In this document: piece after piece, positions 1 to 64,000 of the stretch
Position numbering within the stretch: position 1 is the first letter of the stretch
How the letters are laid out: each line of letters begins with the position of its first letter
Virus record (IMG/VR): IMGVR_UViG_3300044614_001341
Location: 50,608 to 114,607 of that record
DNA length: 64,000 nt
Source: a virus
Direction: 5' to 3' (one strand)
Made by a program: the position numbers and the translations under genes
Notes under the pieces: model-generated
What the model saw: only the letters and a program-made list of their open reading frames with translations
Told to the model about the DNA's origin: nothing
The model's database searches: none

Positions 1-395
1 GATGGTGAGCGTGTCAAGAAAGAAACCGCTGGAGGAGCAAATTTGATAAAGATTGCAATGACCGCTAAACCACCCAGCACTTGCCATCTAAATTTTGAAA
101 TACTTTCTACTTTTTCTTCTACCTTATCTATCCTTTCACCCAATTCTTTACTTATTTGTTCATGCTGTTCTCTTGATGATCTTTTAATATCTTCAATCAT
201 CGATACAATTAAATTGTCAGTTCTATTACACTGTTCAATCTTTTCATTATGAACGGCAAGCATTTGACTGATATTTTGACTCGTCTCACCAATCTTTTGA
301 ATTGCCGTATCAATTCTTTCCATCATCTGCTCATACACAGATAACCTTTCTTCCAATATTGCTATTTTTGTATCGGTAGATGATGGATTAAACAT
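1..395 (-). CDS. Coiled-coil protein with membrane-like segment (partial)
   Basis: The reading frame starts at an ATG at 395 and is still open at the window edge, so the C-terminus is missing. The visible ~131 residues start MFNPSSTDTKIAILEERLSV and form a long charged helix rich in E, Q, K and I, consistent with a coiled coil. A hydrophobic stretch around LGGLAVIAIFIKF follows near the end of the visible part. This topology (coil, then one membrane helix) resembles XhlA-type holin accessory proteins, but that is a comparison of architecture only. It is the last gene of the run ending at the low-coordinate edge. Function not established. Confidence 0.6.
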   Translation of the reverse strand, partial: MFNPSSTDTKIAILEERLSVYEQMMERIDTAIQKIGETSQNISQMLAVHNEKIEQCNRTDNLIVSMIEDIKRSSREQHEQISKELGERIDKVEEKVESISKFRWQVLGGLAVIAIFIKFAPPAVSFLTRSP

Positions 396-403
396 TGTCC
401 TAA

Positions 404-610
404 TTATTGTGGTGGTTTTCTTCTTTGCATCCAACGAGAACGAGACCCTTTTCCACCATAGATATATCTTTTTTTCGGTGCAGGCATCACTGGGTCATAT
501 CCTGCAACAGGACCTTTTGGATCGGCGGCGCCAGTAAACCCATTGGCACCAACTACCATACCCTCCTCTTTAAGGGTTCTAATAATAGAAATAACTTTAT
601 CAATATCCAT
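404..610 (-). CDS. Small conserved basic protein
   Basis: A 68-residue protein from the ATG at 610 (MDIDKVISIIRTLKEEGMV). That ATG overlaps the stop codon of the upstream gene (TAATG), which favours it over an in-frame upstream start at 637. The N-terminal half is a helix with branched-chain residues. The C-terminal half is Gly/Pro-rich and ends in an Arg/Lys-rich tail (GGKGSRSRWMQRRKPPQ). Small proteins of this kind are found near structural genes of T4-like cyanophages. I do not recognise a function. The basic tail could bind nucleic acid or the acidic core of the head; that is inference. Confidence 0.65.
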   Translation of the reverse strand: MDIDKVISIIRTLKEEGMVVGANGFTGAADPKGPVAGYDPVMPAPKKRYIYGGKGSRSRWMQRRKPPQ

Positions 611-981
611 TAGATTGCTTGCAATTGAGAAAGACACTCATTGTCTTCCGGAATATCATGAATTTGAGTTCTAGGGTATTCTGGAAAACGATTCAAAAAC
701 AAAAGAAAACTTTTAATAGATGGCCACAGTTCTTTTTCTAAATTATAGAAAAGTAGAGGAACCGTAGCATCACTAAAAACATTAAAAAGTATGATTAAAT
801 GATTAAGTATAAGATGAGTCTTAAGCTCACCAGTATTCTTATATCTCTTTAGTAGTCTTTTAACATAACGAATTCTTTTCAAATCAGTTTCAAAATCCTC
901 CATCGTTACCGCTTGAGGATTATCGTAGAATTTTATAGCGAATAGTAAATAATTTTCTTCATTCAATTCATCAAATCTCAT
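610..981 (-). CDS. Conserved cyanophage protein of unknown function (~120 aa)
   Basis: A 123-residue, mostly helical protein starting MRFDELNEENYLLFAIKFYD. It has no signal peptide and no obvious catalytic motif. The middle is Leu/Ile/Phe-rich (around residues 55-95) and looks like the core of a small all-helical domain. Proteins with this start are familiar from T4-like cyanophages, where they are annotated as hypothetical. Its stop overlaps the start of the downstream 68-residue gene, implying translational coupling, and it follows a structural-protein gene by 10 bp. Function unknown. Confidence 0.75.
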   Translation of the reverse strand: MRFDELNEENYLLFAIKFYDNPQAVTMEDFETDLKRIRYVKRLLKRYKNTGELKTHLILNHLIILFNVFSDATVPLLFYNLEKELWPSIKSFLLFLNRFPEYPRTQIHDIPEDNECLSQLQAI

Positions 982-991
982 ACATCAATTA

Positions 992-1576
992 TCAGCTTTC
1001 TGGATATCTGGAATCGTCGTCGGCGTCGTTAGTAATGCTACTTCCAGCGACTAGAGTTTCGGACTTAACTCTGAAATTGCCGTGATTATCAACGTAAGTT
1101 ACAATACCAACCCATCCAGCGTGAGCAACTGCATAAGCAGCATTTTTACCACCAACTGTTCTACCAGCTGCAACAGTAGCTTCAATAGTGCTTACACCAA
1201 CAACAGTTGAAAAATATGCTTTAGCACCATTACTATTTACCTTTACATCTGGTGCATAATATTGTCCATCCTCAAGAGTGTATTTTGGTTTTTGGGTTAC
1301 TGTATAAGCAACACCAACACTTATTCCTGGTCCAGTAGTCCCTATTCCAATGAGAAATTGAGTTGATCCAATTGAAAGTTGAGTAGCAGATGTTACTCCA
1401 GTTATAACCGCCTGTCCGTATGTTGCACCAACGCCAATGACTAGAATATCACCAGTAGAAATTCCAGCGGTTACAAAAGTTGTACCACTTCCAGTTACAA
1501 CTTCAGTAGTGAGATTGATTGTAATAGTTCCCGTAAGACCAGAACTGAATGAATCTTTATTGCCCCAAAGAGACAT
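992..1576 (-). CDS. Virion structural protein, MSLWGNKD family
   Basis: A 194-residue protein. The first ~100 residues are Gly/Thr/Val-rich with alternating beta-strand pattern and many V-G-x-G-T turns, typical of phage surface proteins. The remainder (from KPKYTLEDGQYY) is a second small domain ending in an acidic tail (DADDDSRYPES). The MSLWGNKD start is seen in structural proteins of marine T4-like phages. A terminator and a TATAAATA late box lie directly upstream (1608-1646), so it is the first gene of its own late unit. The exact location in the virion cannot be read from the sequence. Confidence 0.7.
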   Translation of the reverse strand: MSLWGNKDSFSSGLTGTITINLTTEVVTGSGTTFVTAGISTGDILVIGVGATYGQAVITGVTSATQLSIGSTQFLIGIGTTGPGISVGVAYTVTQKPKYTLEDGQYYAPDVKVNSNGAKAYFSTVVGVSTIEATVAAGRTVGGKNAAYAVAHAGWVGIVTYVDNHGNFRVKSETLVAGSSITNDADDDSRYPES

Positions 1577-1607
1577 GTTTCCCTACCTATAAATTCTGTT
1601 ATATTGA

Positions 1608-1615
1608 TATTTATA
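1608..1615 (-). promoter_or_regulatory. Late promoter box TATAAATA
   Basis: An exact T4-type late box about 32 bp upstream of the ATG at 1576. It begins in the U-run of the preceding terminator. It would be read by gp55-containing polymerase. Confidence 0.75.
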
Positions 1616-1646
1616 AAAAAAGAAGACCTTTACTTTTGGCCTTCTT
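1613..1646 (-). terminator. Rho-independent terminator
   Basis: On the minus strand AAGAAGGCC pairs with GGTCTTCTT across a 9-nt loop, followed by seven T. It lies 20 bp after the stop of the small membrane-protein gene (1666-1845). Confidence 0.8.
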
Positions 1647-1665
1647 TATTTTATTTAATTTTATA

Positions 1666-1845
1666 TCAGGGTGTTAAATCTTGAGCACCTTTCTTCTTCA
1701 ATACTCCTTGAGCTTGAAGAAGAATAAGTGAAAGAATACCGTTTGACTTAACTTTTGGATTTGCTCCAAGTGCTTCCGAAACTGCAAAAAGAACGGTTGC
1801 GATAAGAGCCTGATTTGCTAAACACCAAGCGACGACTGCCGACAT
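1666..1845 (-). CDS. Small hydrophobic protein, candidate holin-like
   Basis: A 59-residue ORF starting MSAVVAWCLANQALIATVLF and ending KKKGAQDLTP. A strong Shine-Dalgarno (GGAGGT) sits 7 nt before the ATG. Residues ~3-25 are largely hydrophobic and residues ~37-47 (ILSLILLQAQ) form a second apolar segment. These frame a polar turn (GANPKVKSNG), and the tail is Lys-rich. Very similar short proteins occur in marine phages. Size and a two-helix membrane topology fit a small holin or accessory membrane protein, but no lysin is adjacent to support this. It has its own CTAAATA late box and a downstream terminator, so it forms a monocistronic unit. Confidence 0.7.
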   Translation of the reverse strand: MSAVVAWCLANQALIATVLFAVSEALGANPKVKSNGILSLILLQAQGVLKKKGAQDLTP

Positions 1846-1875
1846 GATGACCTCCGCGTGAAGAGTATCATGTAT

Positions 1876-1882
1876 TATTTAG
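1876..1882 (-). promoter_or_regulatory. Late promoter box CTAAATA
   Basis: CTAAATA on the minus strand, 31 bp before the ATG at 1845. This is the cyanophage variant of the T4 late box. It overlaps the 5' side of the intergenic region after the 545-residue gene. Confidence 0.65.
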
Positions 1883-1885
1883 GAA

Positions 1886-3523
1886 TCAATCAAATCTAGA
1901 ACCAAGGTCAGGTCTTTTTCTTGCTTGCTTAGCAGCATATCTGCCTTCACCCTGCTTACTTTCAGGTTTCGCATAAATTCCACCCGGTTGATCTACGTAT
2001 CTACGACTTGATGCACGTCTTTCCTCTTTTGTTCTACCTTCTTTACCTCTGGTATGAGGATTTTGTCCCCCAGAATAAGAAGTTTGTGGGTTGGCAATTC
2101 CACCAATTTTCGTCTTTTGGCGCTGTCTTTGTGCTCCAGTAGAACCAAGTCCTCTCTTTTCTTCTGCTCTTGCTTCATCAACCATTTCACCTTCTAGATC
2201 ATAAGAACACTTAAGACCAATTGCTCTCAGTTTGTTTTTAGCAAGATTCATAGCAGTTGGAATTGAACGGGGATCCATTTCATCCTGTTCTTTCTTTGCT
2301 TTTTTATCTGCCTGAACAACTGTTTCTTCTTTTACTGGTTTCGTTGGTTTTGTTTTTGCACCCCCAAAAATTTTTTGAACATTTTGCGGAAGTTCATCTA
2401 CAAATTTATAAACCGAAGGTGGAACATTGGGAGCACTTCCACCACCTTTTGGTTCTGCTGCTTCTTTAACATGACCAGGAAGATCTTTGTGCTTGGTCTT
2501 TGCAAATTTCTTTGCTTCTTTCTTACTCATTCCTGCTGCTGCTTTTGCAACTTCTGGAGATGCTGGTTTTGCTCCCTTTTTAGCAGCATAAACCATTCCC
2601 ATAAACTTTTGTTGGGCGGTACTTACTGCCTTTTCTGTAATGAAAGGTCCTTCCATTTCATGATGAGCAACTTGCATATAAGAAGTTGAATTTTTTCCAG
2701 TTCCAGGAACTTCTGGATTAATAGTAATAGAATTCTTACCCTTCATCACATCAATTTTCTTTTGATTTGCATCAGGATTTACTTTTTCATCATTTACTTC
2801 GCCAAGAAATGCTTCCGCAACACCCTTTCTTTTACCAATCGCAGTACTTCTAACTTTTCTACGATTCAGAAGATACTTATCAGTCTTATCGTGGTCACCG
2901 TCATTATCAATGTCCTTATCTTCCTTACCAACTGGGTCTAAACCTTTACCTGCCTTTGCTCTTGCAGTTTGCTCACCTTTCTTTTTTTCACCTTCATAAG
3001 GTTCACCATACCCAGTCATTTCGACAGATTGAATGTTTGAATTGGAACGAAGTGCATTAATCTTTTCGCGGTCAGCATATCTTACATATGAACGACCATC
3101 CTTACCCGTAACTCTTACCTTATATTTTCTATGTTCAGAAGCTTCTAACTTTTCCATATATGTTAGAACGATTGGTTCCTCTTCTTTTTGAACCCCCTCT
3201 ACAAATACCATGTAAAGTGCATTTGCTACATTGGATGAAGCAAATTCTTCAATATTAAATTCTTCTGCTTTCATCCCACCTTTACCAAATAATTTCTGCT
3301 TTACCAGAGTTTTCTCTTGTTGACTCATACTACTGTTTGCAATATATTGTGAATATGCTTGTTGAAGAGGTAACTCTTCTCTTCTAGCACGATAACGAAT
3401 ATCATAAATTGCTTGCTTTACTCTTTTTTCTGGAGATTTACCACCAGCTTCCTTTTTATCTCCAGCAGCAGCGGCAGGAGCGTGTTTTCTTGCTGGAAGC
3501 TCTTCAGCAATATGTTTTTTCAT
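1886..3523 (-). CDS. Lys-rich internal/structural protein with EF-hand-like loop
   Basis: A 545-residue, highly charged, low-complexity protein starting MKKHIAEELPARKHA. Visible modules: a helical N-terminal third; a small basic domain around residues 130-185 (YKVRVTGKDGRSYVRYADRE); an EF-hand/dockerin-like loop at about 204-218 (DIDNDGDHDKTDKYL); a helical KKEAKKFAKTKHKDL region; and a C-terminal tail full of Arg, Gln and Gly. Related proteins are listed as virion structural proteins in T4-like cyanophages. The composition (Lys/Arg/Ala/Gly-rich, disordered) is that expected of an internal head or DNA-associated protein, but I cannot assign a function. Late-type boxes (3552-3563) lie inside the end of the preceding gene. 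Confidence 0.7.
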   Translation of the reverse strand: MKKHIAEELPARKHAPAAAAGDKKEAGGKSPEKRVKQAIYDIRYRARREELPLQQAYSQYIANSSMSQQEKTLVKQKLFGKGGMKAEEFNIEEFASSNVANALYMVFVEGVQKEEEPIVLTYMEKLEASEHRKYKVRVTGKDGRSYVRYADREKINALRSNSNIQSVEMTGYGEPYEGEKKKGEQTARAKAGKGLDPVGKEDKDIDNDGDHDKTDKYLLNRRKVRSTAIGKRKGVAEAFLGEVNDEKVNPDANQKKIDVMKGKNSITINPEVPGTGKNSTSYMQVAHHEMEGPFITEKAVSTAQQKFMGMVYAAKKGAKPASPEVAKAAAGMSKKEAKKFAKTKHKDLPGHVKEAAEPKGGGSAPNVPPSVYKFVDELPQNVQKIFGGAKTKPTKPVKEETVVQADKKAKKEQDEMDPRSIPTAMNLAKNKLRAIGLKCSYDLEGEMVDEARAEEKRGLGSTGAQRQRQKTKIGGIANPQTSYSGGQNPHTRGKEGRTKEERRASSRRYVDQPGGIYAKPESKQGEGRYAAKQARKRPDLGSRFD

Positions 3524-3532
3524 GAGTAAACT

Positions 3533-4849
3533 TTACTTCTTACTTTTTCTATATTTATTTATGAATTGCTTAATATCATATCCCAAATATGCCTTTCCGC
3601 CCGCTTGAAGATTTTCTTTTCCAGTTCCAACTGCACCTGGAGTCATATCTGAAAAATGTTTGAAGGCGCCCAAAGTTCCAGTAAGAGTATTAGGATGAAT
3701 ATTATCTCTCATTTTACGATCCATTCTAACCTCAGTGTATTCTACTAAGTCTTTGATCCAAGACTTGAACATTTGACCAGACTCAGTTACACAAATTAGA
3801 TAGTTGGTGCCTCTACGAATAATACGACCAACTAATCCAGTATTTAAATTTTCAACTTTTTCACCAAGTTTAAAAATAGATTCTGTAAGATAGTTTTCAC
3901 GAAGAGTTTGAAAATCAAACTTAGGTGCAATCTCCCAAATACTCCACCCTTCTTTAACACTCATTGCACCACGAAGGATATTAAAAAGTTCTTTTGCTTC
4001 AGCAGGTTTAACCTCTGGGGGAAGACCTGAACGGAAAGTTTTAAAGTCACCTTCTGCTGCAGCAAGCCTCATTCTAGATGCGGACATTCCTTCTACACCT
4101 TTTGCGTCAGGATCTCTATCTCCAGCAGACATAACTTCAATATTATCGAAGTTATATAATTGACCATTATATTGATTAGAAAGTTTTTCAAACTCTTTAA
4201 CTCTATCTCCACCACCAATAATTCTTACACCAGCATAACCATTATTATGTGCCATTTTTAAGACATCAAAAATGGTTTTAGTATTAGAGTCATTTACAAT
4301 ATTGCCCGCATGATTTGGATAAAACTTTTGCATATAAGCAATCTTTGTATCAGGATCAAGAGGATTCTTTTTCTTATCCTGACTTCTTGAAGGAAAGATT
4401 AGATATTGTCCATCTTTATCTTGAGATGCTGCTTGTGCCGCAACGTCCATTAATTGCTGGTGTCCAATTGTTGGTGGGTTAAAACGACCAAAAGCGACCG
4501 TAAGAGTTCCTTTTGTTTTGGGAACTGGAAGATATCGTGCAGGTGGTTGTTCTTGTGCTGCTGCTTGTTGCTCTGGTGCAGGTGCTTGCTGCTGAACAGG
4601 TTGCTGTTGAAGTTCTGGGTCATTATACCCAGGTGATGCAATTGTTTTTTCTTTTTCAGTTTGTACTGGATCTTTACCACCAACTTTTTGACGCTTATTA
4701 TAAAACTTAAGTTGCCCGCCTTCAGTTTTTGCTACAAACTCTCCTTGCTTATCGTACCAACCACCATGCCCATCTCCAACAAGTCCAAGACGCTGTGCTT
4801 GCTGAGATGCGGTTGCTTCTGTTATGAATTGGAAAAAACTTTTCATCAT
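3533..4849 (-). CDS. Capsid-targeted nucleotidyltransferase-domain protein
   Basis: A 438-residue protein with three parts. Residues 1-12 (MMKSFFQFITEA) closely match the T4 capsid-targeting peptide MKTYQEFIAEA and contain a gp21-type cleavage site (I-T-E before A12). After a Gln/Pro-rich linker (~80-108) comes a HIGH-superfamily nucleotidyltransferase fold: GRFNPPTIGH at 121-130, an IGGGDR segment at ~211-216, and SASRMR at ~256-261 in the place of the usual ISSTxxR signature. The C-terminal ~150 residues hold a KOW-like segment (TGLVGRIIRRGTNYLICV) seen in other marine phage proteins. The family transfers nucleotides to small phosphates (for example NMN or pantetheine phosphate); the substrate here is unknown. 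The targeting peptide suggests packaging in the head and injection. Confidence 0.75.
   Translation of the reverse strand: MMKSFFQFITEATASQQAQRLGLVGDGHGGWYDKQGEFVAKTEGGQLKFYNKRQKVGGKDPVQTEKEKTIASPGYNDPELQQQPVQQQAPAPEQQAAAQEQPPARYLPVPKTKGTLTVAFGRFNPPTIGHQQLMDVAAQAASQDKDGQYLIFPSRSQDKKKNPLDPDTKIAYMQKFYPNHAGNIVNDSNTKTIFDVLKMAHNNGYAGVRIIGGGDRVKEFEKLSNQYNGQLYNFDNIEVMSAGDRDPDAKGVEGMSASRMRLAAAEGDFKTFRSGLPPEVKPAEAKELFNILRGAMSVKEGWSIWEIAPKFDFQTLRENYLTESIFKLGEKVENLNTGLVGRIIRRGTNYLICVTESGQMFKSWIKDLVEYTEVRMDRKMRDNIHPNTLTGTLGAFKHFSDMTPGAVGTGKENLQAGGKAYLGYDIKQFINKYRKSKK
3552..3563 (-). promoter_or_regulatory. Overlapping late-type boxes CATAAATA/AATAAATA
   Basis: The minus strand reads CATAAATAAATA, two overlapping near-matches to TATAAATA, about 30-40 bp upstream of the ATG at 3523 and within the 3' end of the nucleotidyltransferase gene. 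Confidence 0.4.
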
Positions 4850-4885
4850 CTATTAGAATATGTATTCATTTACTCTTATATAATG

Positions 4886-4893
4886 TATTTATT
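4886..4893 (-). promoter_or_regulatory. Late-type box AATAAATA
   Basis: AATAAATA on the minus strand immediately after the stop of the 307-residue gene, 36 bp before the ATG at 4849. Confidence 0.5.
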
Positions 4894-5817
4894 CTACACA
4901 AATCTTGCAACGGTCCTTCCCCCAAGAGGATTAATCGTAATTCTTGCCCCTTTTATACCATGATCACTTCTATCACCTTTATACACTGCTAAAAATATTG
5001 GTTCATAAGGACCAGTAATTCTATCACCATTATTCATTTTATGACCAGAAGACGTGAGTTCATAATATGTCCCTCTCTTTAAAACATTCAAAGTTCCTTG
5101 CATTGTTACATCTACATTATTTTCACCTGCAGGACCACTATAATTTTGACCATATACTGCTAATTTTTTTAATGTATCATCCTGTATTCTTCTACCTACT
5201 GTAGTTGCTGGAGGCATACCATCAGGAAACATATTCATCAGAGTGTTTATAAATGCTTGAGTTTCTGGATGTCCATAAATTGTAGGTTCAACTCTTTTAG
5301 ATGTTCCTGCCCATTGTTGAAATCCCCTTGGACCAGATCCAGCTTTATGAGATACGTGCCCAACATATCCACCCTGACCTACAAAATGAAAATCACATTT
5401 TGGTGTTCCTGGTGTACTTTCACAAAGACCAACTTGATATGTTATTTTTCCCACTTTTAATGGAACAAAATCTGTACCAAGTTGATCCATTATTTTTGTC
5501 AGTTGCTTATTAATACTAATAACTTCGGCGTCTTCTTTTGCCGTTGTTGCTTGAGTTCTTCCAGAAAATTCAGAATCCTTATAAAGTTCTGTGAGTCTTA
5601 TTTCCTTTCCAGAATCAGTCAAAAGAACTATTGATTGACCCTTTTTAAATTTGTTAAAATTAGAAATACTTGTTAATTCTTTTAACAAATTTTTATTTAA
5701 TTTTACAGATGCACCGTTACCATCGTTTACTTTAAATTCTTTTGCGTTACGAATTCTAGATACAAAGATATTAAAATTATTTCTTTTTGCAAGTTCGGAT
5801 ACTGATAACGTAGCCAT
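4894..5817 (-). CDS. Conserved phage protein, possible internal protein
   Basis: A 307-residue protein. The N-terminal ~75 residues look like a small alpha/beta domain. The middle contains a conserved-looking block (about residues 140-170) with GTPKCDFHFVG, HVSHKAG and FQQWAGTSKRVEP, followed by a HPETQAFI helix. The spacing of D, H and K in this block recalls a PD-(D/E)XK-like arrangement, but the catalytic acid is not convincing, so I do not call a nuclease. Proteins with this block occur among structural or internal proteins of marine T4-like phages. The gene has a CTAAATA late box 11-16 bp before its ATG and follows the tRNA-Leu gene directly. Confidence 0.6.
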   Translation of the reverse strand: MATLSVSELAKRNNFNIFVSRIRNAKEFKVNDGNGASVKLNKNLLKELTSISNFNKFKKGQSIVLLTDSGKEIRLTELYKDSEFSGRTQATTAKEDAEVISINKQLTKIMDQLGTDFVPLKVGKITYQVGLCESTPGTPKCDFHFVGQGGYVGHVSHKAGSGPRGFQQWAGTSKRVEPTIYGHPETQAFINTLMNMFPDGMPPATTVGRRIQDDTLKKLAVYGQNYSGPAGENNVDVTMQGTLNVLKRGTYYELTSSGHKMNNGDRITGPYEPIFLAVYKGDRSDHGIKGARITINPLGGRTVARFV

Positions 5818-5826
5818 TTTTATTTT

Positions 5827-5833
5827 TATTTAG
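5827..5833 (-). promoter_or_regulatory. Late promoter box CTAAATA
   Basis: CTAAATA lies between tRNA-Leu and the ATG at 5817. The short distance to the ATG implies a leader of only a few nucleotides if it is used. Confidence 0.5.
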
Positions 5834-5836
5834 AAG

Positions 5837-5918
5837 TGCCCAAAAGAGGACTTGAACCTCCACTCCTTACGGAACAAGTGCCTAAAACTTGCGTGGCTAC
5901 CAATTACACCATTTGGGC
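5837..5918 (-). tRNA. tRNA-Leu (anticodon UAG)
   Basis: An 82-nt tRNA. The acceptor stem pairs GCCCAAA with TTTGGGC, with discriminator A. The anticodon stem CAAGT/ACTTG encloses the loop TTTAGGC (anticodon TAG). A class II extra arm (TCC-GTAA-GGA) and a T-arm with TTCAAGT are present, and the long variable arm confirms leucine. No 3' CCA is encoded. The first 15 nt of the gene overlap the 3' end of the HNH endonuclease ORF, whose stop codon falls in the D-arm. It would read CUA and other CUN codons. Confidence 0.95.
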
Positions 5919-6365
5919 TAATGAATTTCTTCCACAAAAAGTTTCAGTTTGTGAATGACAATTTGGACAAAGCAATCTTAAATTTGAAACTTCATTATTA
6001 TAACATAATCCATCAATATGGTCAACTTGCATTCTTAAATATTTTCCATTCCAAACAGATGCAATTCCACACTCAAAACAATAATCTCCATTTTTTTCAA
6101 CTAACAATCTATGTAAGATTGATCTTCTACATTTATTACCTCTAGATAAAACATATTCCTCCAAACTATTCCATTTATTTTGTCCACCAAATTTAGATAA
6201 TTTTTTAGTATTATTTGGTTTGTATTCAGGTATCCATTTTTTATATCTAGAGCGTAATGTATCCGGTTTACAATTTAATTCTAAACATAATTCAGTTGGA
6301 GTTTTTTTGCCATTTAATAAGGATTTAATTATATAATCTTTTTTTAAATCTATATCTTTTCTCAT
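5904..6365 (-). CDS. HNH homing endonuclease
   Basis: A 153-residue protein. Residues 1-60 form a helix-turn-helix-like segment (TPTELCLELNCKPDTLRSRY). The C-terminal half is an HNH nuclease with paired cysteines (CFECG at 96-100, CPNCH at 133-137), the DHID core at 115-118 and the conserved Asn at about 129, giving a zinc-bound beta-beta-alpha-metal site. It lies between two tRNA genes, and its stop codon is inside tRNA-Leu, a typical site for a mobile endonuclease next to a conserved target. It carries its own T4-like late box at 6387-6394. It is probably a selfish element; target site unknown. Confidence 0.9.
   Translation of the reverse strand: MRKDIDLKKDYIIKSLLNGKKTPTELCLELNCKPDTLRSRYKKWIPEYKPNNTKKLSKFGGQNKWNSLEEYVLSRGNKCRRSILHRLLVEKNGDYCFECGIASVWNGKYLRMQVDHIDGLCYNNEVSNLRLLCPNCHSQTETFCGRNSLAQMV
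5997..6025 (-). promoter_or_regulatory. Candidate sigma70 promoter inside the HNH gene
   Basis: TTGACC (6020-6025), 17-bp spacer, TATAAT (5997-6002) preceded by TG at the extended -10 position. The hexamers fall in codons for the HNH core (VDHID and YNN), so coincidence is possible. The position is about 80 bp upstream of tRNA-Leu, which otherwise has no visible promoter. Confidence 0.5.
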
Positions 6366-6386
6366 AATTAGTAAACGTGCTAGTAT

Positions 6387-6394
6387 TATTTATA
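6387..6394 (-). promoter_or_regulatory. Late promoter box TATAAATA
   Basis: An exact T4 late box 22 bp before the ATG of the HNH endonuclease and 18 bp after tRNA-Ala. Confidence 0.7.
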
Positions 6395-6411
6395 TTAGCG
6401 TCTACCTATAA

Positions 6412-6483
6412 TGGAGTGTAAGGAAATCGAATCCTTATTGCTGGAATGCAAATCCAGAGTAATAACCGTTATACGAACACCCC
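6412..6483 (-). tRNA. tRNA-Ala (anticodon UGC)
   Basis: A 72-nt tRNA. The acceptor stem GGGGTGT pairs with ACACTCC (one G-T pair), with discriminator A. The anticodon stem CTGGA/TCCAG has the loop TTTGCAT (anticodon TGC). The T-stem AAGGA/TCCTT has the loop TTCGATT. No encoded CCA. A near-consensus sigma70 promoter ends 9 bp upstream, so transcription should start within a few bases of the mature 5' end. Confidence 0.95.
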
Positions 6484-6492
6484 AATAAAACC

Positions 6493-6521
6493 ATTATATC
6501 ACCGAAGTGGCATAAGGTCAA
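6493..6521 (-). promoter_or_regulatory. Sigma70 promoter of tRNA-Ala
   Basis: TTGACC (6516-6521), 17-bp spacer, TATAAT (6493-6498). The box straddles the stop of the upstream HEYVH gene, and the predicted start (~6486) is about 3 nt before the tRNA. Confidence 0.85.
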
Positions 6522-6906
6522 ATAGTTCTGGATGAAGTTGCCCATACTTACGCATCAATTCACCTGCTTTTGCATTTGCTTGATTTTCAGTTGGACTCCC
6601 AGCATGAGAACTCTTACGGTCTAAACCTTTCTCCATATGCTGCTTATAATGAACATATTCATGAGCAAGAGTTCTCAAAATATCCATAGGATGACGATTG
6701 ATAATACTTAAGTGAATAGCATTATCTCTCGATATTTCCCCAAACGCTGCAATTCTTTTTGCAAAGTCAGCATCATCTATGAGAATGACTGGAATATCAT
6801 AAGTAAGACGCAACTCTCTTTTTAAGAAGATAGTAAATCTTTTGAGAATTGCGTCAAACTGAATTTGAGTAACTGGTCTTCCTTTTCTTTTTCCAAGAAG
6901 AGACAT
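6499..6906 (-). CDS. HEXXH metallopeptidase-like protein
   Basis: A 135-residue protein. Residues 82-86 (HEYVH) in the helix LAHEYVHYKQH form a zincin HEXXH motif. A second helix with ENQANAKAGELMRKYG about 20 residues later supplies Glu candidates for the third zinc ligand. The layout resembles SprT/WSS1-like minimal metallopeptidase domains. Homologues are common in T4-like cyanophages as hypothetical proteins. A late-type box lies at 6918-6925 and the tRNA-Ala promoter overlaps its 3' end. The substrate is unknown. Confidence 0.75.
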   Translation of the reverse strand: MSLLGKRKGRPVTQIQFDAILKRFTIFLKRELRLTYDIPVILIDDADFAKRIAAFGEISRDNAIHLSIINRHPMDILRTLAHEYVHYKQHMEKGLDRKSSHAGSPTENQANAKAGELMRKYGQLHPELFDLMPLR

Positions 6907-6917
6907 ATTTTTTAAAA

Positions 6918-6925
6918 TATTTATT
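6918..6925 (-). promoter_or_regulatory. Late-type box AATAAATA
   Basis: AATAAATA on the minus strand, overlapping the stop of the 61-residue ORF and 11 bp before the ATG at 6906. Confidence 0.4.
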
Positions 6926-7109
6926 AGGCACCAAGAACAGCACCAATACCATCATCGATATCTTGAATTACTGTACGAATACTAGAAATACGAGGAGGAA
7001 CAATTACATCATCATAAGTATATCCTTTTTGCGCCTCAAACAGAACTTGACGGACTGCAGCGGCGGATCGAGCATCCATTTTAATTGTTACTTTTTTATC
7101 TTTAGTCAT
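6924..7109 (-). CDS. Small protein of unknown function
   Basis: A 61-residue ORF starting MTKDKKVTIKMDARSAAAVR. It has a short beta strand, a helix (SAAAVRQVLFEAQKGY), then VIVPPRISSIRTVIQDID. The ATG overlaps the stop of mazG (4-nt ATGA overlap), so it is translationally coupled to it. No motif of known function is visible. It belongs to the mazG transcription unit. Confidence 0.65.
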   Translation of the reverse strand: MTKDKKVTIKMDARSAAAVRQVLFEAQKGYTYDDVIVPPRISSIRTVIQDIDDGIGAVLGA

Positions 7110-7519
7110 CGGTCATCAGGTGCTCTATTTTCCGAAAAGTATGAATCAAACGCACCCTCAGGATAACGCTTGAGAAGTTTTTGAACATTACGAGCAACAA
7201 CATCATCGAGTGTAGTATCCAGTGCCATACAAGCCTGGGCAACATACCACATAATATCACCCAGTTCAATAATCAGGTGCTCACGATTATCCTCATTATA
7301 AGGTTTACCTTGAAACACCATCTTCTTAACAATCTCCATAAACTCACCACCTTCTGCATTAATACCAACAGCAGAAGTCAGAAGACGCTCAATATTTGCA
7401 CCTTTCTCATCCAGTTCAACCAGGCGATCAGAAAGGGCAAGAAAGTCTTTAGATGCGTCAGAAGTTACGGCATCTACAAACTCAGCGTACTTATCAAAAT
7501 TAACGTGTTTAGTTTCCAT
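7106..7519 (-). CDS. mazG: MazG-like nucleotide pyrophosphohydrolase
   Basis: A 137-residue single-domain protein. The all-alpha NTP pyrophosphatase signature is present: EGGEFMEIVKK at ~56-66 and ELGDIMWYVAQ at ~85-95, whose acidic residues bind Mg. MazG hydrolyses (d)NTPs to monophosphates; cyanophage MazG has been linked to nucleotide recycling and host growth control. It overlaps gp41 by one base and has its own sigma70 promoter within the gp41 3' end (7570-7598), so it can be expressed apart from the replication operon. The C-terminal YPEGAFDSYFSENR is typical of phage copies. Confidence 0.9.
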   Translation of the reverse strand: METKHVNFDKYAEFVDAVTSDASKDFLALSDRLVELDEKGANIERLLTSAVGINAEGGEFMEIVKKMVFQGKPYNEDNREHLIIELGDIMWYVAQACMALDTTLDDVVARNVQKLLKRYPEGAFDSYFSENRAPDDR

Positions 7520-8898
7520 TAAAATTTAAATCCTTCAAATGACTTTTTGAGTTTCTTGTCTTCGTAATCATTATACTCGTCTTCGTTTCCAGAGTCAAGT
7601 ATGTCTTTTTGTGCTGACTGTTCACAATCATACAGTCTCATTTTAGCACGATCAATACCCACAATAAAACGCTTAAAGATTGTTGGGTCATTATAACGAT
7701 TCTTCAATTGTTTCACCATAATCTGTCCCAATCCCTCCAACTCTTCAGTGCTAATAAGGGCAAACATAAGATCAGCAGTAGCAGGGAGACCAAAGGACTC
7801 ACTAGTATCAGTAAGTTCAACATCAGAATTACCATAACCACTGCGGGTAGTCTGGGTAGCAGAGACAATGGGAACATTGAATTCCACTGCCAAACCGCGA
7901 AGTTCCTCTGCAATTGACTTAATGTATGAATAAGAATTGATAGAACTGTTTGCCTTATGCCTAGAGGAAGCACAAATATTAAGGTAGTCAATGAAAATAA
8001 TATCAGGTCGAAATGATTTCTTAAGAGCAAGTTCATTGAGAAGTGCCTTGAAATGTCCTGAGTGTGCAGAAGCGGTAGGATATTCTTTGATTACCAAAGA
8101 ACCTTGTGTCTTCTTTGCAATATTATTTACTTTATTTTCAAATGCCGAACGTGGGAGATCAACCAGTTGCTGAATCGGGACATTGAGAAGGTTTGCATCA
8201 ATTCTTTCTGCAATTCGTTCTTCCGCCATCTCAAGAGTGATGTAGAGTACGTTCCTACCCTGTAGCAACGCGGCACTAGCAACGTGACACATGAACAACG
8301 ATTTCCCAACACCCGTTCCAGCGAGAGCAATATTGAGAGTCTTGTTAGGTAAACCACCTTTCGTGATTTTGTTGAAATATTCCAAGTCAAACTCGATTTT
8401 ATCTTCTTTACGGTGGTAAAATTCATAACGCTCTCCATAATTTTGAAGATAATCGTGTCCAATATTATTATCAAAAGATACTGCTAGAGCATCTGAAAGA
8501 ATACTTGGAATAGCATCACGATTTTTCTTCCCATCATTACCATCGGCAATATGAATAGACTCCATAAGTGCTAGGTAAATGGCACGATCACGACACCACT
8601 TTTCTGTGGTGTCAAGAATCCATTGCTTATCTACTATAGCATCGTTCAAAGATGCATTGATTTCTCGAATCTCCTTGACTTCAGTTTCATTGAGATCTGT
8701 GCGATTTTCTACCTCAATGTTGAGTGCTTCAATGGTGATTGCTGAACCATACTTAACAATGAATTGAACAATCTCCTCAAAAATGACCTTCTCCGCCTTT
8801 TGCTCAAAATAATCTGGTTGTATGAAAGGTATAACTTTTCGTGAGTAATCTTCATTAAATACAAGGTTCCTTAAAATAGTAGTTTCAATTCTTTCCAT
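7519..8898 (-). CDS. 41: Replicative DNA helicase (gp41, DnaB-like)
   Basis: A 459-residue protein (T4 gp41: 475). The N-terminal helical domain spans ~1-140. The RecA-like helicase core has Walker A AGTGVGKS at 193-200, a Walker B region IIFIDYLNI and an SATQTTRSG sensor segment. The C-terminus is acidic and Lys-rich. It is the hexameric 5'-3' helicase of the T4-type replisome and recruits primase. It overlaps the 2OG oxygenase gene by one base, in the gp43-uvsX-gp41 operon order shared by cyanophages. Confidence 0.97.
   Translation of the reverse strand: MERIETTILRNLVFNEDYSRKVIPFIQPDYFEQKAEKVIFEEIVQFIVKYGSAITIEALNIEVENRTDLNETEVKEIREINASLNDAIVDKQWILDTTEKWCRDRAIYLALMESIHIADGNDGKKNRDAIPSILSDALAVSFDNNIGHDYLQNYGERYEFYHRKEDKIEFDLEYFNKITKGGLPNKTLNIALAGTGVGKSLFMCHVASAALLQGRNVLYITLEMAEERIAERIDANLLNVPIQQLVDLPRSAFENKVNNIAKKTQGSLVIKEYPTASAHSGHFKALLNELALKKSFRPDIIFIDYLNICASSRHKANSSINSYSYIKSIAEELRGLAVEFNVPIVSATQTTRSGYGNSDVELTDTSESFGLPATADLMFALISTEELEGLGQIMVKQLKNRYNDPTIFKRFIVGIDRAKMRLYDCEQSAQKDILDSGNEDEYNDYEDKKLKKSFEGFKF
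7570..7598 (-). promoter_or_regulatory. Sigma70 promoter within gp41, upstream of mazG
   Basis: TTGACT (7593-7598), 17-bp spacer, TATAAT (7570-7575), ~50 bp before the mazG ATG. One mismatch in total from the consensus hexamers. Confidence 0.75.
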
Positions 8899-9455
8899 TA
8901 TTTGTAATGCAAATAGGCACTCATAATATACTTTGGACCACTGATAGAAGGTTCTCCCTTATGAGGAAACATCCAGAGTGGGGGAAACATAATTAAGGTT
9001 CCCTGCTTTGGTTGAATTTGAACATCCTTAAAGACAGTTTGACCACCACTTTCAACATCATTCAAATACCACATAAACGATAAAAATCTGCGGGCGGTCC
9101 CATAGTCTATCACATCTACGTGAGTATCAAACTGATCAATACCATTTGGTTCGTATTTTTTAATACGAAATTGTTCTAGAGCGTGTTCTTCAGGAAATAC
9201 ACGCTTATCTACAAACTCGTAATACTTATCACGATACTCAAAAATCTTTTTAATGATGTGATTATGAACTTGATTAACTTCTGGTGTTAATTCACGATTT
9301 TCTGTGAAATTAAATTGATTAAAATTAGGTTTCCCCTCATTATCATGACGCTCTTGTTTGTCAGGAACCTGATCAAATAAACTAATTAGAAAGTTGCATA
9401 TATCAGGTTCAAGAGCATTTTCGTAAATATGAATAAAATCTCGAAGTTCATCCAT
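8898..9455 (-). CDS. 2OG-Fe(II) dioxygenase (prolyl 4-hydroxylase type)
   Basis: 185 residues from the ATG at 9455, which overlaps the uvsX stop and follows an AAGGTG ribosome site; a longer frame would need a TTG start at 9476. The jelly-roll oxygenase motif is visible: HVD (iron His and Asp) after DQFDT, a GGQTVF segment, and a distal His in MFPHKGEP. Such enzymes use 2-oxoglutarate and O2 to hydroxylate protein or DNA substrates. T4-like cyanophages commonly carry one or more. It sits between uvsX and gp41 in the replication operon, but its substrate is unknown. Confidence 0.88.
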   Translation of the reverse strand: MDELRDFIHIYENALEPDICNFLISLFDQVPDKQERHDNEGKPNFNQFNFTENRELTPEVNQVHNHIIKKIFEYRDKYYEFVDKRVFPEEHALEQFRIKKYEPNGIDQFDTHVDVIDYGTARRFLSFMWYLNDVESGGQTVFKDVQIQPKQGTLIMFPPLWMFPHKGEPSISGPKYIMSAYLHYK

Positions 9456-10452
9456 AAGAGAATTCACCTTTAGCAATCACATCCAGTTTTTCCATTACTT
9501 CTTCAGTAAAGTACTCTTTTGGATTTGCTAGAATTTGTTTGGCATAAATTTTCTTACCATCCATTTCATAACGTCCCGCAACATTCTTCCAGAGTCCGCC
9601 GAGTTCCCCGAGTTCCAAAAGACCATAATAGCGATCAAGACCGCGCTCATCATAAAATAGACGGACTTCAACTTGCTGGTTCTCCTTACTTAAACGCGAC
9701 TTAGCAGTCTTTGCCTTGATAATATTTCCAACGATTTCTGTTCCATCCTTTTCCTTTTTCTTTGAAAGGTAAATGATACTAGAAGCAGCATACTTAAGAC
9801 CACTACCACCACCCATCTCCTTAGTAGGAACATAAGCACCAATAACATCATAAGTGTGATTGGTTACAATCATAGGGATTTTTGCTTGACCAAGTTTCAA
9901 AGTAAGCATACGGAATGCACCTTTAATCAGTTGGGATTTGGTCATGTCACGAACTTCTTTATCATTCAAAGCATCATTAATCTCTTTACTTGTAGAAAGC
10001 ATTCCCAAAGAGTCTAGAACAAACATACAAGGATTTCGTTCTCCCTCAGGTTTTTTCATATACATATCTACTGCTTTGAGTGCCGTTCCACGAAACTCTT
10101 CAACAGTAACAACATTGACAACCACAAGACGAGAAGTATCAATTCCACGGGATTCTAAAAGAGATTTAGTGATAGCAGCCTCAGTGTCAAAGTAGAGACA
10201 GTAACCATCGGGATGAGTATCAAGAAAGTTCTTAACCACGGCGAGAGAGAAAAAAGTCTTTCCAGTAGAAGACTCTCCAGCAATAGCAGTAATCTTATTC
10301 CCAGATACACCACCAAATACACTACCTGAAACCAGTGCATTAAAAATGTATGAACCTGTATCAACATAAGTCTCTGTCTCATCAATGTCGGAAGCAAGTT
10401 GCGTATACTCACCACCAATTTCTTTTACAATATCTTTAAGAAAATCCATCAT
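9448..10452 (-). CDS. uvsX: UvsX recombinase (RecA family)
   Basis: A 334-residue protein. Walker A GESSTGKT lies at 59-66, and a Walker B-like CMFVLDSLG and the KAKTAKSRLSKE loop follow. It forms filaments on ssDNA and catalyses strand invasion for recombination-dependent replication and repair, loaded by UvsY. It starts with ATGATG overlapping the stop of the 46-residue ORF. T4 UvsX is 391 residues; this shorter size is normal for cyanophages. Confidence 0.96.
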   Translation of the reverse strand: MMDFLKDIVKEIGGEYTQLASDIDETETYVDTGSYIFNALVSGSVFGGVSGNKITAIAGESSTGKTFFSLAVVKNFLDTHPDGYCLYFDTEAAITKSLLESRGIDTSRLVVVNVVTVEEFRGTALKAVDMYMKKPEGERNPCMFVLDSLGMLSTSKEINDALNDKEVRDMTKSQLIKGAFRMLTLKLGQAKIPMIVTNHTYDVIGAYVPTKEMGGGSGLKYAASSIIYLSKKKEKDGTEIVGNIIKAKTAKSRLSKENQQVEVRLFYDERGLDRYYGLLELGELGGLWKNVAGRYEMDGKKIYAKQILANPKEYFTEEVMEKLDVIAKGEFSYG

Positions 10453-10589
10453 TCTTTCTCCATATTTTCATTTTTATCAATATAGTTCATTTTATAAGTC
10501 CATAATTTTTGATAGAGTGCAGAATCTCCTCCCAATCTCATAGCACTAATAATCGTATTCAATTCTTTTTCGTTAATAGGCAAATCCAT
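10449..10589 (-). CDS. Conserved mini-protein between gp43 and uvsX
   Basis: A 46-residue ORF starting MDLPINEKELNTIISAMRLG. The ATG overlaps the gp43 stop (TGATG) and its own TGA overlaps the uvsX start, so it is tightly coupled on both sides. The sequence suggests two helices, the second with GGDSALYQKLWTYK. A short ORF of this type occupies the same place in many cyanophages. Function unknown; the position suggests a replisome or recombination accessory factor, which is inference. Confidence 0.75.
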   Translation of the reverse strand: MDLPINEKELNTIISAMRLGGDSALYQKLWTYKMNYIDKNENMEKE

Positions 10590-13090
10590 CAGTTAAAAAA
10601 TGACTCTAAGGTTGTTATATGTTCTGTTTTCCATCCAATTGCATCAAGAATGGACTTAAGTGGTTCAAGAAAACTTTTTTCAAATTGTAGTTCATAGTCA
10701 ATATATTTGTCAAGTCCAAGTTCCAAAGGAAAATCTTGAATGAAAGAGACAATATTTTCTTGAATAATATTTGGTTTTTTGAGGTAGATAAATTTAATCT
10801 TTTCCCCATTACCAATAAGTGAATATTTATTGGTGAGTTTTTTCTCTTTAATATAATGATTAAAGAGAAGTGCTCCACGAATATGAATTGGTGTTCCCTT
10901 CATATAAATGTCAGAATGGGAATGATATTTACGAACATCTGAGGCAGTTCTTGGAAAAGCAATCTGCTCTGGTGGCAGTTTTTTGAAGTCAGAACGACAC
11001 TTATCAATAAACTTAATCACCTGTTCTTCAGTTCCACTCATCATTAGTTTCAGACCATCTTTAATCATCTGGCGACAAGGAGCAGGTGTGGAGGATTTAA
11101 CTGCCTCAATACCCATCATCTTCAGTTTAGGTTCTTCATAACGAACACCCTCACTATCCCAAACATTGAGAATATACCGCTTTTTGGCAGTCCAGATTCC
11201 ACGGTCAGCAATATTCTCCCGCTTCATCTGCATCTTTTGGTCATATGCATTCACATAATCCGCCAGTTCTTGGTAGCAACTTTCAATATATTTTTCAAGT
11301 TCCACCTTAGCGACCTTATCAAGGAACGAAACAACGCTTTCAGTAGTTTTTTCTCTTCCCTTGTATACAGTTTCAACCAAAGGACCCATATTGAGATAAA
11401 TGGAATCAGTATCAGAAGCAATAACATAATCTACCTCTTTAGTTTTTAGAAGTTTATTGAGATAAGTATTCATTTTTTCTTCTATCCAACGAATAGCAAC
11501 TTGCCCAGAAAGAGTAATTGCCTCAGCATTCGCTAATTTAAAGTAACGAAAATACTGATTACCAATAGCACCATAGGCAGAGTTAAGTTGAATCTTTCTT
11601 GCCATTTGGATATTGTTACATCTAGCAATCTCCTTCTCAAGTTCCTTTGTCTTTTTCTTTTCATACTCCTGTTTAGCAGCAAGCATCTTCTTTTTGTAAA
11701 TGGTGCGATCTTCATAGATCTTTTCCATCAACTCTGGAAGAAATCCCCGAACATCTTTACGATACATTGCCCCATTAGCACATACCGCATAGTCCTTATA
11801 CATTTCAAATGTGAGTTGTTTGTTAAGGATCTTATCGACACTAACAGATGGGTGCCTTTCTTCTACCAAAGTTTCTGGTGAAATATTATAACCCATAATC
11901 AGGTGAGGATACAGTGAGTTAAGGTCAAAGTTCACAACCCAATCATACACCCCAGGAATCGGTTCTTTTACATAAGCACCAGCATACTTAGAATCTTTAT
12001 CAGACCTCACGTTTGGAGGAATCACAATATTCTTCTTTTTCAGATAGTTGTAGATAATTGTATCCCACATACGAACCTGAGAGAAAACATCAGCATAGTT
12101 TGCCTTAGCATCATACGCCATCGTCAAAGCAAGTTCAATGAGTTTCATCTTGTCTTCCAAACGGTCAACAAGTTCTACGTCAATGATGTTGTATTCTACA
12201 AACTTCTGCCAACCTTTGGTGTAGAAATCTTTGAACGTATCAAACTCACTGTGATCTAACTTTTTCTGACCAAGTTCTACATTTGCAATGTGGTCAAGAC
12301 GATAAGATTCCTGTGCCTTATAAGTAAACTTCTTATAAAGATTCAGATAATCAAGTTGACTTACTCCACCAATATCATAGGAAATATGCTTACGCCCAGA
12401 GATGAATGTTTCACTTTCAGTTACCAATCCCCATGGAGACATACGCTTCATGAGTTTTTCTCCCAGAACACGATCTATACGACGAACCAAGTATGGGATA
12501 TCATATAATTCACTATTCCAACCAGTAATGACTTCAGGTGTATTCTCCTCAATCATCCACCAATTAATAAAGTCGTTCAACAAATCATGCTCATTTGTAA
12601 AAGAACGATATTTTACATTACTCTGTTGATTATTGAACTTACCAAGACCCCAAGTAAGAATCTGTTTTGTATTATAATCTTGAAGTGTAATGAGCAACAC
12701 TTCTTCAGCGGCACTTTCCACATCAGGGAATCCATTCTCGGATGCAACCTCAATATCAATTGTTGTTACTTTGATTTTATTAATATCAAACTTAACTTCA
12801 TCTTCAGGATAAGTTTCGGAAATATATTGATAGATGTATCGGTCATTTCCATGAATTGAAAATCCTTGAACATCAGTATATTTCTTAATAAATTCTCTAC
12901 ATTCTCTTACTGTTCCAGGTTGAATTGGTTCAACACATTCACCATTCAGAGTTTTATATTCAGTATTCTTTTTTGAAGGAACAAAAAGAGTCGGGTAAAA
13001 CTTCTCACGGGTCATGAAATGTTTACCATTTTCATAACCACGGACCAAGAAGTGGTCCCCGACCATCTGGACATTTGTATAAAATCGCAT
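10589..13090 (-). CDS. 43: DNA polymerase, family B (gp43)
   Basis: An 833-residue protein (T4 gp43: 898). The 3'-5' exonuclease motifs are present: DIE at ~112-114 and GWNSELYDIPY. The polymerase motifs follow in order: motif A DLNSLYPHLI, motif B KIQLNSAYGA and motif C SDTDSIY with both catalytic aspartates. The C-terminal tail likely binds the gp45 clamp. The gene is intact, with no intein. It overlaps the small ORFs on both sides and belongs to the operon started by the promoter at 13661-13689. Confidence 0.98.
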   Translation of the reverse strand: MRFYTNVQMVGDHFLVRGYENGKHFMTREKFYPTLFVPSKKNTEYKTLNGECVEPIQPGTVRECREFIKKYTDVQGFSIHGNDRYIYQYISETYPEDEVKFDINKIKVTTIDIEVASENGFPDVESAAEEVLLITLQDYNTKQILTWGLGKFNNQQSNVKYRSFTNEHDLLNDFINWWMIEENTPEVITGWNSELYDIPYLVRRIDRVLGEKLMKRMSPWGLVTESETFISGRKHISYDIGGVSQLDYLNLYKKFTYKAQESYRLDHIANVELGQKKLDHSEFDTFKDFYTKGWQKFVEYNIIDVELVDRLEDKMKLIELALTMAYDAKANYADVFSQVRMWDTIIYNYLKKKNIVIPPNVRSDKDSKYAGAYVKEPIPGVYDWVVNFDLNSLYPHLIMGYNISPETLVEERHPSVSVDKILNKQLTFEMYKDYAVCANGAMYRKDVRGFLPELMEKIYEDRTIYKKKMLAAKQEYEKKKTKELEKEIARCNNIQMARKIQLNSAYGAIGNQYFRYFKLANAEAITLSGQVAIRWIEEKMNTYLNKLLKTKEVDYVIASDTDSIYLNMGPLVETVYKGREKTTESVVSFLDKVAKVELEKYIESCYQELADYVNAYDQKMQMKRENIADRGIWTAKKRYILNVWDSEGVRYEEPKLKMMGIEAVKSSTPAPCRQMIKDGLKLMMSGTEEQVIKFIDKCRSDFKKLPPEQIAFPRTASDVRKYHSHSDIYMKGTPIHIRGALLFNHYIKEKKLTNKYSLIGNGEKIKFIYLKKPNIIQENIVSFIQDFPLELGLDKYIDYELQFEKSFLEPLKSILDAIGWKTEHITTLESFFN

Positions 13091-13344
13091 TATGCAGTCA
13101 ATTCAAGATACTTTTCAACAATTTCTGGTTTAGGATTTACAATAGTAAGAATACTATCGGAGTGAATCATCATTTCTGTTTGGTCAGATACATCTGGCCA
13201 AGGAGTTAAATTTCCCTCAGCATCAATTTTATAGGGATTAATTAGTTTACAATCTGGTTCTCCAAGTTCAGAACCAACTTCAATAATCTCAGTGACAATT
13301 ACATTGTCAACCTTCAGTAAAAGACACTTCACTGTTTTCGACAT
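13090..13344 (-). CDS. Small beta-rich protein, Lsm-like (paralogue 1)
   Basis: An 84-residue protein overlapping the gp43 start by one base and the upstream gene by 38 bp. It shows repeated beta strands (KCLLLKVDNVIVTEIIEV), a KLINPYKI block, a TPWPD segment and an ILTIVNPKPEIVEKY tail. The order of these blocks matches the 110-residue neighbour (NPYKI/KPHKI, TPWPD/SPWII, ILTIVNP/VVTIVEP) and more loosely the protein at 30528-30935. The fold may be a small barrel of Sm/Lsm type; this is inference from strand pattern. Confidence 0.65.
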   Translation of the reverse strand: MSKTVKCLLLKVDNVIVTEIIEVGSELGEPDCKLINPYKIDAEGNLTPWPDVSDQTEMMIHSDSILTIVNPKPEIVEKYLELTA

Positions 13345-13639
13345 TTACTTTTTCCTCATACATTTCTTTAATAGTTTGAATTGGTTCTACAATCGTAACA
13401 ACCCAATCTGGCGGAACTGGTATTTGTTCATCGCTGGTTAGAATAATCCAAGGAGACAAAGAAATTTCTAAATCACCTTTTGAATTTTCATTTTCTTCTA
13501 CCAACAAAAATGCCTTTCTCGTCTCTATTTTATGAGGTTTCGTAAGTAGATACCCACATATCTTATCACCAGAAATCAATTCTTTGGCATCAGAAATAAC
13601 AGTTTCACCAGACTTTAATAGTACTAACTTGATTGACAT
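13307..13639 (-). CDS. Small beta-rich protein, Lsm-like (paralogue 2)
   Basis: A 110-residue protein starting MSIKLVLLKSGETVISDAKE. It has the same block order as its downstream neighbour: strands with SGE, a KPHKI segment, SPWII, then VVTIVEPIQTIKEMYEE. It is the first gene after the strong promoter at 13661-13689, with a leader of only ~15 nt. The overlap with the next gene suggests the two are made together, perhaps as a complex. Function unknown. Confidence 0.65.
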   Translation of the reverse strand: MSIKLVLLKSGETVISDAKELISGDKICGYLLTKPHKIETRKAFLLVEENENSKGDLEISLSPWIILTSDEQIPVPPDWVVTIVEPIQTIKEMYEEKVNVENSEVSFTEG

Positions 13640-13660
13640 TTTACGATGTACTCTTCGATC

Positions 13661-13689
13661 ATTATAGCAAAAAAATGGGGGAGCGTCAA
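13661..13689 (-). promoter_or_regulatory. Early sigma70 promoter of the gp43 operon, inside a terminator
   Basis: TTGACG (13684-13689), 17-bp spacer, TGC-TATAAT (-10 at 13661-13666). The -35 falls in the bulge and stem of the preceding terminator and the spacer contains its U-run. Confidence 0.85.
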
Positions 13690-13713
13690 ACTGGATTGTG
13701 CCAGTTGCTCCCC
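13668..13713 (-). terminator. Terminator with embedded promoter
   Basis: The outer stem GGGGAGC/GCTCCCC encloses an inner hairpin AACTGG/CCAGTT, with a GTCA/TGAC bulge on one side. A T-run (seven T) follows after one A. It ends the unit containing the 59-residue ORF. Confidence 0.85.
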
Positions 13714-13737
13714 TGCGGCGACGATATTCAGTTCTAT

Positions 13738-13917
13738 TTAGTCGCCACCAGAATCACCAGAAGATCCTCCAGAACCACTATCAGTATTGAGAGCACAAAC
13801 TTTCTTTTTGGGTGCCATAGCATATTTCACAGTTTTACCATAGCAATTTTCTTTTGTTGGTAAAGGAGGATTTCCAAAATCCCCAACTTTTTCCATAAAC
13901 TGCTGAAAAGTTTTCAT
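13738..13917 (-). CDS. Small protein with capsid-targeting-like N-terminus
   Basis: A 59-residue ORF starting MKTFQQFMEKVGDFGNPPLP. The first eight residues match the capsid-targeting peptide pattern (MKTYQEFI in T4), but the usual [LI]xE cleavage site is absent (FMEKV). The middle holds two Cys, and the C-terminus is a Ser/Gly/Asp linker (SGSGGSSGDSGGD). A CTAAATA late box lies 21 bp before the ATG and a terminator follows, so it is a single-gene late unit between early operons. Function unknown. Confidence 0.65.
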   Translation of the reverse strand: MKTFQQFMEKVGDFGNPPLPTKENCYGKTVKYAMAPKKKVCALNTDSGSGGSSGDSGGD

Positions 13918-13937
13918 TGCCCAACTAAGTTTTTTTC

Positions 13938-13944
13938 TATTTAG
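13938..13944 (-). promoter_or_regulatory. Late promoter box CTAAATA
   Basis: CTAAATA overlaps the Hsp20 stop codon and lies 21 bp before the ATG of the 59-residue late gene. Confidence 0.6.
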
Positions 13945-14381
13945 AGATAGTCCTTACGAGTATGATGCTCTGGTACTATTTTCCCAAGTACGATCCGTAA
14001 AAGTCCGTCTTCAAATGTGACTTCGCGAACTTCTGTGTCGTCGGATAAAGTCCACGCTCGTTTAAAACTTCTGCTAGCCACTCCCTTGTGGATAAACGTC
14101 CTATCCGTTTCGGCATTTGATTTTTGTCCTTCGACAAAAAGCTTTCCATATTCTGTGAAAACATTGACCTCTCCCTTCTTGAATCCTGCTAATGCAATCT
14201 CTAAGTGAGACTCTACATTATTTACCTGAATAAGATTGTAGGGGGGATAGTTTGTTGTAGTTTCGTGAAGATTAAATAAACGATCAAAATATTCATCCAT
14301 TCCAATACTATTGCGAGTGATTCTTTCCATCAAAGCAGGAAGATCCGCAGCAGTAAACCGTGATGTTGCAAGGTTAGTCAT
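13941..14381 (-). CDS. hsp20: Small heat-shock protein, Hsp20/IbpA family
   Basis: A 146-residue protein. The alpha-crystallin domain (~45-135) shows the strand order NLIQVNNVESHLEIALAGF, GKLFVEGQK, FIHKGVASRSFKRAWTL and the conserved GLLRIVL near the C-terminus. It is an ATP-independent holdase chaperone commonly found in cyanophages. A strong AAGGAG site precedes the ATG. The ~75-nt leader follows a terminator (14459-14483) and contains a TATAAT element at 14442-14447 without a good -35, so it may have its own weak or middle promoter. Confidence 0.92.
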   Translation of the reverse strand: MTNLATSRFTAADLPALMERITRNSIGMDEYFDRLFNLHETTTNYPPYNLIQVNNVESHLEIALAGFKKGEVNVFTEYGKLFVEGQKSNAETDRTFIHKGVASRSFKRAWTLSDDTEVREVTFEDGLLRIVLGKIVPEHHTRKDYL

Positions 14382-14458
14382 TATGGTAGCTCCTTAAAAA
14401 GCGAGTTTGTTTTTTGTGGACCCTTTCGGCATCCGTATATAATTATAACACTTTACAT

Positions 14459-14483
14459 AAAAAAGGCGGGTGTAAAACCCGCT
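14459..14483 (-). terminator. Rho-independent terminator after regA
   Basis: GCGGG/CCCGC stem with a short A/T-rich loop, then six T, directly after the RegA stop codon. It closes the gp45-gp44-gp62-regA unit. Confidence 0.85.
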
Positions 14484-14488
14484 CTTTT

Positions 14489-14929
14489 TCATTCGGCATC
14501 CTCCACCTTTTTCTTTTTAGCACCAATATTATACTTGGTCTCTAAAATCCAATCTCCCTTATCCTTATAGGCAAGAACTTTAATTTGATTCAGGGGAGCA
14601 ATATCCTGAATCTTTTTAACATCAACAATCTCAATCAAACCCCAATCAGCGAGAAGTTGAGCGATACGATTGCGACGTTGCACATCATTCACAGTCAGGT
14701 TAGCGTGTTTGCCATCCAGAGCAAACAGTTCCTTAAAGTGAACGAGATAATACCTACCTTGCTTGTGTAGAATATGGCAAGACTGATAGATTTTCTTTTC
14801 CTTTCTTGAAGCAACTCCGATACGGGTCAAAGTCTCACGAACCTTAAGAAAATCATCAGGTTCATTAAGGATCACTTCCACCATTTGGTCGGGCGCCCAC
14901 TTCACTTCAGGTTCTTGAACGACACTCAT
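14489..14929 (-). CDS. regA: RegA translational repressor
   Basis: A 146-residue protein that aligns by eye with T4 RegA: VEVILNEPDDFLKVRETLTRIGVASRKEKKIYQSC..., then YYLVHFKELFALDG, NRIAQLLADWGLIEIV and ETKYNIG. RegA binds early mRNAs near their start codons and blocks ribosomes. It lies in the conserved gp44-gp62-regA-gp43 order. It has ~15 extra N-terminal residues and an acidic/Lys tail compared with T4. It overlaps the gp62 stop by 4 bp. Confidence 0.96.
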   Translation of the reverse strand: MSVVQEPEVKWAPDQMVEVILNEPDDFLKVRETLTRIGVASRKEKKIYQSCHILHKQGRYYLVHFKELFALDGKHANLTVNDVQRRNRIAQLLADWGLIEIVDVKKIQDIAPLNQIKVLAYKDKGDWILETKYNIGAKKKKVEDAE

Positions 14930-15306
14930 TTTGTTCCTCCAGTTTCAAATTTCGATTTAATAAATGTTAGTTGTTCTTTAGTAAGAATCCTCAAAGCTTG
15001 TTTTGCCTTCTCATTACTATAACCATAATAACGTTTGACATAATCAAGGTCTTTGATTTTATCTTGACGGAGCCAGGGAGAAAATCTCTTCTTTTTCCTC
15101 AGACTATTTATATAAAAGTCATATTGCATCTTTTTTGGGAGGAAATGATATTGATTCATTTCATTTGCATACATCAAACAATCAATGTGCCCAGAAAAGC
15201 AGCGATTGATAATATAGGGTGCATATTCCTTCTCAAGTGAAGGGTCTTCGTCAATCAGGTGCTGTTTCGTTTGATTGATCGAGTTTAACCAGTCCTTCAA
15301 TTCCAT
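14926..15306 (-). CDS. 62: Clamp loader small subunit (gp62)
   Basis: 126 residues from the ATG at 15306 (MELKDWLNSINQTKQHLIDE); the longer frame would need a non-ATG start. Characteristic segments are YAPYIINRCFSGHIDCLMYANEMNQYH and LPKKMQYDFYINSLRKKKRFSPW. It combines with gp44 in a 4:1 complex that loads gp45. The start lies 56 bp inside the upstream dam gene, an unusually deep overlap. It is shorter than T4 gp62 (187), as usual in cyanophages. Confidence 0.93.
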   Translation of the reverse strand: MELKDWLNSINQTKQHLIDEDPSLEKEYAPYIINRCFSGHIDCLMYANEMNQYHFLPKKMQYDFYINSLRKKKRFSPWLRQDKIKDLDYVKRYYGYSNEKAKQALRILTKEQLTFIKSKFETGGTK

Positions 15307-16123
15307 AATTAAAAAGCAAGAGTTCTTTACGTTGTTTTTGCTCACGCATATATTCACCAACGGAACGCATCGTGTAAGTTAGATCAAACTCAGCAGCGTT
15401 CCAGTTCTTAAATCTATCTTTTACAAGTTGATCCGAATTATAACTGATTAACTGGTCCATATCATTAGAATCACAATCAGCAGCAAACTTATCGTGATCA
15501 AATCTTTTGTGCATTGATCCCTTATTCCCATAGAGATTGTCCTTAATATCATAAGGAGGATCGAGATACATAAAAGCACTCTTGTTTCCATCCATTAGAT
15601 AATCATACGAGTAATTAGTTATACGCCAATTAGCGATTAACTTAGAATACTCTGACAATTTTTCAATTCCTCTCAGGGAAAAATTGGAGTTACTTGCTTG
15701 CCCTGAAAAAGATGAACTTTCGGTAAGACCACTAAAAGAACATTTGTTAACAATATAGAAAGCGACAGCACGATTAAAGTTCGTTTCAGACTCATCATTG
15801 ATATGCTCCTTTGATTTTAAAAAAAGTTCTTTAGCAAGTTCAGGAGTATTGTAGGCAAGTTTACAATCAACTAGTTCGTTCTTTAAATCATTCCCAAACA
15901 TCTGGAGTTGTTGCCAGAAGTTTACAAGAGGTTCATAGAGATCGTTTACCCAAATATCCAAACTGGGATACTTTTTAGTAATATATATCGCAACACTTCC
16001 ACCACCAATAAATGGTTCACGAAATTCATCATAGTTCCGTAGGTCTGGAAAGTATGGACCCATCTTTTCACAAGCACGGGACTTTCCGCCAGGGTAGCGT
16101 AACGGGGTTTTAAGAGATTTCAT
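15251..16123 (-). CDS. dam: DNA adenine-N6 methyltransferase (Dam family)
   Basis: A 290-residue class D12 methyltransferase. Motif X/I shows RYPGGKSRA at 9-17 and EPFIGGGSVAIY at ~36-47 (AdoMet binding). Motif IV is DPPY at 188-191, the catalytic loop. It methylates N6 of adenine at a short palindrome (GATC in Dam relatives); specificity cannot be read here. No cognate restriction enzyme is visible, so an orphan role such as protection against host restriction is likely. It lies between gp44 and gp62, overlaps gp62 by 56 bp and overlaps the 69-residue ORF upstream by 14 bp. Confidence 0.92.
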   Translation of the reverse strand: MKSLKTPLRYPGGKSRACEKMGPYFPDLRNYDEFREPFIGGGSVAIYITKKYPSLDIWVNDLYEPLVNFWQQLQMFGNDLKNELVDCKLAYNTPELAKELFLKSKEHINDESETNFNRAVAFYIVNKCSFSGLTESSSFSGQASNSNFSLRGIEKLSEYSKLIANWRITNYSYDYLMDGNKSAFMYLDPPYDIKDNLYGNKGSMHKRFDHDKFAADCDSNDMDQLISYNSDQLVKDRFKNWNAAEFDLTYTMRSVGEYMREQKQRKELLLFNYGIEGLVKLDQSNETAPD

Positions 16124-16319
16124 AATCAGGTTTGTTATACTTCAAGTATTCAAAGAAAGTGAGTTTCATTTCTTTTTGAGTCATCCCACAATGCTTTGCT
16201 GCTTGTGGCAGATTCATTTTAGAATAAAAGAGTGCCTCATTTGCCTCTTTTACATTTTCAGGGGTTGTTTTCACTGGAACTTCTTTAAGAAGTTTATCAT
16301 CAATTTTATAGGGGTTCAT
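16110..16319 (-). CDS. Small conserved protein between gp44 and dam
   Basis: A 69-residue helical protein starting MNPYKIDDKLLKEVPVKTTP, with a possible helix-turn-helix (NLPQAAKHCGMTQKEMKLTF). Its ATG overlaps the gp44 stop by 4 bp and its end overlaps dam. A short ORF of this type follows gp44 in other cyanophages. Function unknown; a DNA-binding or clamp-loader accessory role is inference from position. Confidence 0.7.
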   Translation of the reverse strand: MNPYKIDDKLLKEVPVKTTPENVKEANEALFYSKMNLPQAAKHCGMTQKEMKLTFFEYLKYNKPDYEIS

Positions 16320-17266
16320 TGGAATTCACACTCTGCCATAATTTCAATCAGTGCTGCTAGGAGATTAATTTCTTGGTCAGCCACAAAACAAATTTGGTAT
16401 TGATACTTAGCAATAATAAGAACGGCAGCGGGGATAGACTGGGGAAGTAGAACACTATAAAGGGCGTCATAAACCCTGCGAAGAATGATAGAAGAATCGT
16501 TGTCCAAGTTGGCGACCACCCACTTTCGGACTTCTGTGAAATTTTTTTCTTTGATGTATTTAATGAGATCATTTACGGCAATGTCAGAGAAGGATGCAAG
16601 AATACCAGAGTCAATTTCTCCACCAACAGAATAACGTTGGCATTCATTGAGAACTCGCCTAAAATCAGGAAAATGCTTGGATATCAGTTCGGCAAGAACT
16701 TTTGAATCATATTTAATTCTTTCATTATCAAGAATATTTTGCAATCTTTTGAAAAAAGAACCTGCTAATTGTGCCTTCTCTTTACCCTTTACACTAAAAT
16801 CAACAACAGCACATCGGGAATGAAGAGGTTCAATAATTTTATTTTTGTAGTTACAGGTAAAGATAAATCTACAATTATTGTAAAATGTTTCAATATTTGC
16901 TCTTAGCAAAAGTTGAACATCATTACCCGTATTGTCCGCCTCATCTATAATAATAACTTTATGTTTAGAATCTGCTGTTAGTGAAACTGTTGATGCAAAG
17001 TTTTTTGCCTGATTCCTTACAGTATCAAGAAAACGACCTTCATCAGAACCATTAATTACATAATAATCTGCACCCAATTGATTACAAAGTGCTTTTGCAA
17101 TTGTAGTTTTACCAATACCAGGAGGTCCAGAAAGAAGAAGATTTGGAATCTCGCCCTTACTGACAAAATCATTAAATGTTTTCTTTGTATCATCTGGAAG
17201 AATACAATCATCAATAGTTTGAGGTCTGTATTTTTCTACGAACAAAAATGAATTGTTATCGCTCAT
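16316..17266 (-). CDS. 44: Clamp loader ATPase subunit (gp44)
   Basis: 316 residues from the ATG at 17266; an upstream in-frame start would be TTG. It is a RFC-type AAA+ protein with an N-terminal EKYRPQTIDD, Walker A GPPGIGKT (~47-54), Walker B IIIDEAD (~105-111) and the arginine-finger SRC motif (~150-152). It opens and loads the gp45 clamp together with gp62. An endonuclease-rich insertion separates it from gp45, although the two genes are adjacent in T4. Confidence 0.96.
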   Translation of the reverse strand: MSDNNSFLFVEKYRPQTIDDCILPDDTKKTFNDFVSKGEIPNLLLSGPPGIGKTTIAKALCNQLGADYYVINGSDEGRFLDTVRNQAKNFASTVSLTADSKHKVIIIDEADNTGNDVQLLLRANIETFYNNCRFIFTCNYKNKIIEPLHSRCAVVDFSVKGKEKAQLAGSFFKRLQNILDNERIKYDSKVLAELISKHFPDFRRVLNECQRYSVGGEIDSGILASFSDIAVNDLIKYIKEKNFTEVRKWVVANLDNDSSIILRRVYDALYSVLLPQSIPAAVLIIAKYQYQICFVADQEINLLAALIEIMAECEFQ

Positions 17267-17282
17267 AATCAAAATAAAAAGT

Positions 17283-17816
17283 TCAAAGGTAATAATAGTT
17301 TGCGAATGATTTACTTCTCATTCTCCAACTTACAGTATCTTTATGGATACCAAGTATTGTAGCACATTCTTTTACAGATTCATAAATCACACCATCAACA
17401 TAGCATTTTTTTCCCATAGATTTTGAAAGATTTTTTTTATGCTCTTCAGTAAAGGGAACTCCTTTTCTTGGATGAGAATTTTTAGACCAATATTCTTTTT
17501 GGGACTTACGCATTTTATCAATAGAATCTTTTGTGTGCTTCGTTCCCCACAAAGAATTCAAAGAAGGATTTAACCATTCGCAGTATTGTTGTTCCACGGA
17601 TTTAATGTCTTCACCTTCGTGAATCCATTTGACAACTTCAATAGTAAAATTATGATATCCATATTTTAAAAAATTGTTATAAAGTTTAGGACAATCCATT
17701 TTATTACTATTACACATTGTTATATGTTTAGCAAATCTAAGCATATAATTCTTTTCAGTAGAACCTATGTAATTTTCTCCTGTTATTTTGTTTCTTATTT
17801 GATAAACGCAACTCAT
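17283..17816 (-). CDS. GIY-YIG homing endonuclease (Seg-like)
   Basis: A 177-residue protein. The N-terminus has the GIY-YIG core (VYQIRNKITGENYIGST; the first motif reads VYQ), then R28 and E75-type residues in a nuclease domain of ~95 residues. The C-terminal part has NUMOD3-like repeats (GTKHTKDSIDKMRKSQKE, GVPFTEEHKKNLSKSMG) and a NUMOD1-like helix-turn-helix (SVKECATILGIHKDTVSWRM), giving DNA recognition. It lies directly before gp44, a conserved gene and likely target. A CTAAATA box and a GAGG ribosome site precede it. Confidence 0.9.
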   Translation of the reverse strand: MSCVYQIRNKITGENYIGSTEKNYMLRFAKHITMCNSNKMDCPKLYNNFLKYGYHNFTIEVVKWIHEGEDIKSVEQQYCEWLNPSLNSLWGTKHTKDSIDKMRKSQKEYWSKNSHPRKGVPFTEEHKKNLSKSMGKKCYVDGVIYESVKECATILGIHKDTVSWRMRSKSFANYYYL

Positions 17817-17840
17817 TTACTAAACCTCGTAATATAATAC

Positions 17841-17847
17841 TATTTAG
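17841..17847 (-). promoter_or_regulatory. Late promoter box CTAAATA
   Basis: CTAAATA, 25 bp before the ATG of the GIY-YIG gene at 17816. Confidence 0.5.
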
Positions 17848-17859
17848 TAAATGAATTAT

Positions 17860-18369
17860 TTACACCCATTCTGGTTTACGTTCTGGCATACGGAGATAGT
17901 TGTCCGCAACCCAGGGTTTGGAAGCAATATACATTTTGTATGCAGTAAATGTATCAATGCTTTCATCAAATTTGTATTCGTCAGGCATAGCACGAACGAA
18001 TGGAGTCACCTCAGTAATCTTTCCTTTGGGAAAAAGGTAGTATGCGGCAACAAGAGTATTATAACACGAATGCTGCTTGCCGTATCGCAGAGTGTACTCA
18101 TCACAGAGATTCATCCCGTGCTTAATCAACCAGTAGGCATTGTCAATAGTCTTTGCTACCCATTGAGTGCAGGGATGATTGCGAAAGGCACCCTTCTCAG
18201 TTGCATAGGAGGTTCCATCTGCTTTAGGAAGAGTGCCATAGTTGTGATACCACTTAGATGCCACGATAGAAAGCATTTGGCAGCACTCAAGAGACATTTT
18301 CGTTACGTGACGGTCAGGAAGTACGATAGCACTTTCTGCTGGAAATGGTGAAGTGACAAAAATATTCAA
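17860..18369 (-). CDS. Conserved phage protein, possible DNA-repair glycosylase family
   Basis: A 169-residue protein with conserved blocks seen in many phages: LPDRHVTKMSLECCQMLS (~17-34), NHPCTQWVAKT, LCDEYTLRYGKQH and TPFVRAMPDEYK. It ends with PERKPEW. Members are sometimes annotated as pyrimidine-dimer DNA glycosylase; the resemblance to T4 DenV is not obvious by eye, so I keep the function open. It is flanked by a GIY-YIG and an HNH endonuclease gene, inside the island between gp45 and gp44, and may have been carried in with them. Confidence 0.6.
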   Translation of the reverse strand: MNIFVTSPFPAESAIVLPDRHVTKMSLECCQMLSIVASKWYHNYGTLPKADGTSYATEKGAFRNHPCTQWVAKTIDNAYWLIKHGMNLCDEYTLRYGKQHSCYNTLVAAYYLFPKGKITEVTPFVRAMPDEYKFDESIDTFTAYKMYIASKPWVADNYLRMPERKPEWV

Positions 18370-18371
18370 AG

Positions 18372-18953
18372 TTAGTTCCTCAAAGTTTTGTAATAATTTA
18401 AAAGTAGTTCTAACTCTTTAACTGTAGCATCTCTCTTTAAGATATTTGCTCTTCTACTGACAACTGTAACATTTCCTTTTATATAACCTTTGGAACTGTC
18501 AATTCTATCTACACTCGGAGCATACATCCAAGTTTGTTTGTCTTCTCTTTTTAACTCAAATCCAAATACAGGGCATTTTTCTGGAATTATAATATCTTCC
18601 AATTCAATAGAAAACTCTCTTCCAGTTCTTTTGCATCTTGATTTGATGTTTTTGTAGAGAAGTTTAGCAGCATCAACTTTCCAATCTCTGTTTAATTTTT
18701 CAATTTGTCTTATTTTTGTAGAACATTTCTTACAAATGTCTTTTGTTCCAGAATTAACATTCCATTTTTCAATTAAACTAAACTTATTAAGATTTAGTGA
18801 TTGATTGCACTTTTTGCAAACTTTGTATCTGTTTGGATTTTCTTCTCGGTGTTTCATACCAAATTCTCTTGCATTATATACATTCATACATTTGCGAGAG
18901 CAAAATTTTCTTTGTCTTTTGCCAAGAATAGAATTACATTCCAAACAATACAT
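18372..18953 (-). CDS. HNH-type homing endonuclease with zinc fingers
   Basis: A 193-residue protein. Two N-terminal Cys pairs (CLEC...CSRKC and CKKC...CKKC) form zinc ribbons. The C-terminus carries the phage endonuclease signature APSVDRIDSSKGYIKGNV followed by VSRRANILKRDAT, in which the usual first His of the HNH core is replaced by the VDRID form found in this subfamily. It has an exact TATAAATA box at 18978-18985 and lies between two accessory genes near gp45. Probably mobile. Confidence 0.85.
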   Translation of the reverse strand: MYCLECNSILGKRQRKFCSRKCMNVYNAREFGMKHREENPNRYKVCKKCNQSLNLNKFSLIEKWNVNSGTKDICKKCSTKIRQIEKLNRDWKVDAAKLLYKNIKSRCKRTGREFSIELEDIIIPEKCPVFGFELKREDKQTWMYAPSVDRIDSSKGYIKGNVTVVSRRANILKRDATVKELELLLNYYKTLRN

Positions 18954-18977
18954 TTGATTATCTTCTAACTGTATAAG

Positions 18978-18985
18978 TATTTATA
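18978..18985 (-). promoter_or_regulatory. Late promoter box TATAAATA
   Basis: An exact T4 late box, 24 bp before the ATG of the HNH gene at 18953. Confidence 0.7.
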
Positions 18986-19004
18986 AAAAGAAAACTTACA
19001 AATG

Positions 19005-19199
19005 TTATTTCACTCTATCAAATCTCACAAAAGGAAATACTCCTTTTGGCATAATAGTCCAGGTTCTTTTTGTTGGTTCATCCCAATATCCACTAAAACC
19101 AGTTGGAGTACAATATCCTTGATTATGCCAAACAAAACCAAAGATTTTCCCCCAATCACTTGTGATAAAAACTGGCAAACTTGTTTTAGTTTCATTCAT
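19005..19199 (-). CDS. Small protein of unknown function
   Basis: 64 residues from the ATG at 19199 (MNETKTSLPVFITSDWGKIF), which lies just after the stop of the metallopeptidase-like gene (TGATATG). Longer in-frame starts at 19226 and 19298 are possible but overlap that gene more deeply. The protein is aromatic-rich (WHNQGYCTPTGFSGYWDE, TKRTWTIMPKGVFPF) and probably beta-structured. I do not recognise a family. Its close coupling to the HEGTH gene suggests a joint function. Confidence 0.5.
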   Translation of the reverse strand: MNETKTSLPVFITSDWGKIFGFVWHNQGYCTPTGFSGYWDEPTKRTWTIMPKGVFPFVRFDRVK

Positions 19200-19200
19200 A

Positions 19201-19623
19201 TCAGAAACAGTACTTTTGGAGTACATATTTAACTTCGTTAGGTTTATCTTCCATCCAATATGCTTCGTGTTCAATTCTTCTAGGGGCAGTAGAAGCACTT
19301 AAAGAATTTTTAATATCTTGAAGTTTATTGGATGGAAGAGGCATATCATTTAGTGATATTCCAAATGGTTTGTATCCATTACAAAAATGACCAACGTGAG
19401 TACCTTCGTGATAAACAGTTTCATTAATATAAAATTTTGGATCAAATCCACTGCGTTTAATATTTTTGGTGCATATTATGAATTTTTTATCAAAATCTGC
19501 ATATCCAAAAAGATTTTTGTTACTCCTACAATATCCAAAATTTTCAAGAACAGAATATTTTGCTCGATAGATTTGATTAAGAATATCTTTTGCTTGAGGA
19601 GTAAGATACAGTAAGAATTCCAT
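19201..19623 (-). CDS. HEGTH metallopeptidase-like protein
   Basis: A 140-residue protein. The helix NETVYHEGTHVGHF holds an HEXXH zinc motif at 72-76, and a downstream RRIEHEAYW (~115-122) provides a candidate third ligand, as in gluzincin-like folds. The N-terminal half is a small alpha/beta region with several Cys and Lys. It lies directly after gp45 (one-base overlap), so it is part of the clamp operon. Homologues are seen in cyanophages, function unknown. Confidence 0.7.
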   Translation of the reverse strand: MEFLLYLTPQAKDILNQIYRAKYSVLENFGYCRSNKNLFGYADFDKKFIICTKNIKRSGFDPKFYINETVYHEGTHVGHFCNGYKPFGISLNDMPLPSNKLQDIKNSLSASTAPRRIEHEAYWMEDKPNEVKYVLQKYCF

Positions 19624-20309
19624 TAACCAAAAGTAGAATCAGGTTCCAGAGCAATATAATAGCAGAGGTTGTACTTAGGATTCGTGAACTGTGACAGAAG
19701 TTTAGAAGACACTACCACGTCATAGGCACCAGGAATAATCTTGATGTTTTCTACCTTGAAGTTAAAGGTAAACTCCTTGTCAGTTTCACCAACCACGATG
19801 GCATACTCGTTAGAAGTATCATTCTTCTTATCACGAACCACCAGTTTGATCACACCATTCTCACCAACCGCAGAGAGATCAGGGAGTTGATATACTGCTG
19901 CTGCCTTGACCAGTTTCTCCAGAGAAGTGCTGTCCAGTTGGAAGCAAACATCTTGTGAAGGAAGTTGAATGTCCTTATCGGGGGGTGAAATGATCACATT
20001 GGGGTCTGCAAAGAAATACTTCACACGACGTTTGCCTTCTTTGATGCTTAGGTAAGATCCCTCAGTGAAATCAAGATCAGGGTCCTGATGAAGACTCAGA
20101 CCATTCAAAAACTGGTTGAGATCATAAATCGCAAAGTCACGGGGGAAGTCTTCTGTAATCTCTGCCTCGGCAAGAATGTTCTTTGCCACAGAAATCGTGC
20201 GAAGACGATTGCCCTGTTTCACAAGAATCGAGTTGTTAATACCAGCAAAGTTCTTGAGAAGTGCGAGAGTATTGTCAGAAAGTTTCATAGTTTTGTTCGG
20301 AAGTTTCAT
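19623..20309 (-). CDS. 45: Sliding clamp (gp45)
   Basis: A 228-residue protein matching T4 gp45 (228): MKLSDNTLALLKNFAGINN, FAIYDLNQFLNGLSL, a central interdomain linker and ALEPDSTFG near the C-terminus. Trimeric ring that tethers gp43 and activates late transcription with gp33/gp55. Two in-frame ATGs exist: 20309, 2 bp after the upstream stop, and 20288, which matches the T4 start; coupling favours the first and homology the second. Neither has a clear ribosome site. Confidence 0.95.
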   Translation of the reverse strand: MKLPNKTMKLSDNTLALLKNFAGINNSILVKQGNRLRTISVAKNILAEAEITEDFPRDFAIYDLNQFLNGLSLHQDPDLDFTEGSYLSIKEGKRRVKYFFADPNVIISPPDKDIQLPSQDVCFQLDSTSLEKLVKAAAVYQLPDLSAVGENGVIKLVVRDKKNDTSNEYAIVVGETDKEFTFNFKVENIKIIPGAYDVVVSSKLLSQFTNPKYNLCYYIALEPDSTFG

Positions 20310-20311
20310 AA

Positions 20312-20638
20312 TCAGCGAAATTCAGTAAGACCATTATCTTTGCGAGAATAATGCCCATCGAAGTGGAGAAGAAGCATAGCATAGTGAATAACCTTCATCA
20401 AATCACGTTTGTTGCGTCCATCTTTATCACCATAACGACTTCCATATTTTAAGATATTTGCCTGACAGAATCCTGGTGCAAGATCTTTTGCCGCCATCAA
20501 GTCAATTGTTTGAATGTCTTGATACTGCTGATTATGTCCACAGTAGTGACTGCCGTAAGTGCTAGTCACGTAATCTTGAATATCTTTTAGGATTTTATCT
20601 TCGTTGTATTTCCAAAGATGATTTGTTTTTTCAGTCAT
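20312..20638 (-). CDS. DUF3310-like protein
   Basis: 108 residues from the ATG at 20638 (MTEKTNHLWKYNEDKILKDI). An ATG at 20680 has a better Shine-Dalgarno, but it lies only ~8 nt from the predicted transcription start. The core QTIDLMAAKDLAPGFCQANILKYGSRYGDKDGRNKRDLMKVIHY matches the DUF3310 pattern (aromatic helix with FCxANILKY.xRxG.K). The family has been named nucleotide kinase-like, but activity is unproven. It precedes gp45, as in other cyanophages. Confidence 0.75.
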   Translation of the reverse strand: MTEKTNHLWKYNEDKILKDIQDYVTSTYGSHYCGHNQQYQDIQTIDLMAAKDLAPGFCQANILKYGSRYGDKDGRNKRDLMKVIHYAMLLLHFDGHYSRKDNGLTEFR

Positions 20639-20694
20639 AGTAATAGTAAAATTCGAATCAATCATAAAGAGAAGGCACATTTTTACCTTCCCCA

Positions 20695-20723
20695 ATTATA
20701 TCAAATTTGAGGAGGATAGTCAA
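20695..20723 (-). promoter_or_regulatory. Sigma70 promoter of the DUF3310-gp45 unit
   Basis: TTGACT (20718-20723), 17-bp spacer, TATAAT (20695-20700). The -35 lies in the last codons of the CobS-like gene. A 7-bp hairpin (GGGAAGG/CCTTCTC) starts right at the predicted mRNA 5' end. Confidence 0.8.
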
Positions 20724-21831
20724 TGTATTCTACAGTCAATTCAGGTTGTGAAGGCATCACAAAATCAGCATCCACCTTATCATACAGTTCAAGGAAAGCA
20801 GTCTTGGTTTCTTCATCAAAACGATTCACACAGACTTGAATTGCCTTTGCCTTATCGTTGAAGATGCTGTAAGCACGAATGATATGAACCAGACGACGGG
20901 TGCTGATGATTTCCTCAATACCACCATCATAGAAGGTCTTGCGGATAATATCACCCCAATCCACCAGACGCTTGCAGAAGTCACGATCCTCCATCCCAAG
21001 GTCCAGAGCGATGCCTTCCAGAATCTTCTGCTCAGTAGCAGGAGCAGGATAGGACTGCTCCAGAGTCACAGGGAAACGCTCTAGAAACGCCTCGTTGAGC
21101 ACGTTGGTGCCAATGAAGCGCCCATCATCGCTGCCCTTGCCCTTGGTGTTTGCAGTGGCGAATACGTTGAATCCAGCAGCAGGTTTGACGAACTTGCCGA
21201 TTTTCTTGAGGAAGACACCCTTACCTTCCAGAACAGATTGAAGACACAGAATCTTGTTAGAAGCAAGGTCAATCTCATCCAGCAGAAGGATTGCACCACG
21301 TTCCAGTGCCTCAATCACAGGACCGTTATGCCAGGCAGTTTCACCATTCACAAGACGGAAACCACCAATCAAATCATCCTCATCAGTCTCAATGGTGATG
21401 TTGACACGAATCAGTTCACGCTTAAGTTGAGCACACGCTTGCTCAATACTGAACGTTTTACCATTACCCGAAAGACCCGTAATGAACGTTGGATAAAAAA
21501 GATTGGAAGAAATAATTTTCTTAATATCGTTAAAATTACCAAACTTGACGAAGGTATCATCTTTATCAGGGATCAGGTTTTGTTCCACGGCAGGAAGTGC
21601 GGGAGGTGCTTGATAAGAACGTTCAATCTCTTCTACACGTTCTTGAGTCACTTCCAGATTCCAACGACCACGAGAAGTCTTGAATTGCTCCAAACGACGA
21701 GTCACAGTCTGGTAGTTGAGACTACGAGAAGCACAGAAACCTTTCAGGTCACCAGAAGTAATTTCGGAACCATAAAGTTCTTTGATGGATTCAATCAGTT
21801 GAGCGTCGTTCACAGAGGACTTGCGAGACAT
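20701..21831 (-). CDS. cobS: CobS/MoxR-like AAA+ ATPase
   Basis: A 376-residue protein. Residues ~1-60 form a helical, helix-turn-helix-like region. The AAA+ core has Walker A GLSGNGKT (119-126), Walker B LLLDEID (182-188), a sensor segment VFATANTKGKG, arginine-rich LERFPV and the ISTRRLVHI sensor-2 helix. Cyanophage copies are called CobS after the cobaltochelatase subunit. No CobN is visible, so a MoxR-type role with the adjacent VWA protein fits the local context better. The promoter is weak (TTGGTT-16-TATAAT) and follows a terminator. Confidence 0.88.
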   Translation of the reverse strand: MSRKSSVNDAQLIESIKELYGSEITSGDLKGFCASRSLNYQTVTRRLEQFKTSRGRWNLEVTQERVEEIERSYQAPPALPAVEQNLIPDKDDTFVKFGNFNDIKKIISSNLFYPTFITGLSGNGKTFSIEQACAQLKRELIRVNITIETDEDDLIGGFRLVNGETAWHNGPVIEALERGAILLLDEIDLASNKILCLQSVLEGKGVFLKKIGKFVKPAAGFNVFATANTKGKGSDDGRFIGTNVLNEAFLERFPVTLEQSYPAPATEQKILEGIALDLGMEDRDFCKRLVDWGDIIRKTFYDGGIEEIISTRRLVHIIRAYSIFNDKAKAIQVCVNRFDEETKTAFLELYDKVDADFVMPSQPELTVEYIDYPPQI

Positions 21832-21863
21832 AATGTAGTTAGGTGGTTTGTTTCAACAGACTT

Positions 21864-21891
21864 ATTATACACACAAAAAAGGGGCAACCAA
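21864..21891 (-). promoter_or_regulatory. Possible sigma70 promoter of cobS
   Basis: TATAAT at 21864-21869 with TTGGTT (21886-21891) at 16 bp; the -35 is in the loop of the preceding terminator. The -35 match is poor. Confidence 0.5.
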
Positions 21892-21900
21892 GTGCCCCTT
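21875..21900 (-). terminator. Rho-independent terminator
   Basis: AGGGGCA/TGCCCCT stem with a 6-nt loop and six T, 40 bp after the 44-residue ORF. Confidence 0.85.
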
Positions 21901-21937
21901 GTGACAGTTTGAAAAGTGGTTCAGGTAAGGTTCATTG

Positions 21938-22072
21938 TTAACTTTTCTTTTTAGTTGCTTTTGTCGGTTTTTCAACAACAACTTCTTCAACCTTGACCGA
22001 TTCTGATTTTACTTCTGGTTCTGGTGTTACTTCTGGGGGTGTTTCCTGAAGTAAATCTGTAAATCTACTCAT
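21938..22072 (-). CDS. Small acidic/Lys protein between VWA and CobS genes
   Basis: A 44-residue ORF starting MSRFTDLLQETPPEVTPEPE and ending KATKKKS. It is a disordered Pro/Glu/Val-rich chain with a basic tail. A GATAAATA late-type box overlaps the VWA gene stop 25 bp upstream, and a terminator follows. Short proteins with this start occur in T4-like cyanophages. Function unknown. It separates the two parts of the ATPase/VWA module, although the terminator implies independent transcription. Confidence 0.65.
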   Translation of the reverse strand: MSRFTDLLQETPPEVTPEPEVKSESVKVEEVVVEKPTKATKKKS

Positions 22073-22096
22073 TAGACCTAGTATAATTCTTGAAAG

Positions 22097-22104
22097 TATT
22101 TATC
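22097..22104 (-). promoter_or_regulatory. Late-type box GATAAATA
   Basis: GATAAATA overlapping the stop of the VWA gene, 25 bp before the ATG at 22072. Confidence 0.5.
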
Positions 22105-24250
22105 AAGCAACAAGTTCCACAAACTCACCCAAAATTTTCTTATTCATTTTTTTAGTTTTAAGACTTTTCACAAATGCGGATTTAATTTGTGCCTTTGTTG
22201 CATCCTCAGCAACAGCAAACTCAGATTCCTGAGAAAGAGTGTTTGCAGACAGACCGAAGTAGGAATGATAACCAGAATTCTTAAGAATAAATGCTTTCTC
22301 TTTTTTCCAAGCGTTCGTTACCTTATCATACTCAGAACCATAATATCCACAGTAGCGACGAATAAAAGCGCCAGCATCACGAGATTCAAGAACACGAATA
22401 CCAATAAAGTTAATATCAATAAACTTGTCCCGCAAATTGTGAAGAAGAACCTCAGTGAAATCCTGATGCTCATAGTCACAAGAATAGGTCATTCCAGTCT
22501 TACGATCGCGAAGAAAGGCATTAGATCCAATATGAGCAGTGCCCATAAAGGGGTTATCCTCCCAGCGGCGTTGAACCTCACGATGATATTTCACAAGGCA
22601 ACCCTCACCATCAGTCAAAACCACACACTGAACTTTCTGCAGTTTGTTCTCCTTCTGGAACTTAGGCAGAATCTGGTGAAGAGAAATCAGTGCCTCATTC
22701 AGGGGAGTGCCTGAAAGTCCCATTCCAAGAGGAGTAGAATAGTAGCAGTGAGAATTATAAGAGAATGACTTAGCAAGACGAAAGATATTTTTCATCTGCT
22801 CCTCCAGAGTGTTTGAATTCACTTTGCTGGTGAGAAGATTCATCATAGAGAACCATTCACCCACCTGAACAAGACCATCTTTCTTCTTGTAGGCAAGTTC
22901 ACGAATGTTTGCCTTACCATCTACATCATACTTTACAAGAGGATAATCAGTGGTGAAGGCATAGACCTCAAACGGAATCGCAACTTTTTTACAAAACCAA
23001 ATAAGATTGAAGAGTTGTTTGGCAGTATCCAGCATCACATTGGACATAGAACCAGACCAGTCTAGAACGAACACCAGACCATGATTCTTACCATCAGCAA
23101 GAGTTGTAACCTTCCTGAAGATATCTTCATTATACTTGTAAGTGTGCAGTTTGGAGCAGTCCAGAACGCCAGTACGGGCAGTTGATGCACGTGCATAGGA
23201 ATCTGCTGCCTTGCGACACTCAAACTCTTTCACCAGATAGTTGACTTCCTTTTGAGCAGAACGCTTGAATTCAAAATACTGCTTATCAACTTCACCAAAG
23301 ATATTCTCATACTTATAATCATTTCTTGTAAGAAAGTCATCCCAAGATTCTTTACACTTGGAATGAATCTCTTGATTGGGAACAATAACTTTAGTCAAAT
23401 CAAGTTGAGGCAGTTCAAGATAAACATTCTCATAAGGGTTAGTACCGACGAGTTCTTTCAGTGCCTCTTCAAGAGACTCCATCGTTTTGACTTCAGGTTC
23501 CTCATTCTTCTCACCACCTTCATTCGTAGGTTGCTGTTGCTGAGAATTTTCTTCAGAAGAGGAAGCACGATCAGAACCCTCAGTTTCAGGTTGATCGCTC
23601 TCACCTTGCTCCTGATCACTAAAATCAGAAGCAGGTTGATTATCGGCACCACTTTGTTGCAACTCAAGACTATCCAGAGAAGTCTTGGTTTCTTCCTGTT
23701 GCTTTTGCTTACAATACTTATACAATGCTTCTGCAGCAATTAACACATCAGCAAAGGTCTCAGTATTAGCAATCAGTTTGATAATCTCAGTCTCTTCACC
23801 ACGCTCAATCGGCACATCAACATAATTGCCAATCTTGAACCACAGGTTTGCACGGTCAGCAAGGTTATAAGTTTCTACATTATCATCTTTGATTTGAAAG
23901 AAGTCATCATCGGCAAGTTCCTTGTAACCACTATAAAAACTTTTAGGAGAACCTGGATATTTTCTTTTACAAAGTTTTTCTACACGCACATCCTCACAAA
24001 TATTTACAAAAGTCGCTGGGACTTTACATTCTTTAGTCCAATCATAATTTGGGGTCCAAAGGGCATGGCTAATTTCGTGCAGGACAAGCATGGTGTAAAT
24101 ATTATCACTCGCTTTTTCCCACATAGGTAAGGTCAATACCCTTGTATGGACATTAAAACAAGCAGTTTCTACCTTTTTATGTTCCACCACAAGGTCCTCC
24201 GTCGCCAATAAACGAGCAAGGGACCCTTTGACTTCAAACTTAACGGACAT
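22103..24250 (-). CDS. VWA-domain protein with HEXXH site (CobT-like)
   Basis: A 715-residue protein. Residues 58-62 (HEISH, in LVLHEISHALW) form a zincin-type HEXXH motif, and a second acidic helix at ~86-91 (EDVRVE) could supply further ligands. Residues ~185-260 are a Gln/Glu/Ser-rich linker. From ~390 a von Willebrand factor A domain has the MIDAS motif DWSGSMS (397-403) and a later VVLTDGEG. This is the arrangement of CobT-like or metallopeptidase-VWA partners of MoxR ATPases. It lies one short gene upstream of the CobS-like ATPase. Role in infection unknown. Confidence 0.85.
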   Translation of the reverse strand: MSVKFEVKGSLARLLATEDLVVEHKKVETACFNVHTRVLTLPMWEKASDNIYTMLVLHEISHALWTPNYDWTKECKVPATFVNICEDVRVEKLCKRKYPGSPKSFYSGYKELADDDFFQIKDDNVETYNLADRANLWFKIGNYVDVPIERGEETEIIKLIANTETFADVLIAAEALYKYCKQKQQEETKTSLDSLELQQSGADNQPASDFSDQEQGESDQPETEGSDRASSSEENSQQQQPTNEGGEKNEEPEVKTMESLEEALKELVGTNPYENVYLELPQLDLTKVIVPNQEIHSKCKESWDDFLTRNDYKYENIFGEVDKQYFEFKRSAQKEVNYLVKEFECRKAADSYARASTARTGVLDCSKLHTYKYNEDIFRKVTTLADGKNHGLVFVLDWSGSMSNVMLDTAKQLFNLIWFCKKVAIPFEVYAFTTDYPLVKYDVDGKANIRELAYKKKDGLVQVGEWFSMMNLLTSKVNSNTLEEQMKNIFRLAKSFSYNSHCYYSTPLGMGLSGTPLNEALISLHQILPKFQKENKLQKVQCVVLTDGEGCLVKYHREVQRRWEDNPFMGTAHIGSNAFLRDRKTGMTYSCDYEHQDFTEVLLHNLRDKFIDINFIGIRVLESRDAGAFIRRYCGYYGSEYDKVTNAWKKEKAFILKNSGYHSYFGLSANTLSQESEFAVAEDATKAQIKSAFVKSLKTKKMNKKILGEFVELVA

Positions 24251-24273
24251 TTGGTTGTGTGCGATATGTGAGT

Positions 24274-24302
24274 ATTATACGGTAACTTTAAAACGCTTCA
24301 CA
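24274..24302 (-). promoter_or_regulatory. Possible -10 element before the VWA gene
   Basis: TATAAT at 24274-24279, ~24 bp before the ATG. The hexamer 17 bp upstream is TGTGAA, a poor -35, and it crosses the end of the inserted GIY-YIG gene. Confidence 0.35.
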
Positions 24303-25017
24303 CCTTTTTATCCAGTTCCTCAACTGTCACAACCTTCCAACCCTTATGGTTTGTATACTTACCACGAGCAACAGAAGTCATTAAACGAGCAGTTAAATTA
24401 TGTTCTTCACAAAATTTTTTCATATTATTAGTAATGAAAATATTTTCATCAGGACTTTGAATTGTATATTCATATTTTATACTTCTATTAGAAAGTTTTT
24501 TTAAAGTTTCTGGTGTTGCTTTTCTACCAATATTCCATTTACCATATTCAACACCTACTTTGTTTGATATAATTCTTCCAAGAACCCAACCATCACCAGG
24601 ACATTCTTTACAAAGTTTTTCTTTTATACCATTATTCCATCTTTTATTTCCCTTTCTAACTTTACTCAATTTTTCTCTATGTTTTTGAGATAGGGACTTA
24701 CCAAGTTTTTTTTGTCTCATTTTTTCCTTTGTAATATCACTTATATTTGATGTTCCATCACCACCTTCTGTCCTATTATGCAGAATACCTGTCCCCAAAT
24801 CTTTTCTACCAAAAACAGCAATCATATACTTTTCGTGATTAAATGCCTCTTCTTCTAAAAGATTTTTCTTTAAAAACAAAATCCGTTCTTTTGGTGGAAC
24901 AAAAATATTGATGTGATTTTTACTATATGCCCTATCTCTTTGGCCCTTACCAATATAATAAGGAGTTCCATCTTTACGCAAATAAGCGTAAGTATAAAAT
25001 CTTTTTGGATTTTTCAT
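24298..25017 (-). CDS. GIY-YIG homing endonuclease
   Basis: A 239-residue protein. The GIY-YIG nuclease domain begins FYTYAYLRKDGTPYYIGKGQRDRAY, with the motif as YTY and YIG, and the Glu region lies near HNRTEGGDG. NUMOD3-like basic repeats follow (TKEKMRQKKLGKSLSQKHREKL). The C-terminus has a Seg-like DNA-binding segment (NMKKFCEEHNLTARLMTSVARG and HKGWKVV). It lies directly upstream of the VWA gene promoter region, has its own TATAAATA box and terminator-flanked leader, and is bordered by an inverted repeat. Likely mobile. Confidence 0.9.
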   Translation of the reverse strand: MKNPKRFYTYAYLRKDGTPYYIGKGQRDRAYSKNHINIFVPPKERILFLKKNLLEEEAFNHEKYMIAVFGRKDLGTGILHNRTEGGDGTSNISDITKEKMRQKKLGKSLSQKHREKLSKVRKGNKRWNNGIKEKLCKECPGDGWVLGRIISNKVGVEYGKWNIGRKATPETLKKLSNRSIKYEYTIQSPDENIFITNNMKKFCEEHNLTARLMTSVARGKYTNHKGWKVVTVEELDKKV

Positions 25018-25041
25018 CCTACTCTAATACAACGGCATAAG

Positions 25042-25049
25042 TATTTATA
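25042..25049 (-). promoter_or_regulatory. Late promoter box TATAAATA
   Basis: An exact T4 late box 24 bp before the ATG of the GIY-YIG gene at 25017. Confidence 0.7.
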
Positions 25050-25050
25050 C

Positions 25051-25075
25051 AGGAAAAGGCACCCGAAAGTGCCTT
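25051..25075 (-). terminator. Rho-independent terminator
   Basis: GGCAC/GTGCC hairpin with a 5-nt loop and four T, inside the 25.02-25.11 kb inverted repeat. The RNA between this and the terminator at 25124-25151 contains no evident gene. Confidence 0.7.
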
Positions 25076-25112
25076 AACCATCCTAACAGATTGCCGTCGT
25101 ATTAGGTTCAAC

Positions 25113-25120
25113 TATTTATC
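25113..25120 (-). promoter_or_regulatory. Late-type box GATAAATA
   Basis: GATAAATA between two terminators. If used it would give an RNA of only about 50 nt ending at 25051-25075. Confidence 0.35.
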
Positions 25121-25123
25121 ATA

Positions 25124-25151
25124 CAAAAAAAGAGGGTGGTGAAACCCTCTT
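25124..25151 (-). terminator. Rho-independent terminator
   Basis: AGAGGGT/ACCCTCT stem, 6-nt loop, seven T. It ends the unit of the 297- and 189-residue genes. Confidence 0.88.
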
Positions 25152-25174
25152 ATGTACCAGTTTAAAAAGTGGAC

Positions 25175-25744
25175 TCACGCACCTTCAAGTTTTCCCATTT
25201 GTCTTGCAGACTCTTTGGCCTTTTGTAATGCTTGTCCAGCATTTTGTTTTCCTGGAATATAAGTAAGACCTGATCCAGATTTTTCAGCATTTTGACGATT
25301 AAATTTATCCTGAACATAATCAATTCTTGCGGTTTGCTCAATAATACTCTGCCTCCACTCTTCACTCATGTTTGCCATAATAGCAAGTGCTGCATTGTTG
25401 GTGTCAGCATAACCTTCGGCAACTAGGTGCTCCAAGATATGCTCAAACATATCTTTACCGCCTTTTTTAGGAACTTTTCCCCTATCTCTAAGTCTCTCAC
25501 GACCACCTTCTGCTCTCTCCTCTTTAGAAGCTCCTGGACGGAATTTACCCAACATTAATCTGCCGTGAGTTTCAGACTTAGTTTCTGGTCTTCCTCTTTC
25601 CTTATCTTCTTTACGCTTTTGAGATTCACGTGAAAGAGCACTGAGACTCGTTGTTCTACCTTCATCAAGTTGCTCTACTTCCTCTTGAGAAGAATAAACT
25701 TGCTGATAGGCTTCTTGAAGGGCACGAAGTTCTTTTGAGTTCAT
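25175..25744 (-). CDS. Candidate internal or structural protein
   Basis: A 189-residue, highly charged protein starting MNSKELRALQEAYQQVYSSQ. The L-Q-E/AYQ sequence at residues 9-14 resembles a gp21 protease site, and the EAYQxVY motif is shared with the upstream 297-residue protein. The middle is Arg/Lys/Glu-rich and disordered. Residues ~100-135 form a small helical domain (MFEHILEHLVAEGYADTNNAALAIMANMSEEWRQSI) found in several cyanophage structural proteins. A TATAAATA box is 20 bp before the ATG. Probably a head-interior protein; inference. Confidence 0.6.
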   Translation of the reverse strand: MNSKELRALQEAYQQVYSSQEEVEQLDEGRTTSLSALSRESQKRKEDKERGRPETKSETHGRLMLGKFRPGASKEERAEGGRERLRDRGKVPKKGGKDMFEHILEHLVAEGYADTNNAALAIMANMSEEWRQSIIEQTARIDYVQDKFNRQNAEKSGSGLTYIPGKQNAGQALQKAKESARQMGKLEGA

Positions 25745-25763
25745 CTTACAACTACTTTTTAGT

Positions 25764-25771
25764 TATTTATA
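25764..25771 (-). promoter_or_regulatory. Late promoter box TATAAATA
   Basis: An exact T4 late box, followed by ACT as at 26686, 19 bp before the ATG at 25744. Confidence 0.7.
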
Positions 25772-25772
25772 A

Positions 25773-26666
25773 TTAAGCAACCTTATAAGATTTGTTGTTC
25801 CAAGTAAAAGTAGAACCCATTCCACTCTTCTGTTTTGCTGTTTTATATGCCTTATCAAAAGACTGTGCTCTAGTCAAACCTTGATCTGGATTTTTTGGTC
25901 CTTGTTTTGGTTTATAATCTCCTCTCTTAAGAGCACCAGTTAATGTGGCATCACCAACTGGTTTGGGTGCCATTACAGCAGCAGCAGGAGCAGCAGCACC
26001 AACACGACCAGAACTGGCAATATTTCTTAGCGCAGAAACGGCACCAGCAGTTTTAGCAACTGGTTCAGCAACTTTTCTTGCCTGTCCAGCAAATCGTTGA
26101 AGTTCTGGAAACTTATCCATATTTGGTCCAGTTGCTCTAACTGTAGCACCAGGTCTATATGGATTTGGTTTTGTTGGTGCTGGTGGTTTTGCTGCTGGAG
26201 AAGCAGTTTTTGTTATTTTAGGAGCAGGTGCTTTAGGAGCTTTAACTTCTTTTGGTTTATTTGGATAGAGCATTTTTCTCAATCCTTGGGCAAAAACCTG
26301 AGTTGGATGTGGTTTATCAAATCCAAGAATATTTGCAATTCCTCTACCAATTACTTCCTGTGGATTCATTCCTTGTTCCACAACGTAAGACATAATATAG
26401 TTTGATTCTTCTAAAGTACATCCCTCATTAATAAGATAATCTAAAACTTCATCATAAAGATCTTCATCAAGAACTTCACCTTCTAGTTCATAATGTGCTT
26501 TTTGCAGCCCACCCTTGAATGTGTGAACCTTTTCTCCTTTGGGTATCATTTTTTCAAGTTGATCCTTTGCAGCACGATCAGTTGGTTCTTTTAAAGGAAC
26601 TCCAATTTGTTGTTCATAAACTTTTTGATATGCCTCAACTAATTCTAGATATTCTTTCACTTTCAT
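25773..26666 (-). CDS. Candidate internal or structural protein
   Basis: A 297-residue protein starting MKVKEYLELVEAYQKVYEQQ. The L-V-E/AYQ sequence fits a gp21 cleavage site at residue 11, and the EAYQxVY motif is shared with the downstream neighbour. Residues ~65-105 form a helical domain (YDEVLDYLINEGCTLEESNYIMSYV) typical of cyanophage structural proteins. The rest is a Pro/Ala/Lys-rich chain (APKITKTASPAAKPPAP), histone- or linker-like, ending in a basic tail. Late box at 26686. Likely packaged with DNA in the head; no function is proven. Confidence 0.6.
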   Translation of the reverse strand: MKVKEYLELVEAYQKVYEQQIGVPLKEPTDRAAKDQLEKMIPKGEKVHTFKGGLQKAHYELEGEVLDEDLYDEVLDYLINEGCTLEESNYIMSYVVEQGMNPQEVIGRGIANILGFDKPHPTQVFAQGLRKMLYPNKPKEVKAPKAPAPKITKTASPAAKPPAPTKPNPYRPGATVRATGPNMDKFPELQRFAGQARKVAEPVAKTAGAVSALRNIASSGRVGAAAPAAAVMAPKPVGDATLTGALKRGDYKPKQGPKNPDQGLTRAQSFDKAYKTAKQKSGMGSTFTWNNKSYKVA

Positions 26667-26685
26667 CTTTCAAGTACTTTTGAGT

Positions 26686-26693
26686 TATTTATA
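26686..26693 (-). promoter_or_regulatory. Late promoter box TATAAATA
   Basis: An exact T4 late box that overlaps the stop of the 44-residue ORF and the terminator U-run, 20 bp before the ATG at 26666. Confidence 0.75.
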
Positions 26694-26823
26694 AAAAAAC
26701 ACCCCTTTCGGAGTGCTTTTTCTTGAGTGCTTGGCGTCGTGCCTTTGCTTGTCGAAGTGCTTGCGGTTTCAGTTTCCGCTTCTGCTCCTTTTTAGAATGA
26801 TGGTAGCGGTTGGGGACTTGCAT
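26689..26823 (-). CDS. Small highly basic protein
   Basis: A 44-residue ORF starting MQVPNRYHHSKKEQKRKLKP and ending KKKHSERGVFL. About 40% of residues are Lys, Arg or His, predicted as one long basic helix, so nucleic-acid binding is plausible. The end of the coding sequence also forms the terminator hairpin (26693-26721), and the stop codon lies in the TATAAATA box of the next gene. It follows gp46 by ~70 bp. Short basic ORFs here are known in cyanophages. Function unknown. Confidence 0.6.
   Translation of the reverse strand: MQVPNRYHHSKKEQKRKLKPQALRQAKARRQALKKKHSERGVFL
26693..26721 (-). terminator. Terminator within the 3' end of a basic ORF
   Basis: CACTCC-GAAA-GGGGTG hairpin, extended by A/T pairs, with a seven-T run. 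It overlaps the last codons of the 44-residue gene. Confidence 0.8.
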
Positions 26824-26895
26824 TAGTCTTGTGCTTGTGAGGACAGATTACTATCTGTATTTACGGAAGTCAAGGAGTCCAGTTGAGAAAGTGTC

Positions 26896-28611
26896 TTATA
26901 ATTCAGTTTTATAAGAAAATCCTTTTTTCTTTTCAAATTTTAGAGTCGTATCAAACTTATCTTGAAGGTCTGTTTTATGAGAAATTACAAAAACATTAGT
27001 ATCTTTAACCACATATCTAATAATTTTTAAAAATTCATCCGCACCAAAACCATCAAGAGAAGAGTCAAAAACTTCGTCAAATAAAAGAATATTGCAATTT
27101 ACGGAGTTTTTGACTCTTGCAACTTCACGCCAAGCAAACAGCAAACTCAAATCAATTCTTGCCTTTTCACCTTCAGAAAATGAAGAGTATGAGAAATCTT
27201 CATGAATAGGTGACTTAACACTCTCATTAAATTCAGAATCCAATTCAAAATTAATATAAAAATCCATCATCTGAAGATAACGATTCACCTGCTGATTTAT
27301 AAACGGAAGATACTTCTTGATTATCTTCGTTTTAACGCCATCGTCCTTGAGTAAGGAATAGGCAAAATCGTAATAAACGATTTCTTCTTTTTTCTTTGAA
27401 AGGTCTTCGAATGTTTTTTGGAGATTGGTTTGAAATTCTTCTAACTTCTCATGCTCAGTATTTCTGTTTGCAAGGTTTTGGGTAATAGTTTGAATTTCAG
27501 ATTCAAGGTCTCGGATTTGTCTCTGGTTGAGTGAAATGCGAGTATTGTTTTGAGAAATCTCATGGTTGAGTTTCGTAATCTCCTTGGATAGAACTGCGAA
27601 TTGACGCTCTCGTTCTTGTTCTAACTTTATAGTCTCCTCAAGTTCTTGAAAACCTTTCTGGAGTTCCTTTGCTTTATTTTGAGCGTGTACAATTCTATTT
27701 AACCTAAACTCTTCTTCAATTGTTTGAGTGCAAGTGGGGCAGACCGTATTTTCTGTGAAAAACTTATGTTCTTTGGTAATAGCAGATACTTTCTGTGATA
27801 TTTTGCCCTTAAGATTGTTTAGTTTTACTAACTTATCATCGGCACCAATGAGTTCTTCCTGCTCTTTAGTATAGGTAAAAATCTGCTCTTCGGTTTTGGC
27901 ACTTTCGGTCATATAAATGCCAACTTCTGCATCTAAATTGACAATCTTTTCTTTATTGGCATTGATATTGGCATTACCACGATTTTCAAGTTCCTCAATG
28001 AAACTCTGTTGCATCTTCATCTTATCCTTAAGAGTTTCTTTCTTAAGTTCAAGAGATTTAATCTGGTCTTTTTTCTCACGAATTTTATCCTTAATGAGAT
28101 TGTTCATCGCAGAAAAAATACGAATATCCAAAAGATCTTCAATGACCTCTCGACGATTAGAAGTAGTCAATTGCATGAACGGGACAAAAGTACTACTACC
28201 CAAAATTACAATTTGAGTAAAAGACTTATAATTTACTTTAAGAATATTTTCTTCTAATATTCTTTGATTTGCCCTATCATCCGCTTCTTTATGAAGAAGA
28301 TTACCATTAACCTCAATATCAAAAATATTTGGTTTAATCCCACGACGAACAAGATAATCTCGACTATTCACAGAGAACTCAATCTCTACAAGACAATCTT
28401 TTTCGTTGGTAGTATTAACCAGTTGCGGTTTATTAATCCGCCTAAATGGTTTGTTGAAAAGAACAAAAGTAAGTGCATCCAAGATTGTGGACTTACCTGC
28501 ACCATTCGTTCCAATAATTAAATTTGTATGGTGTTTTTCAAAATCAACTTCTGTCCACTGATTTCCAGTAGAAAGAAAATTTTTCCATTTAATCTTGTGA
28601 AATACTAGCAT
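26896..28611 (-). CDS. 46: Recombination endonuclease subunit gp46 (SbcC/Rad50-like)
   Basis: A 571-residue protein (T4: 560). Walker A GTNGAGKST (34-42) is near the N-terminus, a long coiled coil follows, and the zinc-hook CPTC lies at 291-294. The C-terminal ATPase half has the signature FSEGEKARIDLSL and Walker B ILLFDEVFDSS. With gp47 it resects DNA ends to give ssDNA for UvsX and degrades host DNA. The start lies 22 bp inside the DUF3110 gene; a candidate TTGCAA-17-TATAAT promoter lies at 28661-28689. Confidence 0.97.
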   Translation of the reverse strand: MLVFHKIKWKNFLSTGNQWTEVDFEKHHTNLIIGTNGAGKSTILDALTFVLFNKPFRRINKPQLVNTTNEKDCLVEIEFSVNSRDYLVRRGIKPNIFDIEVNGNLLHKEADDRANQRILEENILKVNYKSFTQIVILGSSTFVPFMQLTTSNRREVIEDLLDIRIFSAMNNLIKDKIREKKDQIKSLELKKETLKDKMKMQQSFIEELENRGNANINANKEKIVNLDAEVGIYMTESAKTEEQIFTYTKEQEELIGADDKLVKLNNLKGKISQKVSAITKEHKFFTENTVCPTCTQTIEEEFRLNRIVHAQNKAKELQKGFQELEETIKLEQERERQFAVLSKEITKLNHEISQNNTRISLNQRQIRDLESEIQTITQNLANRNTEHEKLEEFQTNLQKTFEDLSKKKEEIVYYDFAYSLLKDDGVKTKIIKKYLPFINQQVNRYLQMMDFYINFELDSEFNESVKSPIHEDFSYSSFSEGEKARIDLSLLFAWREVARVKNSVNCNILLFDEVFDSSLDGFGADEFLKIIRYVVKDTNVFVISHKTDLQDKFDTTLKFEKKKGFSYKTEL

Positions 28612-28864
28612 TCTTAGGAGGAATAACGATATCGTCAGGAGTGATTACAGCATAACGGTAATTATACATCTTACAAGTCTTGATTGCAAGCTCATCATCA
28701 ACTTCTACAACTTCCATTTCAGTTTCTTCTTGATCTTCTAACATCAAGGCATAACGAGTTGCATCATCTTCTTTCTCAAAAAGAAATAGGACCTTATGAC
28801 CGTACTGGTCCTGAACTGCATATGCTCCGTCGTCTTTTCTGTCCTTGAGTGTAAGAAGAAACAT
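28589..28864 (-). CDS. DUF3110 domain protein
   Basis: A 91-residue protein. The motif KVLFLFEKEDDATRYALMLEDQ, with an N-terminal LLTLKDRKDDGAYAV strand, matches DUF3110, a family I know mainly from cyanobacteria and their phages. A C-terminal KMYNYRYAVITPDDIVIPPK follows. It lies between gp47 and gp46, a location shared with other cyanophages, and overlaps gp46 by 23 bp. Role unknown; host origin or host-matching is likely. Confidence 0.85.
   Translation of the reverse strand: MFLLTLKDRKDDGAYAVQDQYGHKVLFLFEKEDDATRYALMLEDQEETEMEVVEVDDELAIKTCKMYNYRYAVITPDDIVIPPKNASISQD
28661..28689 (-). promoter_or_regulatory. Possible sigma70 promoter for gp46
   Basis: TTGCAA (28684-28689), 17-bp spacer, TATAAT (28661-28666), inside the DUF3110 gene and 50 bp before the gp46 start. 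The -35 matches in 4 of 6. Confidence 0.45.
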
Positions 28865-29902
28865 TTACTCTACTTCGCAAGATTGTTTATAGAGGTCTTG
28901 AAAGATTCCTTTGATGACATTCTTATCAAACTCAAACTCTGCCTCATCAATATATCTATTCAAAATTGAAATGGTGCTTTCCTCTTCATCAATTTCAAAA
29001 TCTTCACTTTCTTGAATGTCAAAGTTCTCAACAATTTTGAGTTCTTGAATGCCAGCAGTATAAAGTTTGTCGATGAATTTCTCAAAATCTTTTGGTTTAG
29101 ATTTTTTGCGAACAATCACTTTAACAATTTTATTTTCATATTCGGTAGCGTCAAATAACTGATATGGCGTATCCTCATAATAAATGTGGTAAAACAATTT
29201 ATAAGGATTATTGACTGGAATGTGTTCTAATGTTTCTGTATCAAAGATATGAAAACCGCGAGTATCATTCACATCTGTCCAGTACATTTCATAAGGATTA
29301 CCAAGATAGAAAATGCGTCCATTATCAGAACGAGTGTGGTAATGACCAGAAAATACCTTTGTGAAGTTTGAAAAAATATTCGAATCCAGTCCATGTTCCT
29401 CCATAATCAAATTTCGATTTACACGGAAACCTTTAAGTTCTAAGTGCCCCATTGCAATCTTTGCTTTGGTCTTTTTGATTTGATTGAGAGTTTCATCATA
29501 GTTCTCACTACAAATCCAGGGAACCATCATAATATCCAGACCACCAACTTTAATAGTCTGTGGAGAACTATAAGTGCGAACATTAGGATAAGTTTGAAGA
29601 AGCAAACTTGGAGAGTTAACACTATTGGTATTCTTATAATAGCAATCGTGATTACCAATAATCATATGAACATCATAATCTCGCAGAGGTTCAAATACAA
29701 CACGCTTTGCCCATTCAAGACTTTGATAATCAATTGATTTGCGACTATCAAATGCATCACCCATATGAATGACTGCCTCTACCCCATGTTCTTCAAGGGC
29801 AGGAAAGAAGACATTTTTATAGAAGAGTTCAAAGTGGTCGTGGAGGTATTTTGAACCCTTCCTTGCCCCATAATGACTGTCAGTTAAAATTGCTACCTTC
29901 AT
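28865..29902 (-). CDS. 47: Recombination endonuclease subunit gp47 (SbcD/Mre11-like)
   Basis: A 345-residue calcineurin-like phosphoesterase (T4: 339). Metal-binding motifs in order: DSHYG (D8, H10), GDAFDSR, GNHDCYY and GHYHTR. It is the nuclease partner of gp46. The start overlaps the gp55 stop by 4 bp and its own end abuts the DUF3110 gene, so all four are co-transcribed from the promoter at 30450-30478. Confidence 0.97.
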   Translation of the reverse strand: MKVAILTDSHYGARKGSKYLHDHFELFYKNVFFPALEEHGVEAVIHMGDAFDSRKSIDYQSLEWAKRVVFEPLRDYDVHMIIGNHDCYYKNTNSVNSPSLLLQTYPNVRTYSSPQTIKVGGLDIMMVPWICSENYDETLNQIKKTKAKIAMGHLELKGFRVNRNLIMEEHGLDSNIFSNFTKVFSGHYHTRSDNGRIFYLGNPYEMYWTDVNDTRGFHIFDTETLEHIPVNNPYKLFYHIYYEDTPYQLFDATEYENKIVKVIVRKKSKPKDFEKFIDKLYTAGIQELKIVENFDIQESEDFEIDEEESTISILNRYIDEAEFEFDKNVIKGIFQDLYKQSCEVE

Positions 29903-30417
29903 CGGTTACTGCGATACTGGATATTGTCCTTCATACTATTATACTCCGAATTGCTTCCAGAAAGCAAGTTGTCATCTATCATCATAACCTCATCAAACCC
30001 AGTTCGTTCGATAATCTTAGTCTTAATATCTAGTTGCTTCTTCTCTTTTTGAATTCTTCTCAAAAATGCGTAGTGAATGATTTGAGTAAAATAAGCAAAA
30101 GGATTCTTTGACTTCTCAGGATCAAAGTTATGAATATATTGAACACAATTTTCAATTCCGTCAGAAATCATATCCTCACGAAACATATAATTTACAAAAT
30201 TTGGTTTGTATGATAAATGAGTCGCAATTTTTAGAAAACATTCGCCAAGATAGTTTGGAATTGGTGGTTTACCTTCCCAATGCTTTCCCCTATCCTGTTT
30301 AGTTGGTGCTCTATCATACTTTTTAAGAAAAGAACTTTCAACCTTAGAGCGATAAACGATCATCGCTTCTAATAATTCTTTATTGTTTACATAATGTTCA
30401 GTTTTTTTCTTGGGCAT
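29899..30417 (-). CDS. 55: Late-transcription sigma factor gp55
   Basis: A 172-residue protein (T4: 185). It contains EAMIVYRSKVESS and the sigma region-2-like block YLGECFLKIATHLSYKPNFVNYMFREDMISDGIENCVQYIHNFDPEKSKNPFAYFTQII, with recognised aromatic residues. gp55 directs host RNA polymerase to the TATAAATA-type late boxes seen throughout this window. It is driven by a strong early promoter 33 bp upstream, so the late switch is set by an early gene. Confidence 0.95.
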   Translation of the reverse strand: MPKKKTEHYVNNKELLEAMIVYRSKVESSFLKKYDRAPTKQDRGKHWEGKPPIPNYLGECFLKIATHLSYKPNFVNYMFREDMISDGIENCVQYIHNFDPEKSKNPFAYFTQIIHYAFLRRIQKEKKQLDIKTKIIERTGFDEVMMIDDNLLSGSNSEYNSMKDNIQYRSNR

Positions 30418-30449
30418 GGCATTGGACTCATTTAATATAACTTTTGTTT

Positions 30450-30478
30450 ATTATAGCATAACTAAAAAAGCTTGACAA
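30450..30478 (-). promoter_or_regulatory. Early sigma70 promoter of gp55 operon
   Basis: TTGTCA (30473-30478), 17-bp spacer, TGC-TATAAT (-10 at 30450-30455). Start predicted near 30443, ~25 nt before the gp55 ATG. Confidence 0.85.
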
Positions 30479-30527
30479 GGTATGAAAATACGAGTAGAAT
30501 TGCTTTGTTGCTTTTGAAGATAAGGAT

Positions 30528-30935
30528 CTAGCCTTCTTTAATATCCTTAAAGAGATCCTCAAGTTTCTTTCTGGCATCTTCAACAGAAGAAATATATCCC
30601 ATCTTTGATGATGGTTTTACTTTTCCTGAAGGGTTATAGACATCAATTAAAGATTCATCTTCAATATAATTATTGTAAATATCAATCAATCTCTTATCTT
30701 TAGTCTCTGTCATTGTAATAATCTTATCAAGTTTTACAATAAAGAAATCATCACTTGACATTTCTATCCAGGGTTTTACCTTAATGTGAGTTCCATGATG
30801 ATTATGAAATGCTTTCATAGTGACTGGATTTTGTAGAACAATAACTGGATCGCCATCATTTTCATCAGACATGACCAATGATAATATTTCTTCACCAGAT
30901 ATTAATTTAATAATTGCGTAAAACTCTTCACCCAT
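30528..30935 (-). CDS. Lsm-like small protein (paralogue 3)
   Basis: A 135-residue protein starting MGEEFYAIIKLISGEEILSL. The strand pattern resembles the pair at 13090-13639: KLISGEE, VLQNPVTM, KVKPWIEM and a later IITMTET. The C-terminal ~45 residues add an acidic/Lys helix. It overlaps the uvsW stop by one base. If the fold is Sm-like, RNA binding or hexamer formation would be expected, but this is inference from pattern. Gene products of this kind are present near uvsW in cyanophages. Confidence 0.6.
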   Translation of the reverse strand: MGEEFYAIIKLISGEEILSLVMSDENDGDPVIVLQNPVTMKAFHNHHGTHIKVKPWIEMSSDDFFIVKLDKIITMTETKDKRLIDIYNNYIEDESLIDVYNPSGKVKPSSKMGYISSVEDARKKLEDLFKDIKEG

Positions 30936-32398
30936 TAGTTTTTAAGCGGTATGTTTACAATATCATAATTAAAGTTTTCTTCATTATAAACTTTAATTCT
31001 TTCGATTAAATGATTGAGCGTATAATTTTTTCTTGATTTATAACTAATATCATCGGCAATGTCATACAGAGTTGCCTTTGTTTTATTGTCCCCCTTTCTT
31101 AAGACTCTTCCGATTGATTGGAGGTTTCTGATTCTTGATTTACTAGGGGAAGCAAAGATAACATTATGTAGATTTCTAATGTTAATACCAGTAGAAAAAG
31201 TCCCGTAAGAAGCAACGATGATTGCATTATTTTCTTTTTCTGTAATTTCTCTAACTTTTTCTCGGTCCTCAGTATCAACACCACCATGAACAAAGAACAC
31301 GTGACGATCTTCAGCGATATTCTTATTTATGAGTTCGTATAAAGGTTGTCCGTGACCTTCTACTCTTGAAAATAGAATCAAAGTATTACCTTTAAGATCA
31401 ATAGCAAGGTTCTTGATGAACTTGTTGCGTTTCTCGTGATTGATAATATACTGAACCTCATCCTCAAATGTTTCAAACTTATTCGGTGGGTGTTTCAATA
31501 GGAGAATGTTAATATCCAGTTTGGCAACGTGACCCTTCTGCATCAGTTCTTCTGTACGGATAATTTTGTATGAAGGTCCAAATAAACCTTCCAGAACCCA
31601 CTTGTGCGTCTGTGTGCCATCAAGTGTTCCTGTAAATCCAAAACGATATTTTGCATCAGAAAGTTTTGTCATTATAGATACTAATGACTTTGATTTAAAC
31701 TGGTGTGCTTCATCTCCAACGACCACATTGAATCTTGAAAAATATTGTCGGGGAAGTTTGTAGATGGATTGCCAGGTCGTAATGATCACCTGAGAGTCAG
31801 TTTCTCTTTCTTTACCTGCATAGATCTTGTGGCAAAATGAACCCACATCCCACCCATAATCTGCAAAATCTTTATAAAGTTGTTCTACAAGGGATGTCGT
31901 TGGAACAATTATCAAAGTATTTTGTCCTTTCTCAACGTAATATCTCACAATCGAATATATCATCAACGACTTTCCAGAAGCAGTTGGAGATATCAACAAC
32001 TTTCGATTATGTCGTAAAGCGTCGTATACTCCCTCAACTTGGTACTCGCGGGGAGAATACTTGCAGATAGAAGTCATATAGTCTTTCACACCCTCCTTTG
32101 AGATATTTTCGTTCACTTCAAAGGGAAGACCATAATACTTATTGTTTATAAACTCATAAGTATAATCCTGATTTTCACAGAACCGAGTGAGTTTATCTAG
32201 AAGACCGATATAAATCTCACCAGTCTGCGTATTGAATAGACGTATTTTTCCATCCCAATGCTTGTTGCGAAACTGGGGCATAAACTTGGCACCTGGCACG
32301 TCAAATGTGAACTGATCTGCAAGTTCGTAATAGACGTGTGGTTCTGCTTTTACCTGAAGATATACCTCATTCTTTTTAGATATAACCAAATGTGACAT
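30935..32398 (-). CDS. uvsW: UvsW helicase
   Basis: A 487-residue SF2 helicase. The N-terminal ~110 residues form a DNA-binding domain. Helicase motifs in order: Walker A SPTASGKS, DEAH in GDEAHQF, GFTGTL (motif III) and QSIGRVLRKG (motif VI). UvsW unwinds R-loops and branched DNA, switching replication from origin to recombination mode. T4 uvsW is a late gene, and an AATAAATA late box at 32420-32427 fits that. Confidence 0.97.
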   Translation of the reverse strand: MSHLVISKKNEVYLQVKAEPHVYYELADQFTFDVPGAKFMPQFRNKHWDGKIRLFNTQTGEIYIGLLDKLTRFCENQDYTYEFINNKYYGLPFEVNENISKEGVKDYMTSICKYSPREYQVEGVYDALRHNRKLLISPTASGKSLMIYSIVRYYVEKGQNTLIIVPTTSLVEQLYKDFADYGWDVGSFCHKIYAGKERETDSQVIITTWQSIYKLPRQYFSRFNVVVGDEAHQFKSKSLVSIMTKLSDAKYRFGFTGTLDGTQTHKWVLEGLFGPSYKIIRTEELMQKGHVAKLDINILLLKHPPNKFETFEDEVQYIINHEKRNKFIKNLAIDLKGNTLILFSRVEGHGQPLYELINKNIAEDRHVFFVHGGVDTEDREKVREITEKENNAIIVASYGTFSTGINIRNLHNVIFASPSKSRIRNLQSIGRVLRKGDNKTKATLYDIADDISYKSRKNYTLNHLIERIKVYNEENFNYDIVNIPLKN

Positions 32399-32419
32399 AC
32401 GTTCATATCAATACAAAAA

Positions 32420-32427
32420 TATTTATT
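32420..32427 (-). promoter_or_regulatory. Late-type box AATAAATA before uvsW
   Basis: AATAAATA, 22 bp before the uvsW ATG, just after a terminator. Consistent with the late expression of uvsW in T4. Confidence 0.6.
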
Positions 32428-32433
32428 GGCAAT

Positions 32434-32455
32434 AAAAAAGAGGCATTTCTGCCTC
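32434..32455 (-). terminator. Rho-independent terminator after uvsY
   Basis: GAGGCA-GAAA-TGCCTC hairpin with six T; the stem starts inside the uvsY stop codon. Confidence 0.85.
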
Positions 32456-32885
32456 AGTTGAATCCCGATTGGAATCTATGCCATTCCAGAGCATTTTTAA
32501 TTTGGAAAGTTCTATTAGATATACACTTAATAATTTCTTCTAAGAACTTCAACATAATGTCGTAGTATCTTATTTTGAGTTCTACCTTACTTAACTTCTC
32601 ATCACCATCCATATGCCTCTGTAGTGCCTCTTTGTCCCGAACTTTATATGGGAACGGTTCTTCTTCGTAGACCTCTATAGGCGCCTTTCCAGTGTAGTAA
32701 TTGTAACGTTCTAGTTTGACTCTATTAAAAGTCTCTCTTGCCTTTTCACGTAACAAAGTAATTGTGTTATAGATTGTATAATACTTTGAATGAAGTTGAG
32801 GAATTTTTAAAGACTCATCATGTAAATTGTCAGGATCCATAACAGAGTCTCTCTGCCACATCTCCTGGATTTCGTCAAGGTTCAT
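32454..32885 (-). CDS. uvsY: UvsY recombination mediator
   Basis: A 143-residue all-helical protein (T4: 137). It has MNLDEIQEMWQRDSVMD at the start and YYTGKAPIEVY plus KVELKIRYYDIMLKFLEEI in the middle, as expected for UvsY. It displaces gp32 and loads UvsX on ssDNA. It overlaps the upstream structural gene by 4 bp and lies immediately before uvsW, separated by a terminator. Confidence 0.94.
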   Translation of the reverse strand: MNLDEIQEMWQRDSVMDPDNLHDESLKIPQLHSKYYTIYNTITLLREKARETFNRVKLERYNYYTGKAPIEVYEEEPFPYKVRDKEALQRHMDGDEKLSKVELKIRYYDIMLKFLEEIIKCISNRTFQIKNALEWHRFQSGFN

Positions 32886-33427
32886 AAGGGTTGATTATTT
32901 TCATTGAGTATATTGTAGACAGTATACTTGAAAGTAACGTCTGCTGTAAAGTACTGAATGTCAGTTTGTGTGGAGTCAAAATCGAGAGATGATAATGAAA
33001 CTGGAAAAAGATCTTTAAATTTTACAACCGCACTAGTTTTATAGTTACTATTCAGCACATATAAACTTCCATCACTAAATGCTTGTTTAGGATCTAAAAT
33101 ACCATCAGCATCTGTAATTAAATCTTTATACTGCCCTGTTGTCTCTGGAAAACCAAGACCAGTTAACCAATTATGAATTGCCATATAATTTTCCATATTC
33201 TCATCAACGATAAATCTTAAGATTAGATCACCATATTGAATCTTTCCACCAGGAACATCAAGATCCTTTAAGTAAGTTGGTTGTTGTAAAACTGTAAGAT
33301 TTATTTCAGGTATTCTTGCAGAGTTGCAAAAAAATGGAACAGTTGGTTCTTTTGATAAGCTAAACTTGAAACCAACTGGCGATAAAAAATTTCTATTCGT
33401 AATTTGGTTTGGGAAATTACAAGACAT
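32882..33427 (-). CDS. Tail tube-like or tail-completion structural protein
   Basis: A 181-residue beta-rich protein with the tail-tube-family pattern: NFLSPVGFKFSLSKEP, CNSARIPEINL, a GGKIQYGDLILRFIVDENMENYMAIHNWL segment, and a C-terminal ADVTFKYTVYNIL strand. Several T4 tail proteins share this fold (gp19 and the tube-initiator/tail-completion group). In cyanophages a tail-completion gene lies near uvsY, so a gp3-like or tube-initiator-like role is possible. The exact T4 counterpart is uncertain. Confidence 0.7.
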   Translation of the reverse strand: MSCNFPNQITNRNFLSPVGFKFSLSKEPTVPFFCNSARIPEINLTVLQQPTYLKDLDVPGGKIQYGDLILRFIVDENMENYMAIHNWLTGLGFPETTGQYKDLITDADGILDPKQAFSDGSLYVLNSNYKTSAVVKFKDLFPVSLSSLDFDSTQTDIQYFTADVTFKYTVYNILNENNQPL

Positions 33428-33430
33428 TTT

Positions 33431-33961
33431 TTACCTCTTATTGGGTTTTACTTTTGCTGTTTGCGGATTCTGAGCAGTTTTCACGTAAATTGTTCTTTTT
33501 CCAAAATCACTTGATGTAATTTTTGGATTACCTGAAACATCTCGAGCTGTTTGTAATGCCAAATCGTAGTTTGTTGAACGATTATAATCTCCAGCAGGTC
33601 CAAAATTACCAGTATCGGATACTTTAGTTGTTGCAACAGGTGCTTTTGTCCCTGGTGCCATTGTCATTTGCAGCTTTGTACCAAATGGTGCTGAAGGTTT
33701 AGTACTAGTTCTTGATGCATATGGAACGGCAACTAATCTTTGCTTATCATTAAAACGTTCTCCACTTGCTGTCAATGAACCTGGAGTATCTGCTTTACTA
33801 TAAGAACTGACCTTTACAGGTTTCCAACCATATCTTTTTTGTTCAGTATCACTATGAGATCTTGGTGTAAATTTTCCAGTTTTCTTATCAAGAACTCCTG
33901 GTTTATAGTTTTTATATGCCAAAACTTGAGATTCCGATAAAAACTCTCTAAATGTTTTCAT
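33431..33961 (-). CDS. Capsid-targeted RlpA-like (double-psi barrel) protein
   Basis: A 176-residue protein. The N-terminal MKTFREFLSES nearly equals the T4 capsid-targeting peptide, with a gp21-type site after E10 (L-S-E before S). Residues ~70-140 recall the RlpA/3D barrel: GSLTASGERF, LVAVPYA, FGTKLQM, VSDTGNFG and NYDLALQTARD, with the conserved Asp in SDTG. RlpA-like proteins act on peptidoglycan. A head-packaged copy could enter with the DNA or act on the wall during ejection. A CTAAATA box and terminator lie upstream. Confidence 0.65.
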   Translation of the reverse strand: MKTFREFLSESQVLAYKNYKPGVLDKKTGKFTPRSHSDTEQKRYGWKPVKVSSYSKADTPGSLTASGERFNDKQRLVAVPYASRTSTKPSAPFGTKLQMTMAPGTKAPVATTKVSDTGNFGPAGDYNRSTNYDLALQTARDVSGNPKITSSDFGKRTIYVKTAQNPQTAKVKPNKR

Positions 33962-33972
33962 CTTTTTATTTG

Positions 33973-33979
33973 TATTTAG
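33973..33979 (-). promoter_or_regulatory. Late promoter box CTAAATA
   Basis: CTAAATA directly after the U-run of the gp23 terminator, 12 bp before the ATG at 33961. Confidence 0.55.
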
Positions 33980-33981
33980 AT

Positions 33982-34008
33982 AAAAAAAGAGACCCCTAAG
34001 GGTCTCTT
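33982..34008 (-). terminator. Rho-independent terminator after gp23
   Basis: AGAGACCC/GGGTCTCT stem with a short loop and seven T. It ends the prohead/capsid operon. Confidence 0.9.
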
Positions 34009-34027
34009 GGTCGAGTTGTGAACTAAC

Positions 34028-35428
34028 TCACATCAGGTTAGCAACCTTGACTCTTCTGTAGTAGGTGTTTGCATTGGTGGTCAGAGCACCTGCACCTGGG
34101 TTAAGACCCTCAGCGAATGGGTTTGCAACCATTCCATAACGGGTCTTAAAGCCGATCTTAGGCTGGAAGGTGTTCTCGCCAACTGCACGTACCATCTGGA
34201 GAGGTACATATGGGCAATAGAACAGACCAGCATCATATGGGCTAGAACCCTTATAACCGACAACGTAGAACTGGTTAGCAGATACGTTTGCCGAATATGG
34301 GTCAATGTATACGCGATACTTACCTTGGAGAACACCAGCGAAGGTGTTACCGGTATCATCAACGTTCAGGTTAGCGTTGAGTGCAGGGGTGTAATCGAGA
34401 ACACCAGCCATTGCAAGTGCTGAAGCAACGTCAGCGGAGCAAAGGATAGTGTTGCCCTTTCCTCTACGAGTTTGCTGTGCAATTGCGTTTGCATCGCGCT
34501 CGATTTGGAAGATAAGACCCTTGAACTTCTCAACCGACCAACGACCGTTGGAGTCAACGTCGAGGTCAAAAGTACCAGCGGTAGCGGTATTTACTTGAGC
34601 ACCAGGCTTAGCAATCTTGTAGATGGTTCTGATAACTTCGCGGTTGATCTCAGCAAGAATCTCAGTTGAGAGAATATTTGCGAGTTCAGCCTCAGCATTC
34701 AGACCGTGGATTGCCTTGAGGTCCTGAGCAAGCTCAAGTGAGTACTCAGCCTTGAGGGCGCGTGACTTAGCGGTAACGGTGACTTTCTCAATCGAGAATG
34801 CCATCTGGTTAAACGCATCAGATTCGCCAAGCGATTCTGCGTTGTCAGTTCTCATGCCCTGACCGACGTTGTAGATATCAGCGCCGGTAGCGTTAGCAGT
34901 CTGGTTTGTTGGACTTAGAACTGAAGGGTTGAGACCTTGCTGGGCAGTAGTACCCATACCAACAGCACCACTCGTCCATCCTTCGACTTGATCGAACGAT
35001 GCACTCTGACCAGAGAATGCTGAATCTACTTCGTTGTAGAAGGTTTCAGTTCCAGACTGGTTGGTGTAGCGTGAACGCATTGCGAAGATCAGTCCGGTAG
35101 GACCGTTCATTGGTTGAACGCCACAGAGATCATAGGCGATCAGGTTAGGCATCGAACGACGGATCAGTGAGATCAGTACGGGATCGAAACCTTGCATAGC
35201 GCCGGTGCTACCAGCACTAAATCCAGTACCAGCTCCAGTGCTGGTTCCTGTGCTATTAGTTGGTGACTCATAGAGGAACTCGCGCTCTTCGCGGATGATT
35301 CTCTCTTGGTTTTCGAGCAGGATTGCGGTTACAGCTCTACGATGTGAATCTTTGATAGGATCCAGACCGTCGTAGTCTAGGAGCGGTGCCCACTTCTCCT
35401 GCAATTGCTCGGTATTGAACATTTGCAT
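34028..35428 (-). CDS. 23: Major capsid protein (gp23)
   Basis: A 466-residue HK97-fold capsid protein. Recognisable blocks are LIRRSMPNLIAYDLCGVQPMNGPTGLIFAMRSRY, SRALKAEYSLELAQDLKAIHGLNAEAELANILSTEI and the C-terminal AENTFQPKIGFKTRYGMVANPF-type region. A gp21-type site (L-Y-E before S55) lies ahead of a Thr/Gly/Ser-rich stretch, so removal of the first ~54 residues is predicted, close to the 65 removed in T4. Two in-frame ATGs occur at the start; AGAGG precedes both. Confidence 0.98.
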   Translation of the reverse strand: MQMFNTEQLQEKWAPLLDYDGLDPIKDSHRRAVTAILLENQERIIREEREFLYESPTNSTGTSTGAGTGFSAGSTGAMQGFDPVLISLIRRSMPNLIAYDLCGVQPMNGPTGLIFAMRSRYTNQSGTETFYNEVDSAFSGQSASFDQVEGWTSGAVGMGTTAQQGLNPSVLSPTNQTANATGADIYNVGQGMRTDNAESLGESDAFNQMAFSIEKVTVTAKSRALKAEYSLELAQDLKAIHGLNAEAELANILSTEILAEINREVIRTIYKIAKPGAQVNTATAGTFDLDVDSNGRWSVEKFKGLIFQIERDANAIAQQTRRGKGNTILCSADVASALAMAGVLDYTPALNANLNVDDTGNTFAGVLQGKYRVYIDPYSANVSANQFYVVGYKGSSPYDAGLFYCPYVPLQMVRAVGENTFQPKIGFKTRYGMVANPFAEGLNPGAGALTTNANTYYRRVKVANLM

Positions 35429-35478
35429 TTGGTTTTTACCTCTTTAGAAGTGTTAGTTTGATTGTTATGATTTAAAAA

Positions 35479-36636
35479 TCACTTTTTAGAAACTCTTTGG
35501 AGAGTCTGAAGATATGCACCCATGGTGCCACCGACTGATTGAATATTCAAATTGGTTTCCTCAGACAAATTTTCACTAGCGTTTCTTTGAGCACCAGTAG
35601 TTCTGGTTGGGAAGTATGATTCCCTCAGAGTTACCAGTTTCTCACGATAGCTCTCTTCACCATCAAACTCAACATTTTCGGCAAGAGAAGCGAGTTTGTC
35701 CTTCTGAGAAAGTGCAAGCCCCTCAGCGACATCTGCAAAAATTACATCAGCAACTGACTCCGCTAATCTTCTATTCAGAGCAACATTTCTTTCGATTTGC
35801 TCGTTGAGTTTTCCTTCCATTTCATCAAGTTTATCTACCATATTCTCGATTACATCATATCTATCTTCAGGGATTGTTACATAATGATCTTCAAAAAGTT
35901 GCTTCATTCCAACAAGGAATGATTCAGTCATTTCGGTCTTAAGACCGTGCTCAACTGCGAGTGCATTTTCTTGGATCCACTCGTCAGCAACATACTCAAG
36001 ATAAGCATCAACTCTACTGGTGAGGCTTTCCTTGATTGCTTCGATTTCTTCTACAAGTGTATGCTCATAAGCATTTTGTAGAGACTCTTTGATTTCAACA
36101 ACCTTTGATCTGATTGCTGCTTCAAAAATAGTACGTGCTTTTTCTTGGAACTCTTCGGAGAGTTCTTCGCCAGCAAGAAGAGCATTGACATCTTCATCGA
36201 TGTCGAACTCTTCTTCCATTTTCTTTTTGCCCTTTTTCTTGCCACCCTCTTCTTCTTCCTCTTCCTCTTCCTCTTCCTCCTCCTCTTCCTCTTCCTCCTC
36301 AGCCGCCTCAGCAACTACTTCCTCTTCATCTTCGAGAATCTCTTCTTCATCAATAAGATCCTCATCCTCTTCAGTCTCTTCCTTTGCCACAGTCTTCATA
36401 GGTTCAGCAGCCGCTGCCTTGGCATTGACTACATTTCTTACCTGAGCAAGAGTTGGAGTTTTGAGATGTGCTGACTCGTCATCTGGACGATAATTTTCTG
36501 GAGTAGGACCACCAAGATCTTCCCAACCAGCAGTTTGACCTGGAGTTGCTCCAGTTAATTTGTGCATTGGTTCGGCAGGTGCAGCCCCTTTGGTTACTAC
36601 GTTTTCCATTTCTTGTAAATTTCTACCAACGGACAT
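35479..36636 (-). CDS. 22: Prohead core scaffold protein (gp22)
   Basis: A 385-residue acidic, helical scaffold. Residues ~90-135 hold an uninterrupted run of 18 Glu coded by 36247-36300, followed by GGKKKGKKK. The rest (EELSEEFQEKARTIFEAAIRSKVVEI, KQLFEDHYVTIPEDRYDVIENM) is long-helix scaffold as in other T4-like phages. gp22 forms the inner core and is degraded by gp21. It is larger than T4 gp22 (269), with an N-terminal linker region. Confidence 0.93.
   Translation of the reverse strand: MSVGRNLQEMENVVTKGAAPAEPMHKLTGATPGQTAGWEDLGGPTPENYRPDDESAHLKTPTLAQVRNVVNAKAAAAEPMKTVAKEETEEDEDLIDEEEILEDEEEVVAEAAEEEEEEEEEEEEEEEEEEGGKKKGKKKMEEEFDIDEDVNALLAGEELSEEFQEKARTIFEAAIRSKVVEIKESLQNAYEHTLVEEIEAIKESLTSRVDAYLEYVADEWIQENALAVEHGLKTEMTESFLVGMKQLFEDHYVTIPEDRYDVIENMVDKLDEMEGKLNEQIERNVALNRRLAESVADVIFADVAEGLALSQKDKLASLAENVEFDGEESYREKLVTLRESYFPTRTTGAQRNASENLSEETNLNIQSVGGTMGAYLQTLQRVSKK
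36247..36300 (-). repeat. (GAA/GAG)18 poly-Glu tract in gp22
   Basis: 54 bp made only of GAA and GAG codons, giving 18 consecutive Glu. Such a tract is prone to slippage. Confidence 0.9.
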
Positions 36637-36667
36637 TTGTTTTAGATTCTTGTATATAATCTATATT

Positions 36668-36675
36668 TATTTATA
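36668..36675 (-). promoter_or_regulatory. Late promoter box TATAAATA before gp22
   Basis: An exact T4 late box (followed by AATAAATA-like sequence), 32 bp before the gp22 ATG, just past the gp21 stop. Confidence 0.7.
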
Positions 36676-36677
36676 AA

Positions 36678-37328
36678 TTATAGATTTGAAAGAAACTGTT
36701 GGAACAATTGTACTTTATGTTCCTGAAGAGTCTTTTCATTAACTAAGGTATTAATTCTACGCTTAGTTGACTCGGCAAGTTTTTCGCGAAGAATTCCTCC
36801 TTCCCAAACCCACTCTTTACCTTCCATAATTCCCTGAACAAAAGCATCAGGAGCAGAGGGATCGGCAACGATATCTGCAGCAGTTGCTAGCATAAAATCT
36901 TCACCAACAATTTTATGACCTTCGTTGGTCATCTTGAGTGAACCAACACCACGAGAAGAAACACCAAGACAAACTCCTTCTTTGATTAAAGATTCTGCAA
37001 TCTTACCCATTGGAGTTCCAAGAAGTTGTGCTTTACCGATGAAATTGGTTCCCTTTTGTTCAAGAGAAACAATTTTATGAGAAACACGGTCAAGATTGAC
37101 GGTAGGACCATCAGGATGTCCAAGTTCTCCAAGAGCACGACCCTTAGAAACAAATGCTTCGTTATATCTTTTTACCTCGCGGGCAAGAGTTTGCATAGGA
37201 TACATTCTTCCATTACGATTGCAAATATCACCCTGAAGGAAAACTCCCTCAATATACATTTTCTTTTCAGCACCTTTTCCTTCGGTGATGAATTTTACTT
37301 GTGAGACTTCTTCTGTGATGAGTTTCAT
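36678..37328 (-). CDS. 21: Prohead core protease (gp21)
   Basis: A 216-residue serine protease (T4: 212). The catalytic His is in GELGHPDGP (H71) and the Ser in GVSSRGVGSL (~124). It cleaves the capsid and core proteins at [LI]xE sites during maturation. Its presence gives meaning to the L/I-x-E sites at the N-termini of the candidate internal proteins in this window. It abuts the beta-rich gene upstream by one base. Confidence 0.96.
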   Translation of the reverse strand: MKLITEEVSQVKFITEGKGAEKKMYIEGVFLQGDICNRNGRMYPMQTLAREVKRYNEAFVSKGRALGELGHPDGPTVNLDRVSHKIVSLEQKGTNFIGKAQLLGTPMGKIAESLIKEGVCLGVSSRGVGSLKMTNEGHKIVGEDFMLATAADIVADPSAPDAFVQGIMEGKEWVWEGGILREKLAESTKRRINTLVNEKTLQEHKVQLFQQFLSNL

Positions 37329-37329
37329 T

Positions 37330-37857
37330 TTATTCGGAAACTAATTGAACAACTTCTGTGATACTAACGTTTGTTGTATTATCAAGAGCAAGGGCTGAAA
37401 CCTTTACACTTCTAGATAAAGTGGCACCAGTTGCAGTAATTACGCCAACAACTGAGGATGTATTTGCAGCAATAGTAACTGATGCATTAGTTGTAGCAGT
37501 TATTAATCTATGAACTGTATTAATTCCTGCAGGTTGAGCATTTTCAATTGTTACATAATCACCAACTAAAAATGGATTTCCTGCATTATTATCAAAAGTA
37601 ATTACGGTTGATGCTCCTGTAGTAATTCCTGCTATTTGTTGTTTTGCAATTCTCTCTTTTAAAACTTCATTTCCAAAAGGAGAAATCAGGAAAGAATTAA
37701 CAGTAGCTACAGGTTCCCCACCAGTTTCCACATATACTGCAGTCGAAGCACAAGCAACACGAAGGTATCCACTTTTAAGTGCAATTGGATTGCTAGTAGC
37801 TGCTACAGATACTGTGGGAGAAATTCTATTTACGTTCTGAACAACTTTTATTGCCAT
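37330..37857 (-). CDS. Beta-rich structural protein in the gp67-gp21 interval
   Basis: A 175-residue protein, rich in Thr/Val/Ala, starting MAIKVVQNVNRISPTVSVAA. It has a beta-sandwich-like strand pattern and an IARKQQIAGITTG-type segment after residue 65. It occupies the place of T4 gp68 but does not look like that core protein. The start overlaps the stop of the gp67-like gene (TAATG). Probably a head decoration or minor capsid protein; not proven. Confidence 0.6.
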   Translation of the reverse strand: MAIKVVQNVNRISPTVSVAATSNPIALKSGYLRVACASTAVYVETGGEPVATVNSFLISPFGNEVLKERIAKQQIAGITTGASTVITFDNNAGNPFLVGDYVTIENAQPAGINTVHRLITATTNASVTIAANTSSVVGVITATGATLSRSVKVSALALDNTTNVSITEVVQLVSE

Positions 37858-38027
37858 TATTCTTCGTCTCCTCCTGATTGTTCATCATCACCAAAAATAA
37901 ATGATGCTATTTCTGGACGAGCAGCATCAACTCTTTCAGCAGCTTTATTGTATAAAAGTTCTTTAATTTTGTCGGAAACAACCAATGGTGATCCATCAGT
38001 TGCAATCAAATCGATAAGTTCTTCCAT
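37857..38027 (-). CDS. 67: gp67-like prohead core protein
   Basis: A 56-residue ORF starting MEELIDLIATDGSPLVVSDK and ending in an acidic tail (FGDDEQSGGDEE). It starts like T4 gp67 (MEGLIEAI...) and shares the acidic C-terminus. It lies between gp20 and gp21, the T4 position of gp67. It is 24 residues shorter than T4 gp67 (80). gp67 is a core assembly protein cut by gp21. Two TATAAATA boxes lie upstream. Confidence 0.75.
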   Translation of the reverse strand: MEELIDLIATDGSPLVVSDKIKELLYNKAAERVDAARPEIASFIFGDDEQSGGDEE

Positions 38028-38040
38028 GAAAAACAGTTTA

Positions 38041-38060
38041 TATTTATAAGATTATTTATA
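38041..38060 (-). promoter_or_regulatory. Tandem late promoter boxes before gp67-like gene
   Basis: TATAAATA at 38041-38048 and again at 38053-38060, 14 and 26 bp before the ATG at 38027. The second overlaps the gp20 stop. Confidence 0.65.
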
Positions 38061-39738
38061 TCTTCCCACCTTTGGGTTCCGTAGGAACCTCTGGTGCGGG
38101 CGAGGCAGCAGGTTCCATTGGAGTTTCTCCAAGTGCTGGTTGTTCTCCTACTGCACCTTCTGGAGGAATTGGATTGCCCATTTCATCGACAGGTGCGTTG
38201 GGATCTGGAAGAATACCTTTTTCTATCTCATCTTCAATTTGAGTATCAATTTCAATAATCTCTGCATCAGTTTGGCGAAGAATTCTTTTTCTTACATATT
38301 CGGTGGAGTAATATTTTCCAATATAAGGTTCCATTTGTGTCATTAAAGTTAATCGATTTGTTATAAGTTCAGCTTCCTTAAGTTCTGCAAAATGATTATC
38401 ATAGAGGAAATCATATTGGATATGATCTTCCATTTTTTCCCAATCTTCTGGAGATACAACATTCTTTAAAAGAAGTTGGGTGCGAAGCATATCATTGAAC
38501 ATATTTGAGAAACGCTTTCTAAGTCTCCCTACAAACTTAGAAAACTTAAGTTCATCTCTTAGAATTTCGGATGAACGCCCAAGATTAAAACCATCACCAC
38601 CACCAGCAATTCTGGATTCTGGAACTCCAAGTGCCCTATAAAGTTTTTTCTGGAAATATTCAATATCTGCAAGTTCTCCAAGATTTTGACCACCTGGAAG
38701 AGTTGTGATTTCAGTTCCTCTACCACCTTCTCTTCTTGGGAGCCAAAAATCTTCAAGCATTGACATATATTTACGGTCATCACGAATTTCTCCAGTATTT
38801 GCATCGTAAACAAGTTTGTTACGATAACGACTCATAACTTCTTTAAGATATTGCTCTGCTTTTACCTTAGGAAGATTGCCAACATCAATATAGAAAATCC
38901 TTCTTTCTGGAGCACGTGATAGTCTATAAATGACCAGACTATCTTCAATCATTCTCAATTGATTGAGTGCTTTAATTGCTTTGTGAAGATATGAAAGAAC
39001 AGTTCCCTTATTTCTATCTACAAGTCCAGATGTACAATAAGTAATTGAATCTTTTGCAATTTTAAGAGATCCTTTAGAAGCACCACTTAAAGAACCCATT
39101 GGATAATTTGGTGCTGGAGAATAAATGAAATACTCTTCAACATCTGAATAACTTAATTCAGAATTTGTGAGGTTTGCGTTTGCAGTTAAGGTGCTAACAA
39201 TTGCTTCACCATTTTTCCCTTTCGTCCTAGTTTCTTGACGAACGTGCTTCATCTTCATTGGGTCAATATACCTGATTTCTTTTATTCCTTCCTCAGGTTT
39301 CTTGACATCAATAATCTTCAAGTAATATAATCTACCATCTACATACCAGTTTCTAAAAATTTCGTGACACTTCCTATCAAAGTCCATCATTTCTTTGATG
39401 GACTTAAACTCATCCCTAATTGCCTGCTTTAACTTATCACTAGCGTTTAAATTTGATAATTCAATTTCAACCGGAGAATCATAAAGATCACTTACAATTG
39501 CTTCATTTACAACATCTTCAATCGCTGCATCACATTCTGGATGTAATGCCATTTCACGATAACGACGCATCAAATCAAATTCAGTTCTGTAGACACCTTC
39601 AATATCTACATACTGACCATAAAAACCAGACTGAATATAATAATCAACCCCGTCCTCATCTGTTTGAGGTACGGGGGATACTATGGATTTTGATTTATCT
39701 TCTTTATCCTCAATCGAAAAACCAAAAAGTTTCGCCAT
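38056..39738 (-). CDS. 20: Portal protein (gp20)
   Basis: A 560-residue portal (T4: 524). Typical segments are FDLMRRYREMALHPECDAAIEDVVNEAIV, AIKALNQLRMIEDSLVIYRLSRAPERRIFYIDVGNLP and ALGVPESRIAGGGDGF. It forms the dodecamer at the capsid vertex through which DNA is packaged. The C-terminal ~60 residues are Pro/Glu-rich and acidic, longer than in T4. A CTAAATA box lies 25 bp before the ATG. Confidence 0.97.
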   Translation of the reverse strand: MAKLFGFSIEDKEDKSKSIVSPVPQTDEDGVDYYIQSGFYGQYVDIEGVYRTEFDLMRRYREMALHPECDAAIEDVVNEAIVSDLYDSPVEIELSNLNASDKLKQAIRDEFKSIKEMMDFDRKCHEIFRNWYVDGRLYYLKIIDVKKPEEGIKEIRYIDPMKMKHVRQETRTKGKNGEAIVSTLTANANLTNSELSYSDVEEYFIYSPAPNYPMGSLSGASKGSLKIAKDSITYCTSGLVDRNKGTVLSYLHKAIKALNQLRMIEDSLVIYRLSRAPERRIFYIDVGNLPKVKAEQYLKEVMSRYRNKLVYDANTGEIRDDRKYMSMLEDFWLPRREGGRGTEITTLPGGQNLGELADIEYFQKKLYRALGVPESRIAGGGDGFNLGRSSEILRDELKFSKFVGRLRKRFSNMFNDMLRTQLLLKNVVSPEDWEKMEDHIQYDFLYDNHFAELKEAELITNRLTLMTQMEPYIGKYYSTEYVRKRILRQTDAEIIEIDTQIEDEIEKGILPDPNAPVDEMGNPIPPEGAVGEQPALGETPMEPAASPAPEVPTEPKGGKI

Positions 39739-39763
39739 CTTATAAACTTTAACTGTTGTTTAC

Positions 39764-39770
39764 TATTTAG
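39764..39770 (-). promoter_or_regulatory. Late promoter box CTAAATA before gp20
   Basis: CTAAATA overlapping the gp19 stop codon, 25 bp before the gp20 ATG. Confidence 0.6.
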
Positions 39771-40357
39771 TTGATGTTGGCGCCACCAGCAGCAGGAGAA
39801 GATCCCTTGATAGCCTCCCACCAGAGAACTTGTAGTTCAACTGTAAACTCTTGAATTGAGTCGGTGCCATAGTCAAGAGGAATGCTGCTGATACTAGTTG
39901 GGAACAAATCATACATGTGATAGGATCTTAAAATAGATCCATCACGATTAAGTTGATGAACAAATGCATCTGCTTGATAAAGTGCAGGATCAGTTGTACC
40001 AGTATTATCAGAAAGACGGTTGATATAATTCATCCACTGTTCAAAAGCAGAGCGAATTGCAAAGTCAGTGTCGTTGATAACGGTAATTGTCCACGATTCG
40101 AATGAACGATCACCTGCTACTTTTAAAGTTCTTCCTCTAAAAGAAACTTCAAGAGAAGTAACATTTGATGATGGAATTGCAGCTGCCTTTACAAGAAATC
40201 TTGATTTGTCCAAAACTACATTATCAACTCCAACTGCAGCAGGGAATGCTAACTCAACTTCAAAGAGGTTACTTCTAGTACCGCCACCAGTAAGCTTACT
40301 CTTGAAATCTGTAATCTTCCTTAAAGGAATATTATTAATTTGATTTCTAGTTGCCAT
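39767..40357 (-). CDS. 19: Tail tube protein (gp19)
   Basis: A 196-residue protein (T4: 163). It has the tail-tube strand pattern with NLFEVELAFPAAVG, AAIPSSNVTSLEVSFRGRTLKVAGDRSFESWTITVINDTDFAIRSAFEQWMNYIN and a C-terminal IQEFTVELQVLWWEA strand. It stacks as hexameric rings inside the sheath. A strong AGAGG site precedes the ATG and it follows gp18 by 20 bp. Confidence 0.95.
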   Translation of the reverse strand: MATRNQINNIPLRKITDFKSKLTGGGTRSNLFEVELAFPAAVGVDNVVLDKSRFLVKAAAIPSSNVTSLEVSFRGRTLKVAGDRSFESWTITVINDTDFAIRSAFEQWMNYINRLSDNTGTTDPALYQADAFVHQLNRDGSILRSYHMYDLFPTSISSIPLDYGTDSIQEFTVELQVLWWEAIKGSSPAAGGANIN

Positions 40358-40377
40358 TGTTGTTAACCTCTGTTAGA

Positions 40378-42528
40378 TTAGAAATTGCCGATTACTTCTT
40401 CAAACGAAACACCAGTCTTAGTGGCGATGAAAGTAAGACCAATGAAGTTAATTGATCTTGCTGGTTTGATATAAACATCTGCTACAAATTCATTGTTATC
40501 AATTACTGCAGCAGTGTTATTTGTTTCATCACAAATAACAACATAATCAGAGATTCCTCTCTTTGCCTGAACATCACGGAGGAAAGGTTCAATTGTATTT
40601 ACAAAGTTTGTTCTTGTAATCTCATCATTAAATTCGAAGAGTTGATCTTTAGCAGCCTGAGAAATTGCATCTTCAACATAAACAAATAGTCTACGAACAT
40701 TGATGCGATCAAATGCAGATGCCTTTGCAAGTCCAGTTCTATCACCAAACAGAATAATTCCTGCACCAGGTGAGAAGATAACTGGATTAATTCTACTAGT
40801 ATAAAGACGATCTCTTTGAGATTTGGATGGGTTATACGCCAGTTTCACTGCGTTTAAAATCGCACCTCTAGAAGTTCCAGCGGGCGAGTACCAAGGGAAA
40901 TTGTTAATATCATTACGGGCACATAGACCAGCAATATCACCATTTAGAGGAACATATCTAAAGGTGTTCGCAAATCTATCGTACATGTACTTATAACCAC
41001 TATCAAATACTGCATAAGATGATGATGTAATAGGTGCATAGAAAGATAAAACATTAGTCGTAATATCTTCTGCTGAATTGATAGTAACTGCAGTTTGTGA
41101 TGAAGTATCCGTTAAAGCAGCACCTCTATATGGTGAAATGAATGCAATTGCATCTTTTCTCAGTTCTGCAACAGAGATTAGTTTATTAGCAAGAGCCTGT
41201 GCAGTCTCTTTACTATAACCTGCAGATCCCATTAATAAGAAGTCAACTTTAAAGTTATCGGTATTTTCAAATAAATCATATCCAGAAGAAAGATTACCTA
41301 AAGATACGCTGAGTGAACCAGATGTTGTTACATCAGAAGCACCACCATAATCTTTACCGCCACCTAATGTATTGGTTGAAGAACCTGCAGCAGCAAAAGT
41401 AATATTAGATGCTTCTTGATCCCAAGCAACATCACTCGAAAGTGTATATCCAGAACTGAATCCAGTAGTTACAACTCCAACAGGCGATCCACCTGCAAAA
41501 ATGTAATCTGAATTGGTTGCAATGTACTTTCTCCAGTAAGATGGTGAACCTACTGAGAATTCTGCATCTGTTGCTTTTGAAAGACCTAGGTGCTTTTCAA
41601 GAATCGTTCCAGCGTTACCTGTAACCTTTCCAAGAGAGTCAATAACTACAACGTGAACCTCATCAAATCTTGAGTTTCTGGCAGCAGCGTATGCGGTTGT
41701 AGATGGTCTAGGTGCAATATTATTCCAATTGATGGTTGAACTGGTTGTAATACCAATTGTCTGCTGATCGAACCAATCTGCTTGTGATGAAACTGATGTA
41801 GTAGCAACACCAACACCACTTGCATTTACAACAGTTACATTACCTGCTGTCCCAAATGTATAAACACCACTTGGTTGATAATCAACTATTGTTTCTGTAC
41901 CAGCAACAGATACTTGACTTAAAACTTTTACACTAAGTTTTCCAACACCAATTTCTGTAATGATTCCTTTTAAGTAACCATTTAAAACGGAAGTTGAACC
42001 TGCTCCTGGAAGAACAGAAGAAATTGCTTGAGTTACCCCATACCCAAGAACAGCGCCAGTAGTTGTGACACCAAGAATTTGATCTGCCTTGGCATCGATA
42101 ATGGCAACATTGATACCATTACCCCAAGAACCTGGGTTTTTGGCGGTAACTACAACATTACTAATTGTGTTCTCGTCATATCCTAAAGCTTCATAATGCT
42201 CCAAACTCTTGATCTTGACGCTAGATGCAGTTCCTACAAAAGCATTTTTGATTTCATCATCATCTGCTCTAACAACTCTTAAAGATCCACCATAAGCAAG
42301 GTATGATGATGCTGTTAACCAATGCTCATAGTGCTTATCTGCATTATATGGTTGTCCAAAAACATTAAGTAAATCGTTCTCATTTTCTACTAAAGTGGGA
42401 GAATCTACAGGTCCTTGAGCGAAAGGTGCAACAATGGCACCAATCTTATCCGATGAAGGAGTAGCTCTTCCAAGTGTTAAATCAACTTCCCTTACTACAA
42501 TTCCAGGAGATGCTAAATTTAGCGGCAT
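40378..42528 (-). CDS. 18: Tail sheath protein (gp18)
   Basis: A 716-residue protein (T4: 659). The N-terminus (MPLNLASPGIVVREVDLTLG) and C-terminal domain (VIFSPGAGIILFGDRTGL, then RINVRRLFVYVEDAISQAAKDQLFEFND) are the conserved contractile-sheath core. Residues ~120-480 are the variable, Gly/Ser/Thr-rich surface domains. It powers contraction during injection. A late-type box lies at 42564-42571 and GGAG precedes the ATG. Confidence 0.97.
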   Translation of the reverse strand: MPLNLASPGIVVREVDLTLGRATPSSDKIGAIVAPFAQGPVDSPTLVENENDLLNVFGQPYNADKHYEHWLTASSYLAYGGSLRVVRADDDEIKNAFVGTASSVKIKSLEHYEALGYDENTISNVVVTAKNPGSWGNGINVAIIDAKADQILGVTTTGAVLGYGVTQAISSVLPGAGSTSVLNGYLKGIITEIGVGKLSVKVLSQVSVAGTETIVDYQPSGVYTFGTAGNVTVVNASGVGVATTSVSSQADWFDQQTIGITTSSTINWNNIAPRPSTTAYAAARNSRFDEVHVVVIDSLGKVTGNAGTILEKHLGLSKATDAEFSVGSPSYWRKYIATNSDYIFAGGSPVGVVTTGFSSGYTLSSDVAWDQEASNITFAAAGSSTNTLGGGKDYGGASDVTTSGSLSVSLGNLSSGYDLFENTDNFKVDFLLMGSAGYSKETAQALANKLISVAELRKDAIAFISPYRGAALTDTSSQTAVTINSAEDITTNVLSFYAPITSSSYAVFDSGYKYMYDRFANTFRYVPLNGDIAGLCARNDINNFPWYSPAGTSRGAILNAVKLAYNPSKSQRDRLYTSRINPVIFSPGAGIILFGDRTGLAKASAFDRINVRRLFVYVEDAISQAAKDQLFEFNDEITRTNFVNTIEPFLRDVQAKRGISDYVVICDETNNTAAVIDNNEFVADVYIKPARSINFIGLTFIATKTGVSFEEVIGNF

Positions 42529-42563
42529 CTTTATTCTCCGTGCTAACCAGAATTATCTAAAAG

Positions 42564-42571
42564 TATTTATT
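42564..42571 (-). promoter_or_regulatory. Late-type box AATAAATA before gp18
   Basis: AATAAATA, 36 bp before the gp18 ATG, in the gap after the zinc-ribbon ORF. Confidence 0.55.
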
Positions 42572-42610
42572 AAAATGGTTCTTTTAATTGGGGAAACGGT
42601 GCATGAATGT

Positions 42611-42838
42611 CTACCAATCAGGATATTTCCATTCTGTAGAGTAAATATCTTTTTTTCTATATTCTTCAACTCTTTTTATGGTGCATTCTTTGCACTCATA
42701 TGCATATGATGAAAGAAGTGTATTATTCTTTCTTATTTTATAGAAACCATCTATTAGATTTTTTTTCATTCCACAAACTCTACATTTTCTTTCTGTAAAA
42801 AGTAAATGTTCTACTTCAAACTGTTCCTCCAAATCCAT
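42611..42838 (-). CDS. Small zinc-ribbon protein between gp17 and gp18
   Basis: 75 residues from the ATG at 42838, which overlaps the gp17 stop (TAATGG); a longer frame is possible. Two Cys pairs (CRVCGMKK and CKECTIKR) about 30 residues apart suggest one zinc ribbon, with an aromatic FYKIRKNN loop between. A basic helix (RVEEYRKK) follows. Similar ribbons occur as the DNA-binding part of phage HNH enzymes, so this may be a remnant of a mobile endonuclease or a small regulator. Not seen in T4 at this place. Confidence 0.6.
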   Translation of the reverse strand: MDLEEQFEVEHLLFTERKCRVCGMKKNLIDGFYKIRKNNTLLSSYAYECKECTIKRVEEYRKKDIYSTEWKYPDW

Positions 42839-44538
42839 TAGCGATATTCCCACATATAGGATCTGTCGCCATATTCATCCACGTTCCAAACTTCAGTTGA
42901 TTGCATACCATTATCCTTTGTTGCAAGCAACCACCTATCTCCAGTTGATTCTTCAATAAACGTTTCCATGTCGTCTAAACCATCTGATATGAAACCAAAA
43001 GGTGCCATATCTTGTTCAATCTGATTCTTTTGTTCTTCATAAATTCTTTTACGAACATCATTGTCCGTCATTTCTTTGAAATAATCTTGAGCAACTAACC
43101 AAGAGAAAATAACTAAGCACATTGCTAAGTCATCATTACAACCTTCCTCTGCTTCAAAAGAATTATGCTTTTGTGCAAATGTTGTCAATTCGGAAATAAT
43201 ATCGTAGTCAACAGTAAGTAACTTATCATCCTCTAATAGAGTTTTTAAGTTAGAACAACCAAGTTTTTTAACGGCGGCAGTAGTTCTTACCCCAAGTTGA
43301 GATTTTTTACCACTAAAACCTGAACCAACAATTTGACCAGCACGACCTCTCATCGCACACATTAAAACATTATCATACTCAAGATCAAAATGTAGAATAC
43401 TTGCTACTTGGTCTCCAATATCATTAACTTCGATTAATAACCAAGCATCATTGTAACCCTTTGCAACTTCATGAATAATGCTTGGGAATAGCATTGGTTT
43501 AATTTCATTATTTCTATATTTTGCTACAACTTTATATGGAAAGTTCGTAATGTCAAAGACAATGAATGCCGAGTAATCGTTTCCGAGACCACGTGCTACG
43601 TCAACTGTAATTAGATAGTTATGTTCTTCTTTTGGGTGAACATAAACATCCAATCCAGCATTTCTTTTAATTGGATCCTCATATACAAGATTTCTAAGTT
43701 TTGATGGATTAATGAGTGTATTTGTAGAACCCAAAAATTCACATTCAAACTCAACCTTAAACTGTTGCTCACTAGTGTTAGCAATCGTCTGCTCCTTCCA
43801 GGCAGCGTCTCTACCAGGCACTTCGGACCAATGAACATCTGTAGGCACATATTCGTTCTTGCCCCTCTCAGCGTCATGCCACATGCGGTAGAAGTGATTC
43901 ATACCGCGAGGTGTAGAAACAATAATTACCTTTGTGCTTTGACCAGAAGAAATAGTAGGATAAACAGAGGCAAAGAAGTCATCAGCAATGTGATTTGGGA
44001 TGAATGCGAATTCGTCCAAAAAGATGACATTATAGGATCCGCCTCTGACAGCAGATGAAGAAGTAGAGTTTGATGAAATTTTTGATCCATTTTCTAATTC
44101 GAGTGATCCTTTGTTCCAAGATATAATGCCCTGTTGCATCCACTTGGGTAGGTTCTCATAGGCGAGTTGTAATCTCCCAAGCAGATCTCTTGCAGTGGAT
44201 GCTTTGTTCGCTAAGATGGCAATATTGACATTATCGTTAAACACAGCGTAGTGGAGCAGGTAGGATACGCAGGTGGTTGATTTACCAGTCTGTCGTGGCA
44301 TCTTACAAATGTTAAATCTATTCTCGTGGAAGTTTTTTACAAGTTTCTCTTGAAATGGATACATCTCAAAAGGAACAAGACCGTGATCCAGAGAAACGAT
44401 CTTAATATAGTTCTTTGCAAAATATACAGGATCTTCTTTACACTTCAAGAACTCTATAATTTGTTCTTCCGTAAATTGAATTTGTGTATTTGCTCTTTTT
44501 AGTAGAGGATTACCAAGATAGATGTCATTATTTGGCAT
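42838..44538 (-). CDS. 17: Terminase large subunit (gp17)
   Basis: A 566-residue protein (T4: 610). The ATPase domain has Walker A PRQTGKST (81-88), Walker B VIFLDEFAF and the STPRG coupling motif. The nuclease domain shows TVDVARGLGNDYSAF (first catalytic Asp), EVNDIGDQVAS and a C-terminal NDDLAMCLVIFSWL acidic motif. It packages and cuts concatemeric DNA. Confidence 0.98.
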   Translation of the reverse strand: MPNNDIYLGNPLLKRANTQIQFTEEQIIEFLKCKEDPVYFAKNYIKIVSLDHGLVPFEMYPFQEKLVKNFHENRFNICKMPRQTGKSTTCVSYLLHYAVFNDNVNIAILANKASTARDLLGRLQLAYENLPKWMQQGIISWNKGSLELENGSKISSNSTSSSAVRGGSYNVIFLDEFAFIPNHIADDFFASVYPTISSGQSTKVIIVSTPRGMNHFYRMWHDAERGKNEYVPTDVHWSEVPGRDAAWKEQTIANTSEQQFKVEFECEFLGSTNTLINPSKLRNLVYEDPIKRNAGLDVYVHPKEEHNYLITVDVARGLGNDYSAFIVFDITNFPYKVVAKYRNNEIKPMLFPSIIHEVAKGYNDAWLLIEVNDIGDQVASILHFDLEYDNVLMCAMRGRAGQIVGSGFSGKKSQLGVRTTAAVKKLGCSNLKTLLEDDKLLTVDYDIISELTTFAQKHNSFEAEEGCNDDLAMCLVIFSWLVAQDYFKEMTDNDVRKRIYEEQKNQIEQDMAPFGFISDGLDDMETFIEESTGDRWLLATKDNGMQSTEVWNVDEYGDRSYMWEYR

Positions 44539-44543
44539 AAAAA

Positions 44544-46145
44544 TTACCTACTAATTTCTTCCCAGTCCATAGACCCGTGAATATCTGCACCATTAGAATT
44601 GGAAGAAGCAACGAGAGAAAGTTCATAAGGTGTTCCAGTTAGTGCATCTCTTTCTAACTGAAACTTAAATAATGCCTCTTTAAGAATATCAACTGGTGTT
44701 GAACCTTGATTAGACCCGTACAAATATCCAGATGCTAATATTCTTCCACCAGTATAAGTTCCACCATCAATTTTATATTCCACAGAACTATCAAGACCAG
44801 CATCATTCCAAGTTCCGCCATTAGATGTTCCACTTGCTCTTACTTGCCAGTTATAAGTTGCATTATTTGTAATACCAAGAATAGAAAGTGCAGTCATAAT
44901 TACAATTGCATCCAATCTATTTGGCGTTGCTTTGAGACGAATTGATAAAACAGTATAATAAGTTCCTGCTGTTGTTAAATCAACTGGTGTTTGAATTGGT
45001 GTTCCTACTGCTTGTTGTAATCCACGAAGTTCATAACCACCTTCTGAAATTACAGTGGAACAAACTTGTTTCAGTGTGCTTGCACTCGTTGTAATTCCAG
45101 TATTTGCAATCTCATATCTCAAAGGTAATGATGCTGTTGTGATATAAGTTGTATTGATAAGATTTGCGTGATGAAATGAATGGCAGTGAATGAATTGACC
45201 GTCAATTACAAAACCAACTCTTACAGTTCCAACTCCCAACCACTCAATATCCATCCACATAATCTGTGCTTTGGAAATATCTAATGTGACACCAGATGGA
45301 TTGAGATGCCCAGGTCCAAGCATCGTATCAACATTCCATTCGTGTTGAGATTTTCTAGTTTCTGTTAAAACTCCAGGAACATAAGTTCTTTCTACAAAAT
45401 ATAAAGTATCTCCATTAAGTTCTAGATACATCCCATTGTCTGCACCATAGTATCCTACTCTTTGGCGAAGATTTGCTTTTGCTGAATTCATTACAAATGT
45501 ATTCAATACCTGTAATGATTTTCCCGGTTGATAAGAGAATACTTTTGTAGTTTCTCTAATGACTGATGCGGTACTTCCCACCCCAACAGTCATATTAATC
45601 AAACCTTGTGCTGTTGAAAATCCAACTGTTGAACCAGTACCAACAACTAAACCACTCCAAAGATTATTATCTCTATATCTGTGAGATGAATCAAAGAGAG
45701 TGAGTGGAGTAGACATTCTTTGTCTACCAAATGCATCAGTTGCTATTGGTGGTAATTCAATATCAACTGATCCAGTAATCGGAAATGGATTTGTGGTGCT
45801 GACTGGTGAATTGTTGAGGTTGATTGATACTTGCCCTGTGGTGCCAATACCTACAGTATTCAGTAATGTAGAAATACCGACTGGAAGATACGGAGTTGTT
45901 AATGTTCCACCTGTCCCAACTTCAACTATGTGATTATGAATTGGATTATCTGGAGTGCTTGTAACTGTTACTATTCCTGGAATTGTAATACTACCATTAA
46001 TAGTAATATTGGAACTTCCAAGAGATACTGGAAATGGATTATCAATAGTAACTACTTCGCCATTCTTATTGGCAATCATATTGACTTCAAAAAGGGTTCT
46101 TTCTTGATTCAGAAAGTCCTGGTCATTCTTATTAAATTGTGCCAT
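44544..46145 (-). CDS. Large virion structural protein with DAFGR motif
   Basis: A 533-residue beta-rich protein. After a Gly/Thr/Ile-rich N-terminal part with repeated short strands, a conserved-looking block follows (ATDAFGRQRMSTPLTLFDSSHRYRDN at ~130-155). The C-terminal region (YELRGLQQAVGTP to the end) resembles a carbohydrate-binding or jelly-roll surface domain. The DAFGR-LFDSSHRY block recurs in structural proteins of marine T4-like phages whose position is not settled. It lies between gp17 and the small targeted protein, so a head-associated or tail-fibre role is possible. Confidence 0.65.
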   Translation of the reverse strand: MAQFNKNDQDFLNQERTLFEVNMIANKNGEVVTIDNPFPVSLGSSNITINGSITIPGIVTVTSTPDNPIHNHIVEVGTGGTLTTPYLPVGISTLLNTVGIGTTGQVSINLNNSPVSTTNPFPITGSVDIELPPIATDAFGRQRMSTPLTLFDSSHRYRDNNLWSGLVVGTGSTVGFSTAQGLINMTVGVGSTASVIRETTKVFSYQPGKSLQVLNTFVMNSAKANLRQRVGYYGADNGMYLELNGDTLYFVERTYVPGVLTETRKSQHEWNVDTMLGPGHLNPSGVTLDISKAQIMWMDIEWLGVGTVRVGFVIDGQFIHCHSFHHANLINTTYITTASLPLRYEIANTGITTSASTLKQVCSTVISEGGYELRGLQQAVGTPIQTPVDLTTAGTYYTVLSIRLKATPNRLDAIVIMTALSILGITNNATYNWQVRASGTSNGGTWNDAGLDSSVEYKIDGGTYTGGRILASGYLYGSNQGSTPVDILKEALFKFQLERDALTGTPYELSLVASSNSNGADIHGSMDWEEISR

Positions 46146-46148
46146 TAA

Positions 46149-46457
46149 TCATTCACTCCACGATAATCTTTCTGGTCTATATCTTTGTGCGTTTTTGATT
46201 TTTATAGAATTAGATTCTATTGGGTATATATTATGAACAATCGCTCCAGGATATTCTCCTTGTAGTTGTTCTGCAAGTTGATTTTTATCCATCATCTTAC
46301 CTTCAACTTGCATACGATATAATCTCCCCTGCCAAACTACATCTGCAAGGAAAGATTCGCTTGCGGTCTCTGGTTGAGATGAATTCATATAAAGATTTCC
46401 ATTGAAATCTCCTGCAATATTAATGCTTTCGGAAATAAACTGTTGAAATGATTTCAT
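46149..46457 (-). CDS. Small protein with capsid-targeting peptide
   Basis: A 102-residue protein starting MKSFQQFISESINIAGDF. The first ten residues match the T4 capsid-targeting peptide, with a gp21-type site after E10 (I-S-E before S). The rest (NLYMNSSQPETASESFLADVVWQGRLYRM and LAEQLQGEYPGAIVHNIYPI) forms one small alpha/beta domain found in cyanophages. It is placed between two structural genes with one-base spacing. It is a strong candidate for an internal protein; activity unknown. Confidence 0.75.
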   Translation of the reverse strand: MKSFQQFISESINIAGDFNGNLYMNSSQPETASESFLADVVWQGRLYRMQVEGKMMDKNQLAEQLQGEYPGAIVHNIYPIESNSIKIKNAQRYRPERLSWSE

Positions 46458-46458
46458 T

Positions 46459-47979
46459 TTAGTTACAGTTCCAACGACGAAGTGCTTTATTGATTCTTGA
46501 ATCTGGATCTCTTGCAGTTTTTGCTGAGGTAAGTTTATCCTTCATCCCAGACATACGACTACAAAAATTTGAACGACGATCTGCCCTTTTTCCTTTTGGG
46601 TTCTTTTCAGTGACTGCAGTTTGTAGTTTTGAACCTGGATTCTCGCGGCGATAAGCATTAACTGCTTTTTGACTTAAACCATCAGTCTTGTCTTGACGAT
46701 TGACTTTTTGCCAATCTTCCGATAATCCAAAATCTTCTCTCCAATTTGAATATTCTTCCGTCTTCATTTCACCACTATCGACATAATCTGCGGCAGCATC
46801 AATATAATCTGCTGCTTTAGTAATTTTTGATTGAACCCACGCTTCAATATTACCTTCACCCTTCATTTTTTTACGAAGTCTCTTTGCTGCCTTAATAATA
46901 GTAGAAAGTTCCGAACGAGCCATTGAATACTCATGGTCATATGACTCTGGGAAATTTCCAGGATGAACCGTAGCAATATTATACTTTAATTGATTGGTTG
47001 TAAGTGTCGATGGAATTGAGAACATATCCCAATACTTTGGTCCATACTTACACTCATCACGAGTTTCGTCTTTTTGACACTTGGGGCAGTATCTAATCAT
47101 TGTTTGCTCCTCTTTTACTGGTACGCAATTTGGGACAATTTTTTTACCTTTCTTTTTCATACCCTCTTGCTTATAACCATCCCAACAATCTTCCAATTTT
47201 GTGCCCCAGTTATCGGCACCAACTTTACGACATTTAACAAGTGCTCCAGATGCATATGCACTTGGCCAAACATCATATCTTGACTTTACCTTGTGGTAGC
47301 AAGCATCTTTTTTACCGCTACCTTTGCCTGGTTTGTCTTTGACTTCTTGTAAATGCATTTCTTCAGTTCTTACGTTTGTTGGTTTAGTGCCACCAGTTTT
47401 TTCTGGTTGATTTGGATCTAAACGATTTTTTCTTCTTCTTGCAGATTCTTCTTCGTCTTTAGATAACACCCTCTTCATTTTAGAACTTCCGCATTTTGGT
47501 GTAGAAGTTTGACCTGGTTGGCGAGCACAAGGTTTTCCTGCCCATTTACCACCTAATTGAACCCATCCTTTTTTATCATCAGAGGACTTTGATTTATTAA
47601 ACCAATCATGAAGACCTTCATCGCCAGATGTAGTTTCTTCTTTTACATCTTTAAATTTTTTATGATGCTTTTTAGCATCTGTTTCCATTTTTTTGAGGCG
47701 AGTATAATAATCTGGAATTTCGTCCAAATGTTGAAGGGCGATTTCTTTAGCAAGTTCATGATTTTTGGTATGCTCATGTTCAATAGGTTCCCCCATATCC
47801 AATTGCTTTTGGATGAAAGAAACATCCATACGATGCTTCTTAGCAATTTGCTCAACGGTTTTAAATGATTTCAATTGCTCTTTCAATTTCTCTTTACGAC
47901 CCTGGCAGTGAGCTTTTTGTGAAAATCCTTTTGGATTGTCGCAGTCAATAGATTTTTTATATTTGTCTGACCAACCCAT
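46459..47979 (-). CDS. Mosaic cysteine/lysine-rich structural protein
   Basis: A 506-residue protein made of several short modules: a Cys-containing MGWSDKYKKSIDCDNPKGFSQKAHCQGRK start; a DUF5661-like helical block (~40-104, EHEHTKNHELAKEIALQHLDEIPDYYTRL); a GWVQLGGKWAGKPCARQPGQ block; a KDACYHKVKSRYDVWPSAYASGALVKCRK block; a zinc-ribbon CPKCQ...; a helical NFPESYDHEYSMARSEL block; and a basic Cys-ending tail. Such modules are shuffled among marine phage proteins. The domain names are my recollection. High Lys/Cys content suggests nucleic-acid or metal contact, perhaps in the head. Confidence 0.65.
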   Translation of the reverse strand: MGWSDKYKKSIDCDNPKGFSQKAHCQGRKEKLKEQLKSFKTVEQIAKKHRMDVSFIQKQLDMGEPIEHEHTKNHELAKEIALQHLDEIPDYYTRLKKMETDAKKHHKKFKDVKEETTSGDEGLHDWFNKSKSSDDKKGWVQLGGKWAGKPCARQPGQTSTPKCGSSKMKRVLSKDEEESARRRKNRLDPNQPEKTGGTKPTNVRTEEMHLQEVKDKPGKGSGKKDACYHKVKSRYDVWPSAYASGALVKCRKVGADNWGTKLEDCWDGYKQEGMKKKGKKIVPNCVPVKEEQTMIRYCPKCQKDETRDECKYGPKYWDMFSIPSTLTTNQLKYNIATVHPGNFPESYDHEYSMARSELSTIIKAAKRLRKKMKGEGNIEAWVQSKITKAADYIDAAADYVDSGEMKTEEYSNWREDFGLSEDWQKVNRQDKTDGLSQKAVNAYRRENPGSKLQTAVTEKNPKGKRADRRSNFCSRMSGMKDKLTSAKTARDPDSRINKALRRWNCN

Positions 47980-47992
47980 TAGGAGATTAAAA

Positions 47993-48415
47993 TTACTCTT
48001 TATTATTTAGAAAACCTTGCTTGAGTAGTTTAGAAAGTTCGGATGTGGAACCAACAAATACGGCATTGTTGGTAACATTGTTTGTTGTTTTTGCAGTGTC
48101 CTCTTCAACATCCTTAAGTTTCTTTTGCAAATCAATAAGTTTATCTGTCACATCACCAACGCTTTTAATTAATTGACCAGCAACTTCATATGCTCTAGGC
48201 GAATCACTTTCGCCGGCAAGTTCCATAATTCCATTGATAGCTTCCTGACCCTTTTCTATCAAAGAATAAAGATTTGCACGGGTGTATTCATAGTCCTTTT
48301 TAATATCTTGACCTTGAATTGGTACGACTTCTAATTTATTTTCGGTCTTTTCTACCTCAACAATTTTACTTTCAATGTTGAGGGCATTATCTAGACCATC
48401 ATAATTATTTTTCAT
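47993..48415 (-). CDS. 16: Terminase small subunit (gp16)
   Basis: A 140-residue helical protein (T4: 164). It has a central helical hairpin (YEYTRANLYSLIEKGQEAINGIMELAGESDSPRAYEVAGQLIKSVGDVTDKLIDLQKKLKD) that forms the oligomerising core, then a disordered Thr/Asn tail and a LSKLLKQGFL end. gp16 recognises packaging DNA and stimulates gp17. It lies between gp15 and the mosaic protein, not next to gp17 as in T4. A CTAAATAA sequence in its last codons could start the next gene. Confidence 0.9.
   Translation of the reverse strand: MKNNYDGLDNALNIESKIVEVEKTENKLEVVPIQGQDIKKDYEYTRANLYSLIEKGQEAINGIMELAGESDSPRAYEVAGQLIKSVGDVTDKLIDLQKKLKDVEEDTAKTTNNVTNNAVFVGSTSELSKLLKQGFLNNKE
48004..48010 (-). promoter_or_regulatory. 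Possible late box CTAAATA
   Basis: CTAAATA inside the last codons of gp16, 25 bp before the ATG at 47979. It could be coincidental. Confidence 0.35.
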
Positions 48416-48421
48416 AAGATA

Positions 48422-49219
48422 TTAAATGTCAGTTTGTTGTGTAGGACTATAAGTCTTAGAGTCATCAAAAGATAACCACTCTTCATCAAACCCAAAATTA
48501 TCATCTGGTGCAGCATCATAAGGATCTGGTTGGGCAGTATATCTCATCTCTCTCTTTGCAGTTTGCCTATTTGTATCACTATACATATCAACTTGAACCT
48601 TACGGATCAGACCATCAGTTGTTTCTGCTACAGGTCCAAATAGATATGTTTTAACTGTAAAGTTAAAAGTGTAAATTAAAATTCTTCTTGTCGAAAAATC
48701 ACCCTCATAATCATCAACGAACGAAACATTATCTAATACAATAGGTATATCTCGTTTTTCACCAATAGAATCGATAAGATCGACTGTAAGATTGAATGAT
48801 GGTTGAAAATAAGGAAGGATTTGTTCTGTTACCTGCAAGGCATCATCTTGAAGTTTTGTCATCAAATTTAGTTGAAAACCTATATTATATGGTACAGGTA
48901 GAAAAACTTTTTTCAAATTAGAACCATCACAAGCTCTAAATGTTTGAGTTATATTTGCCTTTCTTGTTGGATCATACTGAATGGAGTTCATCTCAAATGA
49001 TAATCTAGGCAATGTCATTGCAATTGGTTTATTTAATTCTGGTTGTTGCTCTATCCTCGCAAGAAATTTTTGAATTGGACCATATGCCAATGGAACTTTC
49101 ATTTCATTGATACTATCACCACTTGAGTCTTTATGCCTGACATAAATGTCATTAAACAGTGTGCCAAAGGCAATCACTGTTCTTCTAATAATTTCGTGAT
49201 AGTAATAAGTTCCTAGCAT
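48422..49219 (-). CDS. 15: Tail sheath stabiliser / tail completion protein (gp15)
   Basis: A 265-residue protein (T4: 272). MLGTYYYHEIIRRTVIAFGTLFNDIYV, the block MKVPLAYGPIQKFLARIEQQP and the PRLSFEMNSIQYDPTRK segment match the family. It caps the sheath and links it to the neck (gp13/gp14). Its ATG overlaps the gp14 stop by one base. The C-terminus is acidic. Confidence 0.95.
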   Translation of the reverse strand: MLGTYYYHEIIRRTVIAFGTLFNDIYVRHKDSSGDSINEMKVPLAYGPIQKFLARIEQQPELNKPIAMTLPRLSFEMNSIQYDPTRKANITQTFRACDGSNLKKVFLPVPYNIGFQLNLMTKLQDDALQVTEQILPYFQPSFNLTVDLIDSIGEKRDIPIVLDNVSFVDDYEGDFSTRRILIYTFNFTVKTYLFGPVAETTDGLIRKVQVDMYSDTNRQTAKREMRYTAQPDPYDAAPDDNFGFDEEWLSFDDSKTYSPTQQTDI

Positions 49220-50610
49220 TAAAATATACCAAATGGATTAGACTCTGAGAAATCTATAATGCCGTCAGCCGCATTTTCAATTTCTATATTTTCACTATAT
49301 TTATCATATTGATCCCAAGAATCAAAAGAACTGAGAGAATATATGGCACTAGATGCTGCACCAACAATAAGTTCACCACCATAAAAACCTTTTGTTGCTG
49401 CATTATCAACTAAAGAAACTTTGAGAATCTTGGTATCATAATCCCAAGATTTAACACGTGCCCTAGTTCCAGATTGAGAACCAACCACTTCTTCATTAAA
49501 TTGATATGTACCAATTCCAGATAAAATTGATGGTGCTGCAATTGTAACAGTTGGGGATACAGTATAACCAACACCAGAATTGATAATCCTAATTGAAGAA
49601 ATAGTTTGACCAGAACCAACTACAGCAAGTCCTATAGAGGTTTGACCAGTTCCAACTGAACCTGTAATGGTAACAGTTGGTGATGTAACGTATCCACTTC
49701 CAGGAGAAGTTACTGTAAACCTAGTAACTCCACTTCTAGAGGTTTCAATTGCACAAGTTACCGCTGCACCAGATCCTCCACCACCAACTATTGTAATTGT
49801 TGGGGCAACAGTGTATCCTGCACCGGCATTAATTAATACAATAGACTCAATTGAATAAACACCTGCTCTATTTGTTGTAATAGCAACTGCTGCAGCATTA
49901 GTTCCACCAGATGGTGCTGTTGAAATTGCAACAGTTGGTGACGAAGTGTAGTCGTAACCATCATTGTTTAAGTATATTTCTCTAATATAACCAGTATTAA
50001 TAAAAGCAGTTGCGGATGCTGTTGAACCAGTTCCAATCAATTGTAGAGTTGTAATGTATCCCTGATCTTCAATTTGAGTATCAATTTCTTGAATAGAAGT
50101 ATCAATAACTTCATCTTCATATTCAAATAATTCACACTTTAATTCATAAACATATAATTTTCCAAGTTGATAAAAGTTTACTTCATGTTCAACAAACTTA
50201 ACTTCAAATATTCTTTGACCCAAAGGAAAATATATTAAATCTCCTTCTCTCGGTCTAGATGAAAGAACAATTTCATTGTCATTTTCTCCTTCTAAAAATG
50301 GAGAGATGAAATCTTCAAACCTTTCTTTTGAAATGATTAAACTTAATTCATCTCTTAAACTCATTCCAAATTTTGTGAGAATATCTCCTTGCCCACCATA
50401 ACCATCAAAACTATTAACATATGCTTCAATAGCAAAATTATCATCAAATTTTGATGATTGTATTTCTTTAATAATAGTTTGCTTTCTTACAAATTTTCTT
50501 GGAATGTAGATGACATCTACACCATAAATTTTTAACTGTTCATTAATTAAATCTTGTATAAGTCTTTGTTCTCCTGGAGAACCTTGTAAGAAAAAGGGAT
50601 TGAGAGACAT
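49219..50610 (-). CDS. 14: Neck protein gp14 with an inserted repeat domain
   Basis: A 463-residue protein; T4 gp14 is 256. The N-terminal ~185 residues (NPFFLQGSPGEQRLIQDLINEQLKIYGVDVIYIPRKFV) and the C-terminal ~100 (ending AADGIIDFSESNPFGIF) match gp14. Residues ~190-360 are an insertion of four ~45-residue repeats, each carrying a GxGY(T)-SPT(V)-TI pattern (GYDYTSSPTVAI, GAGYTVAPTITI, GSGYVTSPTVTI, GVGYTVSPTVTI). Similar repeats occur in gp8, the 2397-residue protein and the gp7-position protein, so an exchangeable domain is implied. Confidence 0.93.
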   Translation of the reverse strand: MSLNPFFLQGSPGEQRLIQDLINEQLKIYGVDVIYIPRKFVRKQTIIKEIQSSKFDDNFAIEAYVNSFDGYGGQGDILTKFGMSLRDELSLIISKERFEDFISPFLEGENDNEIVLSSRPREGDLIYFPLGQRIFEVKFVEHEVNFYQLGKLYVYELKCELFEYEDEVIDTSIQEIDTQIEDQGYITTLQLIGTGSTASATAFINTGYIREIYLNNDGYDYTSSPTVAISTAPSGGTNAAAVAITTNRAGVYSIESIVLINAGAGYTVAPTITIVGGGGSGAAVTCAIETSRSGVTRFTVTSPGSGYVTSPTVTITGSVGTGQTSIGLAVVGSGQTISSIRIINSGVGYTVSPTVTIAAPSILSGIGTYQFNEEVVGSQSGTRARVKSWDYDTKILKVSLVDNAATKGFYGGELIVGAASSAIYSLSSFDSWDQYDKYSENIEIENAADGIIDFSESNPFGIF

Positions 50611-50612
50611 TA

Positions 50613-51455
50613 CTAACCAATAAAATCGTAAGGGGGAAGTTCATAATCCATAGACATTCTTTGCCTTATACTTTCTAACTCTCTTTCAGCATCTTCATAT
50701 ATCTCTCTCCCATTTAATTCAATACCACCTGGCAATTTAACTCCCCTAAATTTAATTAAGTTTTGACCCCATTGACGCTTCATTATGGCAGTTAGATATT
50801 TCTTCAAGAAACTATCATTATATACTTTAGTAAAATCATTTGGATCTAAAATTCTATAGCAGTCTAGAATAATAAAAGTATCTTTTGCTTTTGCTTCCCA
50901 GTCAATATCTAGATACAATCTATTTTGCCTTTTATTAAACCTAATTTGCTTATCTGTAGAAAGTAAAAAATCAATATCTTCAAGATAAGTTTTTACCATT
51001 GCATATTGTAAAAGTTCTACAGAATTAAAATAGTATAAGTCATTTAAAAATAACTGATATTTAATACTCCACATACCAGCAGAAATTGAACTGGTATCAA
51101 ATTTAAAAACTTTTTCAATTCCTATAACACTATCTGGAACTTGAATAAAGTTTGAATTTTCGTAAAAATTAAATGTTGTGGTTCCAATTCCACTAATTGA
51201 TGCAGTTCCTGTAGTTGTAACAATTCCTACACCATTTGTTGGATTTGCCCTACCTCTATTTAAATCTGCCTCTGTGATCTTGTATTTTAAATACATTCTT
51301 TCAACACCGTCAAAATGACGCTCTTGAAAATATTGAAGAGCATCATCCACTAAATCGTCAATTTGATCATCATCAATATTAATTTCCAAGACTGGAGCAC
51401 CTAAACGTCTTAAACAATAATCAATTAGTTGCTGTCTACTTGCCGGTTTAGACAT
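50613..51455 (-). CDS. 13: Neck protein gp13
   Basis: A 280-residue protein (T4: 309). The start RQQLIDYCLRRLGAPVLEINIDDDQIDDLVDDALQYFQERHFDG is diagnostic. It forms the neck ring on the portal together with gp14 and is needed to join head and tail. Adjacent to gp14 by 2 bp. A short Gly/Thr-rich insert (GVGIVTTTGTASISGIGTTT) lies at ~75-95. Confidence 0.95.
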   Translation of the reverse strand: MSKPASRQQLIDYCLRRLGAPVLEINIDDDQIDDLVDDALQYFQERHFDGVERMYLKYKITEADLNRGRANPTNGVGIVTTTGTASISGIGTTTFNFYENSNFIQVPDSVIGIEKVFKFDTSSISAGMWSIKYQLFLNDLYYFNSVELLQYAMVKTYLEDIDFLLSTDKQIRFNKRQNRLYLDIDWEAKAKDTFIILDCYRILDPNDFTKVYNDSFLKKYLTAIMKRQWGQNLIKFRGVKLPGGIELNGREIYEDAERELESIRQRMSMDYELPPYDFIG

Positions 51456-51456
51456 T

Positions 51457-51906
51457 TTAATAAGTTCCTCCGTCTATTGCATTTGACCAAGCTGGAACTC
51501 CAGCATTATCTGTCGTCATTATATAGTTTGTATAATCAATTCCATTCTGAGGACTTGCAGTTGATACCATTAACCCTGAAGAATTAAAGTAAGGCAATCC
51601 ATTTGTATAATATGGACCATAATATAATCCACCAGAAATGGTAGCAATGCCGGTGATATTTCCATTTCTAGCAGTAAATTCATCAAATTTTAAATCATCG
51701 CCAATAATTAAATCACCATCAATGTAAACATCACTTTTAAATGTACTTACACCAACAAATGTGGATACACCACTGACTTGTAGTTGTGTAACAGAAGCAA
51801 TTCCTCCTATTACATTTACTGCGTCATTGAAAGCGCGTTCACCTGCTATACTCGAAATAACTTTTATAGAATTTTGTTGCCCAACTCTAATTTTAATATC
51901 TGACAT
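51457..51906 (-). CDS. Fibre-like virion structural protein
   Basis: A 149-residue beta-rich protein. It has triplet-like repeats VSGVSTFVGVSTFKSDVYIDGDLIIGDDLKFDEF followed by GITGIATISGG-type turns, typical of thin fibre or spike shafts in marine T4-like phages. It ends with a small domain (TTDNAGVPAWSNAIDGGTY). It lies between the 114-residue gene and gp13 with no gap. Probably a small fibre or neck accessory protein; the exact role is unknown. Confidence 0.6.
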   Translation of the reverse strand: MSDIKIRVGQQNSIKVISSIAGERAFNDAVNVIGGIASVTQLQVSGVSTFVGVSTFKSDVYIDGDLIIGDDLKFDEFTARNGNITGIATISGGLYYGPYYTNGLPYFNSSGLMVSTASPQNGIDYTNYIMTTDNAGVPAWSNAIDGGTY

Positions 51907-52250
51907 TATCGGGTAACTCCCTCTGTTACGAGAACCATTCCCTCAACAACTCTAGTTTTACTGCCAGATAGGTCTGTGATTACAATATCGTATACGTATC
52001 TTCCTGCTTTTAAACTCGAAGTTTGTGTGGAAGTTAAACTTAATGTAATTTTTCCACTTGTATATGGACTTATGATTGTAGCAGTAAAACTTGTTGCAGA
52101 AGAACTTCCTGCCCATTTTCTCATTTGGGCTACAACTGTATATCCAGATAAATCTAAAGCAGAATTAGTATTTGCACCTTCTAAAATAAAAGTTTGATCA
52201 AAATCACTGCCAGCATTCACAACTAAGTTATTGACGTATACTGCTGCCAT
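51906..52250 (-). CDS. Conserved structural protein
   Basis: A 114-residue beta-sandwich-like protein: MAAVYVNNLVVNAGSDFDQTF, a YTVVAQMRKWAGSSSATSF segment, then TLSLTSTQTSSLKAGRYVYDIVITD. It is in the place of a conserved small cyanophage structural gene. The TATAAATA box at 52273-52280 is 23 bp before the ATG. It may be a fibre adaptor or baseplate accessory; this is inference from fold and location. Confidence 0.65.
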   Translation of the reverse strand: MAAVYVNNLVVNAGSDFDQTFILEGANTNSALDLSGYTVVAQMRKWAGSSSATSFTATIISPYTSGKITLSLTSTQTSSLKAGRYVYDIVITDLSGSKTRVVEGMVLVTEGVTR

Positions 52251-52272
52251 CTATTTTTTAAGCTCTACTTTT

Positions 52273-52280
52273 TATTTATA
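52273..52280 (-). promoter_or_regulatory. Late promoter box TATAAATA
   Basis: An exact T4 late box overlapping the stop codon of the 58-residue ORF and 23 bp before the ATG at 52250. Confidence 0.7.
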
Positions 52281-52452
52281 CCTCAAGAGTGCCAAGGGAA
52301 CTCAAAACTTCTTGTTGCTTAAGATATAATTTACAATATAACTTCGAAAACTCTTTAAGTTCTTCGAAATTTAGTTCATCTATAACCCGAGAATGCTTTT
52401 CAAATTCAAACATTTTATCTATCGTTTCCAGTTGAATATCATTTGGTTCCAT
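52276..52452 (-). CDS. Small conserved helical protein
   Basis: A 58-residue ORF starting MEPNDIQLETIDKMFEFEKH and ending LKQQEVLSSLGTLEV. It is strongly helical, with a FSKLYCKLYLKQQEV helix. Short proteins of this type are conserved next to the DUF4815 gene in cyanophages. The start overlaps the 3' end of the upstream 67-residue ORF by 14 bp. Function unknown; a chaperone for tail assembly is one possibility. Confidence 0.7.
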   Translation of the reverse strand: MEPNDIQLETIDKMFEFEKHSRVIDELNFEELKEFSKLYCKLYLKQQEVLSSLGTLEV

Positions 52453-52642
52453 TTATAAACTCCTTAAGTAATAATTTAATTTCGTCAATATCTTTTTTTA
52501 TTTGTTCCATCTCACGTTTTTGAGAATCTCTATTGTATAAACTGTTCACATATTGATTATAGGAATAATTATCACAGTTTATAATTGCCCCCGATTGCTC
52601 ATCACGATATAAATTTGGGTGTCCTTTTACTGGTATCATCAT
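52439..52642 (-). CDS. Small conserved protein, MIPVKGHPNLYRDE family
   Basis: A 67-residue ORF starting MMIPVKGHPNLYRDEQSGAI. The first ~30 residues form a compact beta-rich region with one Cys; the rest is a helix (REMEQIKKDIDEIKLLLKEF), likely a coiled coil. The ATG overlaps the stop of the 2397-residue gene. It is a familiar ORF in T4-like cyanophages, without known function. It may be a bridge between baseplate subunits. Confidence 0.75.
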   Translation of the reverse strand: MMIPVKGHPNLYRDEQSGAIINCDNYSYNQYVNSLYNRDSQKREMEQIKKDIDEIKLLLKEFINGTK

Positions 52643-55600
52643 CTAATTGCAATACTTCTTAGATCTTTAAATCTTGGGGCATATGCCTGGTTAGTGCCAG
52701 ACATTACAATTTTAATTGTGTACCCTGTAAATTCGCCTAAATTGTTTGCAGTAAATTCATAATCTAAGAACTGATTTTCTAAACTTGCAGGAACAAATGT
52801 ATCTGGTAAACCGCTATTATTTGCAGAATTAATAACATCGGGATAACCGTCTTGATTTGCATCAATTGTGAGGTTATTATAACCTGGGAATAATACAAAT
52901 GCCTGCTCAACCTCACTTGAATCTGGTCTAATTAGACTATAAAGAACTCTAAAATCTGCTGATGAATGTCTATATGCGCTTATAATGACCTTAAGTGAAG
53001 TTGCCGATTGAGAAAGACGTACCGTATTTGAAACATATATTGCAGCATGTGGATCATCAATCAATGAATTTGCTCTGTTGTCAGTGATATAGTTTGAGAC
53101 AGGACTATTAAGTCTGCTACTAAGAAGTTGAACTGCAGAGTTCTTCCAGAAAATCATGGGCGAAAGATTATTATCTGTTGTAGATAAATTAACCTTTGCA
53201 ACAAAAGATTTAGATCTATTAGACAGTAGTACGCCTTCCAGATAAGTGTCTTCGTTAATGTTGGAACAAATAATTCTTGTTGAAGAAAGTTTATTAAGTA
53301 CTCCAATTTCCACATTTTCATAACCTTGATCTTGGAATGAAACTTCGGTTCCGTCTACACTTGTTCCACTTACACTTCTAATTTGTGCAGTAACTTCGGT
53401 TGCAGATCCAGGAACCAAACCAACAATTTCTGGGATAATGCTATCATACTGTATATTTTCTGTGGATTCAACTCCAGATCCTCCAGTAGCAATTTCAGCA
53501 TCAAAAGATAATTGTGGTGCTGATGAGAGACTTCCATCAGTACTTCTATTGATTGCATTTGAATCAAAGTTTGACCTATTGAACTCAATATAGTAACTAT
53601 CAATATCGTTTCCAGTATCACTAATGTCATGTGTGGTATTGATTCTTCTTAGAGAAACACCACTGAGTTCATACTTATAGACTAGAGTGCTTACAGGATG
53701 ATCTAAAACAAGAGTCGAATCTATTCCTCTGGTGATTGTTAATAACTGACCAGTTCCAACAGATTCATATTTAATAATTTCATTTTCTATTTTTATGTAT
53801 CCTGGGTTAGATCCGCTAACTGCAATACCTTCAAATGTTGTAAAGTTTGAGGTTGAAGCAACACTAATAGAAGTGTCTGTTGAAAGTAGAGGTAAAGAAA
53901 GTGTAGTTGGAATAATATTAGATTCTACATTATATAATGTAAGTTTATTGTTTGCTGCGTACATTCCATGATCAAAATGATTTACCTTCATAAAGTTACC
54001 AGCATAAATTCCACCAACTGGAGATGAAGTTCTAATAGTTGTGCTTGCAAGAGAGATTGCAGTTCCAGAGTCATTATAATAAACTAAAGTAGAAATCCCA
54101 ACGGTTGTAAATGATTCTGCCTGAGCATTTGAGATGTACAGGGTATCTAAACCAGTTATTGCAGTGATTGTAATTCTTGCATCACGACCTGCGGCAGGTG
54201 AAACATTGGCAGTCGTGATTCCAACCACATCTCCTACTGCATAACCATTTCCAACAGATGCAACTGTAGCGGCAGAAACAGCACCATTGGTTGCAGTAAT
54301 ATTGAGTCTCAAACCAGTTCCACTTCCAGTAATCGAATATGTTCCAACATTAGAAGTGGTTGTATAATTTGACCCACCAGTCGTAATACCTACAGTTGAT
54401 ACCGAACTTCCGGTGCCAACAATATAACCATAATTGTATGGTTTTGCTGCGTCTGCAATTTTTCTTCCAGTCGTTAAGATCCCAATCATTGCACTACTTG
54501 TTACAGTGCTTATACCAATTGCAAACTTTTTAGGTAAAGTTGTGACTGGATTGTTTGAAAGTGTTGGAACATACCCATTACTTTCGTTTAAAGTTGGATT
54601 TTGGAAGAATACACTTCCACTTGTTGCAGTAAAGTTTGCCTTGTAAAGTTTAAACTTGAGATCTTGATATTGATTCTCAGTCCAAATTGAACCATTTTGT
54701 GATTTGAAGAGACTACCAATTGCAAACTGTTTTGTGTATCTTACACTTTCAGCATCTGGAAGATTTGCAGTATTTACAGTCTTCTCACCCATCTCTGCGA
54801 TCCAAACCTCATATTGATCAGTTTGAGGGGCAAGAAGAACAATGGCATACTCTAGTCCAGGTGCAAGATAAATTGGATAGTCGAATGTTACTGTTGTTGC
54901 AACAGACGCATTAGTTGACGTTTGAATTTGATCTGGTTTTAGGGTAACAGGATTGCCAACAATTACTCTAGTAGGTGTTCCTAGTTCAACAGTTCTAACT
55001 TCTACCGTTAGTGGGGCATTATTTGGATCTTTACTTGCAAAGAATAAATCCACCGCAGTTAAGTATGCACCATTTGCATCATCATTTGGAGAATTGCCAT
55101 TAGTATCTTCAATATTTCCGCCAACAGAGAAAGATTGTGCTAAAGGATCAACGAAATAAATGGTTGTTGATGTTGTTGTAACTCTTTGTCTCTGTTCCCA
55201 AGTACCTTCTGCCTTATAAATCGTTTCTGCAGAACAAATAAGTTTGCTTCCTGGAAGTGGAGTCTGATTTGTTGAACTTGATGTTAATTTATAAACCTTA
55301 GAACCAGTGGCGATTCTAACTGGAGGTGTAGGATTTGTATTTGGATCTCTTAAGAAGAAAGAACCCTTCAAATCTCCATAGTTATCTGTAATTAATCTAA
55401 GGGTTTTAACATAAGCAACAGCACCACTAGTTTGTCCAACTAATTTCATTCCAGTAATAAGATAACCAGAATATAAACCTTGAGCTTCAGCGCAAAGGGA
55501 ATCAATATCAATATTGAGAACTTTAGAAGTTAAACTATATGAAGAGGGAATATTTTCGCTCTTATTGTATGGGTTAATATTATATGTTGTTGTTGGGGAA

Positions 55601-58600
55601 CTAAATGGACCCTCTTTATGATTTGATGTTGCAACTCTAAATCTAATTAAGTTTTGTCCATTATATGAACCAACAACAGTTTCTCCAACAGAAAATGCTG
55701 CCGATGCGCCATAGTTTTGTAGAGTAGAATCATTCGCAATCTCAACAAGTTTTGGAATAAAATCTACACCACTATTACCATCTAAGAATTGATAAGTTTG
55801 TGTCAATGGTTTCATATTAACTGCACTAAAACCAGTGTTACGGGATCTCATATAGAGTTCGGTTCCACTGGCAAGTAATCTATCATCAACATTTGTAGAA
55901 GAACTTGATCCAACAATAGCCCAACGTCCAGTTGCTCTCAACCAGACCCAGTTTGTTTGATTAATATTTACATCTGCAAGTCTAATTGTTCTTACCCAAC
56001 TATCACTAGATGGATTAAGTTTAATAGTTCCACTGTAAGAAACGACATGGAATGGGTTCACATTTTCAACCTTAGTTGCCAATGGTTGCTCAATCCAACC
56101 AATAGATTCGTACTTTAATGTAATTACATCATTGATTTTTTGAACATTTGAATCATATAAAGAGAAATTGCTACTAAGATCTAAAGTTTCGTCGGTAAAG
56201 ACCTGGGCAGAAACAGGAAGTAAATTAATACTATTTCTACTAATTTGTGGAGTTAATTCATCATTCTCAAAATCTACTTCAACTTTTGATACATCCGTAT
56301 TAATTAAATCTGTGTTTTTAAAATCATCGACAAAAAATCCTGTTTTAAATCTATTAAAACCTTGTGCATCCTGAATTTGTAATGTTTGAACATTAAGTTC
56401 CAAAAGAGATAAAGAGGTAACTCTTTCAAGATTTTCTACTCTATCTTCAATTAAACCAATATCACGCATCGTATATCTTCTATTATCTGCAAGAAAGACT
56501 GACGCATCTTTTGGATTATAAAGATATGGTGGAAGATTTATTGTTGCAATCTCCATTACATCATCAGGTTTTGATGGTGCCTTAGGATCAGTTGATGGGG
56601 TTCCTTGAAGAACAATGAAGTTTCCTAATTTATCAAGATATAACTTGTCGATTCTTCCAAGATAAAAATCATATCCAATCAAAGAATTTTCATTCGGAGA
56701 TAGAATCAACTTTGGATCAGTTCCAAAAGATCTTGAAGAGAAGTCGAATGGTGAAGAAGTTGTGCTAGAAAATATTGATACTCTTGGTCTAAAATCAAGG
56801 GTATCAGATGCTCTCACATTGTCTTTACCTATAGATGGGATATCGGAACCAAATCTTTCTGCAGTATAACTATTAACTGTAAATACGTCTCCAGTATCAC
56901 CAGATGGAATTGAATAATAATCAAATACGATTAAAAGTTGTTTGGTTGGAGCAGATTCTCCGGAGTTTCTAATAATTTTCGAATAATCATAATATTGCTC
57001 TTTTTGACCTTTATCAAGTGTAAAACTATTGGTAATATTTTTATAATTTCCTTGGATAATTGTAGCAATTGATGTATTAATGTTGGACTCTTCGAAAGTA
57101 ACATTCTCACCAGCAATAAATCTATTAGTATTCAAATACACAATACCAAGATTATTTGAAGATGGTTTAGTTACAACTCTGGCGATTGCCTTACTGGATT
57201 GTCCAATAATATTCTCACCAACGATTGCATTTGTATCTACATTTGCAATTGAACTAAAGGTTAAAGTATCTAATGAAGGTGCTGAAGTATTTAAAGATTC
57301 ATACACTGCAATCACTTTTACAACATCTGGGTATTTTAAACATATCTCTTCATCTTGAACCCTTAAACCATAAAATTGATTATATGTTAATCCATCATTA
57401 ATAGAAGTACTAATTCCTGTACCAGATTCTGGATATTTTGATAGATTTACATTAATGGTTTGACTTCGCGTAAATTGTTTTACTTTACTTTGTGTGCCAT
57501 TTTTAATAAAGGTGGCATTAATTGTAGAAATATTTTTATTTTGGATATTATTAAATGTTACTTGATTATTAGATAGAGTTACTTTATCTGATGTTAGACC
57601 TTCTATGCTACCGTCAGCATAATGAATTGAATATCTTTCCTCATCAAAAGACTGGAATTGAGAAAATGATGAACTAATCCCTAAATCAAAATTTCCTGTT
57701 GTAACTGTCAGAGTGTTGCTAGATGGTGTTAAAGTTGTGTTAGATTGTGCTGTAAATGATAATGTGGAGTTACTCAGGTTAGTTGATGCAATATTGGCAT
57801 CAGGCAATTGAGCATAAAGGTAACCTTTTTGCTCATTTCTAATTTTTGGAGCACCGATTGAAAAAGTTGTACTTGTTTGTGATAATGGCAATCCACCATC
57901 ACAAACACCCGACACAGTATTAATACCAACAAGTGTCATAGATGAACCATCTGACGAAACAGACAGAACTCTATTGTAAGTTTCGGTAACAAAACCTACT
58001 CTTTGGTATCTGATAATTGTATCAGATGCAATTCCACTAAAAGGTTTTCCTGAAGAAGAAACAGCACCTGATGATTGAATAGTAATAACATCTGTTGGAG
58101 AAAATCCAAACGCAGTTGTTTTATCTAACTGAGCATCTGCCGCAAAAGCCGTAGAAAAACCAGAAGTTGCAGTTGATTGGAATAAAGATTTTATATCTTG
58201 AGTGGAATATACTCTAATTGATTTAATTGTTCTGGGATATAATTCTAGACCATTAATTATAATTTGCTCACCAACAATAAAAGTACCTGATGTCTGTCTA
58301 AGAGAAATAATATCAGAACCTGTACCGGCAGCAGTGGCATATCCACTTGCACCACTACTCTTACCCTTTATAAAGGATGTTATTGGAAGTTGAGCACCAG
58401 ATATTGATTGATTTAACGTTAATTGTGTATATGTTTGAATATCATATAAGTATAGATCCCAATTTGTAGCAACATTCGAGTATGCTGCATCAGTTAAATT
58501 AAAAGCATAAACTCTAGCATCACCTATTTTTGTTCCTGTTGCAGCAATTGTTGATGATTTTCTTTGGTTATAGAGATCAATTGAAGACTTTTGTTTTGGC

Positions 58601-59832
58601 GCTCCAGAAGAATTATTGACTCTAATCAAATTGCCCATTTCAAATGGTATATTAACATTTGATTTTGATAGGGACGTCCTGGGTTTTGGAACATCTACAA
58701 TTTCTACACCAGTTTTTTCAATATCATAACCTCTAACATAAGCCTTTCCTGGTGAAAACTTAACACACATCAAATTATCTGATGGTATATTATTTTGTTC
58801 TGTCTTTTCATTACTAAAGAAAAGACCATCGTTTCCTAATCTATTGTTAAGAGAATTGTTTAATGAAAATTGAAATGGAGTTACAACATAATCCCCAGAT
58901 TCATCATATGTTCTTTGGGCAAGATAATCTCTAATAATAGAATATTGGGATTTAGTTTCAATCTTTTTAATGTTTCCATCTTGAACTCTTAATAACTCGA
59001 CAAAATCAGTATCATTCTCAATGTCAGATAAAAGTTTTTTGTCTAATGTTAATGATATTTTAAATCTATCAGATCCAGGTGCTGCATAGTTTGTAAAACC
59101 TTTTGCATTATCATATAATGTCGGGTCATCTTTTGCTGTGATGATTTGTTCGTTTACTCTTAAACCTACTCTATATGATGGGGTGTTTGAATAATAATCA
59201 AGAATTATTGTTTGCTTAGGAACACGTACAAATGTTCCTCGGATAAAATATACGCCTTCACCAATAGAAGATGCAGATCCAGTAGAAGTTGAACTATTGG
59301 AAATAGTGGAAGCGAAAGGTGTACCAGAAGCAATTGTCGTTCCTGAGTATACTACATTTTCACTCGCATATAAAAATTCACCATCTTGGAATTCATTAAA
59401 TGTAAAATTATTATCGGAATCTTGATATTTTACATAAATGGTTGCATATTCAACTTCTGAATTTGGTAATTGGACTTTTTGTACTGTTGCTGTAGTCCCA
59501 GAAGTTTGACCGGTAATTTTTTTCCCAACAAACTGCTCAAGATATGAAATAATATTTGCGCCGTAAATTGTGGGATTTAATTTAACTGAATAAAATTGAT
59601 TATCGTAAACAATATTTCCAGGGATCACCATTGACCCTTCTTTGAAAATATGACTACCAAAAGATTCTACTTGATCTTGTAGAATAGATTGTAAAGTATT
59701 TAATTCTCTCGCTTGAACAGGTTTTCCCGGATTAAATAAAACCTTATAATAATTTTTGTCTTTAGCGCCTACATCAGGCTCATTAAAATCATCATAGTAG
59801 GGGCTTACATTAAGATTTGTTTTCTGAGCCAT
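52639..59832 (-). CDS. Giant tail/baseplate structural protein, DUF4815 type
   Basis: A 2397-residue protein. The N-terminal ~95 residues (YYDDFNEPDVGAKDKNYYKVLFNPGKPVQARELNTLQSILQDQVESFG) are the DUF4815 start known from marine phage tail proteins. The body is a chain of beta domains, including a segment with WIEQPLATKVENVNPFHVVSYSG and a central DPLAQSFSV block. Two GxGY-like repeats (GGSNYTTTSNVGTYSITG, GNGYAVGDVVGITT) occur near residue 1850. It lies after gp8 and is probably a wedge-peripheral or fibre protein; its T4 counterpart is not clear. No frameshift is seen. Confidence 0.8.
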   Translation of the reverse strand: MAQKTNLNVSPYYDDFNEPDVGAKDKNYYKVLFNPGKPVQARELNTLQSILQDQVESFGSHIFKEGSMVIPGNIVYDNQFYSVKLNPTIYGANIISYLEQFVGKKITGQTSGTTATVQKVQLPNSEVEYATIYVKYQDSDNNFTFNEFQDGEFLYASENVVYSGTTIASGTPFASTISNSSTSTGSASSIGEGVYFIRGTFVRVPKQTIILDYYSNTPSYRVGLRVNEQIITAKDDPTLYDNAKGFTNYAAPGSDRFKISLTLDKKLLSDIENDTDFVELLRVQDGNIKKIETKSQYSIIRDYLAQRTYDESGDYVVTPFQFSLNNSLNNRLGNDGLFFSNEKTEQNNIPSDNLMCVKFSPGKAYVRGYDIEKTGVEIVDVPKPRTSLSKSNVNIPFEMGNLIRVNNSSGAPKQKSSIDLYNQRKSSTIAATGTKIGDARVYAFNLTDAAYSNVATNWDLYLYDIQTYTQLTLNQSISGAQLPITSFIKGKSSGASGYATAAGTGSDIISLRQTSGTFIVGEQIIINGLELYPRTIKSIRVYSTQDIKSLFQSTATSGFSTAFAADAQLDKTTAFGFSPTDVITIQSSGAVSSSGKPFSGIASDTIIRYQRVGFVTETYNRVLSVSSDGSSMTLVGINTVSGVCDGGLPLSQTSTTFSIGAPKIRNEQKGYLYAQLPDANIASTNLSNSTLSFTAQSNTTLTPSSNTLTVTTGNFDLGISSSFSQFQSFDEERYSIHYADGSIEGLTSDKVTLSNNQVTFNNIQNKNISTINATFIKNGTQSKVKQFTRSQTINVNLSKYPESGTGISTSINDGLTYNQFYGLRVQDEEICLKYPDVVKVIAVYESLNTSAPSLDTLTFSSIANVDTNAIVGENIIGQSSKAIARVVTKPSSNNLGIVYLNTNRFIAGENVTFEESNINTSIATIIQGNYKNITNSFTLDKGQKEQYYDYSKIIRNSGESAPTKQLLIVFDYYSIPSGDTGDVFTVNSYTAERFGSDIPSIGKDNVRASDTLDFRPRVSIFSSTTSSPFDFSSRSFGTDPKLILSPNENSLIGYDFYLGRIDKLYLDKLGNFIVLQGTPSTDPKAPSKPDDVMEIATINLPPYLYNPKDASVFLADNRRYTMRDIGLIEDRVENLERVTSLSLLELNVQTLQIQDAQGFNRFKTGFFVDDFKNTDLINTDVSKVEVDFENDELTPQISRNSINLLPVSAQVFTDETLDLSSNFSLYDSNVQKINDVITLKYESIGWIEQPLATKVENVNPFHVVSYSGTIKLNPSSDSWVRTIRLADVNINQTNWVWLRATGRWAIVGSSSSTNVDDRLLASGTELYMRSRNTGFSAVNMKPLTQTYQFLDGNSGVDFIPKLVEIANDSTLQNYGASAAFSVGETVVGSYNGQNLIRFRVATSNHKEGPFSSPTTTYNINPYNKSENIPSSYSLTSKVLNIDIDSLCAEAQGLYSGYLITGMKLVGQTSGAVAYVKTLRLITDNYGDLKGSFFLRDPNTNPTPPVRIATGSKVYKLTSSSTNQTPLPGSKLICSAETIYKAEGTWEQRQRVTTTSTTIYFVDPLAQSFSVGGNIEDTNGNSPNDDANGAYLTAVDLFFASKDPNNAPLTVEVRTVELGTPTRVIVGNPVTLKPDQIQTSTNASVATTVTFDYPIYLAPGLEYAIVLLAPQTDQYEVWIAEMGEKTVNTANLPDAESVRYTKQFAIGSLFKSQNGSIWTENQYQDLKFKLYKANFTATSGSVFFQNPTLNESNGYVPTLSNNPVTTLPKKFAIGISTVTSSAMIGILTTGRKIADAAKPYNYGYIVGTGSSVSTVGITTGGSNYTTTSNVGTYSITGSGTGLRLNITATNGAVSAATVASVGNGYAVGDVVGITTANVSPAAGRDARITITAITGLDTLYISNAQAESFTTVGISTLVYYNDSGTAISLASTTIRTSSPVGGIYAGNFMKVNHFDHGMYAANNKLTLYNVESNIIPTTLSLPLLSTDTSISVASTSNFTTFEGIAVSGSNPGYIKIENEIIKYESVGTGQLLTITRGIDSTLVLDHPVSTLVYKYELSGVSLRRINTTHDISDTGNDIDSYYIEFNRSNFDSNAINRSTDGSLSSAPQLSFDAEIATGGSGVESTENIQYDSIIPEIVGLVPGSATEVTAQIRSVSGTSVDGTEVSFQDQGYENVEIGVLNKLSSTRIICSNINEDTYLEGVLLSNRSKSFVAKVNLSTTDNNLSPMIFWKNSAVQLLSSRLNSPVSNYITDNRANSLIDDPHAAIYVSNTVRLSQSATSLKVIISAYRHSSADFRVLYSLIRPDSSEVEQAFVLFPGYNNLTIDANQDGYPDVINSANNSGLPDTFVPASLENQFLDYEFTANNLGEFTGYTIKIVMSGTNQAYAPRFKDLRSIAIR

Positions 59833-59835
59833 TTC

Positions 59836-61395
59836 TTAAAATTCCAGGATAATTTTAACGTCTTCTTTTTGTCTAGAACTTCTTGTTACTGTAGGTCTAT
59901 TATCAATGTAGATTACATCACCAGACTTATTATTTATCTCTGGATTTGCAAGACCATTTGTAAATTCTACCCCCAGATTTACAATTTTATTTGAAATTGT
60001 TGTTGTAATACCAGAAAAAGAACTATCTACAGAGGCATTAAACCCACCACCAACTTTTGTAATTTGATTGGTTGAATTAAAATCTAATACTTTTCCTGTA
60101 GATGATATACCAATATAATCAGTTTGATCATAAGTTGTGGGGTTGAAGTATAAAGATCTATCTCTAAAATACTTTAGAACTTGTGTTTCAGAATCATATG
60201 ATGCAACATAACCAATTGCCTTCCCGCCAGTAACTGATTGTTGAATTTTATCTCCAACTGAAATTGAACCTGATGGTGTTCCGCCAAGTTTTAGTGCGTA
60301 AACGGCAGAAAATTCTGTTGATGTAAAATTTGTTGTATTAATGCCCGTAGAATCAAATACTGATGGATTTTTCAATATTCCAACTTGAGCAAATTTCGAA
60401 TCAATAGGGAAGTTTTTAGTTGAATCATCAAATCTAGCATAGATTAAAATTTTATCAGCACCTAATTCCTTATAGATATCAAAACCATGTCCTTTTGATG
60501 GTGGTATGATTGGAATCAATTCTGCATATTGACCTGGGATTGTTGTTGTTCCTAAATCAACTAAACCATAAGTATAATTTTTACCACCAGAAGTTACAGT
60601 AGTATCTGTAATTCTTCCTGATGAGTCCACTTCTACAGTTACTGTGGCACCACTACCGTCTCCAATAATATTGCAAGACTGTCCAGAAGACAATGTATAC
60701 CCCAATCCTCTTTTTTCAATATAAACTTTTTTGATTTGATTATCATTTAGAGTGGAGTCGCCATTTTCTCTAACAGCGGTTATTTGGGCATCTGTAGATG
60801 TGTCCCAGTCATTTGGTACAATGATATATTCAATAGAATCAAATTTAATAATATCACTCGGTGAGACTGTATAAAGATATTTCCAAAGATAACCATCACC
60901 ACTTTCACCTGCTGGAGATGGTTCTAAATCTGTAAAAGTTGGTTCATCTTGGGATGCACTTCCTGTTGTATTAATACCAGAGGAACCGTTGTCAATGCAA
61001 ATATAAACTCTATAATCAGAATTAATAACATAATAGTTAGCATCATATAATCTCATTGCACCGGTAATTGGTGAAGGATTTACAACACTGTAATCGGGTC
61101 TGTACATTTCATATTTTGTACCTCTTACCCAATCAATTCTTCTAACTACTCTTTTAACATTTGCACTTGTAATTTTTTTACCAAAAAGAGCAGTCGTTTT
61201 GTATTGATTCAAATAATCTATATTATCAGTGGGATTAGGTGGAGTTGTATCCCAATTAGAATCTCTACCAAAACCAGAGGTAGTTGGATTTGATAGACCT
61301 ACAAAGACATAATATGAATTTGAAGAATCCTGAACAGAATCTATGAAATTGGATCCATTCAGAATTCTAAATTGATCTGTTACAAGTGCAGACAT
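59836..61395 (-). CDS. 8: Baseplate wedge protein gp8
   Basis: A 519-residue protein (T4: 334). The C-terminus GDVIYIDNRPTVTRSSRQKEDVKIILEF aligns by eye with the T4 gp8 end (GEMIYMENRPPI...), and the N-terminus has TDQFRILNGSNF plus a PPNPTDNIDYLNQ segment and the RRIDWVRGTKYEMY block in the T4 order. The extra ~185 residues are mostly in the middle and include GxGY-type repeats (LGYTLSSGQ, GKNYTYGLVDLG). gp8 dimerises in the wedge with gp7 and gp6. Late box at 61415. Confidence 0.93.
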   Translation of the reverse strand: MSALVTDQFRILNGSNFIDSVQDSSNSYYVFVGLSNPTTSGFGRDSNWDTTPPNPTDNIDYLNQYKTTALFGKKITSANVKRVVRRIDWVRGTKYEMYRPDYSVVNPSPITGAMRLYDANYYVINSDYRVYICIDNGSSGINTTGSASQDEPTFTDLEPSPAGESGDGYLWKYLYTVSPSDIIKFDSIEYIIVPNDWDTSTDAQITAVRENGDSTLNDNQIKKVYIEKRGLGYTLSSGQSCNIIGDGSGATVTVEVDSSGRITDTTVTSGGKNYTYGLVDLGTTTIPGQYAELIPIIPPSKGHGFDIYKELGADKILIYARFDDSTKNFPIDSKFAQVGILKNPSVFDSTGINTTNFTSTEFSAVYALKLGGTPSGSISVGDKIQQSVTGGKAIGYVASYDSETQVLKYFRDRSLYFNPTTYDQTDYIGISSTGKVLDFNSTNQITKVGGGFNASVDSSFSGITTTISNKIVNLGVEFTNGLANPEINNKSGDVIYIDNRPTVTRSSRQKEDVKIILEF

Positions 61396-61414
61396 TTGAA
61401 TATAGTTTTTTCTA

Positions 61415-61422
61415 TATTTATA
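61415..61422 (-). promoter_or_regulatory. Late promoter box TATAAATA before gp8
   Basis: An exact T4 late box, 20 bp before the gp8 ATG. Confidence 0.7.
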
Positions 61423-61428
61423 TCAATA

Positions 61429-64000
61429 TCACAAGTTCTTTTCAATTGGTCCAATATTCCTTAAACCATATCCTCTTCTTTGAATGGTTGGGAACGTCGT
61501 AAGACCAGCATTAATTGTAAACCCAGAAACTGCAATTGAAACTGGTGAAGATGATCTTGTAAATCCAGATAACTTGCCCCAAGAGAATTTTCCTACAGTT
61601 AAACCTGTAGTTGCAATTCCTACGATAGAAGAATTAGATCTAATATTGCAAGTTATTATACCTACACCAGCATCAATTCCACTAATATTATAAATGTTAT
61701 CTAAGAATGTAGTTCCAATACCAATAATTGCATCATTAGATGAATATATTGAAGTAACACCATTTCCAACTTTGGTGTCAAAAATATAAATTGGATAACC
61801 AACTGATAAACCATTAACTGATGATAATGTAAATTTAATTGCTAAATCAGTTCCAATTCCAACTGTTGTTCCAATTCCAGTAATATTTCCTGATGCACCA
61901 ATAAGTGCAGTAATGTCGGAAATATTTTCATAGGTTGGATCTGGTAGAGGGGCAATGACCTGAGGTACAATACTTGTTGTATAACCAAAACCTGGGTTTG
62001 TTATAGTTGCCACAGAAAGAGAACCATTTACAATGGAAATTGATGCAGTTGCAACAGTTCCAATGCCAACACCCACAGTTGGTGGTGCAGATATCTTAAC
62101 TGTTACTGCAGAACCGACATAACCACTTCCGGAATTATTAATAGTAAGTGATTGAATTGTTCCTGCAGCAGAAACAATCGCTGTAATTGCGGCAGAAACT
62201 GGGTCTGGGGAACCAGAGACAATGAGAGCATTAAAATCAATACTTCCTGGTAATTCACCTTCGTAGTTAAAGAACTGTGCATTATCAACATAAACTTCAG
62301 TATCAGATATGCCAATGTTTTTAATAATTTTTGCTGTTGGGTATATTTGTGGTTCAATAGAGTCTCTAGATTTAGAAACAATATTACCGTCAATAATTTG
62401 ATCTGTTTTTTGTTTTGTCCAACTTACAGGCTTTTCATATGTGATATCAATACCATCTAATGTGTATAGATTTGTTTGAACTTTGTCGGAAGAAGGAATA
62501 TCCGAAATTGTTCTTATATTTTGTGTTGTAGTAATGTCAAGTAAAGCATTGTTACTATAAACTTGTAGGTTGTCTCCTATTTTTAAAGATTCAAACACAT
62601 CAACAGAAGTACTATCTGAAGAACTACCTTTATAGAAGAAAATTGAAACTTGATCTTCTGGTTTTGGAGCCTGAGTAAATGTAAATGATGTTCCACCTTC
62701 AAATTGATATGCAACTTTTGGTTCTTGTAAAATACCATTAATAAAAATTATTAATAAAGAATCGAAGTCAATCAACTGAGAATCTGAATCACTACTACTT
62801 CTTTCAAAACTTAATAGTTGAGAATTATAATAAAGTGGGAATCTAGTTCTAGATCCATCTTGATAATTTTGAACTGAATCAATATAATCTAGTTCACCAA
62901 ATTGCCAAGATCCAAATGAATCTGTAAAGGTTTCTAAAACCGTCAATTCAAACTGAGAAACTGGGCTTGCTAGACCATAAGCAGTTACTAGACCAACTGG
63001 TTTAAATACATCACCTTTTTTAAATCCATATCCAGGTCTAGTAATCTTGAAAGATTTAACTACAAACAAAGAACTTAAAGAATTGATATCGGAAACTGAT
63101 AGATAATTGTTAATAGTTATCCCCGCCGGCACCACTGCTCCACCAGCAGCAAGAAAAACTGAATTGTCATCATCATAAATTATTGAATTGATATTGTCAG
63201 TGTAGATAAAACTATCAAATTCATAACCTTGTGTATTTGAATTTCGCATTATCCAATTAATTCCATCAACTGAAGTGCCTATTTTTCCATTATTACCACC
63301 AGCAACATAACTATTGTTTCCAAATGCGAGAGTTTTAATACTATCAGTATCAAAACCAGAAGGTGTTGGGATCCATGTGATTGTATCTGTTGAGGTATTT
63401 AAGATTCCACCATAACCACCAGCAACATAGACATTGTTGCCAAAAGTAAGTGCATAAATGGGGTTGTTATTGCCAAAACTAGTAGTTCTTAAGGTCCAAT
63501 TAATAGAATCTGTTGATGTGCCTAAGATTCCACTACCACCAGACACAAACCCACCAGCAACATAAGTATTGTTTGCGAAAGTAAGTGCATAAATGAAACT
63601 ATTACCAAAACCAGAAGTTCTTCTAGTCCAACTAATTGCATCTGTTGAGGTATTTAAGATTCCACTAGCACCACCAGCAACATAGACATTGTTTGCATAA
63701 GTAATGGCAAAAACAGTAGAACCACCAATGCTAGAAGTTCTTAATTCCCAAGTAATTGCATCTGTTGAGGTATTTAAGATTCCACTAACACCACCAGCAA
63801 CATAGACATTGTTTGCATAAGTAATGGCAAAAACAGTAGAACCACCAATGCTAGAAGTTCTTAATTCCCAAGTAATTGCATCGGTTGATGTAGTAATGTA
63901 TGAATCATAAAAAGGTAAATTTGAGTCATATATCTCACCCGCCGCAATATAAATTCCATTTCCATATGATACTAAATTAGTATTTCCAATATCAATGCCA
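61429..64000 (-). CDS. gp7-position structural protein with propeller repeats (5' partial)
   Basis: The reading frame is open to the window edge; a GTG at 63546 is internal. At least 857 residues are visible. The N-terminal visible part has five ~40-residue repeats (pattern IL-TSTD-I-W---TSGF--xIxA-TFxNN-YVAGG), a beta-propeller-like module. Then come a globular domain, GxGY-type repeats (NSGSGYVGSAVTV, NPGFGYTTSIV) and a C-terminal TFPTIQRRGYGLRNIGPIEKNL tail. Directly upstream of gp8, the T4 place of gp7, so a wedge role is possible, but T4 gp7 has no propeller I know of. May also be a receptor-binding or fibre protein. Confidence 0.7.
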   Translation of the reverse strand, partial: GIDIGNTNLVSYGNGIYIAAGEIYDSNLPFYDSYITTSTDAITWELRTSSIGGSTVFAITYANNVYVAGGVSGILNTSTDAITWELRTSSIGGSTVFAITYANNVYVAGGASGILNTSTDAISWTRRTSGFGNSFIYALTFANNTYVAGGFVSGGSGILGTSTDSINWTLRTTSFGNNNPIYALTFGNNVYVAGGYGGILNTSTDTITWIPTPSGFDTDSIKTLAFGNNSYVAGGNNGKIGTSVDGINWIMRNSNTQGYEFDSFIYTDNINSIIYDDDNSVFLAAGGAVVPAGITINNYLSVSDINSLSSLFVVKSFKITRPGYGFKKGDVFKPVGLVTAYGLASPVSQFELTVLETFTDSFGSWQFGELDYIDSVQNYQDGSRTRFPLYYNSQLLSFERSSSDSDSQLIDFDSLLIIFINGILQEPKVAYQFEGGTSFTFTQAPKPEDQVSIFFYKGSSSDSTSVDVFESLKIGDNLQVYSNNALLDITTTQNIRTISDIPSSDKVQTNLYTLDGIDITYEKPVSWTKQKTDQIIDGNIVSKSRDSIEPQIYPTAKIIKNIGISDTEVYVDNAQFFNYEGELPGSIDFNALIVSGSPDPVSAAITAIVSAAGTIQSLTINNSGSGYVGSAVTVKISAPPTVGVGIGTVATASISIVNGSLSVATITNPGFGYTTSIVPQVIAPLPDPTYENISDITALIGASGNITGIGTTVGIGTDLAIKFTLSSVNGLSVGYPIYIFDTKVGNGVTSIYSSNDAIIGIGTTFLDNIYNISGIDAGVGIITCNIRSNSSIVGIATTGLTVGKFSWGKLSGFTRSSSPVSIAVSGFTINAGLTTFPTIQRRGYGLRNIGPIEKNL
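63633..63882 (-). repeat. 120-bp tandem duplication in the propeller region
   Basis: 63633-63762 and 63753-63882 are the same 130 bp with a single mismatch (63668 against 63788), with a 120-bp period. It encodes two nearly identical 40-residue repeats. Confidence 0.92.

What the first reader, a model, noticed from the sequence alone, without database searches (positions are those of the whole stretch)
33431..33961. RlpA-like barrel behind a capsid-targeting peptide
A double-psi-barrel pattern (TASGERF, VSDTGNFG, YDLALQTARD) follows a targeting peptide and lies next to gp23. RlpA relatives act on peptidoglycan, so a wall-active protein released from the head would be unusual.
Basis: partly seen in the sequence, partly recalled or inferred. 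Interest (0 to 1): 0.65.

Follow-up and report, generated by a model that had tools for sequence, protein, structure and literature searches.

The report
RlpA-like wall protein carrying capsid-targeting peptide
This cyanobacterial virus carries a small cell-wall-type barrel protein whose front end is the short peptide that T4-like phages use to pack proteins inside the head, which suggests a wall-acting protein that is shipped inside the capsid and delivered with the DNA.

Summary
Window 33431-33961 (- strand, 176 aa, T4-like cyanophage) lies between gp23 and gp3. It starts with MKTFREFLSE, matching T4's capsid-targeting sequence (CTS) at positions 4, 7, 8 and 10, followed by a double-psi barrel. 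AlphaFold2 pLDDT is 87; Foldseek's best PDB hits are the RlpA-like PA4485 and the wall-lysing hub domain of cyanophage A-1(L). Pfam misses the protein.

A second family in the same gene slot supports the reading: CTS followed by a bona fide DPBB_1/RlpA domain (Pfam E 3e-12). The two families match by profile (E 3e-13; controls negative). Both conserve the RlpA catalytic Asp (D116 here). RlpA genes at other phage loci carry signal peptides or bare starts, not a CTS; one CTS-RlpA subgroup sits among replication genes and keeps its CTS.

The CTS appears to work in cyanophages: in the published S-CREM2 virion proteome, 5 of 6 proteins with such N-termini were detected (p=0.003, post hoc pattern).

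Best reading: an internal head protein, trimmed by gp21, ejected with DNA and acting on host peptidoglycan. Fold and CTS are well supported; wall action is inferred, and the window protein lacks RlpA's conserved His. Novelty: new variant of two known kinds. The gp23-gp3 slot also holds other CTS-headed cargo.

The parts
33431..33961 (-). CDS, 176 aa: CTS + conserved extension + RlpA-like double-psi beta-barrel
33932..33961 (-). capsid-targeting sequence MKTFREFLSE (residues 1-10), predicted gp21 cut after E10 (LSE|S)
33824..33928 (-). residues 12-46, extension VLAYKNYKPG...RYGWKP, the most conserved stretch of the long family, of unknown role
   Evidence: dN/dS 0.15
33476..33823 (-). double-psi beta-barrel domain, residues 47-162
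33614..33616 (-). codon of D116, invariant in all aligned members, equivalent to the RlpA catalytic Asp
33973..33982 (-). TATCTAAATA, resembles the T4-type late promoter element; repeated ahead of most homologues; only exact copy in the window
   Evidence: promoter reading is inference
33987..34008 (-). intrinsic terminator hairpin after gp23 (stem AAGAGACCC/GGGTCTCTT + T run)
34028..35428 (-). gp23 major capsid protein, with a same-type FLYE|S site at residues 51-55
36678..37328 (-). gp21 prohead protease (Peptidase_S77), the expected CTS-cutting enzyme
32882..33427 (-). gp3-like tail completion/tube protein, other border of the slot
3533..4846 (-). another CTS-headed protein (MKSFFQFITE|A), cytidylyltransferase; this kind of enzyme is a virion protein in other cyanophages
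46149..46457 (-). another CTS-headed protein (MKSFQQFISE|S), phrog_1742, unknown function

Best explanation
The gene encodes an internal head protein. Shown by sequence and model: a T4-type CTS, a gp21-type site L-S-E|S, an RlpA/expansin-type double-psi barrel with the invariant catalytic Asp, and a position downstream of a gp23 terminator and a late-promoter-like element. Inferred: the CTS draws the protein into the prohead core, gp21 cuts after E10, and the freed ~166-residue barrel protein stays in the head with the DNA. It leaves through the tail at the next infection and acts on the host peptidoglycan in the periplasm, loosening or cutting glycan around the entry site. That would be a myovirus counterpart of T7 gp16, aimed at the cyanobacterial wall. 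Probabilities: RlpA-superfamily barrel 0.97; capsid-targeted 0.85; wall action on entry about 0.45.
For: Fold: AF2 pLDDT 87; Foldseek PDB 4avr PA4485 E 1.6e-6, and 8kea A-1(L) hub E 2.9e-6. The matching hub domain lyses Anabaena cells, and mutations of its conserved residues reduce this or the expression level (PMC10966104). Sister family in the same slot: DPBB_1 E 3e-12, PDB sequence hits to 4avr (E 5e-16) and 8kea (E 7e-8), model within 1.6 A of 4avr, profile match to the long family E 2.9e-13 with reversed and shuffled controls negative. Catalytic Asp invariant; its loss to Ser inactivates E. coli RlpA (PMC9712689). CTS: positions 4 and 7 kept in 44/44 motif-bearing long-family members and 52/52 short-family members; CTS codons pN/pS 0.23 against 0.67 in the adjacent linker of the short family. 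RlpA genes at other phage loci carry signal peptides or bare starts, not a CTS. One CTS-RlpA subgroup lies among replication genes and keeps its CTS. CTS-like N-termini mark virion proteins in S-CREM2: 5 of 6 detected against 51 of 218 overall. T7 gp16 is a precedent for a head-stored, ejected wall enzyme (PMC8954989).
Against: No proteome of a phage carrying this gene was found. T4 internal proteins are described as ejected into the cytoplasm, where there is no peptidoglycan. The window protein has AVPY where RlpA has AAHK, and its TASG-E is not conserved in its family, so hydrolysis may be lost. Six of 50 long-family members lack the CTS motif, four of them with a DUF3008-like N-terminus. 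Most long-family members have C8 and many D10; Asp at position 10 blocks processing in T4, so they would need the downstream hydrophobic-x-E (present in most). The S-CREM2 test used a pattern chosen after seeing data (three variants, all reported; the two others gave p 0.05 and 0.09).
Confidence: 0.5

Rival explanations
1. Capsid-packaged, but the barrel acts in the host cytoplasm as a binder or inhibitor (of a protease, defence protein or carbohydrate), as T4 IPI inhibits a restriction enzyme.
For: T4 IPs and Alt reach the cytoplasm. Double-psi barrels also serve as inhibitors and binders: kiwellin and Streptomyces papain inhibitor are among the fold hits. The long family lost RlpA's His and gained a highly conserved extension.
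Against: The RlpA catalytic Asp is invariant in both families, and the short family also keeps nearly all of the AHK...DRGP motif, as expected for a glycan-acting site.
Confidence: 0.27
2. A head assembly or structural protein: the CTS anchors it to the core and the barrel binds gp23, scaffold or DNA; no role in the new host.
For: Lies next to gp23 with its own late-promoter-like element. T4 IPIII mutants affect head shape. Other CTS-headed small proteins use the slot.
Against: Many close relatives have an empty slot (60 of 141), so it is dispensable. RlpA-type residues would not need conserving.
Confidence: 0.15
3. The N-terminus is not a working CTS; the protein is a lysis or tail enzyme that merely begins with MKTFxxF.
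For: Stand-alone phage RlpA proteins are proposed lysis factors (PMC7431792). The A-1(L) barrel is in the tail hub. The short motif is partly degenerate in some members.
Against: No signal peptide, so no route to the wall from the cytoplasm except in a virion. Positions 4/7 conserved, CTS codons under strong constraint, and S-CREM2 virion proteins share the motif.
Confidence: 0.1

Closest known systems
Bacteriophage T4 internal proteins IPI-IPIII (CTS proteins cut by gp21)
   Same: 10-residue N-terminal CTS with F/Y4, F7, L/I8, E10; gp21 encoded; small protein; dispensable and variable between phages
   Different: Mature part is an RlpA-type double-psi barrel; T4 IPs have no wall-type domain
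RlpA / DPBB_1 (PF03330); nearest structure PA4485 (4avr)
   Same: Double-psi barrel, TASG, PFGT and [V/I]xDxG motifs, catalytic Asp; the short slot family passes the Pfam cut-off
   Different: No lipoprotein signal or SPOR domain; CTS instead; the window protein itself gives no Pfam hit, lacks the His, and has an extra conserved N-terminal extension
Cyanophage A-1(L) tail hub gp15, endoglucanase domain (8kea)
   Same: Related barrel in a cyanophage virion, shown to lyse host cells
   Different: Part of the baseplate hub, not a CTS-headed capsid cargo
T7 gp16 ejection protein
   Same: Wall-acting enzyme stored inside the head and ejected ahead of DNA (functional parallel)
   Different: Unrelated fold, podovirus core protein, no CTS
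Stand-alone phage RlpA genes (S-PM2, S-CRM01, S-CREM1, phiM12, OLIVR5)
   Same: RlpA barrel in T4-like and other phages
   Different: Elsewhere in the genome; signal-peptide-like or bare N-termini, no CTS

Membership tests
T4-type CTS internal head proteins | N-terminal CTS with aromatic 4 and 7, L/I8 and E10 | tested here: met
   MKTFREFLSE
T4-type CTS internal head proteins | gp21 protease in the genome and L/I-x-E cleavage site | tested here: met
   Peptidase_S77 at 36678-37328; LSE|S here, FLYE|S in gp23; cleavage itself not shown
T4-type CTS internal head proteins | Found inside the virion | not testable with these tools
   Only indirect: CTS-headed proteins of S-CREM2 are virion proteins
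T4-type CTS internal head proteins | Ejected into the host with DNA | not testable with these tools
   none
RlpA / DPBB_1 (PF03330) | Pfam DPBB_1 match above cut-off | tested here: not met
   Window protein: no hit; the sister family of the same slot does pass
RlpA / DPBB_1 (PF03330) | Double-psi beta-barrel fold | tested here: met
RlpA / DPBB_1 (PF03330) | Catalytic Asp in the [VI]xDxG motif | tested here: met
   D116 invariant; role per PMC9712689
RlpA / DPBB_1 (PF03330) | Conserved AHK histidine | tested here: not met
   AVPY in the long family; kept in most of the short family
RlpA / DPBB_1 (PF03330) | Export signal (lipoprotein signal peptide) | tested here: not met
   Charged CTS at the N-terminus
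RlpA / DPBB_1 (PF03330) | Lytic transglycosylase activity | not testable with these tools
   needs assay
3D domain | Pfam 3D match | tested here: not met
   No hit; one 3D-domain protein is a weaker fold hit

The most novel reading that the evidence does not exclude
T4-like cyanophages replaced the secretion signal of RlpA with a capsid-targeting peptide. The virion head thus delivers a peptidoglycan-acting enzyme through a contractile tail, and the gp23-gp3 junction serves as a loading slot for interchangeable CTS-headed cargo.
Probability: 0.4. Interest if true: 0.78.

Novelty: new variant of a known kind. Interest (0 to 1): 0.62.

Why it matters
No held paper was found that reports a wall-type enzyme domain behind a capsid-targeting sequence. 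If true, contractile-tailed phages can use the head lumen, not only the baseplate, to bring wall enzymes, which bears on how internal proteins are sorted between periplasm and cytoplasm. The CTS signature plus the gp23-gp3 slot also gives a simple way to predict packaged cargo in cyanophage genomes; the existing virion proteome of S-CREM2 already agrees.

Tried and rejected
Pfam and PHROGs on the single protein: no Pfam hit, weak PHROG hits. Sequence-profile search of PDB with the long family: nothing. Members of the long family in 84,980 bacterial and archaeal genomes: none confirmed, so a cellular source was not found. Considered and set aside: 3D domain (no hit); CTS motif as a generic start of these proteins (8 of 531 background); CTS imposed by the slot rather than the protein (subgroup at another locus keeps it).

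Full report
What is there. The window is part of a 114,607-base virus record of a T4-like cyanophage; the nearest named relatives are S-SRM01 and S-SKS1. The finding is a 176-aa ORF at 33431-33961 on the minus strand, between gp23 and a gp3-like protein. Upstream of its ATG are an intrinsic terminator (33987-34008) and TATCTAAATA (33973-33982, the only exact copy in the window). Most homologues have the same arrangement with different stem sequences. I read the element as a late promoter by its likeness to the T4 late element; that is inference.

The family. 88 IMG/VR contigs encode relatives, plus the isolates DSL-LC03 and S-PRM1, where the gene also lies between the major capsid gene and the gp3-like gene. 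The alignment has invariant T64, A65, G67, A78, P80, P89, D116, G118, F120, D133. The single protein has no Pfam hit. The weak PHROG hit is to the profile 'lipoprotein precursor' of 896 positions, at 273-367; by its length and position I take this to be the A-1(L)-type tail hub, whose DPBB stretch is 305-372.

The fold. AlphaFold2 on the window and its IMG/VR relatives gives mean pLDDT 87. Foldseek finds PA4485 (4avr), the A-1(L) baseplate hub (8kea), kiwellins and expansins, and many phage RlpA proteins. The A-1(L) hub 'endoglucanase' domain (266-430) lyses Anabaena cells, and mutations of conserved residues reduce this or the expression level (PMC10966104).

The decisive comparison. A survey of the gp23-gp3 junction turned up a second, shorter family in the same slot: MKTFKxF[IM]xEA, then SSYGPGLYGN.TASG...AHKTLPLG...V[IV]DRGPY. 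It passes the Pfam DPBB_1 cut-off (E down to 3e-12), matches 4avr by sequence at E 5e-16, and its model fits 4avr at 1.6 A. Profile-profile comparison of the two slot families gives E 2.9e-13 with the Asp motif aligned; reversed and column-shuffled controls give nothing.

The targeting peptide. In T4 IPIII, residues 4 and 7 direct packaging, residues 8 and 10 direct processing, and gp21 cuts after L/I-x-E (PMC9026906). The window protein has F4, F7, L8, E10. Positions 4 and 7 are aromatic in every motif-bearing member (44 of 50 long, 52 of 52 short). [LIM]xE stands at 8-10 in 43 of 52 short-family and 8 of 50 long-family members. Most of the remaining motif-bearing long-family members have C8 and often D10, with a hydrophobic-x-E a few residues on (32 of 36). 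CTS codons are under stronger constraint than the adjacent linker in the short family (pN/pS 0.23 against 0.67). RlpA genes at other loci of S-PM2, S-CREM1, S-CRM01, S-CBWM1, B23, OLIVR5 and phiM12 have signal-peptide-like starts, and those of S-SZBM1, S-CBP4 and the second gene of DSL-LC03 are bare. One CTS-RlpA subgroup sits between regA-like and DNA polymerase genes and keeps its CTS (L221).

Does this peptide mark packaged proteins in cyanophages? The window's other clear CTS proteins are a cytidylyltransferase (MKSFFQFITE|A) and a phrog_1742 protein. A cytidylyltransferase was found in virions of S-SM1 (PMC3037559), S-SZBM1 (PMC9146016) and S-CREM2 (PMC10665884). I matched the S-CREM2 proteome table to its genes. 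N-termini with F/Y7 and [LIMF]xE at 8-10 occur in 6 of 218 proteins tested (all annotated CDS but the long tail fibre gp85), and 5 of these are virion proteins: SAM hydrolase, APH-like kinase, cytidylyltransferase and two hypotheticals (51 of 218 overall; Fisher p 0.003). Two other pattern variants gave p 0.05 and 0.09. The pattern was chosen after looking, so this is support, not proof.

The slot. Of 141 distinct gp23-gp3 junctions, 60 are empty, 19 hold a DPBB gene (17 with the CTS motif), 22 hold other CTS-headed small proteins and 40 hold other genes, including homing endonucleases. S-SRM01 has a 56-aa CTS-headed protein there. The sample is biased to relatives of three gp3 queries.

How it most likely works. 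Shown: barrel, CTS, conserved Asp, gene arrangement. Inferred: packaging in the core, cleavage by gp21, ejection, and action on peptidoglycan. T7 gp16 is the functional precedent, needed where peptidoglycan is highly cross-linked (PMC8954989). The main doubt is destination: T4 internal proteins are described as reaching the cytoplasm. A second doubt is chemistry: the window family keeps only the Asp of the RlpA site, so it may bind or loosen, as expansins do, rather than cut. The highly conserved 35-residue extension before the barrel has no explanation yet.

Verdict. A well-supported new combination of two known kinds; function not tested.

Noticed in passing
L279, L323, L338, L347, L408, L410 (gp23-gp3 junctions): The gp23-gp3 junction holds several unrelated small CTS-headed proteins in different contigs (e.g. 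MKSFQQFQEDLSKN..., MKTYQQFIESNKTCPKGEYYCHTDKKC...), suggesting a cargo slot.
   Followed up: partly
3533-4846: Cytidylyltransferase with a perfect CTS (MKSFFQFITE|A); this kind of enzyme is found in cyanophage virions, so it is probably head cargo too.
   Followed up: partly
46149-46457: phrog_1742 protein of unknown function with a perfect CTS (MKSFQQFISE|S), next to the terminase region.
   Followed up: no
L057, L058, L063, L080: Some long-family members carry a DUF3008-like N-terminal module instead of a CTS; a DUF3008 domain also occurs in window protein 1886-3523.
   Followed up: no
L415 3837-5081, 10310-10546 and 10579-12846; L413 39709-40569: In S-CREM2 the virion-associated SAM hydrolase, APH-like kinase, a hypothetical protein and the cytidylyltransferase all start with a CTS-like peptide, which would explain their packaging.
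   Followed up: yes
L256 14295-15779 (G000:C1:34295-35779): The same virus record encodes a cyanobacterial-type porin (SLH + OprB, with signal peptide).
   Followed up: no
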